From Roseospira visakhapatnamensis (GTDB taxonomy: Bacteria > Pseudomonadota > Alphaproteobacteria > Rhodospirillales > Rhodospirillaceae), in assembly GCF_014197915.1 (NCBI RefSeq), contig NZ_JACIGK010000003.1, forward strand, positions 1 through 64,000: a stretch of DNA of 64,000 nt. Reading direction: 5' to 3'. The notes beneath the pieces were generated by a model. That model had not been told where the DNA came from, ran no database searches, and saw only the letters and a list, made by a program, of their open reading frames with translations. Position numbers and translations under genes: made by a program. Below, in pieces: positions 1 to 64,000 of this stretch; the first letter of the stretch is position 1; every line of letters begins with the position of its first letter.

Positions 1-111
1 ACCCGGATGTTCACCCATCTGGCGACCATCACCGCCTATCTCGTCTTCCCGTCCTGGGCCGCCCTCATGCGCACCCTCACAACCGGAGTCCCGCCGCCCC
101 AGCCACCCTGA
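1..111 (+). CDS. C-terminal fragment of an unidentified protein
   Basis: The window opens inside a reading frame that runs 36 codons to a TGA at 109-111. The visible residues include a hydrophobic stretch (HLATITAYLVFPSWAALM) that could be the last membrane segment of a transporter, followed by a Pro-rich tail. Too little remains to name a family. It is separated from the amino-acid ABC operon by 184 bp, so it need not belong to it. Confidence 0.4.
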   Translation, partial: TRMFTHLATITAYLVFPSWAALMRTLTTGVPPPQPP

Positions 112-295
112 GCCCGCCCCTCCTCACCTGTCCCTTCAATCACCAGACCCGGTTGCGACACACTCCAACCCCATCCTGAGAACTGCTGCCGATGTTGCCA
201 GATGGCCCGCGTCGGGGATATGACTCGGACAACGCGGGCCGACTCCGGTCCGTCCCTCCATGCCGTGACCGACGCCCGCCCGGGAGACCGCCATC

Positions 296-1144
296 GTGTC
301 CAACGCTCTGTTGTCTCCGGATCACCCGGCGACAGGCTCCCTTCGGTCGGGGGCCGGGCTGCCGGCCGATGATGCCGCCCCGGCGGTGCTCACCGTCGAG
401 AACATCCACAAGCGCTTCGCCGCCCTGGAGGTGTTGCGGGGCATCTCGCTCACCGCGCGCACGGGGGACGTGATCGCCGTGCTGGGGTCCAGCGGGTCGG
501 GCAAAAGCACGTTCCTGCGCTGCCTGAACTTCCTGGAGACGCCCTCGGCCGGCCGCATCTGGGTGCACGGCGAGGAGGTCCGCACCCGGCGCGACCGTGC
601 CGGCGCGTTGCGCCCGGCCGACAGCCGGCAACTCACCCGGCTGCGGGCGCGGGTGGGCATGGTGTTCCAGCAGTTCAATCTGTGGCCCCATATGTCGGTC
701 CTCGACAACCTGATCGAGGCGCCGCGCCGGGTTCGGGGCCTGCCCAAGAGGGAATGTGTCGAGAAGGCCGAGGCCCTTCTGGAAAAGGTGGGCCTGGCGG
801 AGCGGCGCGACTACTACCCGGCGCACCTGTCCGGTGGCCAGCAGCAGCGCGCCGCCATCGCCCGCACGCTGGCCATGGACCCCGAGGTGATCCTGTTCGA
901 CGAGCCCACCTCGGCCCTCGACCCGGAGCTTGTCGGCGAGGTGCTGGGCGTGATCGGCGCCTTGGCCGAGGAGGGGCGCACCATGTTGATCGTCACCCAC
1001 GAGATCGGCTTTGCCCGCGACGTGTCCACCCGCGCCCTGTTCCTCGACGAGGGACGGGTGGAGGAGGACGGGCCGCCCGACATCCTGTTCACCAATCCGG
1101 ATTCCGATCGCCTGCGCCGGTTCCTGGCGCGGCACCTGCACTGA
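296..1144 (+). CDS. Polar amino-acid ABC transporter, ATP-binding protein (HisP/GlnQ type)
   Basis: This is the cytoplasmic ATPase that should power uptake of a polar amino acid with the binding protein and two permeases encoded next. The 282-residue protein shows Walker A (GSSGSGKST), a Q-loop (VFQQFNLWPHMSV), the ABC signature LSGGQQQR, Walker B (VILFDEPTSALDPE) and a switch His (VTHE), all in the spacing of the HisP/GlnQ family. An extra segment between Walker A and the Q-loop is typical of the His/octopine/nopaline branch. The start is a GTG and about 30 residues precede the conserved core, so a downstream start is possible. The substrate cannot be fixed from sequence. Confidence 0.93.
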   Translation: MSNALLSPDHPATGSLRSGAGLPADDAAPAVLTVENIHKRFAALEVLRGISLTARTGDVIAVLGSSGSGKSTFLRCLNFLETPSAGRIWVHGEEVRTRRDRAGALRPADSRQLTRLRARVGMVFQQFNLWPHMSVLDNLIEAPRRVRGLPKRECVEKAEALLEKVGLAERRDYYPAHLSGGQQQRAAIARTLAMDPEVILFDEPTSALDPELVGEVLGVIGALAEEGRTMLIVTHEIGFARDVSTRALFLDEGRVEEDGPPDILFTNPDSDRLRRFLARHLH

Positions 1145-1244
1145 CGACCGCGCGGTCGGAATCGATCGGGGGGCGGCGCGGGGCACCGTTCCGTCCCCGA
1201 GGTCCGAACGCCAAACGGACCCACAACCTGGGAGAGGACACACC

Positions 1245-2003
1245 ATGACCGGACTGCGTGCCACCGCCCTGGGCGTCGTCGTGGCGGCCGCCACGGCCGC
1301 CCTGACCGCCACGGCCTGGGCCGAACCCCTGCGCATCGGTACCGAGGGCGCCTACCCTCCGTTCAACATGGTCAATGAGAACGGCGAGTTGCACGGCTTC
1401 GACATCGACATCGCCAACGCCCTGTGCGAGCGCATGGAGCGGGAATGCACCTTCGTCAAGCAGGACTGGGACGGCATCCTGCCGGGCCTGATGGCGGGGA
1501 AGTACGATGCCATCATCGCCTCCATGTCGATCACCGAGGAACGCAAGAAGGCGGTTGATTTCACCAACCACTACTACACCAACAAGCTTCAGTTCGTCGG
1601 CGCCAACGAAGACGATCTGGATATCTCCGCCGAGGCCCTGGAGGGCAAGTCGGTGGGAGCCCAGCGGGCCACGATCGCCGCCCAGTGGCTGACGGAGAAC
1701 ATGCCGGGGGTCGACGCCAAGCTCTATGACACCCAGGAGAACGCCTACCTGGACCTGGAGGCCGGGCGCCTGGACGCCGTGATCGCCGATGTGCTGGTGA
1801 ACTACGAGTGGCTTCAGTCCGACGCCGGCGCCGGTTTCGAGTTCAAGGGCGAGCCCGTCTTCGACAACGACCTGATCGGCATCGCCGTCCGCAAGGGCGA
1901 GGAGGATCTGGTGGAGGCGTTCAACACGGCCATCGACGAGATCGTCGACGACGGGACCTACGCGGAGATCAACGCCAAGTACTTCCCGTTCAGCATCTAC
2001 TGA
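1245..2003 (+). CDS. Amino-acid ABC transporter, periplasmic substrate-binding protein
   Basis: A 252-residue family-3 solute-binding protein, the periplasmic receptor of the importer. Residues 1-26 form a signal peptide ending ATAWA, followed at once by the characteristic mature N-terminus LRIGTEGAYPPFNMVNENG. GFDIDIANALC, the WDGILPGLMAGKYDAI block and DLIGIAVRKGEEDL are hallmarks of lysine/arginine/ornithine/histidine-type binding proteins. The ATG at 1245 follows a GGGAGAGG ribosome site and gives a clean signal peptide. It lies 100 bp after the ATPase gene and is separated from the permeases by a 350-bp gap containing a strong hairpin, as often seen after abundant binding-protein genes. 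Confidence 0.93.
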   Translation: MTGLRATALGVVVAAATAALTATAWAEPLRIGTEGAYPPFNMVNENGELHGFDIDIANALCERMERECTFVKQDWDGILPGLMAGKYDAIIASMSITEERKKAVDFTNHYYTNKLQFVGANEDDLDISAEALEGKSVGAQRATIAAQWLTENMPGVDAKLYDTQENAYLDLEAGRLDAVIADVLVNYEWLQSDAGAGFEFKGEPVFDNDLIGIAVRKGEEDLVEAFNTAIDEIVDDGTYAEINAKYFPFSIY

Positions 2004-2355
2004 GACCGGCGGCGGACGCGGGTGTCTCGTCCGTCCGACACGGATGTCACCGGTCCCGGTCCATGACCGCTGGTGAGGGACCGGACGCTGATCAAGGGGG
2101 GTGACCCCGCGCGTGCCAGGGGTGGGTCCGGCCCAAGGGGGTTGGCCCACCCCGTCGCTATCCGGGATGGGATGTTCAAGGGTTGGTTGTCTCCCCGTCC
2201 TTGGGCGTTACCGTGAGCGTTTCTTGGCGCGTGACGGCGGGCGCGACGGGTCGGTCGGGACACGACATGAGGGGGCATGCGGGCGTCCGCATGGATGCGC
2301 CTCGCCCGACCGGCGGCGATGGACGCGACGACAGAGGGGAAAGGGACCGCCACCG
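2004..2355 (+). other. 352-bp intercistronic gap in the amino-acid ABC operon
   Basis: There is no convincing gene here. The gap holds a strong stem-loop at 2119-2153 (separate entry) and, at its end, a purine-rich AGAGGGG ribosome site before the GTG start of the first permease. I see no clear promoter. Confidence 0.6.
2119..2153 (+). promoter_or_regulatory. Intercistronic stem-loop after binding-protein gene
   Basis: GGGGTGGG at 2119-2126 pairs with CCCACCCC at 2146-2153, and CCAA (2133-2136) pairs with TTGG (2142-2145) inside it. No U-run follows, so it is more likely a 3'-end stabiliser or partial attenuator than a full terminator. Such structures commonly let the binding protein be made in excess over the permeases; that role is inferred here. 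Confidence 0.5.
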
Positions 2356-3054
2356 GTGCCGGATCTGCATGGTTTTGAGGATGAGCTGCTTCTCGGCCTG
2401 TGGATGACCGTCCGCCTGGCGCTCACGGCGCTGGCCATCGGGCTGGTCCTGGGCCTGGCGGGGGCGGCCGCCATGGCGTCGTCGATCGCGCCCGCGCGCT
2501 GGATCGCCACGGCCTACACCACCATCATCCGGGGTATCCCGGAGCTTCTGGTGGTGTTGCTGATCTACTTCGGGGCCTCGACGGTGCTGATGGCCGTGGC
2601 GCGGCCGTTCGGACACACCGGGTATCTGGAACTCAGTCCCTTCATCGCCGGCTCGCTGGCCCTGGGCCTGACCTTCGGCGGCTATGCGGCCGAGGTCTTC
2701 CGGGGCGCCTTCCAGTCCGTGTCCCCCGGCCAGCGCGAGGCGGCGCAGGCCCTGGGCATGGGACCAGTGGACATCTTCTTCCGCATCGTCTTGCCGCAGG
2801 CGTGGCGGCTGGCCCTGCCGGGGCTCGGCAACCTGTTCCTGGTGCTCATGAAGGACACGGCCCTGGTGTCCGTCATCGGCCTGGAAGAGGTCATGCGCAA
2901 GGCACAGTTCGCCGTCGGCGCCACGAAGGAACCCTTCACCTTCTACCTGGCGGCGGCCGTGATCTATTTGGGGTTGACCGTCATCTCCATGGGCATCCTG
3001 GCGGTGCTGGAGCGGCGCGCCAACCGGGGCTTGCCGGGGATGCGCGTCACATGA
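2356..3054 (+). CDS. Amino-acid ABC transporter permease (HisQ type)
   Basis: First of two inner-membrane permeases forming the translocation pore. The 232-residue protein has about five hydrophobic segments, the N-terminal RGIPELLVVLLIYFG motif typical of HisQ/GlnP-type permeases, and the EAA loop (QREAAQALGMGPVDIFFRIVLPQAWRLALPG) that contacts the ATPase. I chose the GTG at 2356 because it is preceded by AGAGGGGAAAGGG and gives the normal short N-terminus. Its stop overlaps the start of the next permease (ATGA), so translation is probably coupled. Confidence 0.9.
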   Translation: MPDLHGFEDELLLGLWMTVRLALTALAIGLVLGLAGAAAMASSIAPARWIATAYTTIIRGIPELLVVLLIYFGASTVLMAVARPFGHTGYLELSPFIAGSLALGLTFGGYAAEVFRGAFQSVSPGQREAAQALGMGPVDIFFRIVLPQAWRLALPGLGNLFLVLMKDTALVSVIGLEEVMRKAQFAVGATKEPFTFYLAAAVIYLGLTVISMGILAVLERRANRGLPGMRVT

Positions 3055-3803
3055 ACATCCAGGTGAGTCTCGATGTCCTGCCGGAGTTGCTGAAAGGCGC
3101 CTGGCTGACCCTTCAATTGCTGTTCATTTCCGGCTTTTTCGGCGTGCTGCTGGCGGTGCCGCTGGCCATCGCGCGAACCTCGTCGCTGGTGCTGGTGCGG
3201 GCGCTGCCGTTCGCCTACATCTTCTTCTTCCGGGGAACACCGCTGCTGGTGCAGTTGTTCCTGGTGTACTACGGCCTGTCGCAGTTCCAGGTCATCCAGG
3301 ACAGTCCGATCCTGTGGCCGATTCTGCGCGAGCCCTACTGGTGCGCCATCATCACCTTTGCCCTGCACACCGCCGCCTACATCGCCGAGATCCTGCGGGG
3401 TGCCATCCAGGCGGTGCCACCCGGCGAGATCGAGGCGGCGCGCGCCCTGGGCATGGGCCGGGCGACCACCATGGGGCGGATCGTGCTGCCGCGCGCGGCG
3501 CGTCTGGCCCTGCCGGCCTATGGCAACGAGTTGATCCTCATGCTCAAGGGAAGCGCGCTGGCCAGCACCATCACCCTGCTGGACCTGACCGGCATGGCGC
3601 GCACCGTCATCGCCCGCAACTACATGCCGGTCGAAACCTTCCTGGCCGCCGGCCTGATCTACATGACCATCACCTTCGTGCTGGTGCGCGGCCTGCGCTG
3701 GGTGGAGCATCGGACCAGCGCCCACACGCGGGCGCGTCCCGCCGACGTGGCCGGCGCCGGGCCCGGGCTTCCGGCGCCCCCAAGGCGCGGCGCGCGGGAC
3801 TGA
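3051..3803 (+). CDS. Amino-acid ABC transporter permease (HisM type)
   Basis: Second permease subunit of the importer, 250 residues, starting within the stop codon of the first. It carries the RGTPLLVQLFLVYYGLSQF motif near the second membrane segment and an EAA loop (GEIEAARALGMGRATTMGRIVLPRAARLALPAYGNE). The C-terminus is a polar Arg/Ala/Pro-rich tail of about 25 residues. HisQ- and HisM-like pairs form a heterodimeric channel, and the four genes from 296 to 3803 make a complete polar amino-acid importer. It converges on the acetyltransferase gene with only 19 bp between the stop codons. Confidence 0.92.
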   Translation: MNIQVSLDVLPELLKGAWLTLQLLFISGFFGVLLAVPLAIARTSSLVLVRALPFAYIFFFRGTPLLVQLFLVYYGLSQFQVIQDSPILWPILREPYWCAIITFALHTAAYIAEILRGAIQAVPPGEIEAARALGMGRATTMGRIVLPRAARLALPAYGNELILMLKGSALASTITLLDLTGMARTVIARNYMPVETFLAAGLIYMTITFVLVRGLRWVEHRTSAHTRARPADVAGAGPGLPAPPRRGARD

Positions 3804-3822
3804 GGCGCGACGGCGACATCCG

Positions 3823-4512
3823 TCACGCCGTCGAGAGCGCCGGTGGCCGCGTGATCAGCGGCGCCAGGGGGAAGCGCGCCCCGGCCTCCGCCGGCAGGAT
3901 CCCGGTCAGGCGCGGGTCGTCGGCCTCGGTCACGCGGCGATCCACGACGGCGAAGCCGTATGCCTGATAGAACGCCAGGGCGCGCGGGCTGTCGTGGGTG
4001 CAGGTGTTGAGGCGCACACAGGCCGGGGACTCGGCCCAGGCGTCGGCCAGCGCATGGATGAACAGGGCGCGGCCCAGGCCGCCGCCGATGGCCCGCGGGA
4101 CCAGTCCGAAGTACAGCACCGAGACCCCGTCCGCCGGGTCGCGCCGGTCCATCTCGCAGAAGCCCAGGGGCTGTCCGTCCCGCGCCAGCAGGTGGATGAC
4201 GATGCCCGGGTCGGCCATATGCGCGTCGATGGCCTCGCGTGGCCACAGCAGCCGGTCGCGCCACAGCCAGGGATCGCCCACGGCATGGAACAGGGGCCCG
4301 AAGTCCGCCCACGTCAGCGTGCCGGCGTGGCGCGCGAGGGTCACGCCCGGGGGAAGCGGCGGTTGCGGCTGCTCCGGTGGCTGGTGGCATTCCATGTACG
4401 TGACGGTCTCGCGCAGCCGGCCGGGCGGAATGGGCCGGGCCATGGCCTCGGCGAGGGTCATCGACACACTGGGCGTGGGGGTGAGCGGTGGCGGAACAGG
4501 CAGGTCGGGCAT
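3823..4512 (-). CDS. GNAT-family N-acetyltransferase
   Basis: A 229-residue protein whose middle and C-terminal part reads as a GNAT fold. GFCEMDRRDPADGVSVLYFGLVPRAIGGGLGRALFIHAL contains the strand-4 V/L-FGLVP segment and a G-x-G-rich acetyl-CoA loop (Q/RxxGxG/A in the form RAIGGGLGRAL). It is followed by RLNTCTHDSPRALAFYQAYGF, the usual last helix and strand. The N-terminal 80 residues are less conserved. I took the internal ATG at 4512 because the longer frame begins with unlikely residues. The acyl acceptor is unknown. Confidence 0.82.
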   Translation of the reverse strand: MPDLPVPPPLTPTPSVSMTLAEAMARPIPPGRLRETVTYMECHQPPEQPQPPLPPGVTLARHAGTLTWADFGPLFHAVGDPWLWRDRLLWPREAIDAHMADPGIVIHLLARDGQPLGFCEMDRRDPADGVSVLYFGLVPRAIGGGLGRALFIHALADAWAESPACVRLNTCTHDSPRALAFYQAYGFAVVDRRVTEADDPRLTGILPAEAGARFPLAPLITRPPALSTA

Positions 4513-4608
4513 CGTCGATCCGGTAATGGGACGCTGGGACGGGTGAGGCGCGCACCCCACCACAGCCGGCCCTGGCGGCGCAAGCCCGATGCCTCCGGCC
4601 CGGTCGGC

Positions 4609-5268
4609 CTATTCGGCGGCCACCGGCCGGCGGTCGGCGACGCGGGCGTCCGTCGCGGCCTCCCGGCGCTCGGTTCGGGCCTGGCGGATGATGCCCACGG
4701 CCGAGGTCAGGAACAGGCCGGCCAGGATGGCGGCCACGGCCAGGTCGGGCCAGCGCGTGCCGGTGAGCCCCACCAGGAGGCCGGCGCCGATGACGCCCAG
4801 GTTACCGATGGCGTCGTTGCGGCTGCACAGCCAGACCGACCGCACGTTCGAATCCCCATCCCGGTAGCGCAGCAGCAACAGCACCGAGGCCACGTTGGCG
4901 ACGAAGGCCAGCAGGCCGATGGAACTCATCACCACCTCGTCCGGCTGGGCCGCCACCAGCACCCGCCACAGGCTGGCGCCCAGCACCACCACGGCCATGA
5001 TCGCGAGGCTGATGCCCTTGACCAGGGCGGCGGTGGCCCGCACCCGGAGCGACATCCCGATCACCGCCAGCGAAAGCGCGTAGGTCAGGCTGTCCCCCAG
5101 GAAGTCCAGCGCGTCCGCCTTCAGGGCCATGGACTGCGCCATCATGCCGCTGGTCATCTCCACCAGGAACATGCTGGCGTTGATGGCGATCACCGCCAGA
5201 AGCACCTGGCGATACCGTCGCGACACGCCGTCGAACCGCACGCCCTGGGAACAGCCGCACCCCGCCAT
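4609..5268 (-). CDS. Short cation-efflux (CDF-like) transporter
   Basis: A 219-residue inner-membrane protein with six hydrophobic segments resembling the membrane half of cation diffusion facilitators. DALDFLGDS (about residues 52-60) and NDAIGN correspond to the paired acidic metal sites of transmembrane helices 2 and 5. The C-terminal cytoplasmic domain of classic CDF proteins is missing. The N-terminus carries a Cys-Gly-Cys motif (MAGCGCSQG) that could bind metal. An AGGAGAG ribosome site precedes the ATG. It is divergent from a MerR regulator, with a MerR-type promoter between them, so it is probably a metal-induced exporter. Which metal is unknown. Confidence 0.85.
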   Translation of the reverse strand: MAGCGCSQGVRFDGVSRRYRQVLLAVIAINASMFLVEMTSGMMAQSMALKADALDFLGDSLTYALSLAVIGMSLRVRATAALVKGISLAIMAVVVLGASLWRVLVAAQPDEVVMSSIGLLAFVANVASVLLLLRYRDGDSNVRSVWLCSRNDAIGNLGVIGAGLLVGLTGTRWPDLAVAAILAGLFLTSAVGIIRQARTERREAATDARVADRRPVAAE

Positions 5269-5304
5269 CCGATCTCTCCTCTTGCATCATCACAGGTTGG
5301 CCCC

Positions 5305-5335
5305 AGTGTGAAACCTGGAGCCACTCAAGCTTCAA
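5305..5335 (-). promoter_or_regulatory. MerR-type promoter/operator for the cation-efflux gene
   Basis: Read on the minus strand, a TTGAAG -35 (5330-5335) is separated by 19 bp from a CACACT -10 (5305-5310). The spacer contains the imperfect dyad CTTGAG-TGG-CTCCAG. A 19-20 bp over-long spacer with a central dyad is the hallmark of promoters untwisted by MerR-family activators, and a MerR gene starts 35 bp away on the other strand. Confidence 0.7.
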
Positions 5336-5369
5336 GAGGCATCTGTGCACCCCATCCGGAGGACGGCCC

Positions 5370-5798
5370 GTGAACATCGGCACCCTGGCCCGCCTGACCG
5401 ACACCAAGGTGGACACCATCCGCTATTACGAACGCATCGGCGTCCTGGCGGCGCCGGCGCGCACCTCGGGCAACCATCGGGTCTACACGCGGGAGCACCT
5501 GCGCCGGCTGTCCTTCGTGCGGGGCGCGCGGCGGCTGGGGTTCACGCTGGACGAGGTGCGCGAGATGATCGCCCTCGGACGTCATGCGGAGCACTCCTGC
5601 GCCGAGATCCACGCCGTGGCGGGGCGCCACCTGGAGGCCGTGCGGGGCAAGATCACCCACCTGGAACGTTTGCGGGACGAACTGGCGCACATGGTGGACC
5701 AGTGCGTGGGTGGCCGGGTGGACCACTGCGGGATCCTGGACGCCCTGTCCCATGGTGGTGATGCGGAGGTGGACGCCGACGACGGGGTTGGGGGTTAG
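5370..5798 (+). CDS. MerR-family metal-responsive transcriptional regulator
   Basis: A 142-residue MerR-family activator. Residues 1-70 form the winged helix (NIGTLARLTDTKVDTIRYYERIGVL, then SGNHRVYTREHLRRLSFVRGARRLGFTLDEVREMI). A dimerisation helix follows, and Cys residues (HSC at about 72, QCVGGRVDHC at about 111-120) sit in positions used by ZntR/CadR/PbrR-type sensors to bind metal. The start is a GTG after GGAGGA. It is divergent from the cation-efflux gene. The stop overlaps the end of the convergent AsmA gene by 4 bp. Confidence 0.92.
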   Translation: MNIGTLARLTDTKVDTIRYYERIGVLAAPARTSGNHRVYTREHLRRLSFVRGARRLGFTLDEVREMIALGRHAEHSCAEIHAVAGRHLEAVRGKITHLERLRDELAHMVDQCVGGRVDHCGILDALSHGGDAEVDADDGVGG

Positions 5799-8700
5799 CG
5801 TCGGCCGCCGCCGAGGTGCCCCGGATCCAGGCGCAGACGGCGGAAGGAGGCCCGCACCGCCGGGTCGGTGAGCGATCCGAAAACGCGCACCGGGATGGCC
5901 GGGCCGACGGTCGCGCGCAAGGGACCCTCGGGTACCGTCAGGGTGCCGCCGGCATCCATGGTCCCCGCGCCCAGATCGACCGTGCCCGTCAGCGTGCCCC
6001 GGAACAACGGGTGGTGCAGGCGAAGCGCGTCCACCGTCAGCAGGCCGCCGTCGATGCGCGCCCGGCCGTCCAGGGTGGTGGCGCGATCGGGGGGCGCGGC
6101 GTCGCCCAGCAGGCCGGCGGCGGCCTGGTCCAGCTCCGCCAGCGGCCGCAGAAGGACGGCCAGGGGCGACCCGGCGGCGCCGGCCGGGATCGCCCGCAGG
6201 CCATGCAGCGCAAGGCGTGCCTCGCCGGTCAGGTCGGTGAGGGGGATCGGTGCGCGCATGCCCCGGCCCTGAAGCGCCAGGGCGACGGTCGCCGAGCCGA
6301 TCCCACCCGTCGCGGTGTCCGGCGGCGTCGGGGCCGTCGCGTCCAGCAGTCGTCCCAGGTCCAGGTCACGGGCGTCCAGCCGAAGCGACCATGCCGGCCC
6401 CCGGGCGGCGGCGGGGGCGGTCAAGGTTCCGCTGCCCTCCAGCGTGCCGCCGGCCAGGTCGGCGCTCAGTCCGTCCAGGGTCAGTACGCCGTCGATCCAG
6501 TGCAGCCCCATGGTGGCGCCGGTCAGGGGCGGGGCACTCGCGAGGACTAGGGTATCGGCGCCGACGGTCACGTCCGCGTCCATCCAATCCGGTAGCGGCA
6601 GGGCGGGGGGCCGGGGCAGGCGCAGGTGGCCGGCGCGCAGGTCGGCCACCAGATGCGGGCGCGACCCCTCCCATCCCAGCGTGGCCGCGCCGTGCACGCG
6701 GCTGTCGCCGGCCCGCAGATCGAGGGTGCCGAGGGTCAGGATCCGGTCCTTGCCGGCCACCCGCGCGACCACGCGCAAGGGCACCGGCGCCGTGTCCGGG
6801 GGCGTCGACGGGCTGGCCCGCCGGGGCATCAGCCGGGCCAGCGCGGTGGCATCCGGAAGACGCAGGTCTACCGCCAGGTCGCAGGACGCCCCGGGCGACA
6901 GGATGTCCTGGAGGCTGCCGTTCACGTCCAGGCTGCCGCCCAGGGCTCGCAGGGCGCCGGTGACCTCCAGGGCGTCCGCCGGACCGTCCAGCAGCAGCGT
7001 CTGCGTCACCGGCCCCAGGTCGCGCAGCGCCAGCGGCGGATCGATGCGCAGCAGGCGGGCGGTGTGGGCCGGGTCGTCGACCTCGATCCCGACCGCCAGG
7101 CCGTGGAAGCGCGGCGGTCCGCCGAACCCGGACAGACCGCCGGAGAGGGTCACGCGGGCCTCGGCGAGGGCGCCGATGCGGGCCTCGCGGACGGTCAGGC
7201 GCCCACTGAGGAGCGAGCCGTCGAGCGTGATGTCCGAGAGCGGCAGGCCATCGACGATCAGCGTGTCCACGCGGATGCGGGCGTTGGCATCGACGGTGTT
7301 CAGCGCGGCCAGCCAGGGCAGGGCGGGGGGCGACGCGTCGGGCGTCGATCCATCGCCGGGTTCGGTCCGGGATGGCGGTGGGGCGGGACGGTAGGCGTCG
7401 AGGGCGAGGGACTCGACATGGATGTTGGCGCCGATGCCCAGGCGCGGACCACCCCGCAGCACCACCGCGCCGGTGGCCCGTGTGGTGTCCACCGTCAGGT
7501 CCAGGTTGCTTAGCCGTGCTTCCACCGGCGTGCCGGCGACGTCCACCTCCAGGGCGAAGCCGCGCAGGCGGTCGGCGGGCAGCCGGTGGACCGGCAGGTC
7601 GAGCCATGCCAGCACCTCGCGCAGGTTGCCGGCCGTGGCGGACAAGTGACCGTCGACGCGGGGGATACCGTCTTGCGTGGCGAGCGTGGCCCGGCCCGAC
7701 AGTGTGGACCCGCCCGGCAGGTTGGCGCGCGCCTGCTCGACCGTCAGGCGTCCCGCGTCCACGGTCGCCTCCAGATGGGCCTGGCGGATCCCCTCGCCGC
7801 GCCAGGTCATGGCCTCGGCGCTCAGTGTCAGGCGCCCGGACAGGCCCGGGGGCAGGGCCGGAAGCCGGATCGGCGGCCAGGCCGCGCCGGTCTCGTCCCA
7901 CGGGGCATCATCGGACGTCTCGGCGGGGGCGGCGGCGGCCGGCGGCGGATCGGTCAGCCACGCGTCCACGTCCAGGGCGCGCAGTCGCAGGGTGATCGAG
8001 GCGTCCGTGCCGGTATCGGTCCAGGCGACGCGGGCATGTCCCCGGCCCTCCGCGCCGTCCAGGTCGACGCGCAGGTCCGACAGGTCCACGACCCGGGCGT
8101 CGGCGACGACGCGGGCCGACACGGCGAACGGGCGCATGGGCAGGGCGCCGGCGCCGGGCATCGCCGCCAGAGCGGGTCCCAGGATGGCCTCGGCGGCGGC
8201 CAGGTCGGCGCCGTTGATGCGCAGGTCACCGCGCAGGGTTGGATGGTCCAGGGGGGCGTCCAGGGTGCCGGTCACGGTGGCGGTGGCGCCGCTGTCGGGC
8301 AGCAGCAGTTGCACGTCAACCGGGATGGTGCCGGTGCGCGTGAGGCTGCCCACCAGGGCGTCGAACAGCACCGGCGTGCTCGGCGTGGTGCTGGCGGTGA
8401 CATCGCCACTCACGCGGTAGGGGCCGGACAGGCTGTCGGCGGACAGGTCGAGGGTGGTGATGGTCCATTCGGACTCGGTGTCCCGCCGGGCATCCCGCAA
8501 CACCAGCCGACCGTTGCGCAGGTGCACGTTCTCCAGGGCCACGGTGAGGCCGATGCCGTCGGGCTCGGCCGGCGGCGCGTCGCGCAGCGCGGGCACGGGC
8601 ATGGTCACCGATCGGCCCTGGCGTCCGGTTCCACCGGAACCCGGCGGATCAATCATCCAGTTCGCCCGCCCGTCGGGCAGCCGCTCCAGCAGGATCACCG

Positions 8701-9031
8701 GATCGACGATGTCCACCGAGGTGACGCGGATCTCACCCCGCAGCAGGGGTGCCCAGGCCAGGCTGGCCCGCAGCGCGGCGATCCGCACCATGTGATGGGT
8801 CGAGCCGCCGGGCGCGTTGGCCAGGCGCACCCCGTCCACCGCCAGCGTGGGCCGGGGCAGGATCCGCAAAGACAGGTCGCCGTCGATGTCCACGGCCCGG
8901 CCGGTGGCGGCCTCGATGCGGGCGGCCACGTCCTCGCGCCAGGCGTTCCAGTCGATGATCGACGGCGCCACCAGGACGACCCCGATCCCCAGGACCAGCA
9001 GGATTGGCAGCACCAGGGCCAGCTTACGCAC
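5795..9031 (-). CDS. AsmA-family envelope protein
   Basis: A 1078-residue protein with one N-terminal membrane anchor (about residues 3-24, LALVLPILLVLGIGVVLVAPS) and a very long periplasmic part. The segment after the anchor (IDWNAWREDVAARIEAATGRAVDIDGDLSLRILPRPTLAVDGVRLANAPG) is diagnostic of AsmA/TamB-like proteins. The C-terminus has the repeated LDGRARIDGGLLTVDALRLHHPLFRGTLTGTVDL pattern of the AsmA C-terminal domain. The family is thought to help maintain outer-membrane lipid homeostasis, probably as beta-rich lipid conduits. The GTG at 9031 follows GGGAGGA. The frame stays open further upstream into rpoZ, but those residues are not protein-like. Confidence 0.9.
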   Translation of the reverse strand: MRKLALVLPILLVLGIGVVLVAPSIIDWNAWREDVAARIEAATGRAVDIDGDLSLRILPRPTLAVDGVRLANAPGGSTHHMVRIAALRASLAWAPLLRGEIRVTSVDIVDPVILLERLPDGRANWMIDPPGSGGTGRQGRSVTMPVPALRDAPPAEPDGIGLTVALENVHLRNGRLVLRDARRDTESEWTITTLDLSADSLSGPYRVSGDVTASTTPSTPVLFDALVGSLTRTGTIPVDVQLLLPDSGATATVTGTLDAPLDHPTLRGDLRINGADLAAAEAILGPALAAMPGAGALPMRPFAVSARVVADARVVDLSDLRVDLDGAEGRGHARVAWTDTGTDASITLRLRALDVDAWLTDPPPAAAAPAETSDDAPWDETGAAWPPIRLPALPPGLSGRLTLSAEAMTWRGEGIRQAHLEATVDAGRLTVEQARANLPGGSTLSGRATLATQDGIPRVDGHLSATAGNLREVLAWLDLPVHRLPADRLRGFALEVDVAGTPVEARLSNLDLTVDTTRATGAVVLRGGPRLGIGANIHVESLALDAYRPAPPPSRTEPGDGSTPDASPPALPWLAALNTVDANARIRVDTLIVDGLPLSDITLDGSLLSGRLTVREARIGALAEARVTLSGGLSGFGGPPRFHGLAVGIEVDDPAHTARLLRIDPPLALRDLGPVTQTLLLDGPADALEVTGALRALGGSLDVNGSLQDILSPGASCDLAVDLRLPDATALARLMPRRASPSTPPDTAPVPLRVVARVAGKDRILTLGTLDLRAGDSRVHGAATLGWEGSRPHLVADLRAGHLRLPRPPALPLPDWMDADVTVGADTLVLASAPPLTGATMGLHWIDGVLTLDGLSADLAGGTLEGSGTLTAPAAARGPAWSLRLDARDLDLGRLLDATAPTPPDTATGGIGSATVALALQGRGMRAPIPLTDLTGEARLALHGLRAIPAGAAGSPLAVLLRPLAELDQAAAGLLGDAAPPDRATTLDGRARIDGGLLTVDALRLHHPLFRGTLTGTVDLGAGTMDAGGTLTVPEGPLRATVGPAIPVRVFGSLTDPAVRASFRRLRLDPGHLGGGRR

Positions 9032-9434
9032 CGCCGCGTCCTCCCGCGCACCACACCGTCGGTCCACGCTGGACCCCTGGGGTTCGTCCGGCATCATGGG
9101 GCATGCCGAACCGGTCGTGGCGGCGTGTCCGCCCCGGTCCGTCCCGTCGTCGGAAGGTCCAGATGCCCCGGGCATCCTAGTCGCAAACCGGGGAGACCGC
9201 AAAAATCGGCGCGACGTGCCGGCAATGGCGGCCGGGGGGCGTGTCAGGCGGGCAACACCTCCGGTCGTGGTTGCAGGGGGCTTCGTCTGGCGCGAGTCGT
9301 GGCCCCGGCGGGAGGATGCGCGATCGCGCCGCCGGGCGTCCGGGGCCGCGATGCGGCGGCGTCGGTTTTCTTGCGGGGCGCCGTGGGAGGCTCTATATAA
9401 AGCAGTTCGATGAGACCCTTGGGGAGACTCCTGC
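9032..9434 (+). other. Divergent intergenic region between the AsmA gene and rpoZ
   Basis: About 400 bp with no convincing gene. Its right end carries the rpoZ promoter (9371-9399, separate entry) and a GGGGAGA ribosome site. The promoter for the leftward AsmA gene must also lie here, but I could not pick it out. Confidence 0.6.
9371..9399 (+). promoter_or_regulatory. Sigma-70-type promoter of rpoZ
   Basis: TTGCGG at 9371-9376 and TATATA at 9394-9399 are separated by exactly 17 bp and lie 36 bp upstream of the rpoZ start. This is among the best -35/-10 matches in the window and stands out in otherwise GC-rich DNA. Confidence 0.65.
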
Positions 9435-9890
9435 ATGGCGCGCGTAACAGTCGAAGACTGTATTGAGCAAATCCCGAATCGATTTGAACTCGTGCTGATG
9501 GCGGCACAGCGGGCGCGCGACATCGCCGCCGGATCGCCCCTGACCGTGGACAAGGACAACGACAAGAATCCGGTCATCGCCTTGCGCGAGATCGCCGACA
9601 CGACCACGGATCTCGACCAGCTTGAGGATGACCTGGTCAAGGGTCTCCAGAAGCATGTGGAAACCGACGAGCCGGCGGAGGATGCCTTCGACGCCCTGGC
9701 GTCGCAGCATCAGCTTGGTGTCGACATCGGCGACACGGCCAACGAGGCCGAGGAAGTGGCGGCCGACGGCCTGACCATTCATGGCGACGGCGGTGACGTC
9801 GAGGAGTTGACCGATGATGTGACCGTCGCGCCCCCGGCGGCGACGGACGAGGCGACCATGGATGGTGCCCCCCTCGAGGATGAGTCCTAG
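9435..9890 (+). CDS. rpoZ: RNA polymerase omega subunit
   Basis: The small subunit that assists folding and assembly of the beta' subunit. [33 protein letters not shown], followed by [12 protein letters not shown], is the omega core (residues 1-60). The 151-residue protein has a long acidic C-terminal extension, rich in Asp/Glu/Ala from about residue 75, as often seen in alphaproteobacterial omega. ppGpp is known to act at the omega/beta' interface in some proteobacteria, and the rsh gene lies directly downstream, the usual arrangement. Confidence 0.96.
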
Positions 9891-9932
9891 ACGCGCGTCC
9901 ACGACGTTGATTGAGCCGCCATGCAGCGTGCC

Positions 9933-9966
9933 GGAGCCCGGCCCGCGCGCGCCGCGCGCGGGCTCC
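9933..9966 (+). promoter_or_regulatory. GC-rich stem-loop between rpoZ and rsh
   Basis: GGAGCCCG at 9933-9940 pairs with CGGGCTCC at 9959-9966, and further CGCGCG pairing inside closes a long GC stem. It begins 43 bp after the rpoZ stop and has no U-run. It may be an attenuator or a processing site rather than a full terminator. Confidence 0.45.
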
Positions 9967-10064
9967 GTTGGGCTGTTCCGGACCGGTGCCGGCGCAAACG
10001 CGGCGCGCCGTAATCCGCATCGGCGGGAGGCGCGGCCGGCGGCGTGGTCCGGGAGGGCGGCGCC

Positions 10065-12230
10065 ATGACCCGTATGATGCGGCAGGTGGAACTGGTCGAC
10101 CGGGTCATGAGCTACGACCCGGCGGCGGACGAGGACGCGCTTCACCGCGCCTATGTCTACGCCATGAAGATGCATGGCTCGCAGTTGCGCGAGTCGGGGG
10201 ACCCCTATTTTTCCCACCCCATCGAGGTGGCGGGCATTCTCACCGCCTACAAGCTCGACTGTGCCTCGATCATCACCGCGCTGCTGCATGACGTGATCGA
10301 GGACACGACGGCCACCGTGGACGAGGTGGCGCGCCTGTTCGGGGCCGAGGTGGCGACGCTGGTCGACGGCGTCACCAAGCTGGCCAAGATCAAGCTGCAA
10401 CCGGGCGGGTCCACGCGCGAGGCGGAGAATTTCCGCCGCCTGGTCCTGGCGATGTCCAACGATATTCGCGTGCTGTTGGTGAAGCTGGCCGACCGCCTGC
10501 ACAACATGCGCACCCTGCGATTCGTCAAGAAACCCGAGAAACGCCGGCGCATCGCGCTGGAGACCATGGAGATCTTCGCGCCCCTGGCCGAGCGCATCGG
10601 CATGCACGAGGTCAAGGACGAGTTGCAGGACCTGGCGTTCAAGGAACTGCACCCGGACGCCCGCGAGTCCATCCTCACCCGACTGTCCTTTCTTCAGGAA
10701 CAGGGCGCCGAGTTGAAGGCCCAGATCCTGGACGAGCTTCACAAGGTGATGGGCGAGCATGACCTGGAGGCGTCCATCTCCGGCCGTGTCAAAAGCTCCT
10801 ACTCGATCTGGGAGAAGATGCACCGCAAGGAGGTGGACTTCGAGCAGCTCTCCGACATCATGGCCTTCCGGATCATGGTGGACTCCCTGGAGGACTGCTA
10901 CCGCGCGTTGGGCGTCATCCACGCCGGCTATCGGATGGTGCCGGACCGCTTCAAGGACTACATCTCGACCCCCAAGGCCAACGGTTACCAGTCCATCCAC
11001 ACGGCGGTGCTGGGGCCCCGGAACCATCGGATCGAGGTGCAGATCCGCACCCACGAGATGCACGAGGTGGCCGAACGCGGGGTCGCCGCCCATTGGTCCT
11101 ACAAACAGGGCCTGCGCCAGAACGTCGACGGCAAGCAGTACCGCTGGCTGCGCGAACTGATCGAAATCCTGGAGCACACATCCAACCCCGACGAGTTCCT
11201 GGAGCACACCAAGCTGGCGATGTACGCCGACCAGGTGTTCTGCTTCACGCCCAAGGGCGACATCATCAACCTGCCCGTGGGCGCCACCCCGGTGGATTTT
11301 GCCTACGCCGTGCATACCGACGTCGGCAACCGCTGCGCCGGGGCCAGGGTGAACGGCCGCCTGGTGCCGCTGCGCCACGTGCTGAACAACGGCGATCAGG
11401 TGGACATCGCCACCAGCAAGTCCCAGACGCCGTCGCCGGACTGGGAGAACTTCGTCGTGTCCGGCAAGGCGCGGGCGCAGATACGCCGGTTTATCCGGCT
11501 GCGCCAGCGCGAGCAGTACGCCAGCCTGGGCCGGCAGATGCTCTCGCGGGAATTCGCCAAGTCCGGATACTCGTTCACCGAGAAGGGGCTGGAGGGCGTC
11601 CTGTCGCGCTTCCGCGCGCCGAGCCTGGAAGATCTGTGCGCCGAGGTGGGCGCCGGCACCACCAGCGCCCGGGAGGTGGTGACCGCCGTTTACCCGGGGC
11701 TCAAGGCCCCGCACCGTCTGGCGCGGGTGATGCAGCCGTTCAGCCGCGGCTGGTCGCGATCGCGGCCCGAGACCGGCAAGACCCCGATTCCCATCAAGGG
11801 GCTGATCCCCGGCATGGCGATCAAGTACGCCGGCTGCTGTCACCCCTTGCCGGGCGACCGCATCGTCGGCATCGTCAACACGGGCACCGGCGTGACCATT
11901 CACACCATCGACTGTGATCAGTTGGAAAGCTACACCGACGAACCCCAGCGCTGGCTTGATCTGGCCTGGGACGATCAGGCCACCGCCGACGTGCACACCG
12001 GGCGCCTGAAGGTGGTGGTGGGCAACCACATGGGGACCCTCTCAGAACTGTCCACCGTCATCGCCAAGAACCTGGGGAACATCACCAACCTGAAGATCAC
12101 CAACCGCAGCATCGATTTTTTTGACATGATGATCGACGTCGAGGTCCACGACGTGCGCCACCTGACCAATATCATCGCCGCGCTGCGGGCCTCGCCGTCC
12201 GTCAACTCCGTGGAGCGCGCGCGCCGTTGA
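10065..12230 (+). CDS. Bifunctional (p)ppGpp synthetase/hydrolase (RSH)
   Basis: The single long RSH enzyme that makes and degrades the stringent-response alarmone (p)ppGpp. The 721 residues show, in order: an HD hydrolase domain with an intact HDVIED motif at 75-80; a synthetase domain (about 240-350, with YSIWEKM and [19 protein letters not shown]); a TGS domain (from about 387, [25 protein letters not shown]); a conserved CCHPLPGD-containing zinc-finger region; and a C-terminal ACT domain (from about 645, [20 protein letters not shown]). Both catalytic halves look active. I chose the ATG at 10065, preceded by GGGAGGG, over an in-frame GTG seven codons earlier. Confidence 0.95.
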
Positions 12231-12336
12231 GCGCCGGCCGGCCGTCGAGGCCGCGCCCCTATTGTCAACAGGCCCTGGACGCAGTGTTTTGTGCGTCGCC
12301 GCACTCGGCCCTATCACGCACAAGGATCCGTGCATC

Positions 12337-13149
12337 ATGCCCGTCCGTTCCCTTCGCGCCTCCCGGTCGTTGCGTCTGGGCGTCAACATCGACCACGTGG
12401 CCACCATCCGCAACGCCCGGGGCGGCCTGGTGCCCGATCCGCTGCGGGCCGCGCACATCGCGGCGGCCGCCGGCGCCGACGGCATCACCGCCCACCTGCG
12501 CGAGGACCGGCGCCACATCTCCGATCACGACATCGTCCGGCTGTCGCGCGAAATCGACCTGCCGCTGAACCTGGAGATGGCGGCCACCGACGAAATGCTG
12601 GACATCGCCCTGGGCCACCGGCCGCACGCGGCCTGCATCGTGCCCGAACGGCGCGAGGAGCGCACCACCGAGGGCGGGCTGGATGCCGCCGGCCAGCACA
12701 ACCACCTGGCCCGGTTCGTCAGGGCGTTGGGCGCGGCCCATGTGCGCGTGTCGCTGTTCATCGAACCGGACCCGCGCCAGATCGACGCGGCCGTGGCCCT
12801 GGGCGCGCCGGTGGTGGAGTTGCACACCGGGCGGTACTGCGACGTTCAGGGCGCGGCGCGCGTGGCGGAACTGGAGCGCCTGCGCGCCGCCGCCACCCGC
12901 GCCGCCGAAGCCGGCCTGGAAGTGCACGCCGGCCATGGCCTGACGTATGACACCGTCGGCGACGTGGCCGCCATTTCGGTTATCCGCGAGTTGAACATCG
13001 GCCATTTCCTGATTGGCGAGGCCATCTTCGTCGGCCTGGAGGCGTCCATCCGCCGCATGCGGTCGATGATGGACGCGGCGCGGCCCGACGCCGATGCACC
13101 GGCCGCGTCCGGACCGGCCATCGACCCCGCCGCCGGCACCGGCGCCTGA
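12337..13149 (+). CDS. pdxJ: Pyridoxine 5'-phosphate synthase
   Basis: Condenses 1-deoxy-D-xylulose 5-phosphate with 3-amino-1-hydroxyacetone 1-phosphate in the DXP-dependent vitamin B6 pathway. The 270-residue protein contains the PdxJ signatures [60 protein letters not shown] and [12 protein letters not shown], covering the TIM-barrel active-site His and Glu residues. The C-terminal 25 residues are a variable Ala/Pro tail. It heads the pdxJ-lepB-rnc-era-recO run. The acpS gene that often follows pdxJ in this group is not present. Confidence 0.95.
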
Positions 13150-13156
13150 CCCAGCC

Positions 13157-13185
13157 TTGACAAGGCCGGGAGCGGCTGGCTTGAT
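13157..13185 (+). promoter_or_regulatory. Possible promoter of lepB
   Basis: A consensus TTGACA at 13157-13162 lies 17 bp upstream of a weak -10 candidate CTTGAT (13180-13185), starting 8 bp after the pdxJ stop. It overlaps an inverted repeat CCAGCC/GGCTGG (13151-13156 and 13174-13179). The -10 is poor, so this is tentative. Confidence 0.35.
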
Positions 13186-13275
13186 CGCCGGGCCTCGGCG
13201 TGACGCGGCGCTGTCTGGTCGTGTCGCGGAGTCTTCTCCTCTCCGGGGATCCCCTGGGAACACGCGAGCCCGTTC

Positions 13276-14013
13276 ATGCAGAAGAAAAAAACCGGTGGTT
13301 TCGGCGAGACAATCCGGACCGTGGTCTATGCCGTCCTGATCGCCATCGTCATCCGTACCGTGGCTTACGAGCCGTTCAACATTCCCTCGGCCTCCATGGT
13401 GCCGACGCTGTTGATCGGGGACTATCTGTTCGTCTCGAAGCTTTCCTACGGGTACAGCCGCCACTCCCTGCCGTTCAGTTTCCCGCCGGTTCCCGGGCGC
13501 GTGCTGTTCACCGAGCCGGAGCGCGGCGATATCGCCGTGTTCAAGCTGCCGGCCGACCCCTCCGTGGACTACATCAAGCGCATCATCGGCCTTCCGGGCG
13601 ACCGCATTCAGATGATCCGGGGCGTGCTGCACATCAACGGCGAGCCGGTGCCGCGCGAGCGCATCGAGGACGCGGTGTGGCACGACAACGCCGGCAACGT
13701 CCACCGCTCGCCCCGCTATGTCGAGACCCTGCCCGGGGGGCGGACCCACATCATCCTGGAAGACCGCCGCGACACCGGACCCCTGGATGACACGCGCGAG
13801 TTCACGGTCCCGGACGGGCACTACTTCATGATGGGCGACAACCGCGACAACTCCGCCGACAGCCGCGCCAACGTGGGATTCGTACCCCGGGACAACCTGG
13901 TGGGCCGTGCCGACGTCATCTTCTTTTCCACGGACGGCTCGGCCGCCCTGTGGGAAGTCTGGAAGTGGCCCATGGCGATTCGCTACGACCGCCTGCTCGA
14001 CGGGGTCCGTTGA
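13276..14013 (+). CDS. lepB: Signal peptidase I
   Basis: Inner-membrane serine protease that removes signal peptides from exported proteins. The 245-residue protein has one N-terminal membrane segment (about 14-29), box B IPSASMVPTL with the nucleophile Ser40, box C GDIAVFK, box D YIKRIIGLPGD with the general base Lys101, and box E FMMGDNRDNSADSR. All S26-family catalytic elements are present. It lies upstream of rnc and era, as in many proteobacteria. Confidence 0.96.
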   Translation: MQKKKTGGFGETIRTVVYAVLIAIVIRTVAYEPFNIPSASMVPTLLIGDYLFVSKLSYGYSRHSLPFSFPPVPGRVLFTEPERGDIAVFKLPADPSVDYIKRIIGLPGDRIQMIRGVLHINGEPVPRERIEDAVWHDNAGNVHRSPRYVETLPGGRTHIILEDRRDTGPLDDTREFTVPDGHYFMMGDNRDNSADSRANVGFVPRDNLVGRADVIFFSTDGSAALWEVWKWPMAIRYDRLLDGVR

Positions 14014-14394
14014 GGGGTCGCAGGGGAGGGGCTTTCGGCCGCATGGCCACATCCGTGACGCTGGCGCGCCCCTGGGACGGAGAGCGGGCCGGGGAGCGGG
14101 GCGTCCGGATTTTCCGGTCACGACGCGCCCTCGGGGGGTTGACGCATTCGTCACCGACGTCATGTCATCCTGAGCGGTCTTGAGGGAGACCGATGACCGT
14201 CGCGTGACGGGGCCGGTCCCCAGGGGGTCCCCCGCGCGCGAGCCTCCGACGGACCGCCCGGATCGACTCGGGACCCTGACGTGGCATGGGGCCGTGCCGA
14301 CCCGGCCCGCCGCCAGTCTTGGTTTTCGGAGCCGTCCGGCCAGACACCGAGGGGCGATGACGCCCGACAACGACCGATACGAGGATTGCATCGC
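14014..14394 (+). other. 380-bp gap between lepB and rnc
   Basis: No convincing gene; short open frames here are rich in Arg/Pro and look like chance frames in GC-rich DNA. The gap contains a palindromic repeat-like hairpin at 14164-14197 (separate entry). The gap is unusual in that lepB and rnc are normally closely spaced. Confidence 0.55.
14164..14197. repeat. REP-like palindromic element
   Basis: GTCATC (14164-14169) pairs with GATGAC (14192-14197), and GGTCT (14176-14180) pairs with AGACC (14187-14191), leaving CTGAGC bulged on the left arm. The GTCATCCTGAGC start resembles palindromic intergenic repeats found in many bacterial genomes. I found only this copy in the window, so the repeat nature is unproven. 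Confidence 0.35.
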
Positions 14395-15120
14395 ATGACG
14401 GGATCGCCGTCACGCCCGGCCGATGTCGCCACCCCCGGCACCGCTGACCCCGCCCGTGACCTCGTCATTCTCGAGGACCGCCTGGGGCATCGGTTCGACC
14501 GGCCCGACCTTCTGGACCGCGCCCTGACCCACGGCAGCCTGGGCGGTGGTCTGGAGAGCTACGAACGGCTGGAGTTCCTGGGCGACCGGGTGCTCAACCT
14601 TCTGGTCGCGCACATGCTGTACGACCGGTTCCCCCGCGAGCCGGAGGGCTCGCTGGCGCGCCGCCATACGGCCCTGGTGCGCGGCGAGACCCTGGCCCAT
14701 GTGGCCCGGACCCTGGGCCTGGCGTCGCTGATCCGGCTGTCCCAGGGCGAAGTGGATCTCGGCGGGCGCGACAACCCCACGCTCCTGGCCGATGTGTGCG
14801 AGGCGGTGCTGGGGGCGCTCTACCTCGACGGCGGGCTGGCGGTGGTGGACCGGGTGGTGCGCCGTCACTGGACGCCGCTGATGGACCAGGATCTGTCCCC
14901 GCCCAAGGACCCCAAGACCAGCGTCCAGGAGTGGGCGCAGGGGCGGGGCCTGCCGCTGCCGGTATACGAGACGGTCGCCGCCAGCGGTCCAGATCACGCG
15001 CCCACCTTCACGGTGGCGGTCCGGGTCAAGGGGCGGCCCGAGGTGCGCGCCGACGGGGCATCGAAGCGGCAGGCCGAGCAACGCGCGGCCGCCTTGCTCT
15101 TGAAAGGACTGCGGTTGTGA
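14395..15120 (+). CDS. rnc: Ribonuclease III
   Basis: Double-strand-specific endoribonuclease for rRNA and mRNA processing. The 241-residue protein has the signature ERLEFLGDRVL (Glu60 and Asp64), the second acidic cluster in DVCEAVLGALYLDGG, and a C-terminal double-stranded-RNA-binding domain (about 170-240, ending in the KRQAEQRAAALLL helix). About 20 extra residues precede the core. The ATG at 14395 follows GAGGAT. The stop overlaps the GTG start of era (GTGA), giving translational coupling typical of rnc-era operons. Confidence 0.95.
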   Translation: MTGSPSRPADVATPGTADPARDLVILEDRLGHRFDRPDLLDRALTHGSLGGGLESYERLEFLGDRVLNLLVAHMLYDRFPREPEGSLARRHTALVRGETLAHVARTLGLASLIRLSQGEVDLGGRDNPTLLADVCEAVLGALYLDGGLAVVDRVVRRHWTPLMDQDLSPPKDPKTSVQEWAQGRGLPLPVYETVAASGPDHAPTFTVAVRVKGRPEVRADGASKRQAEQRAAALLLKGLRL

Positions 15121-16118
15121 CCGAGACGCCCGGGACCCTTGGCGACCCGACGGAAGACCCCGCCGAAAACCCCATCGACGACACCGGCGACAAGCCCGGC
15201 GACAAGCCCGGCGACGAGGCCCCGGCCTCTCGATGCGGGTTCGTGGCCGTGCTGGGCGCGCCCAACGCCGGCAAGTCCACCCTGGTCAACGCCATGGTCG
15301 GCACCAAGGTGACCATTGTCAGCCCCAAGGTGCAGACCACCCGCGCGCGGGTGCGCGGCGTGGCCTTGCGGGGTCCGGCGCAGATCGTGTTCATCGACAC
15401 GCCGGGCATCTTCACGCCCAAGCGGCGGCTGGAGCGGTCGATGGTGGCCGCCGCCTGGGATGGCGCGGCCGATGCCGACCAAGTGCTGCTGGTGGTGGAC
15501 GCCCACCGGGGCCTCGACGACGACACGCGGGCCATCATGGATCGCTTGCGGGCGTCGGGACGGACCGGCTGCCTGCTGGTGCTGAACAAGGTGGACCTGG
15601 TGAGGCGCGAGAGCCTGCTGGCGCTGGCGGCGGCGGCGGACGCCACCGGGCTGTTCGGGGCGGTGTTCATGATCTCGGCGGTGAAGGAGGACGGCACCGC
15701 CGACCTTCTCGCGCATCTGGCCGGGGCGGTGGCGCCCGGTCCCTGGATGTATCCGGAGGACGAGATCTCCGATCTGCCGCAGCGTATGTGGGCGGCGGAG
15801 ATGACGCGGGAGCAGGTCTTCCTGCAACTCCACCAGGAACTGCCCTACGCGGTCCAGGTGGAGACCGAGGCGTGGCAGGAGCGGACGGACGGTTCGGTGC
15901 GCATCGATCAGGTGGTCTTCGTGCAGCGCGACAGCCAGCGGGCCATCGTTCTGGGCAAGGGGGGAAGCCGGATCCGCGCCATCAGCACCGCCGCGCGCCA
16001 GGAGATGAGCCGCCTTCTGGAGCGGCCCGTGCACCTGTTCCTGCATGTGAAGGTTCAGGACAAACTGTGGGATGACCGACGTCACTATGCCGAGTGGGGG
16101 CTGGACTTCGACGCCTGA
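15117..16118 (+). CDS. era: GTPase Era
   Basis: Ribosome-assembly GTPase that binds 16S rRNA. The 333-residue protein has G1 GAPNAGKS (47-54), G3 DTPG, G4 NKVD and a C-terminal KH domain with the conserved KGGSRIRAISTAARQEM loop. Unusually, it has a roughly 38-residue Asp/Pro/Gly-rich N-terminal extension encoded partly by a 12-bp tandem repeat (15186-15215). The GTG start overlaps the rnc stop. If translation started later the extension would be lost, but no better ribosome site is obvious. Confidence 0.95.
   Translation: MTETPGTLGDPTEDPAENPIDDTGDKPGDKPGDEAPASRCGFVAVLGAPNAGKSTLVNAMVGTKVTIVSPKVQTTRARVRGVALRGPAQIVFIDTPGIFTPKRRLERSMVAAAWDGAADADQVLLVVDAHRGLDDDTRAIMDRLRASGRTGCLLVLNKVDLVRRESLLALAAAADATGLFGAVFMISAVKEDGTADLLAHLAGAVAPGPWMYPEDEISDLPQRMWAAEMTREQVFLQLHQELPYAVQVETEAWQERTDGSVRIDQVVFVQRDSQRAIVLGKGGSRIRAISTAARQEMSRLLERPVHLFLHVKVQDKLWDDRRHYAEWGLDFDA
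15186..15215 (+). repeat. 12-bp tandem repeat inside the 5' end of era
   Basis: GGCGACAAGCCC occurs twice (15186-15197, 15198-15209), followed by half a unit (GGCGAC). It encodes the GDKP repeats of the N-terminal extension of Era. Confidence 0.8.
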
Positions 16119-16142
16119 CGACGCCGGGGAGGCGAGGGCGCC

Positions 16143-16316
16143 ATGAACGCCGGGGCCATGATCCTGTTGACAATCGGGGCGGTCAGCCTGATCGCCCTGG
16201 TGGGCCAGCATCGCTGGCGCGTGCCGCGCTGGCTGTCGCCCCTGCTGCTGTTCACGGGCGTCGGGGGCATTCTGGCCGGCATGGGGGTGTTCACCCTGGC
16301 GCTGCTGGTGGGCTGA
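16143..16316 (+). CDS. Small two-segment membrane protein between era and recO
   Basis: A 57-residue open frame with an ATG 24 bp after the era stop and a GGGGAGG-like ribosome site. It encodes two hydrophobic segments (about residues 4-20, AMILLTIGAVSLIALVG, and about 32-56, SPLLLFTGVGGILAGMGVFTLALL) joined by a basic loop (QHRWRVPRW). It fits exactly between era and recO (17 bp to the recO start), so it is probably translated in the same operon. I do not recognise a family. Confidence 0.6.
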   Translation: MNAGAMILLTIGAVSLIALVGQHRWRVPRWLSPLLLFTGVGGILAGMGVFTLALLVG

Positions 16317-16333
16317 TCGGGGAGCGGGGCGCC

Positions 16334-17092
16334 ATGGCGATCGACTGGCGCGACGAGGGCGTGGTCCTGTCCGCCCGGCCGCATGGGGAAAGCAGCCTGC
16401 TCGTCTCGGTCCTGACCCGCGAGCATGGCCGCCACATGGGGTTGGTGCGGGGCGGTGCCGGCAAGGCGGCGCGCGGTCTCTATCAACCGGGCAATCGCCT
16501 CTCGGTCACCTGGAAGGCGCGTCTGGCCGAGCACCTGGGCAACCTGACCGCCGAAATGGCCGACGCGGTCGCCGCGCGTCTGCTGGCGGCGCCGGAGCGT
16601 CTGTCGGTGCTGGCGGCGGCCTGTGCCGTGGCTGATGGAGCCTTGCCCGAGCGCGAGCCGATGGCCGCCGTCTTCGACGATGTCCTGGCGCTGCTGGCGC
16701 TGCTGATGGACGACGCGCGGGCGGCCGAGGCCGGCGCGGCCCTGGTGGTCTGGGAACGGGCGCTGCTGGCCGACCTGGGCTTCGGCCTCGACCTGTCCCG
16801 CTGTGCCGCCACCGGGCGTCATGACACCCTGATCTACGTATCGCCCAAGAGTGGCCGAGCGGTGTCGGCGTCGGCCGGAGAGCCCTACGGGGACCGCCTG
16901 TTGCCGCTGCCGCCGTTCCTTCTGGGGGAGCACGTGGACCTGGCCGCCGTGCCACCGGCGCAGGTGGCCGACGGCCTGCGTCTGACGGGCTTTTTCCTGG
17001 ACCGCCATGTCTTCGCCCCGCGCAACCTGGGTTTGCCGGCGGCGCGGGTGCGCCTGGCGCGGCGGGTTGCGCGGGGTCGTGTCTCCGCCTAA
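16334..17092 (+). CDS. recO: DNA repair protein RecO
   Basis: Recombination mediator that, with RecR, loads RecA at SSB-coated single strands. The 252-residue protein begins with the OB-fold signature IDWRDEGVVLSARPHGESSLLVSVLTREHGRHMGLVRGG, followed by a helical C-terminal region (WERALLADLGFGLDLSRCAATGRHD). The GLDLSRCAATG segment is the usual RecO motif, although the full four-Cys zinc site of some RecO proteins is not evident. It sits at the end of the era operon. Confidence 0.93.
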   Translation: MAIDWRDEGVVLSARPHGESSLLVSVLTREHGRHMGLVRGGAGKAARGLYQPGNRLSVTWKARLAEHLGNLTAEMADAVAARLLAAPERLSVLAAACAVADGALPEREPMAAVFDDVLALLALLMDDARAAEAGAALVVWERALLADLGFGLDLSRCAATGRHDTLIYVSPKSGRAVSASAGEPYGDRLLPLPPFLLGEHVDLAAVPPAQVADGLRLTGFFLDRHVFAPRNLGLPAARVRLARRVARGRVSA

Positions 17093-18051
17093 ACAAAACA
17101 CCAGGAGAACATGGGCGCCGATCTGATCACTGGGACGGTCTCGCCGAGAATCGTGAGGCTTTGACTCACGAAATTTGCTGCAATTGCTAACGAGCCCAGC
17201 CTATTTAAGACGCAGTGCAGCAATCGGGCTGTCGATTCGTTGCCTTTTATTCTTAGGTGCAAGTCGCGGGTCGAATTTTGACGGGTGCCGCCAATAAAAC
17301 AGCAGCCAATTAGGGGCGACGACTCCTTCTTTCGAACGGGTATAGATTGCTTCACATGAGTGATCTCGACGTCTTGCATTGACCTGTCGATTCTCCTGAC
17401 GAACCATGGGGTTACTCCATCATCTCGTTCCGGCGTCCCGGTCGGTCGTTTGTCCGGGACGTGGCGAGGATGCCGTGTGTCGCCGTCCAGACGGACCGCG
17501 GCTCGGCCGCTGCCGACGGGCCAGAAAGGCGGGCCAGACAGGCAGGCGATGGGTCCCGTGGGACCAGGAACGCCCATGCTCAGCATCAGACCAGCATCGG
17601 AAGTCGCGTCGGATCCACCAGCCCTGGATCCGTCGGGCGTGTGCCTGTCCCCGATCGGCACTGGGCGTGGGGCGGCGCGCATGGCCGGGGCCGCGCCCGA
17701 CCGCAAAGGCATGGTCGGCGGCCTGTATGAACCGTCGCGACCACCGGGGTCCGCCGAGAACACCAATAGGCTTCGGGCTTTCAATAAAAAACCTATCTGC
17801 GAAGAAACGAGTTCGAATACGCCAAAAGCTGGGCGATTCAGACCCGAGCATTGATAAATGTCGTTTCCCTGTCGCTAGTAGGCCCATAGCCTACGGTCAC
17901 TGGCTGCGATCCGATTGTTTCTGGTGCGACGCCAACTTTTTCGGGCGACGCTACCATCAACCGGGTCGTTTGCCGCTACGCCCTCGCGTCCAGGGTCGGT
18001 ATCGCGGGGTCGGAACCGGGGGGAGTGCTCCTGCGTGGGCACTGACTATCC
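17093..18051 (+). other. 960-bp region without recognisable genes, locally AT-richer
   Basis: No convincing gene on either strand. The parts at about 17160-17420 and 17760-17960 are visibly richer in A+T than the rest of the window, with runs such as AATAAAA and TTTCAATAAAAAA. A small perfect hairpin TCGTGAG/CTCACGA lies at 17151-17171, 58 bp after recO, without a real U-run. The region separates the housekeeping block from the unassigned cluster and may hold its promoter or a remnant of transferred DNA. I saw no tRNA, transposase or integrase remnant in it. Confidence 0.6.
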
Positions 18052-18984
18052 ATGCGTGACTCTCGTGGATCGGACGCTGTCGGCGGGATCGGTCGGCACT
18101 TGGAGGCCGTGGACGTCTGCGCCCGGATCGTCGATCACGGGCTGCGTCTTCTGAAGATGGATGCCAAGGCCGCCGCGCGGATCGGGCTGGCGGGCCTGCA
18201 CATCTGCCCCGGGCATCCGTTCGCCGCCCAGCTCTGGCTGGACGGGGTGGACGGCGTGCATGGCCTGGAGGTCCTGCCGGAGGCCGGTCCGGCCCCCTTG
18301 ATGCCGGACGGCGCCGGGCGGGCCGATCTTCTGGTGCGTTTCTTCCCGGCCGTCGACTCACCCGCGCTTACGGCGCTGACCGGGGACGAACGGGCGCTGC
18401 GGCGCGATCCGGGCTTCGATGGCACCGGCGCGCCCGACCGCGCGTTGACCCGCGCGCTGTTCGAGACGCCCCTGTTCGGGGTCGGTCTTCTGCGTCTGGC
18501 GCTGGACCCGGCGGGGGCCGTGATGGCCGTGCAGGGCGTATCCGGGACGGCCGCGGGCTGGGCGGGGACACGCCCTCTCCATGATCTCCTGATGACCGTA
18601 CTGGCGTTCGTGCACCGCGTGGCACCGTTGGCCGTCGTCGGCCTGGACGGTTCCGGACAGGAGTGTGGCGCGGTCGACGGCCTCCATGCGGTGCTGCCGT
18701 GGTCCCCCGCGCATCCGGCCCCGGCCGGCGACGCGCCGACGATCGGGGCCGAGCCCTTCGTGGCCGCCGCGCGCGCCGGGGGGCCCTTGCTTGCGCCGCC
18801 GGCCGCGCCGGCGCGCTGGTGGTCCGCCGGCGGCTGGGAGGCCGTGCCCGAGGCCGCCCTGTGCGCCTGCCATGCCGGCGACGGTGGTCACGACGGGCAC
18901 GTCTCGCCCCACCACCATCATCACGATCACGATCACCATCATCGCCAAGAGGCCGGCCTCGCGCCGGCCGGGAGTGGATCATGA
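18052..18984 (+). CDS. Hypothetical protein with His-rich C-terminal tail
   Basis: A 310-residue protein of no family known to me. The body is Ala/Gly/Leu/Asp-rich and predicted soluble, with no signal peptide. The conserved-looking N-terminal part reads VDVCARIVDHGLRLLKM and HICPGHPFAAQLWLDGV. Near the C-terminus, after ALCACHAG, a tail packed with His and Asp (about residues 280-302) resembles the metal-storage tails of nickel or zinc chaperones such as HypB or UreE. It opens the unassigned cluster and overlaps the next gene by 4 bp (ATGA). A metal-handling or cofactor-insertion role is inferred only from the tail. The start codon is uncertain because the ribosome site is weak. Confidence 0.65.
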   Translation: MRDSRGSDAVGGIGRHLEAVDVCARIVDHGLRLLKMDAKAAARIGLAGLHICPGHPFAAQLWLDGVDGVHGLEVLPEAGPAPLMPDGAGRADLLVRFFPAVDSPALTALTGDERALRRDPGFDGTGAPDRALTRALFETPLFGVGLLRLALDPAGAVMAVQGVSGTAAGWAGTRPLHDLLMTVLAFVHRVAPLAVVGLDGSGQECGAVDGLHAVLPWSPAHPAPAGDAPTIGAEPFVAAARAGGPLLAPPAAPARWWSAGGWEAVPEAALCACHAGDGGHDGHVSPHHHHHDHDHHHRQEAGLAPAGSGS

Positions 18985-19418
18985 CCACGGCCCCCCTCGA
19001 CCGTCGCGCGCTGTGTCGCGGCCTGGTGTCCCGGGCCGTCCGCGCCGTGACCCAGGGTCCGGCCGAGACCCTCGCCGACTTGTCCGGGGATCCGGGGCCC
19101 GAGCCGGGTTCCGCCGACCGTCCGGCGGAGGATCGGTCCGCCGCGTCGCGGGATCGTCCCTCGGCCGCGCCCGTTCCCGACTTCTTCGCGTCTTTCGACC
19201 AGTGTCACACCCTGATCGCGGAAATGCGTCCGTTTCTCGCCGACGCCATCCGTGATCTGGGCATCGATCCGCACGGCAAGACGGATGTGGATCTCGCACG
19301 CGAGATCATGGCGCACCAGCGCCCTAGTCCGGCCGCGCCGCGGACGTCCGTTTCCGACACCCCGGGTGTGCCCTTGCCGGAGTCTCCGGCCAAGACCTCG
19401 CGTGGCGGAAACACCTGA
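18981..19418 (+). CDS. Hypothetical protein of the unassigned cluster
   Basis: A 145-residue soluble protein whose ATG overlaps the stop of the preceding gene. The N-terminal half and last 35 residues are Pro/Ser/Asp-rich and probably disordered. The middle (about 65-115) reads FFASFDQCHTLIAEMRPFLADAIRDLGIDPHGKTDVDLAREIMAHQ, a helical segment that looks conserved. It has no signal peptide and no family I recognise. Position and overlap make it a likely partner of the His-tailed protein. Confidence 0.6.
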   Translation: MTTAPLDRRALCRGLVSRAVRAVTQGPAETLADLSGDPGPEPGSADRPAEDRSAASRDRPSAAPVPDFFASFDQCHTLIAEMRPFLADAIRDLGIDPHGKTDVDLAREIMAHQRPSPAAPRTSVSDTPGVPLPESPAKTSRGGNT

Positions 19419-19504
19419 ACGCCGGCGGTCACCAGGGGTGACCGGTCGGACGCCAAGGCCGGGGGGGGAGGACTCGTCGGCCATGGGTGCCAAGGAGAGC
19501 GCGC

Positions 19505-20818
19505 ATGCAATCAGAGCCCATGGAGCGCTATGGGGAAGGCTATCTGGAGGAGCGTAACCTCGTCCAGCGCTGGCCCAGCCCCATCCCGCAGATTCTCAAT
19601 CTGGTCCTGCTCGCGGGACTGTTCTACGCCACCTGGTGGATCTTCCAGGATCCGCGCGGCTGGCTGCGCATGTACACACCGTATGTCGGGTACATGTACT
19701 GCCGATGGCTGCTGATCATCTTCATCTGGATGGTCTACATCTTCAACTTCTGGCCGTTCCGCCGCGCCTGGCTGGAGCGTACCCACCCGCTGATCAAGGC
19801 CGTGGTGCTGACCTCGGTCGCCGTGGTGATCATGGTTCTGGTCATCAAGGGCTTCTTCGAGGGGCTGCTGGGCAGCTATGCCATGGCCTACTTCAGCCCG
19901 TCCGAGATGCAGAAGCTGGGCATCACCGACTTCTTCGCCGAGGAATACGCGGCGCTAGCGATCCTGATGTTCGCCGCCCTGGCCTCCTGGCTGTCGCCGG
20001 CCTGGGTCGTCGGCATGGAGAACGCCCCCTGGCAGCGCGAGCGCCAGCCGGTGCGGGGCATCACCATCCTGCTGGTGACCTTCTTCCTGGCCACCATCAT
20101 CTTCTTCATGACCATGCACCCGCACATGGGCATCCTGTACGAGCAGTGGCAATCCTTCGCCGCCATCGCGCCGCCCTGGTGGCACGAGTTCGCCGACACG
20201 GTCAGCGGCAACTTCCACGTCTCTTGGATCATGTGCTGCACGGTGGTGGTCTGGCTGGTGGAAACCATCTGGGAACGCTATCCGTTCCGCCTGATCCGGC
20301 ATGACTGGCTGCGCCGCTGCGCCACCTTCTTCGGCATCATCGCCATTGCCGTGTGCTGCCACTTCTTCCTGTACTTCGCGCAGGAGCTGTGGTGGGGCGA
20401 GGCCGTGCGCGGCACCCGCCGGCTGTTCGCGCCGGACTGGCGCTGGCTGCATGTGGGCGAGATGATGATCTTCTACCTGCTGCCGGCCCTGGTCATCACC
20501 TTCTACTTCAACAACTGGCCCCGCAAGGGCAGCCCCACGTCCCGAATCCTCATTCGGACCCTGGTGGCATTGTTGGCGGCCGTGGTTCTCTACTGGCTGT
20601 ACTACAACACCAGCCATCTCTTCCTGGGAACCCAGAAGGGCTTCAGCCATCCGCAGCAGTTCCCCATGATCCCGACCATCTGGATGATCAACATCATGCT
20701 GATCAACCACTGGTTCATGGACAACTGGCCCGGATGGAAGATCGCGCCCGCGACCCGCACCGTGCCGGGCGACGCCGCCAAGACCGGTGCCGCGCCCAGC
20801 ATGCAAGCGGCCGAATAG
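19505..20818 (+). CDS. Polytopic membrane protein of unknown function
   Basis: A 437-residue integral membrane protein with about ten hydrophobic segments, very rich in Trp, Phe, Tyr and Met. The first segment is IPQILNLVLLAGLFYATWWIF and the last is WMINIMLINHWFMDNWPGW. Several His residues lie at membrane edges or within segments (MTMHPHMG, WWHEF, NFHVSW, CCHFFLYF, WLHVGEMM, NTSHLF, INHWF), which would suit haem, metal or quinone binding. The ATG at 19505 follows AAGGAGAG. I do not recognise the family, and similarity to CDSs called AmoC-like or transporter would need testing. It is encoded 16 bp before a 38-residue membrane peptide, with which it may form a complex. Confidence 0.8.
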   Translation: MQSEPMERYGEGYLEERNLVQRWPSPIPQILNLVLLAGLFYATWWIFQDPRGWLRMYTPYVGYMYCRWLLIIFIWMVYIFNFWPFRRAWLERTHPLIKAVVLTSVAVVIMVLVIKGFFEGLLGSYAMAYFSPSEMQKLGITDFFAEEYAALAILMFAALASWLSPAWVVGMENAPWQRERQPVRGITILLVTFFLATIIFFMTMHPHMGILYEQWQSFAAIAPPWWHEFADTVSGNFHVSWIMCCTVVVWLVETIWERYPFRLIRHDWLRRCATFFGIIAIAVCCHFFLYFAQELWWGEAVRGTRRLFAPDWRWLHVGEMMIFYLLPALVITFYFNNWPRKGSPTSRILIRTLVALLAAVVLYWLYYNTSHLFLGTQKGFSHPQQFPMIPTIWMINIMLINHWFMDNWPGWKIAPATRTVPGDAAKTGAAPSMQAAE

Positions 20819-20834
20819 AGCGAGGAGGCGGATC

Positions 20835-20951
20835 ATGAATTCCTACGCCAAGGGCCTCGTGGCCGGCATTCCCATCGGCATCGTCCTGTTCTTTGTCGTG
20901 GTCCTGGTCCTTCGATGGGCCGGCACGCTGGACGTGATGACGGACTGGTAA
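20835..20951 (+). CDS. 38-residue single-span membrane peptide
   Basis: A short open frame with a GAGGAGG ribosome site directly before the ATG. The product has one strong hydrophobic segment (about residues 8-27, GLVAGIPIGIVLFFVVVLVL) flanked by a short polar start and the acidic tail TLDVMTDW. It lies 16 bp after the large membrane protein and 62 bp before the Tat-exported hydrolase. Small single-span subunits of this kind commonly stabilise larger membrane enzymes, so it is probably a real subunit of this cluster. Confidence 0.7.
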   Translation: MNSYAKGLVAGIPIGIVLFFVVVLVLRWAGTLDVMTDW

Positions 20952-21013
20952 CGGTTTCGACGAACCACGGGCGGGGGTTTGCTGTTGCCCCCGCCCCACG
21001 GGAGTGAACAGAG

Positions 21014-22285
21014 ATGACCGACACATCGCATGGCTCGACCGGTGATCGCCGCGCCTTCCTGCGCGGCGCGGCGGGCGGCACCGCGCTGGGCGCGCTGGGC
21101 ATGATGGGGGCGTACTCGTATTCGCCCCTGCGCCACGCCCACTTCGCCAAGGACGAGAACGAGAAGGCGGACATCGGCGCCGTCCGGTCGCTGAAGGTGA
21201 CCAACATCTCCGAGACGAGCTGGTTCAACAACGCCGACCTGATCGGCGATATCCGGGGCGCCGGTGGCCTGCTGGTCAACCAGTACCGCTTCAACTGGCC
21301 CCCCTTCGCCAACAAGAACGGCAAGCTGGCCGAGGGCTCCTACGCCGACGGCATCAAGCACATCAAGGACGACCTGCCCAACAACCTGGAGCGGGCCTGG
21401 GCGTTCCAGATGGAGAACGCCGTTCATCCCGAGAACGCGGGCGGGTATGCCGCGTTGCTGGAAATCGAACTGCGCGACGGCAGCACCAAGAAGATTTTGC
21501 TGGACTCGGGCTGGTCCTATGACTGGATCGACAAGTCGTTCCAGCGCGAGGGCATCGACAAGATGCTGGCCAACGGCGAGATCGATGCCCTGGTGATCTC
21601 TCACGAGCACTTCGATCACTTCTGGGGCTTCCCGGTGACCATGAAGTACGCCCCGGAGATCGACGTCTACGTGCCCGAGGGGTTCTACGAGGAAGGCTTC
21701 CAGTACGTGAAGGACTCCGGGCATCGGGGCGCCCTGCATGTGCTGAAACCGGGGCTCACGCAAATGTTCGACGGCGTGGCCATCTACAACTTCGCCATTC
21801 CCATCATCACCCGTGTCTATGGCGAGAACTCGCTGTACGTCAACGTGGAGGGGAAGGGCCTGGTGTCGGTGACCGGCTGTTGCCACCAGGGTATCATTCG
21901 CTTCGCCGAGACGGCCTTGCAGGAAATCCAGATGGAGAAGCTGTACGGCATCTATGGCGGCCTGCACATCAGCCCGTTCGACGACTGGGATCCCAAGTAC
22001 GACGATCTGGTGTTCACGCTGGGCGATTACGGCTTCGAGAAGATCGGCGCCAACCACTGCACGGGGCTGCTGACGGTGAAGAAGTTCGTCGCGCGGGGCC
22101 TGCCGGTGGTGCAGGGCACGGCGCGGTTCGGCAGCAAGGACCCGGTGTACCTGGGCAACGGTGACCAGATCGGCTTCGGCGTCGACGTGGCCTTGATGAG
22201 CCCGGCCAGCGCCCATCTGTCCGGATCGGCCGGCGCGCCCGCCACGGGCGGTGACGACGGCAGCGTGAAAGGGGCGACGTACTGA
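21014..22285 (+). CDS. Tat-exported metallo-beta-lactamase-fold hydrolase (COG1237-like)
   Basis: A 423-residue metallo-hydrolase with a twin-arginine signal (DRRAFLRGAAGG, Arg12-Arg13), so exported folded with its metal. The metal motif HEHFDH is at 197-202. Further signatures are GCCHQGI (288-294), IYGGLHISPF and NHCTGLLTV. GCCHxGI and the GGxH block resemble the COG1237 branch (7,8-dihydropterin-6-methyl-4-(beta-D-ribofuranosyl)aminobenzene-5'-phosphate synthase-like), not antibiotic-hydrolysing beta-lactamases. The substrate is unknown. A segment of about 130 residues between signal and core (NISETSWFNNADLIGDIRG...) may be lineage-specific. Its stop is 3 bp from the next start. Confidence 0.85.
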   Translation: MTDTSHGSTGDRRAFLRGAAGGTALGALGMMGAYSYSPLRHAHFAKDENEKADIGAVRSLKVTNISETSWFNNADLIGDIRGAGGLLVNQYRFNWPPFANKNGKLAEGSYADGIKHIKDDLPNNLERAWAFQMENAVHPENAGGYAALLEIELRDGSTKKILLDSGWSYDWIDKSFQREGIDKMLANGEIDALVISHEHFDHFWGFPVTMKYAPEIDVYVPEGFYEEGFQYVKDSGHRGALHVLKPGLTQMFDGVAIYNFAIPIITRVYGENSLYVNVEGKGLVSVTGCCHQGIIRFAETALQEIQMEKLYGIYGGLHISPFDDWDPKYDDLVFTLGDYGFEKIGANHCTGLLTVKKFVARGLPVVQGTARFGSKDPVYLGNGDQIGFGVDVALMSPASAHLSGSAGAPATGGDDGSVKGATY

Positions 22286-22288
22286 GCC

Positions 22289-22906
22289 ATGAGACATCTT
22301 CGCATCGGGGCCGCCGTGGCGGCCCTGGGCCTGCTGACCGCCCCCACCGGGGCGGTGGCGGCCGACATCACCTTCGCGGCCGTGGGCGGACCGCCGTCCA
22401 TCGCCAAGGCCAGCGCCTTCGTGGGCATCCTGGACAGCCTGACCGACCAGCACACCGCCTCGATGGTGGTGGTGGCGCCCCAGGACCTGCGGGACGCCCT
22501 GGTCAGTGGTCGTGCCCAGGTGACCTTTGACGTGGATCCCACGTCCGAGGACGTCTCGACCTTCGAGGACGCCGGCCTCGTCGACCTGGGGCCGAACCAG
22601 ATGGGCGGCCTTCCGGAACGCCACACCGTGGTGGCCCGGAGCCTGGTGGAGACGGCACCGGAGGTGGTGGAGTTCCTCAACCTCTTCTTCGTCTCGGGAT
22701 CGCGCCTGGACGAGATGGCCTCGCTGGTCGAGGACGACACCATTCCCGAGGGCACGCTGGCCGTCTGGTTGCAGTCCAATGAACCGTGGATCCGCAACAT
22801 GCTGGCCCTCTGTCCCGAGTTCAGCTCGGGATCCTGCGAGAAAGGCGACGGCGGCCGGCCCTTCAAGGCCAAGGACTGGTACGGGACACCCGAGGCCGAC
22901 CGCTGA
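22289..22906 (+). CDS. Small periplasmic protein resembling part of a substrate-binding protein
   Basis: A 205-residue exported protein with a signal peptide (about 1-24, ending GAVAA). The mature start ITFAAVGGPPSIAKASAFVGILDSL and the later LVETAPEVVEFLNLFFVSGSRLDEMASLVEDDTIPEGTLAVWLQSNEPWIRNML resemble a type-2 periplasmic binding fold of the glycine-betaine kind. At this length, though, only about two thirds of such a protein is present. Two Cys near the C-terminus (CPEFSSGSC) could form a disulfide. It lies 3 bp after the hydrolase gene and before a terminator, so it closes the operon. Function unknown. Confidence 0.7.
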   Translation: MRHLRIGAAVAALGLLTAPTGAVAADITFAAVGGPPSIAKASAFVGILDSLTDQHTASMVVVAPQDLRDALVSGRAQVTFDVDPTSEDVSTFEDAGLVDLGPNQMGGLPERHTVVARSLVETAPEVVEFLNLFFVSGSRLDEMASLVEDDTIPEGTLAVWLQSNEPWIRNMLALCPEFSSGSCEKGDGGRPFKAKDWYGTPEADR

Positions 22907-23371
22907 TCACGGCCGGTTCGGGCGGGTCCCGCCCGCAGTATCCGCCCGCGATGTCCGAAAGAGCAGACGTGCCGGGGGATCTCCATCGCAGGAGATCCCC
23001 CGCTCGCGTTTTCGTCCTTTTTCCTTCTCCAGCGGCCCGGACCTGGGATATCAGGGGGCTCGCGTGTCCCGACTCCGAAGGTCGCCGCTGTGTGCCGCGT
23101 CCCGTCAACGGCCTTGGGATTCGGCCGGGAGACCCGTACGTTTGTGAGTCTCGTGTTGTCGAGGGATGCGACGGCCCGTGAGACCCCGCGAAAGCGATGT
23201 GAGGGCCGTTGTATCCTCCAAGGGGCAGGCCACCGGGTGTCGGCGCGGGGTCGGGTCAGGACCGTCGACACGATGCGGGGTCCGACGCGAGAGAAGGACG
23301 GGAGGAGACCGCCGGGTTCGGCGGGCCTCGATACCCCAAAAGGATGAATAAGGATACAGGAGGACGTTCGC
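22907..23371 (+). other. Intergenic region after the unassigned cluster
   Basis: No gene seen. It contains the intrinsic terminator at 22974-23025, a widely spaced inverted repeat ACGGCCC (23171-23177)/GGGCCGT (23203-23209) and, just before the TRAP gene, an ACAGGAGGA ribosome site. The promoter of the TRAP gene is expected in the last 150 bp but is not clear. Confidence 0.6.
22974..23025 (+). terminator. Rho-independent terminator of the unassigned cluster
   Basis: GGGGGATCTCC (22974-22984), a 6-nt loop and GGAGATCCCCC (22991-23001) form a perfect 11-bp stem, followed by T-rich DNA with TTTT and TTTTT runs. It begins 67 bp after the last stop codon of the cluster. Confidence 0.85.
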
Positions 23372-24415
23372 ATGACCGTGTCCAGGATGCTTCCGCGTGC
23401 CGTCGCCGTGGCGGCCGCCGCGCTGACCATCGCCGTCACGATGGCCCCCCCACCAGCCCAGGCGACCGATTACAAGAACGAGTACAAGGTCTCCACCGTG
23501 ATCCCGGTGCCGTTCCCCTGGGGCATCGCCGCCGAGGAGTGGGCGAGGCTGGTGGCCGAGCGCACCGACGGCCGCATCACCATGAAGCTCTATCCCGGTG
23601 CCCAGTTGGTGGCCGGCGAACAGACCAAGGAGTTCACCGCGCTGCGCCGGGGCGGCATCGACATGGCCGTGGGCTCGACCATCAACTGGTCGCCGCAGAT
23701 CGTCGAACTGAACCTGTTTTCCCTGCCGTTCCTGATGCCGGACTACGCCGCGCTGGACGCCCTGACCCAGGGACCGGTGGGCGCGCGCCTGTTCGAAATC
23801 ATCCGCGAGAACGGAGTCGAGCCCCTGGGCTGGGCCGAGAACGGCTTTCGCGAGGTCAGCAACTCCCGCCATGCCATCGCCACGCCCGAGGACCTCGCCG
23901 GCATGAAAATGCGGGTGGTCGGCTCGCCGCTGTTCAACGACACGTTCACCGCGCTCGGCGCCAACCCGGCGCAAATGAGCTGGGCCGACGCCAAGCCGGC
24001 GCTGACCACCGGCGCCGTGGACGGTCAGGAAAACCCGCTGACCATCTTCGCCATCGCCAAGATGCACGAGGTCGGCCAGACCCATGTGACCCTGTGGCAC
24101 TACATGGCCGACCCGCTGATCTTTGGTGTCAGTCACAAGGTCTGGGAGACCTTCACGCCCGAGGATCAGGAGATCCTGCGTCAGGCCGCCATTGACGCCG
24201 GGGCCAAGGGCATCGAGGTCGCGCGCGCGGGCCTGACCGCCGACGACGAGTCGCTGATCGAGGAGATCGAGGGCCAGGGCGTCACCGTCACGCGCCTGAC
24301 CGATGCGCAGCGCCAGATGTTCGTGGACGCCACGCAGGACGTCTACGAGACCTGGGCGAACAAGATCGGCCGCGACCTGGTGACCCAGGCCGAGGAGTCC
24401 ATCGCCAATCGGTGA
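23372..24415 (+). CDS. TRAP transporter solute-binding protein (DctP family)
   Basis: A 347-residue periplasmic receptor for a carboxylic-acid-type solute. A signal peptide covers about residues 1-31 (ending PAQA). The body has the DctP signatures GELVAGEQTKEF-like (AQLVAGEQTKEF), DMAVGSTINWSPQIVELNLFSLPFL and, most telling, HAIATPEDLAGMKMRVVGSPLFNDTFTALGANPAQMSWADAKPALTTGAVDGQENP, which carries the Arg that usually grips the substrate carboxylate. The ATG follows AGGAGGA. No dctQ or dctM gene is adjacent; the nearest are at 27315-29165 with their own receptor. It may serve that transporter or one elsewhere. Confidence 0.93.
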   Translation: MTVSRMLPRAVAVAAAALTIAVTMAPPPAQATDYKNEYKVSTVIPVPFPWGIAAEEWARLVAERTDGRITMKLYPGAQLVAGEQTKEFTALRRGGIDMAVGSTINWSPQIVELNLFSLPFLMPDYAALDALTQGPVGARLFEIIRENGVEPLGWAENGFREVSNSRHAIATPEDLAGMKMRVVGSPLFNDTFTALGANPAQMSWADAKPALTTGAVDGQENPLTIFAIAKMHEVGQTHVTLWHYMADPLIFGVSHKVWETFTPEDQEILRQAAIDAGAKGIEVARAGLTADDESLIEEIEGQGVTVTRLTDAQRQMFVDATQDVYETWANKIGRDLVTQAEESIANR

Positions 24416-24559
24416 CCCGTCCGGCACGGCGGAGGCCCGTGGCCGTCGTCGCCTCGCACACCGGGTGGCTGGTCATACCGGGCCGCCGTGACCGGTCCCG
24501 TCGTTTGTGATCCGGGGCCCCTTGCGTGGATGGTGTGCCGGTCCGACATCGGGGTTATA

Positions 24560-24573
24560 GGACCAATTGGTCC
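24560..24573. promoter_or_regulatory. 14-bp palindromic operator candidate
   Basis: GGACCAATTGGTCC is a perfect 14-bp palindrome in a short AT-rich stretch 66 bp before the glutathione transferase start. CATAAT at 24573-24578 could serve as a -10. ACCAAT/ATTGGT half-sites are used by several FadR/GntR-type regulators, but the regulator here is unknown and no such gene is in the window. Confidence 0.5.
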
Positions 24574-24638
24574 ATAATTCTGGCCCCGCCGCGTCGGGCG
24601 CGGTGGCGCCTTCCCATGCCGCTCACGCCGGAGGAGTC

Positions 24639-25331
24639 ATGATCGACCTTTTTTTCTGGCCCACCCCCAATGGGTTCAAGGTCACCCTGATGTTGGAGGA
24701 ACTGGGCGTTCCCTACCGGGTGCACGCCATCAACATCACCAAGAATGACCAGTTCCACCCGGACTTCCTGGCCATCGCCCCGAACAACCGCATGCCCGCG
24801 ATCATCGACTCCCAGCCCGCCGACGGCGGCCCGCCGCTCTCCGTGTTTGAGTCCGGTGCCATCCTCATCTACCTGGCGGAGACGCACGGGCGCTTCCTGC
24901 CCACGGCGCCCAGGACGCGCCTGGCCACGCTGGAATGGCTGTTCTGGCAGATGGGCGGCTTGGGGCCGATGGCCGGGCAGGCGCACCACTTCCGCCACTA
25001 CGCGCCCGATCCCATTCCCTATGCCGTCGAGCGCTACACCAAGGAAGTCACGCGTCTTTATGGCGTGATGGACCGGCGTTTGGACCAGAGGCCGTTCCTG
25101 GTGGGCGAGGACTACACCATCGCCGACATGGCCAGTTGGCCGTGGGTGGCGTCCCATGAACGGCAGGGTCAGGCCCTTGACTCACATCCGAATCTCAAGC
25201 GCTGGTTCGAGGCCATCGCCGCGCGGCCGGCGACCCGGGCGGGCCGGGCCGTGGGCCAGGACTGGACCGCCGACGGCACGGTGACCAGCGACGAGTCCTT
25301 GCGCGTTCTGGCCGCCCATCGGACCGCCTGA
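24639..25331 (+). CDS. Glutathione S-transferase family protein (YfcG/nu-class-like)
   Basis: A 230-residue soluble protein. The N-terminal thioredoxin-like domain reads MIDLFFWPTPNGFKVTLMLEELGVPYRVHAINI, with the TPNG-K/F pattern of the YfcG branch (Thr/Asn used in place of catalytic Tyr/Ser/Cys). APNNRMPAIID and FESGAILIYLAE are the cis-Pro and glutathione-binding segments. The C-terminal helical domain includes PFLVGEDYTIADMASWPWV. YfcG-type enzymes act as glutathione-dependent disulfide reductases, a role inferred here. The ATG at 24639 follows GGAGGAG. Confidence 0.92.
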   Translation: MIDLFFWPTPNGFKVTLMLEELGVPYRVHAINITKNDQFHPDFLAIAPNNRMPAIIDSQPADGGPPLSVFESGAILIYLAETHGRFLPTAPRTRLATLEWLFWQMGGLGPMAGQAHHFRHYAPDPIPYAVERYTKEVTRLYGVMDRRLDQRPFLVGEDYTIADMASWPWVASHERQGQALDSHPNLKRWFEAIAARPATRAGRAVGQDWTADGTVTSDESLRVLAAHRTA

Positions 25332-25422
25332 GGCCATCGGCGGATGGACGGGACTCATGCGCCGGGCCGGTCGCGGGTCTCGACCGTCCTGCCCGAGGAC
25401 CGATGGTCACACGCACCACCAG

Positions 25423-25451
25423 AAAAAGGCCCGCCCCGATGGGGGCGGGCC
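25423..25451 (-). terminator. Rho-independent terminator downstream of dps
   Basis: GGCCCGCCCC (25428-25437) pairs with GGGGCGGGCC (25442-25451). On the minus strand the stem is followed by a T5 run (A run at 25423-25427), 44 bp after the dps stop. Confidence 0.85.
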
Positions 25452-25494
25452 GTCCCGGGCGCGACAGGGGCGCGTCAGGAGGTGCGTCGGCGGC

Positions 25495-25986
25495 TCAGCC
25501 GACGCTGGAGCGCAGCATCCACGCGGTCTTCTCGTGCACGCCCAGGCGATCGCTCAACAGGCCCACGGTGACCTCGTCGCCGGCCTCGGCGGCACCGCCG
25601 ACCTGTCCCCGGATCAGGCGCGCCATGGCGTCGTGATCGCGGGCGAGGGTGGCCACCATCTCGTTGGCCGACGGGGGCACCTCGGGCGCGTCCTCGATGA
25701 CGCTCTGGGCGCCAAAGGCGGTCAGGCCACCGGGCGCCATGATCCCCAGGGCGCGGACGCGCTCGGCGATATCATCGGTGGCGGTGTAAAGATCGGTGTA
25801 CTGCTCCTCGAACTGGGCATGCAGGCCGTGGAAGCGCGGTCCCGTCACGTTCCAGTGGAAGTTCTGGGTCTTCAGGGCCAGCGAAAAGGAACTGGCCAGG
25901 ACGGCGGTCAGCCCGCGCGCCATGGACTCACGCGCCTGATCGCCAAGGCCGGTGTCGACAGCGGGGGACACGCTCTGATCGGTCAT
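25495..25986 (-). CDS. dps: DNA-binding ferritin-like protein Dps
   Basis: A 163-residue Dps/starvation-inducible ferritin that stores iron at dodecamer interfaces and protects DNA from oxidants. The ferroxidase signature is clear: KTQNFHWNVTGPRFHGLHAQFEEQYTDLYTATDDIAERVRALG provides the His, His, Asp/Glu ligands. The C-terminal helix ends LGVHEKTAWMLRSSVG. The ATG at 25986 follows AAGGAG. It has its own downstream terminator. The upstream 110 bp are AT-rich, with a 10-bp palindrome ATTGATCAAT at 26092-26101 that may be part of its promoter. Confidence 0.94.
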   Translation of the reverse strand: MTDQSVSPAVDTGLGDQARESMARGLTAVLASSFSLALKTQNFHWNVTGPRFHGLHAQFEEQYTDLYTATDDIAERVRALGIMAPGGLTAFGAQSVIEDAPEVPPSANEMVATLARDHDAMARLIRGQVGGAAEAGDEVTVGLLSDRLGVHEKTAWMLRSSVG

Positions 25987-26136
25987 GGGTGTTTCTCCTT
26001 CTTGAGTGTTGAGTGTCCAGAGTGGGGGAGCGTCGCGCGCGGCGCCGCAATTCGTCGCACTCTGGCGCACGGGGAAGAGATGGTCTAACGAATTGATCAA
26101 TGAGTTTTCATCGAATTTGCCTATCAATGTGCCGTG

Positions 26137-26679
26137 TCACAGGCCGTACCGCATGCGCACGCGGGCCTGTGTGCGGGGCGGCGCGACGGTCACCGCCGCG
26201 TCGTCGAAGGCCGGACCGACCGGAAAGACGGACGCGTCGCGCGTGAAGCCGAAGCCTTCGAGGGGGACGCCGAACAGGCCCCGATCGAAGGCGCCGTTGC
26301 CGTTCTGGTCGTGGAAGGCGGCCACCGCGTATCGACCCGGCGGCAGATCGGGGACGGTGACGCTCACCGATCCGCCGGTGACCTCGGCGCGCAGGCGGGT
26401 ACGCATGCCCTGAGGCTCCGGGAAGGTCTCCGGACGGTCATAGATGGCCAGGAACACGGTTCCGTTGCCGTCGCGCAGGCCAGTGATGGTCAGGTCCAGG
26501 ACGGCCAGATCCGGCGCTTCCGCCCGGTCGGGGGGCGGGATGGACGTCTCCCCCCGGGCCGCCGCGACCGCGCCCGTGAGCAGCCCCGCGACCAGCAGCG
26601 CCGCGCCTCCCCGCTTGGCCAGCCGTCCCGTTCCCTGGTGCGCGAAAAGGGTCCACCGTCCGTGCCCGCCGCTGCTCAT
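26137..26679 (-). CDS. DUF2141-family exported protein
   Basis: A 180-residue predicted periplasmic protein. Residues about 20-43 form a signal peptide (GGAALLVAGLLTGAVAAARG). The mature part is a small beta-sandwich with the DUF2141 pattern: LDLTITGLRDGNGTVFLAIYDRPETFP, then VPDLPPGRYAVAAFHDQNGNGAFDRGLFGVPLEGFGFTRDA. The HDxNGNGxxD piece looks like a calcium-type loop. Function of the family is not known. I chose the ATG at 26679; a longer frame reaches 26772 but lacks a better ribosome site. Confidence 0.82.
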   Translation of the reverse strand: MSSGGHGRWTLFAHQGTGRLAKRGGAALLVAGLLTGAVAAARGETSIPPPDRAEAPDLAVLDLTITGLRDGNGTVFLAIYDRPETFPEPQGMRTRLRAEVTGGSVSVTVPDLPPGRYAVAAFHDQNGNGAFDRGLFGVPLEGFGFTRDASVFPVGPAFDDAAVTVAPPRTQARVRMRYGL

Positions 26680-26948
26680 TCCTGTGTCCGCTTCCGTCCG
26701 ACCCGGGTCGTCATGCGTCCGTCCCGCCGCCTCGGAGGGCGACACGCGCGGAAGAGTCGGTAAGTGAGCCAACGGTCATCGAGACTGACCGCTCTCGTCC
26801 GGCGGACCGGTCAGCCGTATCCGCCGCATGGGTGCGTGCACAACGTGCCATGCCGTGTCGGCACATTCGCGCGCGCAACACACACCGCTGGTCTATTGGG
26901 GTGGCGCGGCCGCCTTCGCAAGGGCCGATCGCGGCGCGTCCGTCGATT

Positions 26949-27248
26949 TCAGGGATGCGGACCCTTGCGGCGCGCGGTGCGCAGGCCATAGCCGCAATCG
27001 CACTTTTCCGAGCCCTTCACCAGGCGCGCGGCCCATTCGGCGGTGCCGCTGCCCGGTTTCTCGGCCCGCACCCAGCGGAATTCGGCGTTGCAGCGTTGGC
27101 AGACCATGTTGGGCGGCTGGCGCGGCTCGGCCTGAGTGTCGCCCAGGGCCACGCGGGCGCGGGACCGCAGGCCGGCGCGCTTGGGAGGCGGCTTGAGGAT
27201 GCCGTCTGAGGCGTCCTTGGAGGGGTCGTCGGGGGGCGGCGAAGACAT
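26949..27248 (-). CDS. Small zinc-ribbon-like protein
   Basis: A 99-residue protein with a basic, Pro-rich N-terminal half and a C-terminal zinc-ribbon-like module: CQRCNAEFRWVRAEKPGSGTAEWAARLVKGSEKCDCGYG, i.e. a CxxC pair and a CxC pair about 30 residues apart. There is no signal peptide. It may bind nucleic acid or a protein partner; the family is not one I can name. Confidence 0.65.
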   Translation of the reverse strand: MSSPPPDDPSKDASDGILKPPPKRAGLRSRARVALGDTQAEPRQPPNMVCQRCNAEFRWVRAEKPGSGTAEWAARLVKGSEKCDCGYGLRTARRKGPHP

Positions 27249-27314
27249 GGAATGCTCTCGTGCGGGAAGGTCGAGGCCGGCGGCCCGAGTGTAGCCCGGG
27301 GACCCCGGCCGTGC

Positions 27315-28628
27315 CTATCCCGCGCGCGCCTCGCGCATGGTGTCCGGCAGCCACGTGGCCAGTTCCGGCACGGCGATGAGCACGAACACCATCACCACCA
27401 TGATCAGGAACATGGGAAAGGCGGCGCGGGCGATGACACCCATGTGATGGCCCGTCATCCCTTGCAGGACGAACAGGTTGAAGCCGATGGGGGGCGTGAT
27501 CTGCGCCATCTCCACCACCACCACGACGAACACCCCGAACCAGATGACATCAATCCCGGCGGCGCGGATCATCGGTTCGACCACCGCCATGGTCAGCACC
27601 ACCGAGGAGATGCCGTCCAGGAAGCAGCCGATGACGATGTAGAACACCAGCAGCACCATCAGCAACTCGAAGCGGGTCAACTCGATCGTGGCGATCCACT
27701 CCGCCAGCGCCCGGGGCAGGCCGGTGAAGCCCATGGACAGCGACAGGTAGGCGGCGCCCGCCAGGATCAGCGCGATCATGGCCGAGGTGCGGGTGGCCCC
27801 CATGAGACTGGCCGTGACCGTGGCCCAGGTGAGCGACCGCTGGGTCGCCGCCAGCACCAGCGATCCCAGCACGCCGAAGGCGGCGGCCTCGGTGGCGGTG
27901 GCGAAGCCCAGGTACATGGAGCCGATGACCACCGTGATCAGCATCATCACCGGGATCAGGGCGCGGGAGGTGGCCAGCATCTCCCGCAACGACAGTCCGG
28001 TTTCCTGGTCCGGGTTGAAGTGCCGGCTGGCGCGCGCCCGAACCGCCACATAGGCCATGAACATCAGCGCCAGCACCAGGCCCGGCAGCACCCCGGCCAT
28101 GAACAGCCGGGTGATGGACTCGTTGATGCTGACGCCGTAGACGATCAGGGTCAGCGAGGGCGGGATCATCAGGCCCAGGGTGGCGGCGCCGGCCAGGGTG
28201 CCGATGACCATGTGTTCCGGGTAGTTGCGCCGGCGCAACTCGGGAATGGACATCTTGCCCACCATGGTCAGGGTCGCCGCCGACGAGCCGGACACGGCCG
28301 CGAACACCGTGCAGCCGACGATGTTGGTATGCAGCAGCCCGCCGGGCAGACGCGCCATCCAGGGCGACAGGCCGCGAAACATGTCCTCGGACAGGCGGGT
28401 GCGGAACAGGATCTCGCCCATCCAGATGAACAGGGGCAGGGCCGTGAGGGTCCACGACGATGTGGTCGTCCAGATGGTGGTGATCATGGCGTCGCCGGCC
28501 GGGCGGCTGGTGAACAGCTCCATCCCCACCCAGGCCACGCCCAGCAGCGCCAGACCGACCCACACGCCGGTGCCCAGCAACAGGAACAGCACGAACAGGA
28601 ACAGGCCGATGAGCTGGATCTCGTCCAT
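27315..28628 (-). CDS. dctM: TRAP transporter large permease (DctM)
   Basis: The 12-span sodium-coupled transport subunit of a tripartite ATP-independent periplasmic transporter. The 437-residue protein has the DctM landmarks LPLFIWMGEILFRT, GLLHTNIVGCTVFAAVSGSSAATLTMVGKMSIPELRRRNYP, the MIPPSLTLIVYGVSINESI loop and the C-terminal ITPPIGFNLFVLQGMTG. It lies 3 bp after dctQ, with dctP further upstream on the same strand, so the operon order is dctP-dctQ-dctM. The substrate is unknown, probably an organic acid. Confidence 0.95.
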   Translation of the reverse strand: MDEIQLIGLFLFVLFLLLGTGVWVGLALLGVAWVGMELFTSRPAGDAMITTIWTTTSSWTLTALPLFIWMGEILFRTRLSEDMFRGLSPWMARLPGGLLHTNIVGCTVFAAVSGSSAATLTMVGKMSIPELRRRNYPEHMVIGTLAGAATLGLMIPPSLTLIVYGVSINESITRLFMAGVLPGLVLALMFMAYVAVRARASRHFNPDQETGLSLREMLATSRALIPVMMLITVVIGSMYLGFATATEAAAFGVLGSLVLAATQRSLTWATVTASLMGATRTSAMIALILAGAAYLSLSMGFTGLPRALAEWIATIELTRFELLMVLLVFYIVIGCFLDGISSVVLTMAVVEPMIRAAGIDVIWFGVFVVVVVEMAQITPPIGFNLFVLQGMTGHHMGVIARAAFPMFLIMVVMVFVLIAVPELATWLPDTMREARAG

Positions 28629-28631
28629 CCG

Positions 28632-29165
28632 CTAACGATCCGGCCGGTCTTGGATGGCCTCGGCCCGGATGCGGTGGCGTCCGGTGACCAGCAGGTGCGC
28701 GAGGTTGTCGGTCAACGCCAGGGCGAACAGGCCGGCGCCGGCGACCATGGCCAACTGTGGAATCCACAGCGGCGTCGCGTCCTGGCCCTGGCTGATGTCG
28801 TTGAGCCGCCAGGACCAGGACGCGGCGCGCGCGGCATAATAGGTGAGGTACCAGGCCAGCGCCGCGCCGACGCCGAAGCACCAGACCTCCGCCAGCCACA
28901 GGGCGCGCGGCCCCAGGGCCTGCACCAGGATGCCCACGCGGATATGGGCGCCCCGGGTCAGGGCATGGGCGAACGCCAGGAACGAGGCGGCGGCCATGCA
29001 GTAGCCGGCGTACTCGGGCGCGCCGGGAAAGACCTCGCCGGTCCAGCGTGCCAGCATCTGCAGCACGATCATGACCAGGATGCCTAGCATGCACAGGGCG
29101 GCGAGCACGCCGCCCGCCGTGTACAGGCCGTCCAGAAGCGCGCGCAGGCCCCTCAGAAGCGTCAT
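28632..29165 (-). CDS. dctQ: TRAP transporter small permease (DctQ)
   Basis: Four-span small membrane subunit that joins the large permease to the receptor. The 177-residue protein has four hydrophobic segments and the typical APEYAGYCMAAASFLAFAHALTRGAHIRVGIL block. I used the ATG at 29165; the frame is open to a GTG at 29204 through a 12-bp tandem duplication (ATGACCGGTGCC twice, 29179-29202), which would add 13 residues including a repeated MAPV. The stop is 3 bp before dctM, so translation is probably coupled. Confidence 0.9.
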   Translation of the reverse strand: MTLLRGLRALLDGLYTAGGVLAALCMLGILVMIVLQMLARWTGEVFPGAPEYAGYCMAAASFLAFAHALTRGAHIRVGILVQALGPRALWLAEVWCFGVGAALAWYLTYYAARAASWSWRLNDISQGQDATPLWIPQLAMVAGAGLFALALTDNLAHLLVTGRHRIRAEAIQDRPDR

Positions 29166-29262
29166 CGGCGGGTGCCCCATGACCGGTGCCATGACCGGTG
29201 CCACGGGCGGGCTTCGACATCCCGATCCCGCCGCGTGACCATGGACATCATCCCGTCCGTCC

Positions 29263-30267
29263 TCACGGCCTGGCCTTGAACGCGTCGACGATGGCCCGGC
29301 CGTCGTCGCCGGCGGCCTCCAGCCACTCGGCGGTCATGGTCTCGCCGATCGCCGCCAGTTCCGCCGTCAGGGCGTCTCCCGGCGCGGTGACGGTCATGCC
29401 GTTCCGCGTCAGCCCGGTGACGGTGAAGGTCGTGTACTCCATGGCACGGGCGGTGCCGGCGTACTCGGCCAGGTCCGCGCAGGCGGTGATGACATCGCGG
29501 GTGGCGTCGTCCAGGCCGTCCCAGGCATCCGCGTTGGCGAACACATAGTTGCGCGGCAGCGAGGCGTCCGCCGTATAGAAGTGGCTGAGGCTTTCCCAGA
29601 CCTTGCGGTCATAGCCGGTGGCGCCCGACGACATCATGGACTCCACCACGCCGGTGGCGAACGCCTGGCTGATCTCGGCGGCCTCGATCTGCACCGGCAG
29701 CATGCCGGTCAGTTCGGCCAGGCGGGCCGTGGTGGTGTTGTAGGAGCGGAACTTGACGCCGGCCATGTCGGCGACGCTGTCGACCGCCTTGTTGAAGTAG
29801 AGGCCCTGCGGCGGCCAGGGTACGGCATAGAGCAACACCAGGTTCTGGTCGGCCAGCACCTGGTCGATGGTCGGCCTGGCCGCCTGCCACAGGGCGGCGG
29901 AGTCCTCGAACGACGTCGCCAGGAAGGGAATGGAGTCGAACCCGAACAAGGGGTTCTCGTTCTGGTGGGCGGACAGCAGGCGCTCGCCGATCGGCACTTG
30001 CCCGGTCTGCACCGCCCGCTTGATGTCGGCGCCGCTGAACAGCGCGCCCGAGGGGTGGGTCACGACCTCCAGATCGCCGCCGGTGCCGGTGGTGATGCAT
30101 TGGGCGAACGCGGCGCCGGTCTCGGAGTGGAAGTTGGACGCCGCGTAGGCCATGGGCATGTCCCAGGTCTCGCCGGCCACGGCCGGGCCGGCGGTGGGGA
30201 TCGCCGCCGCCGAGATCAGCAGCCCGAGAGCCAGGGTACGCATGCCGGCTGTGGTGCGAGAAAACAT
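29263..30267 (-). CDS. dctP: TRAP transporter solute-binding protein (DctP)
   Basis: A 334-residue periplasmic receptor with a signal peptide (about 1-31, ending PAVAG). It follows the DctP plan: PMAYAASNFHSETGAAFAQ, a central FGFDSIPFLATSFEDSAALWQAA, and MAGVKFRSYNTTTARLAELTGMLPVQIEAAEISQAFATGVVESMMSSG, which holds the Arg/Asn substrate-carboxylate site. It is only distantly related to the orphan receptor at 23372-24415. It is first in the dctP-dctQ-dctM operon, with about 100 bp to dctQ. Confidence 0.93.
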   Translation of the reverse strand: MFSRTTAGMRTLALGLLISAAAIPTAGPAVAGETWDMPMAYAASNFHSETGAAFAQCITTGTGGDLEVVTHPSGALFSGADIKRAVQTGQVPIGERLLSAHQNENPLFGFDSIPFLATSFEDSAALWQAARPTIDQVLADQNLVLLYAVPWPPQGLYFNKAVDSVADMAGVKFRSYNTTTARLAELTGMLPVQIEAAEISQAFATGVVESMMSSGATGYDRKVWESLSHFYTADASLPRNYVFANADAWDGLDDATRDVITACADLAEYAGTARAMEYTTFTVTGLTRNGMTVTAPGDALTAELAAIGETMTAEWLEAAGDDGRAIVDAFKARP

Positions 30268-30472
30268 GGTGCCCGCCTTTGATTGTGGTCAATGCGGGTC
30301 CAACTGTGTGCCCGTGATGCGCGGGATACAAGCCCCATGATCGCCAAAGGCGTGGGTCGGCGTGTCAGGTCGACCCCAGGGGGAGTGTCCCCATGGGCGA
30401 GGGGCGCGGAGACACGGGGACACATCGCGCCGCCCGACCGGGACGCCGGGGGGCACGGCGCGCGCGCCGGAC

Positions 30473-30916
30473 TCACTCCGGGCACTTCTCGTATTCGACC
30501 TCGGTGCGACTCTTCAGATTGTATTTCTTCAATTGTACACCTGATACGGTGATGATGTAGTCCGGGGTGCCGTCGTGGGGGCTGTTGAGCTTGCTCAGGC
30601 GGAACATGAGCTTGTTGCTCGCCGGGCTGTCGAACTTGTAGTGCCCACGGGCATAACCCCAGTTGGTGGGACCGTCCCGCCAGCGGTAGCCGCCGTTGGA
30701 CATCACGATCAGCGGCGCGTGTTCACTGTCGCAATCACCCCCCACCACCCAGATCCCCTTGAACTGGGTGGGCAGCGTGCCCGTCCACCCACCCTCCAGG
30801 GCGACTCCCTCGCCCCGGTAGGAGGCGGCGGTCTTCTCGGAAATGCTGTCCAGGTAGATGACGATGATCGCCGAGGTCCCCAAGGCGACAATGGTTCCCA
30901 GGATCATCTTCCACAT
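30473..30916 (-). CDS. Hypothetical membrane-anchored or exported protein
   Basis: A 147-residue protein with one N-terminal hydrophobic segment (about 4-22, MILGTIVALGTSAIIVIYL) that could be an anchor or uncleaved signal. The remainder is polar with beta-like character (GGWTGTLPTQFKGIWVVGGDCDSEHAPLIVMSNGGYRW) and two Cys (DCDSE near residue 62, KCPE at the end) that could form a disulfide. The FKGIWVVGGDCDS segment resembles small secreted domains that appear in many proteobacteria without assigned function. Its codon use is less GC-biased than that of its neighbours. Confidence 0.7.
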   Translation of the reverse strand: MWKMILGTIVALGTSAIIVIYLDSISEKTAASYRGEGVALEGGWTGTLPTQFKGIWVVGGDCDSEHAPLIVMSNGGYRWRDGPTNWGYARGHYKFDSPASNKLMFRLSKLNSPHDGTPDYIITVSGVQLKKYNLKSRTEVEYEKCPE

Positions 30917-30957
30917 ATCGGGTGTTTCGCCTCCAGGGTCATCAGGGGTTCAGGGGG

Positions 30958-32442
30958 TTAGGGGTTCTGGGGGCCGGATGGGGATGCCGGCGCGGCGGCC
31001 GGCGACCAGGGCGCGGCCTTCACGCCCCGTGTTTCGAAGCGCCACAGCCGGACGTCGTCGGACCAGTGGGAGTCCGCGAGGCCGGCCTTGCGCAGCAGGT
31101 GGGCAAGGAATACCTCGGGTTCGGGCACCTGCTCCCACACCTGCGGCAGGAACACGCCGCGCCGGCCCCGGTCCTCCAGGATCAGGCCGTCGACGCCGGG
31201 CCGCATCGCCTGAAGAAGATCGTCGCGGTCGGCGAAGGGCAGGGGCATGGGCGGCGTGAGGACCGAGATCGACACCGTCAGGCCCGGCAACTCGTCCGCG
31301 GTCACCGGCGGGAAGCGGGCGTCTCGGCAGGCGGCGTTGAAGGCATGCCCGGCCACGTCCTGCGCCAGGGGGCGGCGCGCCTCCAGTGATCCGATGCAGC
31401 CGCGCAGGCCGCCGTCGGCGCGCGTCAGGGTGACGAAGGCGGCGCCGTGGGCGCGCAGCGCCTGCGGCAGGCTTTCCACCGGCACCCGGGGGGGCGTGCC
31501 GTCGCGCACCGCGTGGTCGACGCCCTCCTTGGCCAGACCGACCAGCAGGTCCGTATGCGCGCGCGCGAGCCGCGCGGTGGCCTCGACAGGGTCCGAGTCG
31601 GTGGCGGTGCCCTCGGGCTCGTGAAAGGCCCAGGCCCCATACCCCACCACCCGGTCGCGCGTGCCGGCGGTGTCGCCGGAGTTGCACAGGCCGATGCGCT
31701 CGACCCGCAGTCCGCGCCGCCGCGCCAGGGTGAGCAGGCCGTCGACGGGCCGGCAGCCGCAGGCATCGCGGGGGCCGATGACGCCGGGTCGCAGGGCCTC
31801 GATGGCGCTGGCCGTGGCGCCGTCGCGGGCCTGGCAGGCGTCATAGTCCAGGAAGTGGCTGAGGTCGGAACTGATGACGATGGCGGTCTCGGGACCGTTC
31901 CAGAGCGCGTCCAGCACCCGCGCCAGCGTGGGCGAGGCAACCCGCCCGGCGACCAGCGGCACCAGGGCGATGTCACCCAGGGCCTCCTGAAGGTAGGGAA
32001 GGTGAACCTCCAGGCAGTGTTCCTGGGCATGGGCGTGGTCGAGGACCGAGACCGCGGTGTCGTCGCCAAGGCGGTCCCGCGTCCAGGCGTGGTCCAGGGG
32101 GACCTCGCCGAGGGGGGTGCGCCAGCGATCGGCGCCGGACAGGGCCACGCCCTCGAACGCCACGCGGTGGGACGGTCCGACCAGGAGCACACGCCGGATC
32201 CGGTTCCGCGCCGGCTCCAGCAGGACATAGGCACGGGCCGCCAGGGCGCCCGAGTACACGTGGCCGGCATGGGGGGCGATGATCGCCTTGGGGACCGGCG
32301 CGTCGGCCGGACGGCGCGCGCGGGCCCGGTCCAGATCCGCGCGCACGCTCCGGCGCAGGGCGTCGGGATCGGCCGCGTAGAACGTGCCGGCGATGGCCGG
32401 GGCGCGAACCGACGGGGTCCGGGGCGAACGGACGGCGGTCAT
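30958..32442 (-). CDS. Memo-like (AmmeMemoRadiSam B) and AMMECR1 fusion protein
   Basis: A 494-residue protein joining two domains of the AmmeMemoRadiSam system. Residues about 15-275 are Memo-like (AIAGTFYAADPDALRRSVRADL, IIAPHAGHVYSGALAA, VGPSHRVAFEGVALSG, EHCLEVHLPYLQEAL, VISSDLSHFLDYD, LCNSGDTAG), with the His cluster that resembles a metal site. Residues about 285-475 are AMMECR1 (AAFVTLTRADGGLRGCIGSLEARRPLAQDVAGHAFNAACRDARFPPV). In many genomes these are separate genes beside a radical-SAM gene; no radical-SAM gene is in this window. The biochemical role is unsettled. The ATG at 32442 follows GGGAGG. Confidence 0.9.
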   Translation of the reverse strand: MTAVRSPRTPSVRAPAIAGTFYAADPDALRRSVRADLDRARARRPADAPVPKAIIAPHAGHVYSGALAARAYVLLEPARNRIRRVLLVGPSHRVAFEGVALSGADRWRTPLGEVPLDHAWTRDRLGDDTAVSVLDHAHAQEHCLEVHLPYLQEALGDIALVPLVAGRVASPTLARVLDALWNGPETAIVISSDLSHFLDYDACQARDGATASAIEALRPGVIGPRDACGCRPVDGLLTLARRRGLRVERIGLCNSGDTAGTRDRVVGYGAWAFHEPEGTATDSDPVEATARLARAHTDLLVGLAKEGVDHAVRDGTPPRVPVESLPQALRAHGAAFVTLTRADGGLRGCIGSLEARRPLAQDVAGHAFNAACRDARFPPVTADELPGLTVSISVLTPPMPLPFADRDDLLQAMRPGVDGLILEDRGRRGVFLPQVWEQVPEPEVFLAHLLRKAGLADSHWSDDVRLWRFETRGVKAAPWSPAAAPASPSGPQNP

Positions 32443-32476
32443 CGAGGACCTCCCAGGTGGAGTGACCACCCCGCCA

Positions 32477-33454
32477 CTATAGACCGTTCGACGTCTCCGC
32501 CCAACGATTGGCGAGCGGGTCGGGCCGCGTGTGCTCCAGGCGCGTCTCCGCCTCCAGCACCCGGCGCCGCGCCTCGAACCGGTAGGGATGCGCCGGATAG
32601 ACGCCGAGAATGTGCACCTCGTGGGAGAAGAAGCGCAGTTCCTCCAGGGCATAGGCCACCGGGCGGTCGTCGGGCCGGCCCTCCACCTCGGCGTAGAACT
32701 GGGCGGCGATGAAGGTGCCGCCCACCTGATAGCTTTCCAGCTTGGTCATGTTGACGCCGTTGGTGGCGAAGCCGCCCAGCGCCTTGTACAGCGAGGCCGG
32801 CACGTTGCGGACGCGGAAGATGAACGAGGTGACCGATTCCACGTCGGCGCGGGGGGACACCGGCTCGCGGGCCATGATGACGAAGCGCGTGGTGTTGTGG
32901 TCCTCGTCCTCGACGTTGGCGCGCAGGGACTCCAGGCCGTGGATTTCGCCGGCCAGGGCGGAGCCGATGGCCGCGACGGATGTGTCGCCCCGGGCCGCCA
33001 CGTCCTTCGCGGCGCCGGCCGTGTCCGCCGTGACCACGGGCTTCAGGCCCAGGTCGCGCAGCAGGCGGCGACACTGGGACAGCGCGTGCACATGGCTTTC
33101 CACGGTGCGCAGGTCTTCCAGCTTGGTTCCCGGGACGACGAGAAGGTGGTGATTCACGCGCAGGAAGTGTTCGGCGACGATGTGCAGCCCGGACCCCGGC
33201 AGCAGATGATGAATATCGGCCACGCGCCCGGCCACGGAATTGTCGATGGGGATCATGGCGTGCAGGGCCTTGCCGTTGCGCACGGCGGCGAACACGTCCT
33301 CGAAGGCGGCACAGGGCAGCGGGCGCATGTCCGGGTAGGCGGTTCGGCAGGCGGCATGGGAGTACGCGCCCAGATGCCCCTGGAACGCCATCGCCGGTTC
33401 GCGGGCGACGGGCTGACTGTGATCCTCGACGGACGGTGGCGGCTGGTCGGACAT
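32477..33454 (-). CDS. pheA: Prephenate dehydratase
   Basis: Converts prephenate to phenylpyruvate for phenylalanine synthesis. The 325-residue monofunctional enzyme has an N-terminal catalytic domain (MAFQGHLGAYSHAACRTAYPD, IPIDNSVAGRVADIHHLLP) with the NTTRF catalytic motif at about 186-190. A C-terminal ACT domain with NMTKLESYQV gives feedback control by phenylalanine; ESY in place of the classic ESR is common in alphaproteobacteria. The ATG at 33454 removes about 50 non-conserved residues present in the longer frame. There is no chorismate-mutase domain. Confidence 0.94.
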   Translation of the reverse strand: MSDQPPPSVEDHSQPVAREPAMAFQGHLGAYSHAACRTAYPDMRPLPCAAFEDVFAAVRNGKALHAMIPIDNSVAGRVADIHHLLPGSGLHIVAEHFLRVNHHLLVVPGTKLEDLRTVESHVHALSQCRRLLRDLGLKPVVTADTAGAAKDVAARGDTSVAAIGSALAGEIHGLESLRANVEDEDHNTTRFVIMAREPVSPRADVESVTSFIFRVRNVPASLYKALGGFATNGVNMTKLESYQVGGTFIAAQFYAEVEGRPDDRPVAYALEELRFFSHEVHILGVYPAHPYRFEARRRVLEAETRLEHTRPDPLANRWAETSNGL

Positions 33455-33513
33455 GGCGAGGCTCGCTGACGGGAGGGCCGGGGCCGCCTGCGTAGACCGG
33501 GCCCTGGCGGGCG

Positions 33514-34833
33514 TCAAGCCTCGGTCGCCGTGTCGTCCAGCAGGGACAGCATCTCGGCGATGGCGGTGATTTTCTGGCGGGGCTGGCCGGTCATGTCGCC
33601 ACACGCGATTTCGGCCTGGTTGATCCGCTCCCAGTCGGCGCGGGAGACGACCCGAACGCCCCGCTGCCGCAGCAGGGCATCCAGCGCGTCCGGCCCTGGC
33701 CTGGTTCCCTTGGGGTGGTCGGCCAGCCAGCCGCTCACCCGGTCGGCGACGGCCAGGGCGTCGGCGCGGTTGGCGGGAATCACGCCCGTCGGGCCGCGCC
33801 GCGCCCAGCCGACCACGAACAGCCCGTCGGCGATCACGCCGTCGGTGTTGGCGATCCGGCTGCGGGCCTCGTCGAGGGGGGCACCGTCCAGGGGGCGAGG
33901 GCGATAGCCGATGGCGCTAACCACCGTGCCCACGGGCAGGGTCAGGGTCTCGCCGGTGGACACCGCGCGACCGTCCTCCGCCCGGGTGCGGGCCAGCCGC
34001 AGGGCGGTGACCGCGCCGGCCGCGCCCTCGATGGCCAGGGGGGCGGCGTTGAACAGGATGCGGATGCGGACCGGCGCGTCCTCGGCGTCCGGGCGGGCGG
34101 CGAACCCCCGCAGGATCTCCAGGGTCTTCCGAGGCATGGCCTCGGTGGGTGTCGGTTCGTGCAGGGCGGTCGACTCCACCACCGGGCGGGCGCGGGCCAG
34201 GGACCCCAGTTCGCTCAGTTCCGCCGGGGTGAAGGCGGCGTCCAGGGGGCCGCGCCGGCCGATCACCCAGAGGTCGGTGAGCGGCGCGGCGTGGATGATC
34301 CGGGCGGCGTGGGCGCAGAGGTCGCCCCGCGCCATCTCCTCGGGCGTCCTGGCCAGCACCCGGGCGATGTCGAGCGCCACGTTGCCGGCGCCGATGATGG
34401 CCACGGCGGGACCGGGCAGGCGAGGCGCCAGCGCCGCGTGGTCGGGATGCCCGTTGACCCAGCCGACGAAGGCACCGGAGCCGTAGACTCCGGCGAGGTC
34501 TTCGCCGGGGATGCCCAGCCGGCGGTCCTCCGGGGCGCCCGCGGCCAGGATCACGGCGTCGTAGGCGGCGCGCACCTCGGCCAGGGCGATGTCGCGGCCG
34601 ACCGTCACGTTGCCCAGGAAGCGCACGCCGGGCCGCGCCAGGGTGCGGTCGAACTGGCGGGTGACGGCCTTGGTGCCGGGGTGATCGGGGGCGACCCCGG
34701 CGCGTACCAGACCATAGGGGGTCGGCAGGCGCTCCAGCACGTCGATGCGCGCGCCGGCGTGGCGGCGGGCCAGGGCGTCGGCGACATAGAGCCCGGCGGG
34801 TCCCGAGCCAACGACGCAGAGGGAGACGGTCAC
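33514..34833 (-). CDS. Ferredoxin/adrenodoxin-type NADP+ reductase (FprA-like)
   Basis: A 439-residue flavoprotein that passes electrons between NADPH and ferredoxin-like proteins. The FAD site is VVGSGPAGLYVADAL (7-21). RLPTPYGLVRAGVAPDHPGTKAV is the hallmark of the adrenodoxin-reductase/FprA family. The NADP site is IIGAGNVALDIARVL (about 146). The C-terminus includes VVGWARRGPTGVIPANRADA. Its GTG start overlaps the stop of the paaX-family gene, so the two are co-transcribed. It may supply electrons to the di-iron protein encoded divergently. Confidence 0.92.
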   Translation of the reverse strand: MTVSLCVVGSGPAGLYVADALARRHAGARIDVLERLPTPYGLVRAGVAPDHPGTKAVTRQFDRTLARPGVRFLGNVTVGRDIALAEVRAAYDAVILAAGAPEDRRLGIPGEDLAGVYGSGAFVGWVNGHPDHAALAPRLPGPAVAIIGAGNVALDIARVLARTPEEMARGDLCAHAARIIHAAPLTDLWVIGRRGPLDAAFTPAELSELGSLARARPVVESTALHEPTPTEAMPRKTLEILRGFAARPDAEDAPVRIRILFNAAPLAIEGAAGAVTALRLARTRAEDGRAVSTGETLTLPVGTVVSAIGYRPRPLDGAPLDEARSRIANTDGVIADGLFVVGWARRGPTGVIPANRADALAVADRVSGWLADHPKGTRPGPDALDALLRQRGVRVVSRADWERINQAEIACGDMTGQPRQKITAIAEMLSLLDDTATEA

Positions 34834-35810
34834 GGTGCTCCTCCCTGTCCGATGGGCGTCGCGGTGGGAATCGGTGCGGCATCATCAAGGCCGCCGAAGC
34901 GTGCGTGGAACGCCGGGGCCGCGTCGGGCAGCGGGCCGTCTGCGGTCTCCAGGCGTGCCATCAGGTGGCGTTCGGCGGCGGCCTGGGTGGCGCGATAGAG
35001 CGTGCGGCACAACTGCCGCGCCGCCGCCCCCGGCCAGTCGTCCGGCAGCACCTCCGCCGGCAGCAGCGGGTCGCGGAGCAGCACGCGCCGATAATCGTGG
35101 ATCAGCAGGGTGCGGATCAGGAAGCCCTGGTCGGGCGCCGGATCGTCCAGGCGCCGCAGGGCCTGCCAGAGCGGGCGGAATCGGCCCAGGAAGGCGTGGT
35201 AGCCGGCGGCCAGGGTGTCCAGGTCCCAGCCGGCGCGCACCAGCGCGAGGCCGGCCGCCGGGCCGGTCAGCGGATGGTCGCGCGCCCGCATGACCACCAC
35301 CCGGTCGGCCAGGCCCTGACCGTCGAGGATCTGACGCAGGCCGTCCTCATCGCCCCGGGGATGGGCCAGCACGGTCGGCGCCAGCGTGCCGAAGCCCTGC
35401 CACAGCAACTCGCGGCGCAGGGCCTCGCGAGCCTCGGGCTCCAGCGGCAGGGCGCTTGTCAGCACCAGCAGCCAGTCGCCGTCCCAGGGCGGCGGGTCGG
35501 CGGCGTAGATGCGCCGGTGCGCGGCGTCGAACCGGCGCCGGCCCTCGGCGGTGACGCTGTAGTAGCTGCGCCGGCCCACCGGCGCGGCCGACAGCCAGCC
35601 GTCCCGCGCCAGACGGAACACCGCCGTGCGCACCATGCGCTCCGACAGGCCGAGCGGCGCCACCAGGCGGATCAGGCTGCCCAGCCACGTGCTGCCGCCG
35701 TGGGGGAGAATGCTGTCGCCGTAGATGGTGACGAGCAGGGACGTGGCGCGCACCGGCATCAATGCCGGTAGCGCGGCGACCAGGTCGTCCAGACGGCGGG
35801 TCCGGCTCAT
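34830..35810 (-). CDS. PaaX-family transcriptional regulator
   Basis: A 326-residue regulator of the PaaX family, which represses phenylacetate-type catabolic genes and is released by an aryl-CoA. The N-terminal winged helix (SLLVTIYGDSILPHGGSTWLGSLIRLVAPLGLSERMVRTAVFRLARDGWLSAAPVGRRSYYSVT) is diagnostic. WDGDWLLVLTSALP and the C-terminal FLIRTLLIHDYRRVLLRDPLLPAEVLPDDWPGAAARQLCRTLY also match PaaX. It is divergent from the di-iron oxygenase-like gene, and its stop overlaps the reductase start. Its real inducer here may differ from phenylacetyl-CoA. Confidence 0.92.
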   Translation of the reverse strand: MSRTRRLDDLVAALPALMPVRATSLLVTIYGDSILPHGGSTWLGSLIRLVAPLGLSERMVRTAVFRLARDGWLSAAPVGRRSYYSVTAEGRRRFDAAHRRIYAADPPPWDGDWLLVLTSALPLEPEAREALRRELLWQGFGTLAPTVLAHPRGDEDGLRQILDGQGLADRVVVMRARDHPLTGPAAGLALVRAGWDLDTLAAGYHAFLGRFRPLWQALRRLDDPAPDQGFLIRTLLIHDYRRVLLRDPLLPAEVLPDDWPGAAARQLCRTLYRATQAAAERHLMARLETADGPLPDAAPAFHARFGGLDDAAPIPTATPIGQGGAP

Positions 35811-36316
35811 CTCGCGGGGGTTCCGGGTCGCGGCCCAAGGCGGGGGGCTGGCGGGCCGTGAAGGGCCGTGTCCGCGCCGCGAGTCCGGTGTCCGGTGCGG
35901 GGATGTGGTACGGCCCGGGGATGCGACAGGCCGGTACCGGACCCGGTCATGGGGTGCCGCCGGTCGCGTTCCGACCGGCGCCAGTCGCCCGAAAGAAAGT
36001 TCGAGACCAGGGCGTTAGGCGACGTTCGCGTCGCGGTACCGAGAGTCGTCCGGGCCCGGAAACCGATTGACATAACTCAAATCGATACACTACCGTCATG
36101 AGAGCGTCAACGATCGTGTCAGGTTATCGTGGCGCCGGTCAGATCTCGTCGAGGGTGGGGGCGCGCCGCATCTCGGCCGTCCCCGGCGGTCGTGCGGCCT
36201 ACGGCCTACGGTCTGCGTCGACGACGGACGGGAATACCAGTCAACAGGGTGACGTGCCGAGGTCGAGCGGCCGGCGGGATGAGCCGGACGGCGGCGTCAC
36301 GTCAGGGAGGTCCGCC
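35811..36316 (+). other. Divergent control region between paaX-like and di-iron genes
   Basis: About 500 bp without a convincing gene. It must carry the promoters of both divergent genes. A good rightward -35 (TTGACA, 36067-36072) is listed separately. The stretch 36060-36120 is AT-richer than its surroundings. I could not identify a PaaX operator. Confidence 0.6.
36067..36096 (+). promoter_or_regulatory. Candidate promoter with overlapping FNR/FixK-like half-sites
   Basis: A consensus TTGACA (36067-36072) lies 18 bp upstream of TACCGT (36091-36096). The same DNA reads TTGAC-ATAA-CTCAA (36067-36080), close to the FNR/FixK consensus TTGAT/C-N4-A/GTCAA. It lies about 240 bp before the di-iron gene start. 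Both readings are tentative. Confidence 0.4.
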
Positions 36317-37150
36317 ATGCCCACGTGGAAAACCTACGACAAGGGTGACGCGCTGCCGGACGACTACAAGGCGTTGCTGCTCAATCTGATGTCCTTCCAG
36401 GCGGACTCGGAATATGCCGGCGGTCAGCGGGTGATGGAGAACATGCGCTTCGCGCCGCGTCCCGAAGAAGCCTATCGCCTGTCCAAGAAGGTGATGGAGG
36501 AGATGGGGCACGGCTACTATGTCTGGAACCTGATGCAGGACCTGGGCGTGGACGTGGACGCGCGCATCCAGGAACTGGTCACCAACCCCGACAACCCGGA
36601 CCCGGCCAAGGTCAACGTCATCAACGGGTTCCGCAAGGAGAACTGGTCCACCTGGTTCGAGGACTGGTACGACGTCGGCCTGTTTTCCACGGTGGTGACG
36701 CCGGCCGCCGTGGCCTTCCTGGGGCAGTATCGCGAGTGTTCGTACCTGCCCTGGGCGCGTGTCAACACGCGCATCCACAAGGAAGAGCATGGCCACCTGG
36801 CCTTCGGCGTCTGGGCCACCAAGCGCAACATCGCCTTCGGGGGCGAGGCGGCCCGCGAGATCTGCCAGTCGAAGGTCGAAAAGTTCCTGCGCGTCGGCCT
36901 GGGCTTCTATGGTCGTCCCAGCCGTGGCGGTCAACGATCCGCCATGTTCGACAAGTATTACGAATACGGCATCAAGACACGCACGCCAGAAGAATTGCAG
37001 GCCGAGTACCTGGACCTGCTGGAGGACCGCCTCAAGGAGGTGGGGCTGGCGTTGCCGCGCGACGTGGAACCCGATTACGACATGCGCGTGGGGTACGAGG
37101 CCGGCGACGCCCCCGTGGCGCCGACGTTCGCGGTCTCGACGGCGTCCTGA
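36317..37150 (+). CDS. PaaA/PaaC-like di-iron oxygenase-family protein
   Basis: A 277-residue ferritin-like protein of the phenylacetyl-CoA oxygenase (PaaA/PaaC) family. Two carboxylate/His metal sets are complete: Glu32 and ExxH at 62-65 (EMGH), Glu140 and ExxH at 157-160 (EHGH). It therefore probably binds two irons and activates oxygen. Canonical PaaA works with PaaB, C, D and E, none of which is present here. Only a 138-residue protein of unknown type follows, and an FprA-type reductase lies across the divergent promoter. I therefore do not name it paaA. The ATG at 36317 follows AGGGAGG. Confidence 0.85.
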   Translation: MPTWKTYDKGDALPDDYKALLLNLMSFQADSEYAGGQRVMENMRFAPRPEEAYRLSKKVMEEMGHGYYVWNLMQDLGVDVDARIQELVTNPDNPDPAKVNVINGFRKENWSTWFEDWYDVGLFSTVVTPAAVAFLGQYRECSYLPWARVNTRIHKEEHGHLAFGVWATKRNIAFGGEAAREICQSKVEKFLRVGLGFYGRPSRGGQRSAMFDKYYEYGIKTRTPEELQAEYLDLLEDRLKEVGLALPRDVEPDYDMRVGYEAGDAPVAPTFAVSTAS

Positions 37151-37179
37151 TTCCTGGACCGACGCGGGAGAGCCGATCC

Positions 37180-37596
37180 ATGAGCACCCTTCCGGAGTTG
37201 CCAAATCCGTTGTTCGCCAGCGGCCGGAGCGTGCTGGCGCGGTTCGGGTACCAGCACAGGGACGATCAGGAGGCCCGAGAGGACTGGGCGGTCATGTGGG
37301 ACCTGTTGCGGGGCGACTTCTCCGCGCCGGCCGGCGAGGCGGTCCCCGCGTTCCACGACCTGGACGAGCCGACGCGCGGGGCGGCGCGGGACTACATGGT
37401 GGCGCGGTTGATCGCCGATCGCAACCTGGAGCGCTGTGAACGGCTGCACGTGGACATCTTCGCCAACGGCGTCAACACCGATGCGGTGGAGCGCTACGCC
37501 ATCGCCCGTGATGCCTACGAGGACAGTGTCGAGGCGTTCGGGGCGGCGCGCCTCCGCCTTGCCACCCTGCTCGCGCGGGGCGACACCGTCGCCTGA
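37180..37596 (+). CDS. Hypothetical partner protein of the di-iron protein
   Basis: A 138-residue soluble, mostly helical protein with its ATG 29 bp after the di-iron gene and a CGGGAGAG ribosome site. It begins LPELPNPLFASGRSVLARFGYQHRDDQEAREDWAVMWDLLRGDF and continues with acidic helices (RDYMVARLIADRNLERCERLHVDIFANGVNTDAVERYAIARDAYEDSVEAFGAARLRLATLL). It has no metal motif I can point to and no signal peptide. I do not recognise the family. Its position suggests a small structural or regulatory subunit, like PaaB in the classic enzyme, but that is inference. Confidence 0.65.
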   Translation: MSTLPELPNPLFASGRSVLARFGYQHRDDQEAREDWAVMWDLLRGDFSAPAGEAVPAFHDLDEPTRGAARDYMVARLIADRNLERCERLHVDIFANGVNTDAVERYAIARDAYEDSVEAFGAARLRLATLLARGDTVA

Positions 37597-37780
37597 GGGC
37601 CCGCCGGCCCGGGTCCACCCGAGGGTAATCGCCTTTCGGAGTGTGCCGGGTCGAGGAAAATCGCCAGCTCGTTGATTCCGGATGTCCAGGCGGCATGCGG
37701 GGTTTTGTTGCGCCTGGCGACAGAGGGCTTTCACGATTTCATCGAAGTAGTTATGGTTCCTCGCGCGCTCTCGACGATGA

Positions 37781-37804
37781 AAACGGTTTCACTTGAAACC
37801 GTTT
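37781..37804. promoter_or_regulatory. Perfect 11-bp inverted repeat, operator candidate
   Basis: AAACGGTTTCA (37781-37791), two bases, then its exact reverse complement TGAAACCGTTT (37794-37804). It stands 224 bp before the binding-protein start in an AT-rich island. Symmetry and length fit a dimeric repressor of LacI or TetR type. The central GTTTC-N4-GAAAC core is reminiscent of sites used by acyl-CoA-responsive TetR regulators. The regulator is not identified. Confidence 0.6.
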
Positions 37805-37973
37805 GTGTCTAGGGTCGCGCGGCGTCGGTCGGGGGCCCACGCATCGCATGGTCATGGGGGCGTGCCCATGGGGCATGCGGCGGCGCGTATGGATGTCCAA
37901 GGACATGCGCGGCGACCACGGGCATCGGTCCGGAGGGGCGGTCACGGGACATGCCCGAACGACACGGACAAGA

Positions 37974-38017
37974 GCCGAAACGGGCAAAAGCCGAAACAGG
38001 CAAAAAATGAAACAGGG
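37974..38017 (+). repeat. 16-bp direct repeat in the importer leader
   Basis: GCCGAAACGGGCAAAA (37974-37989) and GCCGAAACAGGCAAAA (37990-38005) differ at one base. A degenerate third copy, AATGAAACAGGG (38006-38017), runs into the ribosome site. It lies directly upstream of the binding-protein start and could affect translation or arise by slippage. Confidence 0.65.
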
Positions 38018-38027
38018 AGGACCACCC

Positions 38028-39197
38028 ATGACACACTCGTTCAAGACGGGCCTGATGCTGGCCGGTCTGGCGCTCGGCGCCCTGGGCCTGGCGGATCCCA
38101 GCCCGGCACACGCCGAGGACGACCCCATTCGCGTCGGCTCGTTCCTGGCGGTGACCGGCCCGGCCTCCTTCCTCGGCGATCCCGAGTTGAAGACCCTGGA
38201 GATGTATATCGAGCGACTCAACGAGTCCGGTGGCCTGAACGGCCGCGCCGTGGACTTGGTGCACTACGACACCGCCGGCGACGCCAACAAGGCGCGGACC
38301 TTCGTCAAGCGGCTGCTGGAAGAGGACGAGGTCGACGTCATCCTCGGCGGCTCCACCACCGGCACCACCATGGCCGTGATTCCCCTGGTGGAGCGGGCGG
38401 AGGTGCCCTTCGTGTCCTTCGCGGGCGGCGTGTCGATCATTGACCCGGTCAAACCCTGGGTGTTCAAGACGCCCCACACCGACCGCATGGCCTGCGAGAA
38501 GATCTTCGAGGACATGCAGGGTCGCGACATCACCCGCGTGGCGCTGATCTCCGGCACCGGCGGTTTCGGCAAGTCCATGCGCGGCCAGTGCATGGACGTG
38601 GCCCCCACATTCGGGATCGAGATCGTGGCCGACGAGACCTATGGCCCGGGCGACACCGACATGGTCGCCCAGTTGACCAAGATCAAGAACACCGAGGGCG
38701 TCGAGGCGGTGGTCAACGCCGGCTTCGGACAGGGACCGGCCATCGTTACCAAGAACGTCGCCCAGTTGGGCTTCACCGTGCCGCTGTACCAGTCCCATGG
38801 CGTGGCCTCCAAGAAGTTCATCGAACTGGCCGGCGACGCCGCCGAAGGGGTGCGCCTGCCGGCCGCCGCCCTGCTGGTGGCCGAGAAGCTGCCCATGGAC
38901 GACCCGCAGCGCCCGGTCGTGGTGGGCTACAAGGCCACCTACGAGGCGGTGCATGGCGAGGGGTCCGTGTCCACGTTCGGCGGCCATGCGCTGGACGGCC
39001 TGATGCTGTACAAGGGCGCCGTCGAGGCCGCCGGCGGTATCGAGCCGGCCGCCGTCCGCGATGCCCTGGAGAACACCCGGGGCTACATGGGCACCGCCGG
39101 CGAGGTGACCATGAGCGCCGACGATCACCTGGGCCTGGGCCTCTCGGCCTTCCGCATGCTGGAAATCCGGGATGGCGACTGGGCGCTGGTGGAGTAA
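38028..39197 (+). CDS. Branched-chain amino-acid/aromatic-type ABC importer, binding protein
   Basis: A 389-residue type-1 periplasmic binding protein (LivK/HmgP-like). The signal peptide is about 1-29 (ending PAHA). The mature start IRVGSFLAVTGPASFLGDPELKTLEMYIERLNESGGLNGRAVDLVHYDTAGDANKARTFVKRLL is the standard Peripla_BP_6 opening. GGSTTGTTMAVIPLVERAEVPFVSFAG and the C-terminal FGGHALDGLMLYKGAVEAAGG also match. The ATG at 38028 follows CAGGGAGG. Members of this family near PaaX and oxygenase genes often bind aromatic or aliphatic acids, so the substrate need not be an amino acid. Confidence 0.92.
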   Translation: MTHSFKTGLMLAGLALGALGLADPSPAHAEDDPIRVGSFLAVTGPASFLGDPELKTLEMYIERLNESGGLNGRAVDLVHYDTAGDANKARTFVKRLLEEDEVDVILGGSTTGTTMAVIPLVERAEVPFVSFAGGVSIIDPVKPWVFKTPHTDRMACEKIFEDMQGRDITRVALISGTGGFGKSMRGQCMDVAPTFGIEIVADETYGPGDTDMVAQLTKIKNTEGVEAVVNAGFGQGPAIVTKNVAQLGFTVPLYQSHGVASKKFIELAGDAAEGVRLPAAALLVAEKLPMDDPQRPVVVGYKATYEAVHGEGSVSTFGGHALDGLMLYKGAVEAAGGIEPAAVRDALENTRGYMGTAGEVTMSADDHLGLGLSAFRMLEIRDGDWALVE

Positions 39198-39207
39198 AGA
39201 CACCGGT

Positions 39208-39277
39208 CGGGGCATGGGCGTCGTGTCGGCATGCCCCGGTCCGGACAGAGGAGGGCGACGCGCGTTCCTCTGTCCGG
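39208..39277 (+). promoter_or_regulatory. Two adjacent stem-loops between binding-protein and permease genes
   Basis: Hairpin 1: CGGGGCATG (39208-39216) with CATGCCCCG (39230-39238). Hairpin 2: CCGGACAGAGGA (39241-39252) with TCCTCTGTCCGG (39266-39277), a perfect 12-bp stem. Neither has a U-run. They start 11 bp after the binding-protein stop and 190 bp before the permease, as expected for mRNA-stabilising structures that raise receptor levels over permease. Confidence 0.65.
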
Positions 39278-39464
39278 GACGACCGGGCCTCGCCCGCGCC
39301 GTGATGTGTGGCGACGCGGGGTTTTCATCGGGGCGGCCCCGACGGCCGCGGTAACGCGGCGTGATCGCGCCGACCGGTCGGCTGGCGGCTCATGAGGGCC
39401 GTCCGCCGGCACGACAGTCCTCCGACCCCGGCGTCCGCCGGGTCCCTTCCGCTTCTTCCGTGCG

Positions 39465-40361
39465 ATGGATCGCTTCATGCCCCCCGCGTTCGTCGAGTTC
39501 CTTCAATTCCTTCTCTCCGGCATCACCAGCGGCGCCATTTATGCTCTCGTGGGTCTGGGATTTGCCCTCATCTACAACGCCAGCCACGTGATCAACTTCG
39601 CCCAGGGCGAGTTCGTCATGCTGGGCGGCATGCTGACCTGGGCATTGATGAGCGCCGGTCTCGATCTGCCGCTGGCCATCGGCGCGGCCGTGGCCCTCAC
39701 CGTCCTGGCGGGCCTGGCGCTGGAGAAGCTGGCCATAGAACCGGCCAGGGACGCGGATGTGGTGACGCTCATCATCATCACCATCGGCGCCGGTATCTTC
39801 CTGCGCGGCGTGGTCAGCGTGACGCTGGGCAAGGACTTCCATCCGCTGCCGTCGTTCTCCGGCGATGACCCGATCAGCGTCTTGGGCGCGACCATCATGC
39901 CCCAGAGCCTGTGGGTCCTGGGGGTGAGCGCGCTGGTGGTCATCGCCTTGCAGCTCTTCTTCCGCTACACGCTGCTCGGCAAGTCCATCCTGGCGACCAG
40001 CTACAATCGGGATGCGGCCCGGCTGATGGGCGTCAATGTGGGGTTCGTGCTGCTGCTCAGCTTCGGCCTGTCGGCGATGCTGGGGGCCATGGCCGGGATC
40101 CTGATCGCGCCGATCACCGCCACCAACTTCGAGGTGGGCATCATCCTCGGCCTGAAGGGCTTCGCCGCTGCCATCCTGGGCGGCCTGGGCAACGGGTTGG
40201 GGGCGATCGTCGGCGGCCTGCTGCTGGGGATCATCGAAAGCCTGGGAGCCGGCTACATCTCGTCGGACTATAAGGACGCCATGGCCTTCGTGGTCATCCT
40301 GGGCGTGCTGTTCTTCATGCCGAGCGGCCTGTTCGGCCGCCGCCGGACCGAGAGGGTGTAA
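39465..40361 (+). CDS. Branched-chain-type ABC importer permease (LivH family)
   Basis: First inner-membrane permease of the importer, 298 residues with about eight hydrophobic segments. Typical LivH features are FLQFLLSGITSGAIYALVGLGFALIYNASHVINFAQGEFVMLGGML at the N-terminus and GLSAMLGAMAGILIAPI with the conserved GFAAAILGGLGNGLGAIVGGLLLGIIESL loop near the C-terminus, the region that contacts the ATPase. An ATG four codons downstream is an alternative start. The livM-like gene follows after 11 bp. Confidence 0.94.
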   Translation: MDRFMPPAFVEFLQFLLSGITSGAIYALVGLGFALIYNASHVINFAQGEFVMLGGMLTWALMSAGLDLPLAIGAAVALTVLAGLALEKLAIEPARDADVVTLIIITIGAGIFLRGVVSVTLGKDFHPLPSFSGDDPISVLGATIMPQSLWVLGVSALVVIALQLFFRYTLLGKSILATSYNRDAARLMGVNVGFVLLLSFGLSAMLGAMAGILIAPITATNFEVGIILGLKGFAAAILGGLGNGLGAIVGGLLLGIIESLGAGYISSDYKDAMAFVVILGVLFFMPSGLFGRRRTERV

Positions 40362-40372
40362 GGCGCGCGACC

Positions 40373-41416
40373 ATGGCTCACAACGTCAGGCCCTCCGGCT
40401 ACAGCAAGTTCGCCAAGAAGCAGACCTACACGCGCCGCATGGGCACCAAGAAGAACCGGGCGCAGATGCTGCTGTCCGAGCGCGGCGGGGGCCTGTCCCT
40501 GCTGATTTTGGTCATCCTGGTGCTGCCCCTGTTCCTGGCCAACAACTACCATTACGACGTGGTCGTCAACATCGGCATCAACGCCATCGTGGTGGTCGGG
40601 CTCAACCTGTTGATCGGCCATGCCGGGCAGATCAGCCTGGGGCATGCCGGGTTCTTCGGCCTGGGCGCCTATGTCTCGGCGGTCCTGACGGCGCGCTATG
40701 GGGTGCATGGCCTGGTGGCCCTGCCCGTTGGCGCCCTCGGGGTCGGCATCCTGGCCTACGCGATCGCGCGGCCGGTGCTGCGGTTGTCCGGGCACTACCT
40801 GGCCATGGCGACACTGGGCGTGGGTCTGATCATCCACATCGTCATCAGTCGCGAGGCGTGGTTGACGGGTGGCCCGGACGGCATGTACGTGCCGCCCCTT
40901 GAGGTCATGGGGGTGGCGGTCTACGGGGGGCCGGTGTGGTACTGGATCGTGGCCGGCGCGCTGATCCTGGCGGTCTGGCTGTCGCTCAACGTGATCGACA
41001 GCCCCGTCGGGCGGGCGTTGCGCGGCCTTAACGGGTCCGAGGTGGCGGCCCAGGCGGCGGGCGTGGACACCACCCGCTACAAGGTGATGGTGTTCGTGCT
41101 GTCGGCGGTGATGGCCGCCGTCGCCGGGAGCCTGGCGGCGCACTTCTCGGAATTCGTTTCCCCGACCAAGGCGAGCTTCCTGCAATCCATCCTGTTCGTG
41201 ACCATGGTGGTGCTGGGGGGCATGGCCTCCACCTTCGGTGCGGTGCTCGGCGCGGTGATGCTGACGCTGTTGCCCCAGGTGCTGGCGGACTTCGCGGACT
41301 ATGAGCAGGTGATCCTGGGTCTCATCATGATGGCGGTGATGATCGCTTTGCCCAAGGGGCTGGTGCCCACGCTCACCGCGCTGGTCAAGCGATGGGTGCG
41401 GAGGGCCGGGTCATGA
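40373..41416 (+). CDS. Branched-chain-type ABC importer permease (LivM family)
   Basis: Second permease subunit, 347 residues. A basic 38-residue cytoplasmic N-terminus precedes the membrane part. LNLLIGHAGQISLGHAGFFGLGAYVSAVL, RLSGHYLAMATLGVGLIIHIVISREAWLTGGPDGM and VMAAVAGSLAAHFSEFVSPTKASFLQSILFVTMVVLGGMASTFGAVLGAV are the LivM hallmarks. The stop overlaps the next gene by 4 bp (ATGA). Confidence 0.94.
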   Translation: MAHNVRPSGYSKFAKKQTYTRRMGTKKNRAQMLLSERGGGLSLLILVILVLPLFLANNYHYDVVVNIGINAIVVVGLNLLIGHAGQISLGHAGFFGLGAYVSAVLTARYGVHGLVALPVGALGVGILAYAIARPVLRLSGHYLAMATLGVGLIIHIVISREAWLTGGPDGMYVPPLEVMGVAVYGGPVWYWIVAGALILAVWLSLNVIDSPVGRALRGLNGSEVAAQAAGVDTTRYKVMVFVLSAVMAAVAGSLAAHFSEFVSPTKASFLQSILFVTMVVLGGMASTFGAVLGAVMLTLLPQVLADFADYEQVILGLIMMAVMIALPKGLVPTLTALVKRWVRRAGS

Positions 41417-42174
41417 CGCTCTTGCGCGTGGAGGGTGTCAGCATCCAGTTCGGCGGCGTGCAGGCGATTCAGGACCTGGACTTCGTCATCAACCCCGGCA
41501 CCATCCACTCCATTATCGGACCGAACGGCGCCGGCAAGACGACGCTGCTCAACATGATCACGGGGATCTATGCGCCCAGCACCGGGGCCATCTATCTGGA
41601 TGACGTGCCGATCACCGGGCGTCGTCCCCACGATCTGGCGCGCCTGGGGCTGGCGCGGACCTTCCAGAACCTGCAGATCATGAGGACCATGACGGCATTG
41701 GACAACGTCATGGTCGGGCGCCACCTGCACCTGAACCGCAACCTGTTGTCCTGTCTACTGCGGCTGCCGTCGGTGACCCGGGGTGACCGCCAGGCCCGCA
41801 AGCGCTGCGTCGAGCTGATGGAGTCCGTCGGTCTGGGCGGCTACATCGACGCCGAGGCCGGGGCCATGCCCTACGGCGCGCTCAAGCGTCTGGAGATCGC
41901 CCGGGCGCTGGCCGCCGAACCCAAGCTGCTGCTGCTGGACGAGCCGGCCGCCGGCCTCAACGCCACCGAGACCAAGGAGATCGACGAGGTGATCGTCAAG
42001 GTCGCCCGCTCCGGCGTCACCGTGGTCCTGGTGGAACACGACATGAAGCTGGTGATGGGCATTTCCGACCATATCCTGGTGCTGGACTACGGCCGCAAGC
42101 TGGCGGAAGGGACGCCCGAGGCGGTGCGCGCCAACCCCGCCGTGGTCGCCGCCTATCTGGGCGCCGTGGGCTGA
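41413..42174 (+). CDS. Branched-chain-type ABC importer ATPase (LivG family)
   Basis: First of two cytoplasmic ATPases, 253 residues. Walker A is GPNGAGKTT, followed by FNMITG-like NMITGIYAPSTG. The family's LGLARTFQNLQIMRTMTALDNVMVG Q-loop, a signature degenerated to MPYGALKRLEIARAL, Walker B LLLLDEPAAGLN and switch VEHDMKLV are all present. The degenerate signature is normal for LivG. The ATG at 41413 overlaps the livM-like stop, favouring it over an upstream in-frame start at 41392. Confidence 0.94.
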   Translation: MTLLRVEGVSIQFGGVQAIQDLDFVINPGTIHSIIGPNGAGKTTLLNMITGIYAPSTGAIYLDDVPITGRRPHDLARLGLARTFQNLQIMRTMTALDNVMVGRHLHLNRNLLSCLLRLPSVTRGDRQARKRCVELMESVGLGGYIDAEAGAMPYGALKRLEIARALAAEPKLLLLDEPAAGLNATETKEIDEVIVKVARSGVTVVLVEHDMKLVMGISDHILVLDYGRKLAEGTPEAVRANPAVVAAYLGAVG

Positions 42175-42198
42175 GCCGAGGGGGTAGGGCAAAAGAAC

Positions 42199-42903
42199 AT
42201 GCTTCTGGAAATCGAGGGACTGTCCAGCCACTACGGCCGCATTCAGGCCCTGACCGACGTCTCCGTTTCGGTGGACGAGGGCGAACTGGTCGCCCTGGTG
42301 GGCGCCAACGGCGCGGGCAAGACGACGCTGTTGCGGTGCCTGTCCGGTCTTCAGCCGGTGTCCGGGGGGCGCGTCCTGTTCGATGGTCAGGACATCACCA
42401 GCGCCTCGCCGCAAAAGCGGGTGCGGCTGGGCATCAGTCAGGTTCCCGAGGGGCGGCAGGTGTTCGGGCCGCTGTCGGTGGAGGACAACCTGAGACTGGG
42501 TACCGTGCGGCGGCGCGGCAAGGACGTCTCGCGCGACCTGGACCGCATGTACACCCGCTTCCCCGTGCTGCGCGAGAAGCGCAAGCAGCCGGCCGGCACG
42601 CTGTCCGGCGGCCAGCAGCAGATGCTGGCTCTCTGCCGGGCCTTGATGTCGCAACCGCGCGTGCTGCTGCTGGACGAGCCGTCCATGGGGCTGGCGCCGC
42701 TGCTGACCGGAGAGATCTTCGATTCCATCGAGATCCTCAAGGAGCAGGGCACCACCATCTTCCTGGTGGAACAGAACGCCTTCGCCGCCCTGGGCATCGC
42801 CAGCCGGGGCTATGTGCTGGACACCGGGTCCGTGGTGCTGACCGACACGGGCGCGGACCTGCTGCGCAACGAGCGGGTCAAATCGGCCTATCTGGGGATT
42901 TGA
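42199..42903 (+). CDS. Branched-chain-type ABC importer ATPase (LivF family)
   Basis: Second ATPase, 234 residues, the usual LivF length. Walker A GANGAGKTT, the Q-loop LGISQVPEGRQVFGPLSVEDNLRLG, signature LSGGQQQMLAL, Walker B LLLDEPSMGLAP and switch VEQNAFAAL are complete. Together with the genes from 38028 this makes a complete importer: receptor, two permeases and two ATPases in the conserved order. Confidence 0.95.
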   Translation: MLLEIEGLSSHYGRIQALTDVSVSVDEGELVALVGANGAGKTTLLRCLSGLQPVSGGRVLFDGQDITSASPQKRVRLGISQVPEGRQVFGPLSVEDNLRLGTVRRRGKDVSRDLDRMYTRFPVLREKRKQPAGTLSGGQQQMLALCRALMSQPRVLLLDEPSMGLAPLLTGEIFDSIEILKEQGTTIFLVEQNAFAALGIASRGYVLDTGSVVLTDTGADLLRNERVKSAYLGI

Positions 42904-42941
42904 TCCTCACCGGCGGGGCGCCGCCAGGATGGGTGGCGGAC

Positions 42942-43907
42942 ATGCGGGCGTTGGTTCTCGGCACGGGCGGCATGATTGGCGATGCGGTGGCGCGGGCTCT
43001 GGCCGCGCGCGGCATCGAGACCTTTGGGGCATCTCGGGCTGGTCCGCTCGGATCTTACGATGGCTGGTGTGGTGTGCGCGCCGATCGCGCCGATCCGACG
43101 TCTGTCCGCGCTCTCCTGAACGCGCACGCCATCGACGTGCTGGTGGACATCGTCGCCTATGCGTCGGCCGAAACCGCGCGTCTTCTGACCGCCATCGATG
43201 GGCGGGTCGCGCAGTACGTCCTGGTCAGTTCGTTGGACGTCTACCGGAACTACGGGCTGTTGCATGGCCTGGAGACCGGTGTCCCGGATCCGGGTCCGCT
43301 GGACGAGAACGCGCCGCTTCGGTTGCGCCTGTATCCCTACCGGGGTGCGACACGACGGCCGCCGGAGGATCCTCTCGCGTGGCTGGATGACTATGACAAG
43401 ATTCCCATCGAAGAGGCCGTGCGTGGCCTGGCGAGCGCCTGGACGATCCTGCGTTTGCCCATGGTCTACGGTCCAGGCGACCGTCAACGCCGGTTCCGCT
43501 GGGCCATCGAGCCGATGCTGGCGGGGGCGGGCCATATCGACGTGGCCCCGGCCTGGCTGGCATGGACGACCACTTTCGGCTTCATAGACAACGTGGCGGC
43601 TGCCATAGCCCTGACCGTCGGCCAATCCCGCGCGTTCGGGGCGACCTTCAATGTGGTGGATACGCCGCCGATGTCCCATCGCTTGTGGCTGGAGCATCTC
43701 CGGGCGGTAACCGGGTGGCGCGGTGTCCTTCGATCCAACAGAACCGCCGCCCCGCCTGTGTCAGGGGGTGTCACCACTCTCGACCTGACCGTGCCGCTCG
43801 CCGTATCAGGCCAGCGTCTTGTCGATCACCTGTCCTATGTCCCTCCGGTGGATGTGTGTAGCACGCTTGCGCGCACGATCGCCGCCGAACGGTCTCAGGG
43901 ACTGTGA
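42942..43907 (+). CDS. NAD-dependent epimerase/dehydratase-like protein
   Basis: A 321-residue extended-SDR-like protein. The dinucleotide-binding motif is LGTGGMIGDAVARAL (residues 6-20). Then come DVLVDIVAYASAETARLL, QYVLVSSLDVYRNYG (the Ser strand) and ILRLPMVYGPGDRQRRF. The usual active-site YxxxK is not intact: the equivalent segment reads DDYDKIPIEEAV, so catalysis may differ or be lost. It starts 38 bp after the last importer gene on the same strand and may be co-transcribed, but its role is unknown. Confidence 0.8.
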   Translation: MRALVLGTGGMIGDAVARALAARGIETFGASRAGPLGSYDGWCGVRADRADPTSVRALLNAHAIDVLVDIVAYASAETARLLTAIDGRVAQYVLVSSLDVYRNYGLLHGLETGVPDPGPLDENAPLRLRLYPYRGATRRPPEDPLAWLDDYDKIPIEEAVRGLASAWTILRLPMVYGPGDRQRRFRWAIEPMLAGAGHIDVAPAWLAWTTTFGFIDNVAAAIALTVGQSRAFGATFNVVDTPPMSHRLWLEHLRAVTGWRGVLRSNRTAAPPVSGGVTTLDLTVPLAVSGQRLVDHLSYVPPVDVCSTLARTIAAERSQGL

Positions 43908-43953
43908 GGCGGACTGGTCCCACCGCGCCGATCCGCGTCCTGTCTCAACGCCT

Positions 43954-44373
43954 TCAATGCGGCGGCAGGCGCACCAGGTTGCGCCAGAAGCTTTCGATGC
44001 CCTTGACCACGGCGATGAAGCGGTCGAAGTCCACCGGCTTGACGATGTAGCAGTTGGCATGCAGTTCGTAGCCGCGCACCACATCCGATTCCGCCTGCGA
44101 GGTGGTGAGCACGATCACCGGCAGGCGCTTCAGGGCGGTGTCCTGCTTGATTTCCGCCAGCACCTCGCGGCCGTCCTTGCGTGGCAGGTTCAGGTCTAGC
44201 AGCACCAGGTCGGGGCGCGGAACGTCCTGGTAGCGGCCCTCCCGGCGGAGGAACGACATGGCCTCGATGCCGTCCTGAACGACGTGCAGGCGCGTCTGCG
44301 ATCCTCCTTCCTTGAAGGCCTCGGCCGCCAGACGGGCGTCACCGGGATTATCCTCGACAAGCAGGATGTCCAT
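43954..44373 (-). CDS. Single-domain response regulator (Rcp1-like)
   Basis: A 139-residue receiver without an output domain. VEDNPGDARLA is the N-terminal acidic pocket, Asp60 in DLVLLDLNLPRKDG the phosphorylation site, Thr90/Thr91 in VLTTSQAE and Lys112 in YIVKPVDF the switch residues. The EDNPGDARL start and a long loop after strand 2 are typical of Rcp1/phytochrome-partner regulators. Its kinase is not in the window. It lies 188 bp downstream of the diguanylate cyclase gene on the same strand, so the two may work together. The ATG at 44373 removes a 40-residue unconserved lead. Confidence 0.9.
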   Translation of the reverse strand: MDILLVEDNPGDARLAAEAFKEGGSQTRLHVVQDGIEAMSFLRREGRYQDVPRPDLVLLDLNLPRKDGREVLAEIKQDTALKRLPVIVLTTSQAESDVVRGYELHANCYIVKPVDFDRFIAVVKGIESFWRNLVRLPPH

Positions 44374-44561
44374 AGTCGCGGTGAGCCTCCGTCTTGGATA
44401 GGCGCGGGCATGGGGTCCGCTGTCCGTGGGCGGTTCGGGCACGTCGATGGCGGAGCCCGAAAAAAGCGCGTGATGCCCACAAACGTACCGCAACTTCGGG
44501 CGCGAGGGAAACGCCGGACACCCCGGCGAGCGGGGCCTGTCGGCGGCCGTCCTCCCGGCGG

Positions 44562-45872
44562 TCAGCCGTCCTGCCCGTGGCGGGCGGCGAGGGTCTTGGA
44601 GTAGAAGCGCACGGTGTTCTTGCCTGATCGCTTGGCGGCATACATGGCCGCGTCGGCGGCCTCGATCAGCGCCTCGTTGGTGTCGCCGTTGTCGGGGATC
44701 ATGGCGATGCCGATGCTGGCCGTCAGGGGCCGGTCGGTCGGCACGTCATCGAAGGGGTGCGTGATTTCCTGGAGCAGCTTGGTGGCGACGGCCTCGGCGG
44801 CGTCGCGGTTGCGGACCTCGGGCAGGATGACGACGAACTCGTCGCCGCCCAGGCGGGAGACCTCATCGGAGATACGCACCGCGCCGCGCAGCCGCGCGGC
44901 CACCTCGCGCAGCACCGTGTCGCCCACGGCGTGCCCGGCGGAATCGTTGATGTCCTTGAAGCCGTCCAGGTCCAGGAACAGCAACGCCGCCTCGCGTTGA
45001 TAGCGGGTGGCCTGTTCGATGGTGCTCGCCAGCAGGCGCTGGAACAGTTGGCGGTTGCCAAGCCCCGTCAACGGATCCGTGGTGGCCTGGCGCAGCAAAT
45101 CCTGCTCGGCATGGCGCCGAAAGGTGATGTCACTGAAGATCGCCACGTAGCCGGCCGTGCCGCCGGAGTCGTCGTGCACCACGTTGATACGCAGCCACTC
45201 CGGCGTGACCTCGCCGTGCTTGCGGCGGGTCCAGATCTCACCCTCCCAGGCGCCGGTCTCCCGAAGCTGTTGCCAGAGCGCCTCGTAGAAGGCGGCCTCG
45301 TGGATGCCCGTGCGCAGGAGCGAGGACTGGGTGCCCACCACCTCCTGGTTCTCGAATCCGGTGACGCGGCAGAAAGCCGGATTTACGCGAACCACCTTGC
45401 CGGCGGCGTCGGTGACCATGATGCCGGTGTCGATGGCGCGAAACGCGGCCTCGGCCAGGAGCAGGCGCTGGTTGGCGCGCTGACGCTCCACGGCGTAGAG
45501 CAGCGACCGCTTGATGAGCTGGCCGTCGCCCCGCCCCTTGACCAGGTAATCCTGGGCGCCGCGTTGCACGGCCCCGATGGCGATGTCGGTGGCATCGATG
45601 CCGGTGAGCACGACGATGGCGATGTCGGCCCGCGTGCGGTGCACGATTTCCAGGGTTTCGAGGCCGTTCGAGTCCGGCAGGGTTAGGTCCAGCAGGATGA
45701 CGTCGAACGACTCCTGGCGCAAGAGGTCCAGGGCGGGCGCCAGCGACGTCACATGGGTGAAGGACAAACGGGCCCCATCCGCGTCGTCGAGCAGATACTG
45801 AATCAGGCGTGCATCGCCCAGGTTGTCCTCAATCAGAAGGCAGGTCAGCCCTTCGCCCAGATCCATGTCCAT
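44562..45872 (-). CDS. Response regulator diguanylate cyclase (REC-PAS-GGDEF)
   Basis: A 436-residue signalling protein that should make cyclic di-GMP on phosphorylation. Domains in order: receiver (1-125; phospho-acceptor Asp62, Lys112), PAS (about 140-260, with VTDAAGKVVRVNPAFCRVTGF and WTRRKHGEVTPEWLRI) and GGDEF (about 265-430). The active-site GGDEF is intact, and an RISD inhibitory I-site lies five residues before it, so product inhibition is expected. There is no EAL domain and no membrane segment. ATGs at 45872 and 45866 are both possible starts. Confidence 0.93.
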   Translation of the reverse strand: MDMDLGEGLTCLLIEDNLGDARLIQYLLDDADGARLSFTHVTSLAPALDLLRQESFDVILLDLTLPDSNGLETLEIVHRTRADIAIVVLTGIDATDIAIGAVQRGAQDYLVKGRGDGQLIKRSLLYAVERQRANQRLLLAEAAFRAIDTGIMVTDAAGKVVRVNPAFCRVTGFENQEVVGTQSSLLRTGIHEAAFYEALWQQLRETGAWEGEIWTRRKHGEVTPEWLRINVVHDDSGGTAGYVAIFSDITFRRHAEQDLLRQATTDPLTGLGNRQLFQRLLASTIEQATRYQREAALLFLDLDGFKDINDSAGHAVGDTVLREVAARLRGAVRISDEVSRLGGDEFVVILPEVRNRDAAEAVATKLLQEITHPFDDVPTDRPLTASIGIAMIPDNGDTNEALIEAADAAMYAAKRSGKNTVRFYSKTLAARHGQDG

Positions 45873-46116
45873 CGTTGTCGTACCGACCCGTGTTCGCCGT
45901 TCCGCCGGAAGAGTTCACAGCGTCGCGGACGTCGGGCATCGCGTGCCCGCGATCGCCTGGGTGCCATGACGACGCGACGACGCCACCGACCGAGCCGGGG
46001 TTAATCGATGAACCCCTTGCCGTTCCTCTCTGTCGCGGCCCATCAACGCGCAAACAATCCGGACGGTCAAGATCAAACCGGGAGCGCCACGGTCCTTCCA
46101 GGGTCCCCCGTCGGGG

Positions 46117-47508
46117 TCAGGCGCTCTTGGGGTCGGCGGCGCGCGGTGGCGCCTCGTCCGCCAGGTGAAGCTGGGCGGCCGCCAGGGCATCGCTTTGCCG
46201 TGCCGCCAGGGCGTCGACGTTAAAGTCATCGATCAAGTTGTGGAACAACTGGTGCCAGTTTATCTCGGCTTTCAGGTGCATGAACACCGAACCCAATCCA
46301 ATCGCCGCGCGATCCATGAGCACGAACTCGCGGGGTGGCTTCACGCCGCCCACCTGCTTGAGCTTTTCATGGACCCCTTCCGCGACGTTGCGGCCCTGGC
46401 GCCCGCTGTTCGTTTCCTGGATGCGCCGCGTGCGGTCTTCCATCAGGGGTGCGTAAATGAACTCCGCCCACAGGTTCAGGACCTCGATCAGATCCTTGCT
46501 GAGGTTCTCGAACCCCCAGCATTCATAAGCATGAACGGCGCGGTCGTGGTCGTTGTCCCGCAGCGCGAAGAACAGGTCGATGACGCCCTTCACAAACCGC
46601 GGCGGGAAGATGCGGATGGCGCCGTAGTCCAGCAGATTGATGCTGTGATCATCGCGAACCGTGTAGTTGCCGAGATGCGGGTCGCCGTGGATCACGCCGT
46701 ACTCATAGAACGGCACGTACCAGGCCCGGAACATGTTGTAGGCGATCCGGTTGCGGACCTCGGGCGACTCGTCGACGAACTCAAGCATGCGCCGGCCGTC
46801 CATCCAGCTCATGGTCAACAGACGCTGCGTGGACACCTCGGGCACGACGGTGGGGATGTGCACATGGGGCTCGTCGCGCAACATGTGGCCGTACAGCGCC
46901 ATGTTGCGGGCCTCGCGGGCGTAGTCCAGTTCCTCGCGCAGGCGCTCGGCGATCTCGGCGTGAATGTCGCTGGGGTCGATGGCGCTGTCGTAGCTGCGGT
47001 AGATGGAGATGATCCATTTGAGTTGCCGCAAGTCGGCCTCGACCACCGAGGCCATGTCCGGGTATTGCAGCTTGCAGGCCAATCGCGTGCCGTCGGGCAG
47101 GGTGGCCCGGTGCACCTGGCCCAGCGAGGCGGCGGCCGTGGCCTCGCGGTCGAACGTGCCGAACCGCGCCGGCCAGTCCGCGCCCAGTTCGGCCTTCATG
47201 CGCCGACGCACGAACGGCCAGCCCATGCGCGGAGCATCGGCCTGCAACTGCGCCAGTTCGCGGGTGTACTCCTCGGGCAGCGCCTCCGGGATGGTGGACA
47301 GGATCTGCGCCACCTTCATCAACGGCCCCTTCAGGCCGCCCAGCGCCTCGCGCAATTCGCTGGCCTGGCGGCCCTTGTCGAATCGCATGCCCAGGTACCG
47401 CTCGCCGGCGGCCCGGGCGGCGATGCCGCTCATGGCGGTGGACACCTGGGCATAGCGCCGCACGCGTCCGCCCAGGTTGTTGTTTTCTCGCGACTTGTTC
47501 TCGGGCAT
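46117..47508 (-). CDS. UbiB/ABC1 (ADCK) atypical kinase family protein
   Basis: A 463-residue member of the ABC1/ADCK/UbiB family linked to ubiquinone synthesis. The family's KxGQ-type N-terminal motif appears as LMKVAQILSTIPEALPEEYT. The ATP loop is Ala-rich (TAAASLGQVHRATLPDG), the catalytic Lys lies in LACKLQYP, and YGVIHGDPHLGNYTV and LLDYGAIRIFP are the catalytic and metal-binding loops. The KxGQ deviation (KVAQ) is seen in some family members. It follows pepF after 3 bp, so the two form an operon. Confidence 0.9.
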   Translation of the reverse strand: MPENKSRENNNLGGRVRRYAQVSTAMSGIAARAAGERYLGMRFDKGRQASELREALGGLKGPLMKVAQILSTIPEALPEEYTRELAQLQADAPRMGWPFVRRRMKAELGADWPARFGTFDREATAAASLGQVHRATLPDGTRLACKLQYPDMASVVEADLRQLKWIISIYRSYDSAIDPSDIHAEIAERLREELDYAREARNMALYGHMLRDEPHVHIPTVVPEVSTQRLLTMSWMDGRRMLEFVDESPEVRNRIAYNMFRAWYVPFYEYGVIHGDPHLGNYTVRDDHSINLLDYGAIRIFPPRFVKGVIDLFFALRDNDHDRAVHAYECWGFENLSKDLIEVLNLWAEFIYAPLMEDRTRRIQETNSGRQGRNVAEGVHEKLKQVGGVKPPREFVLMDRAAIGLGSVFMHLKAEINWHQLFHNLIDDFNVDALAARQSDALAAAQLHLADEAPPRAADPKSA

Positions 47509-47511
47509 GGC

Positions 47512-49350
47512 TTAGGCCAGTTGCTCCAGTTCGTCGATGAAGGTGGTCAGCACGCCAAGGCCGCGCCGCCAGAACGCCGGGTCGCGGGCATCCAGGCCGA
47601 ACGGGGCCAGCAGCTCCGTGTGGCGCAGGGTCCCGCCGGCGGCCAGCATGTCCAGGTACTTTTCCTGGAAGTCGGGGACCGTGCCCGCCTGATGGACGGC
47701 GTAGAGACTGTTCACCAGGCAGTCGCCGAAGGCGTAGGCATAGACGTAGAACGGCGTGTGCACGAAATGCGGAATGTAGCCCCAGAACACGCGGTAACTG
47801 TCGTCGAAGTCGAACGCCGGCCCCAGGCTTTCCCGCTGGACATCCATCCAGATGGCGCTTAGCCGGTCCTCGGACAAGGCCCCCTCGCGCCGTTCCCGGT
47901 GCACGCGATACTCGAACTCATGGAAGGCGACCTGACGCACCACCGTGTTGAGCATGTCCTCGACCTTGCCCGTCAGCAGGGTCCGCCGCCGCTTCGGGTC
48001 GGTCTCGGCGTTCAGCATGGCCCGGAAGGTCAGCATCTCGCCGAACACCGAGGCGGTCTCGGCCAGCGTCAGCGGGGTATCCGACATCAGCACGCCACGC
48101 GGCGCGGCCAGCACCTGGTGCACGCCGTGACCCAGTTCGTGGGCCAGCGTCATCACGTCGCGGCTGCGGCCCATGAAGTTCAGCAGCAGATAGGGATGCG
48201 CCGACGGCACCGTGGGATGGGCGAAGGCCCCCGAGGTCTTGCCCGGGCGCGGCGGCACGTCGATCCAGGCGTTGTCGAAAAAGCGTTGGCCGACCTCGGC
48301 CAGACGCGGACTGAAGGCCCCGTAGGCGTTCAGCACCAGATCGCGGGCCTCGGGCCAGGCATAGCGGCGGTCCTCGGCGTCGGGCAGCGGCGCGTTGCGG
48401 TCCCAGGTGGCGAGCCGCTCCTGACCGAACCATCGCGCCTTCAGGGCGTAGTAACGGTGGGCGGTGTCGGCGTACGAGTCGCGCACCGCCGTGACCAGCG
48501 CCTCCACCACCTCGTCCTCCACCTGGTTGGCCAGATTGCGGGACGCCAGGGCGTGGGGATACCGCCGCCACGTGTCCTCGATCTGCTTGTCCTTGGCCAG
48601 GGTGTTGGTGATGTGGGCGAACACGCGGGCGTTGGCCGCCAACTCCGCGCCGATGGCCCGGGCGGCGCTCTCGCGTCGCGACCGCTGGGTGTCGGACAAC
48701 TGGTCGAGGGCCTCGGTCAGCGTGCGCGACTGCCCGTCGATGTCGAAGCGCAGGTGCGCCAGCGTCTCGTCGAACAGGCGCACCCAGGCGGCGCGGCCGG
48801 TCACCTCCTTTTCGTGGATCAGTCGCTCCATGGCCTCGGGCAGTTCGTGATCCCGGAAGGCCCGGACCGTGCGGATCCAGGCGGCATAATGGTTCAGCGC
48901 CGGCGCGGTCAGCTTGTCGGCCAGGGTCTCGTCGTCGAGCTGATTGATCTCCAGGGTGAAGAACAGAAGCAGCGACGAGATGTCCGTCACCTTTTCCTGC
49001 ATGCCCTGATGAAAGCGCCCGATGGTCTCGTCCGTCTGGTCCACGGCGTGCAGGAGCTGCGCGTAGGACATGATGCGGTAGAGGGTTTCGCTGATCGCCT
49101 CGAACGCCGCGATCGCCGCGCCCAGGTCCGCGCCGGACAGGGCGGCGACCTGACCCAGGTGGCGCTCCCGGAAGGCCGCGGCCGAGGCGCGCGCCGCCGT
49201 CAGGTCGGACTCCAGCACCGGGTCGTCCATGCCGCCGTACAGGTCCGCCAGGTCCCAGCCGGGCAGGGTGGATGACAGGCCGCCGCCGCCCTCCGGGGCG
49301 CGGGCGGGACCGGGGGTGTGCGTGGGGGGCAGGGGATCGGAAGCGGGCAT
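47512..49350 (-). CDS. pepF: Oligoendopeptidase F (M3 family)
   Basis: A 612-residue zinc metallopeptidase of the M3B family that cleaves short peptides in the cytoplasm. The zinc motif HELGH is at about 404-408, in MTLAHELGHGVHQVL, and the third ligand Glu lies in LAETASVFGEML. The N-terminal DLADLYGGMDDP and the C-terminal FHEFEYRVHRERR, FVHTPFYVYAYAFGDCLV and AAGGTLRHTELLAPFGLDARDPAFW are typical PepF blocks. The ATG at 49350 follows AAGGAG. The frame stays open for several hundred codons upstream, but only as an antisense frame over the acyl-CoA ligase. Confidence 0.95.
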   Translation of the reverse strand: MPASDPLPPTHTPGPARAPEGGGGLSSTLPGWDLADLYGGMDDPVLESDLTAARASAAAFRERHLGQVAALSGADLGAAIAAFEAISETLYRIMSYAQLLHAVDQTDETIGRFHQGMQEKVTDISSLLLFFTLEINQLDDETLADKLTAPALNHYAAWIRTVRAFRDHELPEAMERLIHEKEVTGRAAWVRLFDETLAHLRFDIDGQSRTLTEALDQLSDTQRSRRESAARAIGAELAANARVFAHITNTLAKDKQIEDTWRRYPHALASRNLANQVEDEVVEALVTAVRDSYADTAHRYYALKARWFGQERLATWDRNAPLPDAEDRRYAWPEARDLVLNAYGAFSPRLAEVGQRFFDNAWIDVPPRPGKTSGAFAHPTVPSAHPYLLLNFMGRSRDVMTLAHELGHGVHQVLAAPRGVLMSDTPLTLAETASVFGEMLTFRAMLNAETDPKRRRTLLTGKVEDMLNTVVRQVAFHEFEYRVHRERREGALSEDRLSAIWMDVQRESLGPAFDFDDSYRVFWGYIPHFVHTPFYVYAYAFGDCLVNSLYAVHQAGTVPDFQEKYLDMLAAGGTLRHTELLAPFGLDARDPAFWRRGLGVLTTFIDELEQLA

Positions 49351-49587
49351 GCGGGTCTCCTTGCTGTCTTCCGCGATATGGGGACGGTGACGCACGGAGT
49401 CCACCGTCCGGCGGTGGGCCGGGGCGGACGGGGGCACTCCGCGCTTGCCATGCGGCCACCGTCCGATGGACAAATGTGTATACCGACAACCGGCTTGGGA
49501 CGTTGGGGTGAGCGCCGCCAAACATCGTGGGTTGTCGAGAGAATACCGGTGAGCGGGACACAGGGGGCCGCGCCCCGGAGGGCGGCC

Positions 49588-51498
49588 ATGAGCGGGCCGA
49601 CGGTCAGTCTCCGCGACCGGCGACGGAAAGACCAACCGCGCGGACAGGGTGGCACCCCGACCGCGACCGAGAGGGAGACGAATCTCGTGCCATCCCCGCG
49701 TCATCGTGCCACGGACTTCGAGACGGCCATCGACCTGGTCGGCGTGTTCCTCAACCAGGCCAAGCGCTTCCAGCGCGCTCCGTTGTTGTGGCGCAAGCGG
49801 GACGGCGCGTGGCGATCCCAGTCCTGGGGCGAGGTCCGGACCCAGGCGGTGGCGATGGCCAACGCGCTGATCGCCTTGGGGGTTCGCCCGGGGGACAGGG
49901 TGGCGCTGATCAGCGAGAACCGGCCGGAGTGGTTCATCGCCGACCTGGCGATCCTGATGGCGGGCGGCGTGGTGACGCCATGCTACGTGACCAACACCGT
50001 CGCCGACCACCTGCACGTCCTGGATGATTCCGGCGCGACGGTGATGATCGTCTCCACGCCCCAACTGGCGGCCCGGGCGCTGGAGGCCGCCGGCATGGCC
50101 CGGATCACCCCCGTCGCCGTCGCCATCGAGGATCCCCAGCTCCACCAGCACACCGGCATCGACGTGCATGCCTGGGGCGACCTTATCGAGCGTCATCGCG
50201 CCCAGCCCTGGCCGGCCACCCTGGCGGCGATCGAGCCCGACGACGTGGCGGTCATCATCTACACCAGCGGCACCGGGGGCGTGCCCAAGGGGGTGATGCT
50301 CAGCCATGCCAACATCCTGCACAACTGCGCGGGGGCCTATGCCGTGCTGAGGACGCTCGGGCTGGGGCGCGAGGTGTTCCTGTCGTTCCTGCCGCTCAGC
50401 CATTCCTACGAGCACACCGCCGGCCTGCACTTCCCCCTGTCCATCGGCGCCGAGATCTGGTTCGCGGAGAACGTCGATCGGCTGGCCAGCAACATGACCG
50501 AGGCCCGGCCGACCATCATGACCGCCGTGCCACGCCTTTATGAGTCGATGCGCACGCGCGTGGTGCGCGGCCTGGAAAGCCAGTCGCCGGCGAAGCGCAA
50601 GCTGTTCCAGCGGGCGCTGGACCTGGGCCTGAAGCGCTATCACGACCCCAAGTCCCTGACTCTCCTGGAGCGATTGCAGGACTACGTCGTGGACCGCCTG
50701 GTCCGCTCCAAGGTGCGCAAGCGGTTCGGCGGCCGCCTGAAGGCCATGGTCTCGGGGGGCGGTCCGTTGAACGTGGACGTGGGGCTGTTCTTCCATGCCC
50801 TGGGCGTGCCCATCCTGCAAGGCTATGGCCAGACCGAGTCGTCCCCGGTGATCAGCGTCAACCGGCCGGGCAAGGTGCGCATGCACACCGTGGGACCGCC
50901 GTTGAAGGATGTTCAGGTGCGTCTGGCCGAGGATGGCGAGATCCTGGTCAAGGGCGGGCTGGTCATGCAGGGCTACTGGAACAACCCGAAGGCCACCGCC
51001 GACGTGATCGATGCCGACGGCTGGCTGCATACCGGCGACGTCGGGCTCATTGACGCCGAGGGCTGCATCCAGATCACCGACCGGAAGAAGGACATCATCG
51101 TCAACTCGGGGGGCGACAACATCTCGCCGCAGCGGGTCGAGGGGCTGTTGTGCCTGGAACAGGAAATCGCCCAGGCCATGATCTATGGCGATCGGCGGCC
51201 GCACCTGGTGGCGTTGCTGGTGCCCGACAGCGAATGGCTGGGCCGCTGGGCGGCCAAGGCCGGCAAGGACGCCGATCTGCCGGCGCTGGCCGACGATCCC
51301 GACCTGCGATCGGCGATCGGCGCGGCGGTGACCCGGGTCAACGCCAAGCTGGGACAGATCGAGAAGGTGCGCCGCTTCATGATCGCGCCGGAGCCGTTCA
51401 CCGTGGACAACGACCAGATGACGCCGACCCTGAAGGTGCGGCGCCATATCCTGAAAGCGGAGTACGGGGACCGCCTGGAACGGCTCTATCGGTCCTGA
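49588..51498 (+). CDS. Long-chain acyl-CoA synthetase (AMP-binding)
   Basis: A 636-residue ANL-superfamily ligase that activates a fatty acid to acyl-CoA via acyl-AMP. Motifs: AMP-binding loop YTSGTGGVPKG, LSFLPLSHSYEHT, GYGQTESSP, and C-terminal DGWLHTGDVGLIDAEGCIQITDRKKDIIV with the hinge Asp and the catalytic Lys near the end (DQMTPTLKVRR). It resembles the FadD15-like long-chain class in its insertion around residues 330-400. The ATG at 49588 has a GGAGGG ribosome site; a GTG at 49687 is an alternative nearer the conserved start. It is convergent with, and overlaps by 13 bp, the FtsB-like gene. Confidence 0.93.
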   Translation: MSGPTVSLRDRRRKDQPRGQGGTPTATERETNLVPSPRHRATDFETAIDLVGVFLNQAKRFQRAPLLWRKRDGAWRSQSWGEVRTQAVAMANALIALGVRPGDRVALISENRPEWFIADLAILMAGGVVTPCYVTNTVADHLHVLDDSGATVMIVSTPQLAARALEAAGMARITPVAVAIEDPQLHQHTGIDVHAWGDLIERHRAQPWPATLAAIEPDDVAVIIYTSGTGGVPKGVMLSHANILHNCAGAYAVLRTLGLGREVFLSFLPLSHSYEHTAGLHFPLSIGAEIWFAENVDRLASNMTEARPTIMTAVPRLYESMRTRVVRGLESQSPAKRKLFQRALDLGLKRYHDPKSLTLLERLQDYVVDRLVRSKVRKRFGGRLKAMVSGGGPLNVDVGLFFHALGVPILQGYGQTESSPVISVNRPGKVRMHTVGPPLKDVQVRLAEDGEILVKGGLVMQGYWNNPKATADVIDADGWLHTGDVGLIDAEGCIQITDRKKDIIVNSGGDNISPQRVEGLLCLEQEIAQAMIYGDRRPHLVALLVPDSEWLGRWAAKAGKDADLPALADDPDLRSAIGAAVTRVNAKLGQIEKVRRFMIAPEPFTVDNDQMTPTLKVRRHILKAEYGDRLERLYRS

Positions 51499-51863
51499 CC
51501 GGGATCGACGGGGCCGAGATCGCCGCCGGGATCGGCCGATGCCGGCGCGACCTCGGCATTCAGGACCATGATCTCGTCCGGGCCGATCAGGTTCAGCATG
51601 CGTCGGGCCTGTTCGTCCAGCATGTCCGGGTGCAGGTGGTCGGGCCGCAGCAGCGAGACCCGGTGTTCCAGTTCGCGGCGCTCGGCCGAGACCACGGCCA
51701 GTTCGGCGCGGGCTTCCTTGATGGCGTGGCGCAGGGACCACCACGTCGTCAGCCCCCGGTCGCCATGGACGGCGTGATAGGCGAAGTACGCCATGGCCGC
51801 CACCCCCAGGAGGGGCGGCACGACCAGACGGGCACGCCGGCGCGAATCGGCAAGTGTAGACAT
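51486..51863 (-). CDS. FtsB/DivIC-like septum-formation protein
   Basis: A 125-residue bitopic protein: short basic N-terminus, one membrane span (about 13-31, LVVPPLLGVAAMAYFAYHA), then a coiled coil (LRHAIKEARAELAVVSAERRELEHRVSLL) and RPDHLHPDMLDEQARRMLNLIGPDEIMVL. The last segment is the FtsB/DivIC signature (DxLDExARxxLxLxxPDEIV). FtsB joins FtsL and FtsQ in the divisome. In many alphaproteobacteria it sits between eno and pdhA; here it lies between the acyl-CoA ligase and a cytochrome b561. Confidence 0.87.
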   Translation of the reverse strand: MSTLADSRRRARLVVPPLLGVAAMAYFAYHAVHGDRGLTTWWSLRHAIKEARAELAVVSAERRELEHRVSLLRPDHLHPDMLDEQARRMLNLIGPDEIMVLNAEVAPASADPGGDLGPVDPGQDR

Positions 51864-52094
51864 GACCGTAGTGAATCAGGGGGCACTGACTCCGTCAAGG
51901 AGGGTGCGGCCCCGAGTCCCCGGTGATGGCGGAAGCGTTGCCGGAATGCCGCAGGTCGTCCGTCCCGGCGACGTGGCGGTGGGCGACCGAAGCCCGGGCG
52001 TCGCGGCGACACCCGGGCGTTCGACGGGGCCATTCCCTCACCGACCAGGAAGGCCACCCTCTCGATCCGGCACCGACGGCGCCGCGCGTGGGGC

Positions 52095-52643
52095 TCAGCG
52101 GGGAGTCGCGCTCAGCATGCGGCGCAGGGTGGGATCGTCATTCCAGAAATGGTGAATCAGGGAGACCAGGGCGTGGCCGGCCACCAGCGCCAGCACGAGA
52201 TAACTGCCCCACTCGTGGATCAGGTGGGCGGGACCGGCGATCCAGGCGACCTCTCCCTGCGCGGGAATGGTGAACAGTCCGAGCATCGCGACGGCATGGC
52301 CGTTGTAAAGGGACATCAGGACGCCCGATGCCGGCAGGGCCACGGTGGCCACCAGCAGTGTTCTGTGCAGCAGGTCGCGCAACCGCTCGGCCGCGACGGA
52401 CTGTCCCTCGACCGCGCCCGGCCGGGTCTGGAGGGTGGCCCAGGCGATGCGGACCAGCGCCAGCGCCAGGGCGAGGACCCCCAGGGTCTTGTGCACCTGG
52501 ATCAGGGCGCCTTTGTCCGGGCTCCGGGGCATGCCCGCCAGGACCAGACCGAAGGCGATCAGACCCAGGATGAGCAGGGCGATGGTCCAGTGGTTGATAA
52601 TGCTGATCCAGCCATAGCGGGATCGGGTGTCGGTGAGTGGCAT
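52095..52643 (-). CDS. Cytochrome b561
   Basis: A 182-residue four-helix di-haem membrane protein that shuttles electrons between quinols and acceptors. SRYGWISIINHWTIALLILGLIAFGLVLAG holds the first haem-ligand His. IQVHKTLGVLALALALVRIAW and LIHEWGSYLVLALVAGHALVSLIHHFW supply the other ligands in the family's H-H-H-H pattern. The ATG at 52643 is followed by PLTDTRSRYGW, the normal family start; the longer upstream frame is not conserved. Confidence 0.92.
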   Translation of the reverse strand: MPLTDTRSRYGWISIINHWTIALLILGLIAFGLVLAGMPRSPDKGALIQVHKTLGVLALALALVRIAWATLQTRPGAVEGQSVAAERLRDLLHRTLLVATVALPASGVLMSLYNGHAVAMLGLFTIPAQGEVAWIAGPAHLIHEWGSYLVLALVAGHALVSLIHHFWNDDPTLRRMLSATPR

Positions 52644-53175
52644 TCCTGGTATCCTCAGTCTTGGCCTTGACGCGCTGCGTGGGGGCTTCTTGAACCACTG
52701 CCGTGCGACGGCTCCGGGCGATGGCCCGATGGGGGTGTGGACGGGTGCCGGTCCTGACAGAGAGCCGCCCCGCGCGCGGCCCCGGGGTGGGGGGACGAGG
52801 CGGGCGCGCGGGGCGGGGGTGCGGCGACCGGGCCGGCTTGGTCGACCGCAAGGCCAAGGTCCCATGGAGCCGTCACCGAAGGATGACGGGGCGCGTGCCC
52901 ATGTGCGACGAAGTGCCACCAGGTGTGACAAACTGTGACGTGCCAGCTCGGACATGCCGGCCACACGGCTATGGCCTGTCGTCACCCCGAGCGCGCGGCG
53001 TCCGTCTCATCCCCGAAACCGAACGCCCATGGGGTGGGCGGCTTCCCATGGTCCTTTGCACAGGTCCGAGGAAGGACCGGCCGGGTGTCGTCCTCTCGGT
53101 GTCCTTTGTGTGGGCGTTTTTCCAGCCATGCATGAGTCGGCCGACACGGTGCCCCACGGGGACGGGAGGCGGACC
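52644..53175 (+). other. Divergent region between cytochrome b561 and mobA
   Basis: About 530 bp without a convincing gene. It holds a GTGAC-type direct repeat (GTGACAAACTGTGAC, 52926-52940) and a small hairpin GGTCC/GGACC at 53063-53078. Open frames in it are Arg/Pro-rich and unlike proteins. Promoters for both neighbours must be here, but I cannot mark them with confidence. Confidence 0.55.
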
Positions 53176-53859
53176 ATGACCGGCCCGCTGGCCGCGCCAC
53201 CGGCCGGCGCGGTCGCCCTGTGCGTGTTGGCGGGCGGTGCCGGGCGGCGTCTTGATGGGCGCGACAAGGCGCGGCTCGACCTGGGGGATGGCCGGCCGAT
53301 GCTGGCTCGGGTGCTGGATCGGCTGGCGCCGTGGCCGGGACCGGTGCTGGTCAGCGCGCATGCCGCCACCGACCGGGCACGCCTGATCGAGGGCGTGACG
53401 GCCCGGCGGATCGATACCGTCGTCGGCGACGCCCTGACCGAGCCCGGGGGCGGGCGTGCCGGTCCTCTGGCCGGGTTGCTGGCCGCGCTGGAGGCCGTTG
53501 TGGCGCGGGATGCCGCCGTCTCCTGGCTGGTGTCGGTGCCCGTGGACCTGCCGTTCGTGCCCGAGGACCTGCTGGACCGGCTGTGGCGCGGGTGCGCGGC
53601 GGGCGGGGCCGCCGGGGCCTGCGCCGTGTCGGCGGGGCGTCGGCATCCCCTGGTGGCGCTGTGGCCGGTGAGCGTGGCGCCGGCGCTGCGCCGCGCCCTG
53701 GAGCGCGAGGGGCTGCGCCGGGCGGGGCAGTGGGCCGAGCGCTGTGGCCTGGCGTCCGTGTCCTGGCCGGCGCGTGATCCGGATCCTTTCCTGAACGTCA
53801 ACGACGCCGCTGCCCTGGCCGCCGCGCGCGCCCACGCGGCGCCGAGGGTTTTCCCTTGA
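53176..53859 (+). CDS. mobA: Molybdenum cofactor guanylyltransferase
   Basis: Attaches GMP from GTP to molybdopterin to make the guanine-dinucleotide form used by DMSO-reductase-family enzymes. The 227-residue protein has the nucleotidyltransferase loop LAGGAGRRLDGRDKARLDLGDGRPML (18-43), a metal Asp in SVPVDLPFVPEDLL, and the late PFLNVNDAAALAAA helix typical of MobA. A long Ala/Gly-rich stretch in the middle is within family variation. The ATG at 53176 follows GGGAGG. Confidence 0.92.
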   Translation: MTGPLAAPPAGAVALCVLAGGAGRRLDGRDKARLDLGDGRPMLARVLDRLAPWPGPVLVSAHAATDRARLIEGVTARRIDTVVGDALTEPGGGRAGPLAGLLAALEAVVARDAAVSWLVSVPVDLPFVPEDLLDRLWRGCAAGGAAGACAVSAGRRHPLVALWPVSVAPALRRALEREGLRRAGQWAERCGLASVSWPARDPDPFLNVNDAAALAAARAHAAPRVFP

Positions 53860-53942
53860 TTGGGGGGGGCGCGGCCCCCTAAAACCGACACACACGGCCC
53901 TCTTGTCCGGACGGACGCGCGCCATCGAGGATCCGGCCCTCC

Positions 53943-54863
53943 ATGCAGATCTATCTGCCCATTGCCGAGATGTCGGTCAACGCACTCTTGATCTTTGGTC
54001 TCGGTGGAGCGGTCGGGGTTCTGTCCGGGGTGTTCGGCGTGGGTGGCGGGTTCCTGATGACGCCGCTGCTCATGTTCATGGGGGTGCCGCCGGCCGTGGC
54101 CGTGGGCACCGGCGCGAACCAGATCATCGCCTCTTCCGTGTCCGGTGTCATCGCGCACACACGCCGTGGCAACGTGGACTTCCGCATGGGGGGGATGTTG
54201 CTGGTGGGGGGGCTGATCGGCTCGACCGCCGGTGTGTGGCTGTTCGCGGTGCTTCAGGACCTGGGCCACATCGACCTGACCATCTCCCTCAGTTATGTGG
54301 TGTTCCTGGGGGTTGTCGGCGGCCTGATGCTGATCGAAAGCCTGCAGACCATCGTGCGCAGTCAGCGCAAGGGGAGCAAGCATCGCAGCAACGCCGGCCG
54401 CCACATGTGGATCCATGGCCTGCCGTTCAAGATGCGGTTTCGCAAGTCGAAGCTGTATATCAGCGCGTTGCTACCTCTGGCGGTGGGTGTGTTCGTCGGT
54501 GTCCTGACGGCGATCATGGGTGTGGGCGGCGGCTTCGTCATGGTGCCGGCGATGATCTACCTTCTGGGCATGCCGACCCAGGTGGTGGTGGGCACGTCGT
54601 TGTTCCAGATTATTTTTGTCACCGCCAACACGACCTTCCTTCAGGCGACCATCAACCAGACCGTCGATGTCGTGCTGGCCATGCTGCTGCTGCTTGGCGC
54701 GGTGGTCGGCGCCCAGTTCGGGGCCCGGGTCGGGGCCGGCTTGAAGAGCGAGCAACTGCGCGTGTTGCTGGCGGCGCTGGTGATCGCCGTGTGCCTGAAG
54801 CTGGCCTATGACCTGGTGGCCACGCCCGATGACGTGTTCACCCTGGTCCTGGAGGCCGGGTGA
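53943..54863 (+). CDS. TauE/SafE-family sulfite/organosulfonate exporter
   Basis: A 306-residue inner-membrane protein with about eight hydrophobic segments and two matching halves. Each opens with the TauE signature, GVLSGVFGVGGGFLMTPLLMFMGVPPAVAVGTGANQII (N-terminal half) and GVLTAIMGVGGGFVMVPAMIYLLGMPTQVVVGTSLFQII (C-terminal half). The family exports sulfite, sulfoacetate or similar anions. Its stop shares a base with the start of the TIGR02186-type partner (TGATG), a pairing seen in many alphaproteobacteria. Confidence 0.93.
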   Translation: MQIYLPIAEMSVNALLIFGLGGAVGVLSGVFGVGGGFLMTPLLMFMGVPPAVAVGTGANQIIASSVSGVIAHTRRGNVDFRMGGMLLVGGLIGSTAGVWLFAVLQDLGHIDLTISLSYVVFLGVVGGLMLIESLQTIVRSQRKGSKHRSNAGRHMWIHGLPFKMRFRKSKLYISALLPLAVGVFVGVLTAIMGVGGGFVMVPAMIYLLGMPTQVVVGTSLFQIIFVTANTTFLQATINQTVDVVLAMLLLLGAVVGAQFGARVGAGLKSEQLRVLLAALVIAVCLKLAYDLVATPDDVFTLVLEAG

Positions 54864-55681
54864 TGGGCCGTCGCGCCACCACCGCGTCCGGCCGGCGTCC
54901 GGGCCGTCCGCGATGGATGGTGGTCGGCGTTGGTGTGCTGGCGGGCCTGCTGTCGCTGGTCGCCGTTGGCCTGCTGGCGTCCGCCCGGGCCCAGCAGACC
55001 GTGGTGCCCCTGGTCGCCGACCTGTCCAAGCATCTGGTGGCCATCACCACGGGCTTCACGGGAACCGACGTGCTGTTGTTCGGCGCCACCGACGGTCCCG
55101 GTGACGTTGTCCTGGTGGTGCGTGGGCCGATGACGCGTAAGGTCGTGCGCCGCAAGGAGCTGTGGGGCATCATCTGGGCCAATCGCGACAGCGTGACCTA
55201 TGACAACGTGCCGGCGTTCTATCAGGTGTTCGCCAACCGCGCCCTGGACGACATCGCCCAGACCAGCGTCTTGTCGCGTCATCAGATCGGAACCGAGCAC
55301 CTGGCCTTCACGCTGATGTCGCAGAGCGTGACCGATTCTTTTGTTCCAGGCTTCCGGGCGGCGCTTGTGCGCCTGAAGCAGAAACAGCATCATTACGGCA
55401 TCCGAACGATGCCGGTCACCATGCTGGCCAACCGCCTGTTCCGGGCGGAGCTGCATTTTCCGGCCAACGTGCCCACCGGGCTGTATTCGGTGGAGGTCTA
55501 TCTGTTCCGGGACGGGGACGTGGTCAGCGCCGAGATCACGCCCCTGGTCATCAGCAAGACCGGCTTCGGCGCCGATCTGTTCGATTTCGCGCACCAGCGG
55601 TCGGTGCTCTATGGCCTGGCGGCGATCGCCATCGCCATCGTCACGGGCTGGGCGGCGGCGGCGGTCTTCCGGCGGGTGTGA
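54863..55681 (+). CDS. TIGR02186-family membrane-anchored protein
   Basis: A 272-residue exported protein with an N-terminal hydrophobic signal/anchor (about 20-45), a periplasmic domain and a C-terminal span (about 250-270, LYGLAAIAIAIVTGWAAAAVF). LVADLSKHLVAITTGFTGTDVLLFGATDGPGDVVLVVRGP and NVPTGLYSVEVYLFRDGDVVSAEITPLVISKTGFGADLFDFAHQ are the TIGR02186 signatures. The family's role is unknown, but it regularly accompanies TauE-type exporters, so it may assist export. A GTG one codon earlier is an alternative start. Confidence 0.87.
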   Translation: MGRRATTASGRRPGRPRWMVVGVGVLAGLLSLVAVGLLASARAQQTVVPLVADLSKHLVAITTGFTGTDVLLFGATDGPGDVVLVVRGPMTRKVVRRKELWGIIWANRDSVTYDNVPAFYQVFANRALDDIAQTSVLSRHQIGTEHLAFTLMSQSVTDSFVPGFRAALVRLKQKQHHYGIRTMPVTMLANRLFRAELHFPANVPTGLYSVEVYLFRDGDVVSAEITPLVISKTGFGADLFDFAHQRSVLYGLAAIAIAIVTGWAAAAVFRRV

Positions 55682-55809
55682 GACCGGACGCCACGGGCGG
55701 CCGGATGCCGGATGGCCAGATGGGCGGGATCGCGGACGGCGAGTCGAGTGAGCGGGTCGAGAGAGGGCGGACCCGGTCGGCTCCGGACCGGTTCGCGCGG
55801 GAGGCGGGC

Positions 55810-56328
55810 ATGAGCGACGAGACACCGAGTCGGCCTGCGGGCGGGCGGGCGCCGGCGCCGATGTCGCCGCCGCTCACCTTCCTGGTGGTGGTGGACGACA
55901 CCGAGGAGATGCACCAGGCCCTGCGGTTCGCCAGCGTGCGGGCGCGGGCCACCGGCGGCCGTGTGGCCATGTTGCGGGTGGTGGAGCCTCCCGACTTCCA
56001 GCATTTCGGGTTCGTCGGCGAACAGATGCAGCGCGAGGCGCGCGAGGAGGCGGAGCGTCTGTTGCAGCGCCTGGCGGCCGGGGTCAACAAGCGGTCCCGG
56101 CAGACGCCGATGCTGGAGGTGCGCGAGGGCCTCCTGGTTGACCAGATCCTGGAGGTCGTGGCGGACGAGCCCGAGATCTCCGCGCTGGTCGTGGCCGCGC
56201 GCAAGGGCAAGAAGGGTCCGGGACCCCTGATCGCGGGCCTCGCGGGTTCGTTCGGGGCGCGCCTGCGGGTGCCGGCCATCGTCATTCCCGCCGGACTGAC
56301 GGACGAGGAAATCGACCGGTTCGGGTGA
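55810..56328 (+). CDS. Universal stress protein (UspA family)
   Basis: A 172-residue cytoplasmic UspA-type protein. It has TFLVVVDDTEEMHQALRFASVRARATGGRVAMLRVVEPP at the N-terminus, the helix QREAREEAERLLQRLAAGVNKRS, and EISALVVAARKGKKGPGPLIAGLAGSFGARLRVPAIVIPAGL. The last block corresponds to the G-x2-G-x9-G-S/T ATP-binding loop, but the glycine spacing is irregular, so ATP binding is uncertain. The ATG at 55810 follows GGGAGG. It is downstream of the TauE/TIGR02186 pair and may be in the same operon. Confidence 0.88.
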   Translation: MSDETPSRPAGGRAPAPMSPPLTFLVVVDDTEEMHQALRFASVRARATGGRVAMLRVVEPPDFQHFGFVGEQMQREAREEAERLLQRLAAGVNKRSRQTPMLEVREGLLVDQILEVVADEPEISALVVAARKGKKGPGPLIAGLAGSFGARLRVPAIVIPAGLTDEEIDRFG

Positions 56329-56433
56329 GGGGGCGGTCCTTGGACGGTCTATTCCCTTCGGACGGTTGCCGTCCCCGATCCCGACCGGGTCCGCCCGCCC
56401 CCATCCAGAGTCATGTGTCGCCGGGGTGGGTGG

Positions 56434-56571
56434 TCAGTCCGGGGCCGCCTCCGGCGGCTGGGCGCTGGCCCGCGTCCGCGCGGCGGTGCTCTCCACCTCG
56501 CGCACGAGCTGACGGTGCTTCCAGAACGCGATGGCGCCGAACACCGCGTACGCCAGCAGTTCAAGGGTCAT
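56434..56571 (-). CDS. Small membrane protein
   Basis: A short frame encoding about 45 residues with one hydrophobic segment ([17 protein letters not shown]) and a polar C-terminal tail ([21 protein letters not shown]). The ATG at 56571 follows GGGAAG; longer starts exist at 56592 and 56625. It lies alone between the stress-protein gene and argG. It resembles small uncharacterised single-span proteins, but expression cannot be judged from sequence. Confidence 0.45.
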
Positions 56572-56701
56572 GGCTTCCCGGCCTGTCAGCATCGGCGTCA
56601 TCCTGTCCGTCGGGGTGAAGGGCATGCGGCGCCCCGCGTCATGTCAGCATGCCGTGCCCATACATCAAGGGGACCCTGGTATCCCATGCCGCGCCGGACC
56701 C

Positions 56702-56729
56702 TTGTTCGCCGGGGTGGTTGGCCTATACT
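56702..56729 (+). promoter_or_regulatory. Sigma-70-type promoter of argG
   Basis: TTGTTC (56702-56707) and TATACT (56724-56729) are separated by 16 bp (17 if CTTGTT is used). Transcription would begin about 50 bp before the argG start. A small hairpin CCCCCT/AGGGGG (56744-56760) lies in the leader. Confidence 0.65.
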
Positions 56730-56788
56730 CCCGCGCTTTCCGGCCCCCTCTCGCAGGGGGGGAGCCTTCAGACCAGGGGCGAGAGCCG

Positions 56789-58000
<1,212 letters not shown>

Positions 58001-58608
58001 GTCCTGCTTTTGGTCGACACGGTTCCGCGGGGATCGCGCCGGCGGGCCGCGGCTTTGGACACTGACGGTCGCGAGAGCCGTCCCGGCGACAAGACAGAAA
58101 AAATGGCCGGCCGGTGGGGGGAGACCGGCCGGCCAAGGTGAACGCCGCGCATCCCGGAACAGGAGGGGAAGGGTTCCATTGGGATCGCGGTACGGACCGG
58201 CAGCGGGTGACCATCCGGTATCGCCGGGGTCCCGATGGTCCCCCGCTCGGTCTGGCAAGACCGGCGGATCGAGCCCCGAACGCCGGATGGTTCGCCAAGT
58301 CGGCTATTGCGCGACGCGGCGCCCCCTCGTCCCCCCATGGCGTTGTATCCGAGACACGATGACCCGACGACCTGCCGTCTTGAACCCTACGCCGCCCTGA
58401 CGGCGTTGGATCACGGGCGGGTTCACAAAGTCGCGGGGTCGGTCCAGAGAATCCCCAGGGCTCTCGGGGTTTACCGATCCTGTCCGGGTGCCGTAAAAGG
58501 GTCGCTCATCGCGTTCCTCGGTTCGGACGCGGCTCAACCCGGAAACCGCCCGTGGTCCGACGGGCGTGGCAGGAAAGCGCCCACCCTCTCGCGGTGAGCG
58601 ACGCAGGC
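58001..58608. other. 608-bp gap after argG with a leftward-facing terminator
   Basis: No convincing protein gene on either strand. The gap holds an intrinsic terminator oriented for leftward transcription (58098-58134) although no leftward gene precedes it, and, further right, several smaller inverted repeats (for example ACCATC at 58210-58215 with GATGGT at 58234-58239). I compared it by eye with SRP RNA, tmRNA, RNase P RNA and tRNA signatures and saw no match. Confidence 0.6.
58098..58134 (-). terminator. Intrinsic terminator facing left, no gene assigned
   Basis: GGCCGGCCGGT (58105-58115) pairs perfectly with ACCGGCCGGCC (58124-58134) around an 8-nt loop. On the minus strand the stem is followed by T6 (A run at 58098-58103). 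On the plus strand no T-run follows, so it would not serve argG well. Confidence 0.75.
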
Positions 58609-59616
58609 ATGATCCGTATCGAGGCCCTGACCCACGTCTATCCCGGTCGCCGTCGCCAACCCTCGCGTGTCGCCGTGTCCGACCTGACCCTCTCGGTCCC
58701 GGACGGCACCTTCACCATCCTGTCGGGACCCAACGGCAGCGGCAAGAGCACCCTGTTCCGTATCCTCTGTGGCCTGTCGGTGCCCAGTCGCGGGCGCGTG
58801 CTGATCGGTGGCCATGACCTGCTGCGGGATCCGGCGGCGGCCCGGGCCCTGATGGGCGTGGTGTTCCAGAACCCGGCGGTGGACAAGCACCTGTCCGTGA
58901 CCGAGAACCTGAGCATCCACGGCGCGCTCTATGGGCTGTCCGGGGCCGCCCTCCGGGCACGCATGGACGAGGCCCTGGCCTGGACCGACCTGGACGGGCG
59001 CCTGAGCGACCGCGTGGACACGCTGTCCGGCGGTCTCGCGCGTCAGGTGGAACTGGCCAAGTGCCTGCTGACCCGTCCCCGCCTGCTGCTGCTGGACGAG
59101 CCGACGACCGGCCTGGATCCCGCCAGCCGCCGCGCCTTCCTGGACGCGCTGGGCCGGCTGCGGCGGGCTTTGGGCATGACGGTGCTCATGACCAGCCACA
59201 TCTTCAGCGAGGCCGAGACGGTGGACCGCGTGGCCATCATGGCCGACGGCCAGTTGCTGGCCCACGACACGCCGCAGGCGTTGCGCGCCCGCCTGACCGG
59301 TGACGTGGTGGTGATCGAGACCGACCGCCCCGATGCCCTGGCCGCGCGGTTGCGCGGCGACCTGGGCGCCGGGGTGATCCGCCATGGCGATGACCTGCGC
59401 GTGGACGAGGTTCCGGGCGGTGACGCGGTGGCCTTCCTGGAGCGCGTGCTCGCGGACTATCGTCCCGAGGTGCGGGGGATCACCGTGAAGCAGCCGACCC
59501 TGGAGGACGTGTTCATCCACGTCACCGCCGAGGCCCGCGCCGCCGGTCGCGGCGGGGTCTCGGAGATCCCCCGGGGACCGACCTCCGCGGAGGAGCAACA
59601 GGAGAGCGCCGCATGA
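58609..59616 (+). CDS. ABC-2-type exporter ATPase (NodI/DrrA-like)
   Basis: A 335-residue ATPase of a multidrug/lipid-type exporter. Walker A GPNGSGKST, Q-loop VFQNPAVDKHLSVTENL, signature LSGGLARQVELAKCLL, Walker B LLLLDEPTTGLDP and switch TSHIFSEAE are complete. A C-terminal domain of about 90 residues (VVVIETDRPDALAARLRG, PTLEDVFIHVTAEA) matches the NodI/DrrA class. I chose the ATG at 58609 (MIRIEALTHVYPG); a GTG five codons earlier is possible. Its stop overlaps the permease start (ATGA). Confidence 0.92.
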   Translation: MIRIEALTHVYPGRRRQPSRVAVSDLTLSVPDGTFTILSGPNGSGKSTLFRILCGLSVPSRGRVLIGGHDLLRDPAAARALMGVVFQNPAVDKHLSVTENLSIHGALYGLSGAALRARMDEALAWTDLDGRLSDRVDTLSGGLARQVELAKCLLTRPRLLLLDEPTTGLDPASRRAFLDALGRLRRALGMTVLMTSHIFSEAETVDRVAIMADGQLLAHDTPQALRARLTGDVVVIETDRPDALAARLRGDLGAGVIRHGDDLRVDEVPGGDAVAFLERVLADYRPEVRGITVKQPTLEDVFIHVTAEARAAGRGGVSEIPRGPTSAEEQQESAA

Positions 59617-60515
59617 CCCTTGCCGGCAAGGCCGATCCCCGAACCCTGACCGACACGGCGCGGTCGTCCGGCGCGGTGCCCGACGGACCGACCGAGACCA
59701 TCGCGCCCGGGCGGGCGGGCGCCTCGCTGGCCGGCGTGAGCCTGGCGCTGGCCCGGCGCGAGTTCATCCGCTTCATCCGTCAGCCGCACCGGCTGGCCGG
59801 CTCCATCGGTCAGCCGCTCATCTTCTGGCTGTTCCTGGGCGCCGGCCTGACGCCGAGCTTCAATGCCCCGGGCATGGAGGGCATGACCTACCTGGAGTAT
59901 TTCTATCCCGGCGTGCTGATGATGATGATCCTGTTCGCCTCGGTGTTCGCGTCGATCACCATCATCGAGGACCGCGACCAGGGCTTTCTGCAAGGCGTGC
60001 TGGTGGCGCCGGTGCCGCGCCTCGGCATCGTCATGGGCAAGGTGGGGGGCGCCTCGCTGGTGGCGCTGTTTCAGACGGCCATCCTCTTGCTGGCGGCGCC
60101 GTTCATCGGCCTGACCATGGGGTGGGGCGGGGCGGCGATGCTGGCGGTCACGCTGGTGCTGGTCTCGCTGGGCTTTACCGGGCTGGGCTTTCTGTTCGCC
60201 TGGCGCATGAAGTCCACCAGCGGCTTCCATGCCCTCATGATGGTCATCATGATGCCCATGTGGGTGCTGTCCGGGGCGTTCTTCCCCATCACCGGTGTGC
60301 CCGCATGGCTGCATGCCATCATGCTGGTCAACCCGGTCACCCACGGCATGACCATCCTGCGCGCGCCGTTCTACGCCGATCCCGGAACGCTGCTGACCAG
60401 CGCCGGGTATCTGGGCGCGCTGGCGGTCGTGGTCGCCTGGGTGGTGGTCTGCCTGAGCCTGGCGTCAATGCGTGTGGGCCGTCGCGACCGGGGGGCGGCG
60501 GCGGCGCTGTCCTGA
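59613..60515 (+). CDS. ABC-2-type exporter permease
   Basis: A 300-residue inner-membrane protein, partner of the preceding ATPase. After a polar N-terminus of about 45 residues come six hydrophobic segments. LARREFIRFIRQPHRLAGSIGQPLIFWLFLGAGL, the mid-protein VFASITIIEDRDQGFLQGVLVAPVPRLGIVMGKVGGA and MPMWVLSGAFFPITGVPAWLHAIMLVNPVTHGM are ABC-2 (NodJ-like) family hallmarks. The exported substrate is unknown. A terminator follows at 60553. Confidence 0.92.
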   Translation: MTLAGKADPRTLTDTARSSGAVPDGPTETIAPGRAGASLAGVSLALARREFIRFIRQPHRLAGSIGQPLIFWLFLGAGLTPSFNAPGMEGMTYLEYFYPGVLMMMILFASVFASITIIEDRDQGFLQGVLVAPVPRLGIVMGKVGGASLVALFQTAILLLAAPFIGLTMGWGGAAMLAVTLVLVSLGFTGLGFLFAWRMKSTSGFHALMMVIMMPMWVLSGAFFPITGVPAWLHAIMLVNPVTHGMTILRAPFYADPGTLLTSAGYLGALAVVVAWVVVCLSLASMRVGRRDRGAAAALS

Positions 60516-60542
60516 TCGGCGCGTCGGTTTTGTATTTCCTGA

Positions 60543-62225
<1,683 letters not shown>

Positions 62226-62232
62226 GACACCC

Positions 62233-62268
62233 GGCGGCGATGCGATCGACGCATCGCCGCCGCTTTTT
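62233..62268 (+). terminator. Rho-independent terminator of the CoA-transferase gene
   Basis: GGCGGCGATGCG (62233-62244), a 5-nt loop and CGCATCGCCGCC (62250-62261) form a perfect 12-bp stem, followed by a T5 run (62264-62268), 8 bp after the stop. It also lies at the end of the convergent TPR gene. Confidence 0.9.
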
Positions 62269-62277
62269 CCGTGCGCC

Positions 62278-63123
62278 TCAGTTCTCCGCCGGCACGTCCA
62301 GGGCGGCCAGGTTGTCCCGGGCCGCCTGGGCTTCCGGCGCCTCGGGCGCGACCTCCAGCAGGCGCAGCCAGGTGGCGCGGGCCTGATCGGGCCGCCCCGA
62401 CAGGCGCTGGATGTTGCCGGTTTCCAGAAGGGCGCCGGCGTGGGTCGGGTCGGCCGCCAGCACGGCGGCGGCGTCGGCCTCGGCGGCGGCCAGGGAGCCC
62501 GCCTGGCGGAGCGCGCTGGCCCTGAGCGCCCGGGCCTCCAGGTTGTTCGGCTGGGCGTCCAGGACCCGGTCGAGGTCACGGGCCGCCTGCAGCACGGCAC
62601 CGGCGGCGGCGCGGGCCGTGGCCCGGTCGATCAGCAGGTCCGGCACCAGTGCCCGGGCCTCCGCCCCGGAGCGGTCGGCGATCTCCAGGGCCGTTGTCAG
62701 CACCGCGTCGGCGCGGGCCGGGTCGCGGGCCAGCATCCAGGCCGTGGCCGCCTGCGCCAGCAGGTCCAGGCGCAGCGGCAGCGGCTGGCGGCTGCCCTGG
62801 GCCAGGGTCTCCAGGCGAGTGGCGGCCTCGGCATGCTGCCCCAGGCCCAGCAGGGCCACGGCGGCGCAATGGCGCGCGGCCTCGCCCCCTCCCAGTCCTT
62901 GCCAGGTGACCGCGACCTCGAAGCCCTGACGCGGGCGCGTCCGGGCCAGATCCATGCATTGCGCGTAGGCGGCCGGCGGATCCTCCACCGGCAGGTCCAC
63001 GGCCAGCGCCGGGGTGCCGGTGGCGGCCATCGTCAGGGCCAGCACGACGGCCGTCAGGTGGACACGGTGGCGTAGGCGTGGGACGTGGGGGACACGGAGT
63101 CCAGGGTGGGGCATCGGATGCAT
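62278..63123 (-). CDS. Exported tetratricopeptide-repeat protein
   Basis: A 281-residue protein with a signal peptide (hydrophobic core at about residues 23-38, HLTAVVLALTMAATGTPALA). A helical Ala-rich mature part shows at least three TPR-like repeats near the C-terminus (AARDLDRVLDAQPNNLEARALRASALRQAG, AAEADAAAVLAADPTHAGALLETGNIQRLSG, ARATWLRLLEVAPEAPEAQAARDNLAAL). It probably acts as a periplasmic protein-protein scaffold; no specific partner can be named. The ATG at 63123 is preferred over longer starts because it gives a normal signal peptide. Confidence 0.82.
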   Translation of the reverse strand: MHPMPHPGLRVPHVPRLRHRVHLTAVVLALTMAATGTPALAVDLPVEDPPAAYAQCMDLARTRPRQGFEVAVTWQGLGGGEAARHCAAVALLGLGQHAEAATRLETLAQGSRQPLPLRLDLLAQAATAWMLARDPARADAVLTTALEIADRSGAEARALVPDLLIDRATARAAAGAVLQAARDLDRVLDAQPNNLEARALRASALRQAGSLAAAEADAAAVLAADPTHAGALLETGNIQRLSGRPDQARATWLRLLEVAPEAPEAQAARDNLAALDVPAEN

Positions 63124-63251
63124 CGGCGCGGTGGTCCCGGGTTGCCTGAAGGCGGATCGCGGGGGATGATACGCCCCATGGGCCCCGTCCGCCATCGGCG
63201 CATCGATGCCGATCCGCGGGCCCCCGAAGATCACGCGCACGAGGACTCGCC

Positions 63252-64000
63252 ATGACCGCCGACCCGTCCCTTCTTTGCCTGGGCATGGGATACACCGCGC
63301 GCCGCCTGGGGCGGGCGCTTCAGGCGCGTGGCTGGCGGGTGGCCGGGACGGCGCGCGGCGACGCGGGCCTGGCGGCGTTGACGGCCGAGGGGATCACGGC
63401 CCTGCCGCTGGATCGTGACCGGCCGTTGCCGGCGGAGACCCTGGACTCCTTCGACGCCGTTCTGGTCTCCGTCCCGCCCGACGCCGAGGGCGACCCGGTG
63501 CTGGACACCATGACCGACGCCCTCGTCGCCGCCGAGCGGCCCCGCTGGATCGGCTACCTGTCCACCACCGGCGTCTACGGGGACACCCAGGGCGCCTGGG
63601 TGGACGAACTGACCCCGACCCACCCCACGCAAGACCGCTCGCGCAGCAGGCTGGACGCGGAAACCCGCTGGCTGGACCTGTGGCGCCGGCATGGCCGTCC
63701 GGTGGAGGTGTTCCGCCTGGCCGGAATCTACGGCCCGGGGCGAAGCGCCCTGGACAGCGTGCGCGCCGGTCGCGCGCACCGGGTGATCAAGCCGGGCCAT
63801 GTCGTCTGCCGTATCCATGTGGACGACATTGTCCAGGTGCTCATGGCCGCGCTGGACAACCCGGCGCCGGGCAGCATCACCAACGTCGCCGACGACGAGC
63901 CGGCGCCGCCCCAGGACGTGGTGGCCGAGGCCTGCGCCCTGCTGGGCGTCGCGCCGCCGCCGGAGGTGCCACTGGAGGCGGCCGACCACCTGTCGCCGAT
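63252..64000 (+). CDS. SDR-family NAD(P)-dependent protein (YeeZ-like), truncated by the window edge
   Basis: The first 249 residues of a protein that runs off the right edge. LLCLGMGYTARRLGRALQARGWRVAGTARG (7-36) is a dinucleotide-binding Rossmann motif. WIGYLSTTGVYGDTQGAWVDE supplies the Ser/Thr and Tyr region, then VEVFRLAGIYGPGRSALD and VDDIVQVLMAAL, all as in YeeZ-type atypical SDR proteins. The ATG follows a weak GAGGA ribosome site. The end of the gene and any downstream partners are not visible. Confidence 0.85.
   Translation, partial: MTADPSLLCLGMGYTARRLGRALQARGWRVAGTARGDAGLAALTAEGITALPLDRDRPLPAETLDSFDAVLVSVPPDAEGDPVLDTMTDALVAAERPRWIGYLSTTGVYGDTQGAWVDELTPTHPTQDRSRSRLDAETRWLDLWRRHGRPVEVFRLAGIYGPGRSALDSVRAGRAHRVIKPGHVVCRIHVDDIVQVLMAALDNPAPGSITNVADDEPAPPQDVVAEACALLGVAPPPEVPLEAADHLSP

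Follow-up and report, generated by a model that had tools for sequence, protein, structure and literature searches.

The stretch of DNA analysed here (64,000 nucleotides of Roseospira visakhapatnamensis, hereafter the window) carries six consecutive ORFs on the + strand, within the range first described for them (Table 1). g1 and g2 overlap by 4 bases, and the later intergenic gaps measure 86, 16, 62 and 3 bases. For g3, the Met codon at 19520 is a possible conserved start. The motifs named in the original prediction, i.e. the His tail (with CACH ahead of it), HEHFDH, GCCHQGI and the Tat-type RRAFLRG, are all present. Because each of the six genes has relatives in the same order in other genomes, g1 to g6 can be taken as genuine genes and not chance frames of GC-rich DNA. 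The cluster had been described as ending at a strong terminator. A hairpin with a 12-bp perfect stem does follow g6 (-34 kcal/mol, z -4.98), yet this hairpin has a weak T tail and is absent from the listing of a consensus terminator scan.

Table 1. Genes and hairpin of the locus, with positions counted in the window
Feature	Position	Strand	Description
g1	18052..18984	+	WW...CACH and His-rich tail; homologue of the N-terminal domain of COG0523 GTPase fusions; putative metal donor (to g5)
g2	18981..19418	+	small, Tat-like RR motif (DRRALCRG); putative assembly or escort factor
g3	19505..20818	+	ten-span Trp/His-rich inner-membrane protein; predicted core part
g4	20835..20951	+	predicted separated C-terminal transmembrane helix belonging to g3
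g5	21014..22285	+	Tat-type signal and COG1237-like metallo-beta-lactamase-fold protein
g6	22289..22906	+	putative accessory, signal-peptide-like start, OpuAC-like
Hairpin	22965..23011	+	3' of g6; probable terminator

The membrane protein g3 and its separately encoded helix

Relatives of g3 were assigned to tiers by profile score, four duplicate loci having been removed ahead of counting, which gave 66 tier-1, 8 tier-2 and 13 tier-3 loci. Two loci below the score cut (L105 and L106) were moved by hand from tier 3 to tier 2, as they carry g5 and g1 genes and reach 315 and 310 bits with the A4 profile. The tier-1 alignment of g3 contains 46 sequences with a mean column identity of 75%. Structure models were built for the relatives from tier-1 locus L012 (g3 and the g1-type domain) and not for the window's own proteins. 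The L012 protein is a fused form of g3; its model (pLDDT 82.6) has ten membrane helices plus one equivalent to g4, in agreement with the ten or so spans originally counted in g3.

The 38-residue product of g4, formerly listed as an independent protein, aligns to the C-terminal end of fused g3 proteins from seven loci (42-56% over 18-28 residues, E 0.0005-0.009), and open frames resembling g4 occur in the g3-g5 gap of the eight other short-g3 loci inspected. On this comparison g4 can be assigned as the final transmembrane helix of g3, encoded separately; an independent regulatory peptide was rejected on this ground. Stop-codon readthrough from g3 into g4 was also considered and rejected. TGA stops separate the short g3 from the g4 frame in some relatives, and in most of the short-g3 loci inspected the following g4 frame has its own start.

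No Pfam family matched g3 at E≤1, including the ActP/SSS, SatP and FNT carriers, and no NCBIfam family came near its cut-off (best ncs2, 15.2 bits against 291.8). In PDB sequence searches, the tier-1 profile had no match and the superfamily profile gave only one, a chance-level match to Rubisco (E 0.34). A plasmid collection searched with g3 also gave no match. When the L012 model of g3 was compared with Foldseek and VIA-align, no convincing PDB fold was found, which does not prove a new fold. The best Foldseek row was 6btm chain C (alternative complex III; E 0.036, TM-score 0.15). For the g3 and g1-domain models, VIA-align put a de novo coiled-coil barrel at Z 9.0 and a phage coat protein at Z 4.3 as its best rows, and both are read as chance. 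A copper membrane monooxygenase was suggested by an AmoC-like appearance to the eye and was shelved for want of profile or fold support: AmoC/PmoC had no Pfam match to g3 at E≤1 and is absent from the fold matches listed.

Six histidines of the tier-1 proteins (201, 203, 234, 312, 367 and 378 in L012 numbering) are each found in at least 44 of the 46 rows. In the L012 model they are predicted to lie at helix ends, on the outside if the N-terminus of g3 is inside, an orientation favoured by the K/R count (18 inside, 8 outside). Among the eight tier-2 rows the same positions, in order, hold His in 7, 8, 1, 8, 0 and 3. In the nine tier-3 rows, window positions 205, 207 and 238 are never His, and positions 316, 371 and 382 are His in 9, 7 and 5 rows. 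The complete set of six belongs to tier 1.

Recurrence of the gene set

For the survey of neighbourhoods, ORFs were called mechanically and each neighbour gene was scored with one or two queries. g3 and g5 are adjacent in 63 of the 66 tier-1 loci and in all eight tier-2 loci; in the three tier-1 loci that lack g5, g3 is no more than 2 bases from the end of its contig. The g1-type domain occurs in 60 tier-1 and all eight tier-2 loci, and the six tier-1 loci without it have a contig end less than 650 bases from g3 on one side. Relatives of g2 were detected at E<0.01 in 52/66 tier-1 loci (29 of them training rows), 7/8 tier-2 loci and none of the 13 tier-3 loci. The protein had been passed over in the earlier parts list; judged by its conservation, g2 can be counted as a core part of the system. 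Its RR motif is not accompanied by an evident hydrophobic span, its C-terminal part is conserved, and it reaches the cut-off of no Pfam or NCBIfam family. It may be comparable to NapF-type cytoplasmic accessory proteins, which have an N-terminal RR motif and no hydrophobic span and are encoded beside a Tat substrate, although g2 differs from them in having no Pfam ferredoxin match.

A tier-1 or tier-2 g3 was present in 18 of 395 Desulfobacterota genomes, and all 18 had a g5 match, adjacent to g3 in 17 and split from it on two contig fragments in the remaining one. These tallies include the centre genome, and since at most four candidates were scored per genome, misses are possible. The distribution is rare and patchy, and the tree interleaves phyla (its group names follow submitters' titles, 'Myxococcota' including records titled only Deltaproteobacteria). 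The expected recurrence of the set in unrelated genomes was borne out.

Homologues in other contexts, which had been named as a sign against a system, exist in part, as g5 without g3 and as distant g3 relatives without g5. Relatives of g5 with no detected g3 were found in 23 Desulfobacterota genomes, a Tat-type signal being present in five of the 20 g3-less relatives examined, and one tier-2-like g5 relative (L145) has no g3-like or g1-like ORF in the 15 kb examined. Such standalone genes would fit a membrane protein, hydrolase and chaperone that are merely inherited together without a physical or pathway link, and joint transfer would account for part of the linkage, given the patchy distribution and interleaved phyla. 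This explanation is nevertheless improbable. Tier-2 g3 proteins are only 26-30% identical to that of the window, yet g5 and g1-type genes are kept wherever the contig is uncut nearby, and the g2-type gene is retained at the frequencies given above while the GTPase, GntR and TonB parts vary.

g6 was found in 6/66 tier-1 loci, one of Syntrophaceae and the others of the Rhodospira/Roseospira clade, and can be regarded as a clade-limited accessory, not a core part. Originally described as a small periplasmic protein, it has a signal-peptide-like start and a likeness to OpuAC (PF04069; cut-off 21.2 bits): the relative in L014 scores above the cut-off (30.6 bits), and the window g6 (13.4 bits, E 0.06) and the relative in L052 (13.5 bits) score below it. 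A TRAP-linked function was also considered from a lone DctP gene at 23372-24415 and was rejected, DctP-type matches lying near g3 in only two tier-1 loci (L041 and the window).

Taken together, four putative core parts (g3, g5, g1 and g2) recur together. The idea of a system was largely right and the set recurs as a unit, with the original parts list wrong for g4, g6 and g2. As originally stated, the whole set matches no named family (Pfam, NCBIfam), and of the core proteins only g5 scores above a family cut-off, g1, g2 and g3 falling outside all of these families. Literature searches gave no description of the four-part system among the matches listed. Since neither a family nor a fold was found for g3 or for one of the helpers, the set looks like a real, undescribed cell-envelope machine.

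The putative metal-related partners g5 and g1

g5 matches Pfam Lactamase_B above cut-off (29.5 bits against 22.7, E 8.9e-7). The HxHxDH, GCxH and NHCTG positions are invariant in 25 rows, as are H197, H199, D201, H202, H291, H318 and H348, which comprise HxHxDH and later ligand-type histidines. Proteins of this type belong to what we take to be COG1237. Both the catalytic-core motifs of the MBL domain and the sequence profile match g5 to the COG1237-like PDB entries 7dck (E 1.4e-19), 2p4z (E 1.5e-15) and 3h3e (E 2.9e-7), which are short chains of 248-284 residues and are named only as lactamase-type or uncharacterised. In comparison with them, g5 is extended at its N-terminus, bears a Tat-type signal and has a membrane partner in its clade. 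A hydrophobic stretch comes after the twin-arginine motif of g5, in agreement with the Tat signal first reported on this MBL-fold protein; the first Arg is invariant and the second is present in at least 90% of the 25 rows. Because the NCBIfam TAT model scores the window protein under its cut-off (10.8 bits against 16.7, E 0.52), we can only infer that g5 leaves the cytoplasm via Tat.

The alignment of g1 with the N-terminal domain of a COG0523 GTPase fusion (hhalign 97.6%, E 2.7e-12, 182 columns) indicates that g1 corresponds by homology to the first half of a longer protein, whose C-terminal part in other genomes is a COG0523 metal-chaperone GTPase. The fusion protein sits in the corresponding operon of other genomes; in L012, the g1-type domain is fused to cobW and CobW_C (cobW E 8.9e-37). 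COG0523/G3E (CobW-like) GTPases are neighbours or fusion partners in tier-1 relatives, a COG0523-type GTPase being nearby in 52/66 tier-1 loci, whereas the window g1 lacks the GTPase domain and its CxCC motif. A GTPase in g1 was rejected: cobW gave no match to it at E≤1, and the P-loop GTPase domain occurs only in the relatives' fusions. The Cys/His tail of g1 (CxCH, His-rich) is visible in the alignment of relatives. No Pfam or NCBIfam family scored above cut-off for g1, and a PDB sequence search with the domain brought no gain. The g1-type domain of L012 (14% identical to g1) was modelled with pLDDT 91.4 and gave no convincing PDB fold with Foldseek and VIA-align, by which fold novelty is not shown. 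Given its homology to part of the COG0523 fusion, g1 is plausibly a metal-loading factor, as proposed for the His-tailed protein from the start, with g5 as the putative recipient of the metal. The 2009 survey of COG0523 proteins (PMC2770081) uses neither "lactamase" nor "fused" in its main text.

With a COG0523-type chaperone and its likely target encoded side by side, it would become possible to ask directly which metal is delivered, and how. To our knowledge, the metal delivered by COG0523 GTPases has long been an open question for much of the family.

ExbB, ExbD and TonB genes were found in 15, 14 and 13 of the 66 tier-1 loci. Together with the COG0523 fusion and the His-rich tails, they would fit metal acquisition, in which g3 moves a metal or chelate, g5 breaks the chelate, g1/COG0523 receives the metal and ExbB/ExbD/TonB powers uptake. 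The chelate would be broken in the periplasm, with g3 crossing the inner membrane and the TonB part serving outer-membrane uptake. We consider this quite unlikely: among the neighbouring genes, the regulators that were tested proved to be of the FCD-GntR and PAS kinds, of no known metalloregulator family, and carboxylate metabolism surrounds the tier-3 relatives. An FCD-domain GntR regulator lies 5' of g3 in L012, and a similar one is near g3 in 32/66 tier-1 loci.

Distant g3 relatives and possible functions

Tier-3 relatives lack g5 and g1 and are 21-23% identical to g3, which counts against applying a transport view to g3 itself. An acyl-CoA synthetase or methylmalonyl-CoA mutase gene lies within 6 kb of 11/13 tier-3 loci, as against 1/66 in tier 1 (Fisher 1e-10, a value that overstates independence because the tier-3 loci are all from one phylum). 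Only two of the seven nearby mutase genes share the strand of the g3 relative. Acetate uptake operons contain a DUF294/cNMP regulator, acetyl-CoA synthetase and the ActP permease. In L110 and L112, a DUF294/cNMP gene, an acyl-CoA synthetase and the tier-3 protein follow in that order. They differ from acetate uptake operons in that the membrane protein has no Pfam permease match (L110 and L111 matched none of ActP/SSS, SatP or FNT at E≤0.5), and the window system itself is without an acyl-CoA synthetase. This context is hinting at short-chain-acid transport, and in Desulfobacterota the tier-3 proteins beside propionate-type genes could be short-chain-acid carriers of a new family.

In the most likely mechanism, to which we nevertheless give somewhat less than an even chance, g1 and g2 would supply g5 with metal and an escort, and g5 would act together with g3 on the periplasmic side in the processing and uptake of a small compound. 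The CxCH/His tail of g1 would bind the metal and pass it to apo g5 in the cytoplasm. In most tier-1 relatives the g1-type domain carries a fused COG0523 domain, so that the handover would there be GTPase-assisted. g2, on the cytoplasmic side, may assist the assembly of the Tat substrate or escort it. Folded, metallated g5 would be exported by Tat, for which the motif is observed, and dock on the periplasmic face of g3 and g4, near the six-His helix ends of tier 1. There it would hydrolyse or otherwise convert a small substrate, perhaps one delivered, in the window's clade, by g6 or a similar binding protein. g3 might then import the acid product, since its tier-3 relatives lie near acyl-CoA synthetase and methylmalonyl-CoA mutase genes. 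The ExbB/ExbD/TonB genes near tier-1 loci are left unexplained by acid uptake.

The same tier-3 gene context speaks against a periplasmic membrane-bound oxidoreductase, in which g5 and the His face of g3 would hold a redox metal site. Electrons would pass to a c-type cytochrome or quinone, with g1 and g2 as maturation factors. Several MBL-fold families are redox enzymes, tier-1 g3 has its six conserved histidines, and a cytochrome c gene lies near 3/8 tier-2 loci, which fits a redox role better than acid uptake. On the other hand, a single cytochrome query had no match in the 66 tier-1 loci and g3 belongs to no recognised Pfam family. We hold this alternative to be unlikely.

Besides the metallation and uptake mechanism, it is conceivable, if on the doubtful side, that g3, g4 and g5 form one membrane metalloenzyme of an undescribed kind. 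In it, the Tat-exported MBL-fold subunit g5 would sit on a ten-span protein with a new fold and a six-His ring facing the periplasm. A matched pair in the cytoplasm, g2 with its RR motif and g1 with or without a COG0523 GTPase, would provide metal loading and export proofreading, and the enzyme would serve the catabolism of a small acid or betaine-like compound. The organisms in this last reading are anaerobes and purple bacteria.

Conserved genes around the membrane protein g3

Six ORFs lie on one strand where the original prediction placed them, with small gaps or overlaps between neighbours. The strong terminator claimed at their end was borne out in part: a strong hairpin follows the genes, but its T-run is weak and a consensus scan did not list it.

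Coordinates of features in the window and in relative loci
Sequence	Feature	Position
Window	Six-gene cluster g1-g6, + strand	18052-22906
Window	Hairpin	22965-23011
Window	Lone TRAP-type DctP gene, after the cluster	23372-24415
L014	g6 relative with in-frame TGA	12736-13299
L105	c-type cytochrome gene near tier-2 cluster	6162-6500
L106	c-type cytochrome gene near tier-2 cluster	6162-6608
L068	c-type cytochrome gene near tier-2 cluster	
L145	Lone g5 relative without Tat-type signal	6962-8014
L153	Non-Tat lone g5 relative near AIR-synthase-type gene	4752-7500

Profile scores split the family of g3, the ten-span membrane protein, into tier 1, to which the window's own protein belongs, tier 2, at 26-30% identity to window g3, and tier 3, at 21-23%. 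Gene context was counted within 6 kb of g3 at 66 tier-1, 8 tier-2 and 13 tier-3 loci, four duplicates having been removed. The gene of the Tat-type metallo-beta-lactamase-fold (MBL) protein, g5, was present at 63/66, 8/8 and 0/13 loci, respectively, and the domain type of g1, the Cys/His-tailed protein, at 60/66, 8/8 and 0/13. The three tier-1 loci without g5 have a contig edge at most 2 bases from g3, and at each of the six without a g1-type domain the contig breaks off on one side, no more than 650 bases from g3; these six misses therefore do not establish absence. Between the stop-to-stop frames of g3 and g5 the gap has a median of 0 and a maximum of 213 bases. A COG0523-type GTPase is encoded nearby at 52 of the 66 tier-1 loci and at none of the tier-2 (0/8) or tier-3 (0/13) loci. 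Other tier-1 neighbours are variable (n = 66): GntR 32, PAS 31, ExbB 15, ExbD 14, TonB 13, a 131-residue protein family 11, chemoreceptor 7 and g6, the OpuAC-like accessory protein, 6.

Directly upstream of g3, where g2 lies in the window, many tier-1 loci have a small ORF whose N-terminal region carries an RR or RK motif. Nine sequences went into a g2 profile, with which 21,671 ORFs were searched; all 31 rows listed at E<0.5 (nine of them training rows and three duplicates of these) share the strand of a g3 gene and are at most about 2.1 kb from it. A second profile was built from 20 other rows. With the two profiles taken together, a match at E<0.01 was obtained at 52/66 tier-1 loci (29 being training rows), 7/8 tier-2 and 0/13 tier-3 loci. 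The tier-2 motifs are of the RRxFF or RRxFL type, with KR in one.

This recurrent association of g3, g5, g1 and g2 strengthens the proposal that these genes form a system, with a corrected parts list in which g4 is read as a split helix. The conserved quartet fits no named system found in the libraries searched, and for three of the four proteins no family was identified there. No published description was found in the literature searched, which was mostly non-subscription, and one may be in print elsewhere; the portions consulted of a COG0523 survey (PMC2770081) and of a Syntrophobacter proteomics study (PMC8691401) do not describe it. The mechanism proposed for the system is a reasoned proposal, put forward tentatively.

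The g3 system is recurrent but rare. The window's genome holds one g3 match, and the closest named relatives are in Roseospira navarrensis (88% identity) and Rhodospira trueperi (86%). With each species represented by a single genome, a g3 scan gave 53 loci, in Pseudomonadota, Desulfobacterota, Campylobacterota, one bin each of Spirochaetia, Anaerolineaceae and SAR324, and others; mean column identity across 46 aligned g3 sequences is 75%. In genome tallies that each count the sample's centre genome, g3 occurred in 10/78 genomes of relatives, 1/386 Alphaproteobacteria (the window's own), 2/397 Pseudomonadota (one being the window's), 6/251 Chloroflexota (clear only in the centre genome) and, for any tier, 31/395 Desulfobacterota (one marginal, E 3.5e-4). 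A tree was also built, which interleaves phyla with 15 label changes (minimum possible 5); some phylum clustering remains, since shuffled labels average 19.0. The interleaving suggests horizontal transfer of the cluster, the titles and bins behind the phylum labels being imperfect. One Pseudodesulfovibrio bin carries two tier-1 loci (L007 and L032), and the genome of L025 carries one tier-1 and one tier-2 locus (L104).

A probable split helix of g3 and the GTPase-less g1

Most g3 relatives have about 470 residues and an extra C-terminal helix. The 38-residue peptide g4, originally taken as a component of its own, matched such fused C-termini by BLAST at seven loci (42-56% over 18-28 residues, E 0.0005-0.009, each weak singly), and the g3-g5 gap holds a membrane-helix frame of 30-39 codons in 9/9 short-g3 loci examined, the window included. 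On these alignments and gap frames, g4 is best read as the eleventh helix of g3, encoded apart. Most gap frames have a purine-rich Shine-Dalgarno-like stretch; the L014 frame has no standard start and that of L047 only TTG.

An AlphaFold2 model of the fused relative L012 (pLDDT 82.6, pTM 0.86) had no PDB fold match at E<=0.001 in Foldseek, the best row being alternative complex III chain C (E 0.036, TM-score 0.15). The top VIA row was a de novo coiled-coil barrel (Z 9.0), all others being below 5. Six His residues (201, 203, 234, 312, 367 and 378 in L012; 205, 207, 238, 316, 371 and 382 in the window) are each present in at least 44 of 46 tier-1 rows. The complete set is a tier-1 feature, because it is kept only in part in eight tier-2 rows (7, 8, 1, 8, 0 and 3 rows with His at the six positions) and nine tier-3 rows (0, 0, 0, 9, 7 and 5); window H316 is the sole invariant His across 22 rows of all tiers. 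The six-His helix ends would face outside if the N-terminus is inside, as favoured by the K/R count (18 inside, 8 outside). That the six form one joint site would be a guess.

By hhalign, six g1 proteins matched twenty N-terminal domains of GTPase fusions with 97.6% probability (E 2.7e-12, 182 columns), and in L012 the g1-type domain continues into cobW and CobW_C. Because of this homology and continuation, His-tailed g1 is, as judged from its sequence, a GTPase-less version of the same component. In the window clade, where it bears a His-rich tail, and in tier 2, the domain is followed by no GTPase and ends, shortly past a WW (once WY) pair, in a Cys motif, which is CxC in 10/13 rows and CxxC, CC or a single Cys in the remaining three. 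As the GTPase is lacking at 8/8 tier-2 loci, the fusion may be the derived state. Three other GTPase-region matches occur in the window's genome (best 36% identical) and could act in trans. The g1-type domain was modelled with confidence for L012 (pLDDT 91.4), to which window g1 is 14% identical in the alignment used, but no PDB fold matched this model convincingly (E 0.06 for the top Foldseek row, Z 4.3 for the top VIA row).

The wider family of g5

Among 395 Desulfobacterota genomes of one sample, 18 carry a tier-1 or tier-2 g3, and in every one of them the g5 family was matched at E<=1e-25; the two genes adjoin in 17, and G499 has them on two contig fragments. Occurrence of the hydrolase in unrelated contexts had been named as evidence against a system, and such evidence exists in part: in 23 further genomes of the sample the g5 family was matched but no g3 of these two tiers. 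Because of these 23 genomes, g5 is placed in a wider MBL family with other roles, in which the link to g3 is confined to the membrane-linked clade. Beside the lone relatives, no g3-like or g1-like ORF was found even at E 10 (20 of the 23 genomes, stretches of 3.6 to 16 kb). A Tat-type signal is present in 5/20 (L146-L150); by the same pattern the other 15 lack it. One of these, L145, resembles tier 2, and its flanking genes resemble by eye those of tier-2 locus L134; it would represent either natural loss of g3 and g1 or a state before their gain, and is useful for comparison. Several lone relatives adjoin AIR-synthase-type and DoxX genes: non-Tat relatives lie near the former in L153 and similarly in L151, L154-L158 and L164, with DoxX near some. 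Among these loci Pfam covered L153, and the AIR-synthase-type gene is SelD-like by eye.

Functional leads from neighbouring genes

An acyl-CoA synthetase or methylmalonyl-CoA mutase gene lies within 6 kb of 11/13 tier-3 versus 1/66 tier-1 loci (Fisher 1e-10, a rough guide, since the tier-3 loci share ancestry and one phylum). The synthetase occurs at five tier-3 loci, always on the same strand, and the mutase at seven, twice on the same strand. L110 and L112 both run from a DUF294/cNMP regulator through an acyl-CoA synthetase to the tier-3 protein, an arrangement typical of acetate permease operons. These neighbours and this order suggest that the g3 superfamily may carry small acids, and the tier-3 branch is a candidate short-chain-acid carrier. 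This branch (L110-L114, L116-L119, L135-L138) is from Desulfobacterota, with Trp/His-rich proteins of about 430 residues; two tested proteins had no Pfam family.

A betaine-like substrate is a further possible lead, since g6 is OpuAC-like in the window clade (the L014 relative scores above the OpuAC cut-off, the window protein below) and tier-2 locus L105 encodes an OpuAC protein and an ABC ATPase upstream of g5, at distances from about 2.6 kb. Two neighbours count against this: a cytochrome c gene, near 3/8 tier-2 and 0/66 tier-1 loci, points to electron transfer, and the ExbB/ExbD/TonB module to outer-membrane uptake of a larger or scarce substrate. Chemotaxis-receptor-type genes near seven of the 66 tier-1 clusters (L016, L027, L035, L039, L046, L054 and L139) hint that the substrate may attract cells.

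The g6 relative of L014 has its in-frame TGA mid-gene, and the sequence downstream is still g6-like by eye; selenocysteine, a sequencing error or a pseudogene would each account for it. After the window cluster, the ORF next to the DctP gene is glutathione-S-transferase-like by eye, not DctQM, and TRAP-type genes, also judged by eye, adjoin tier-2 locus L104.
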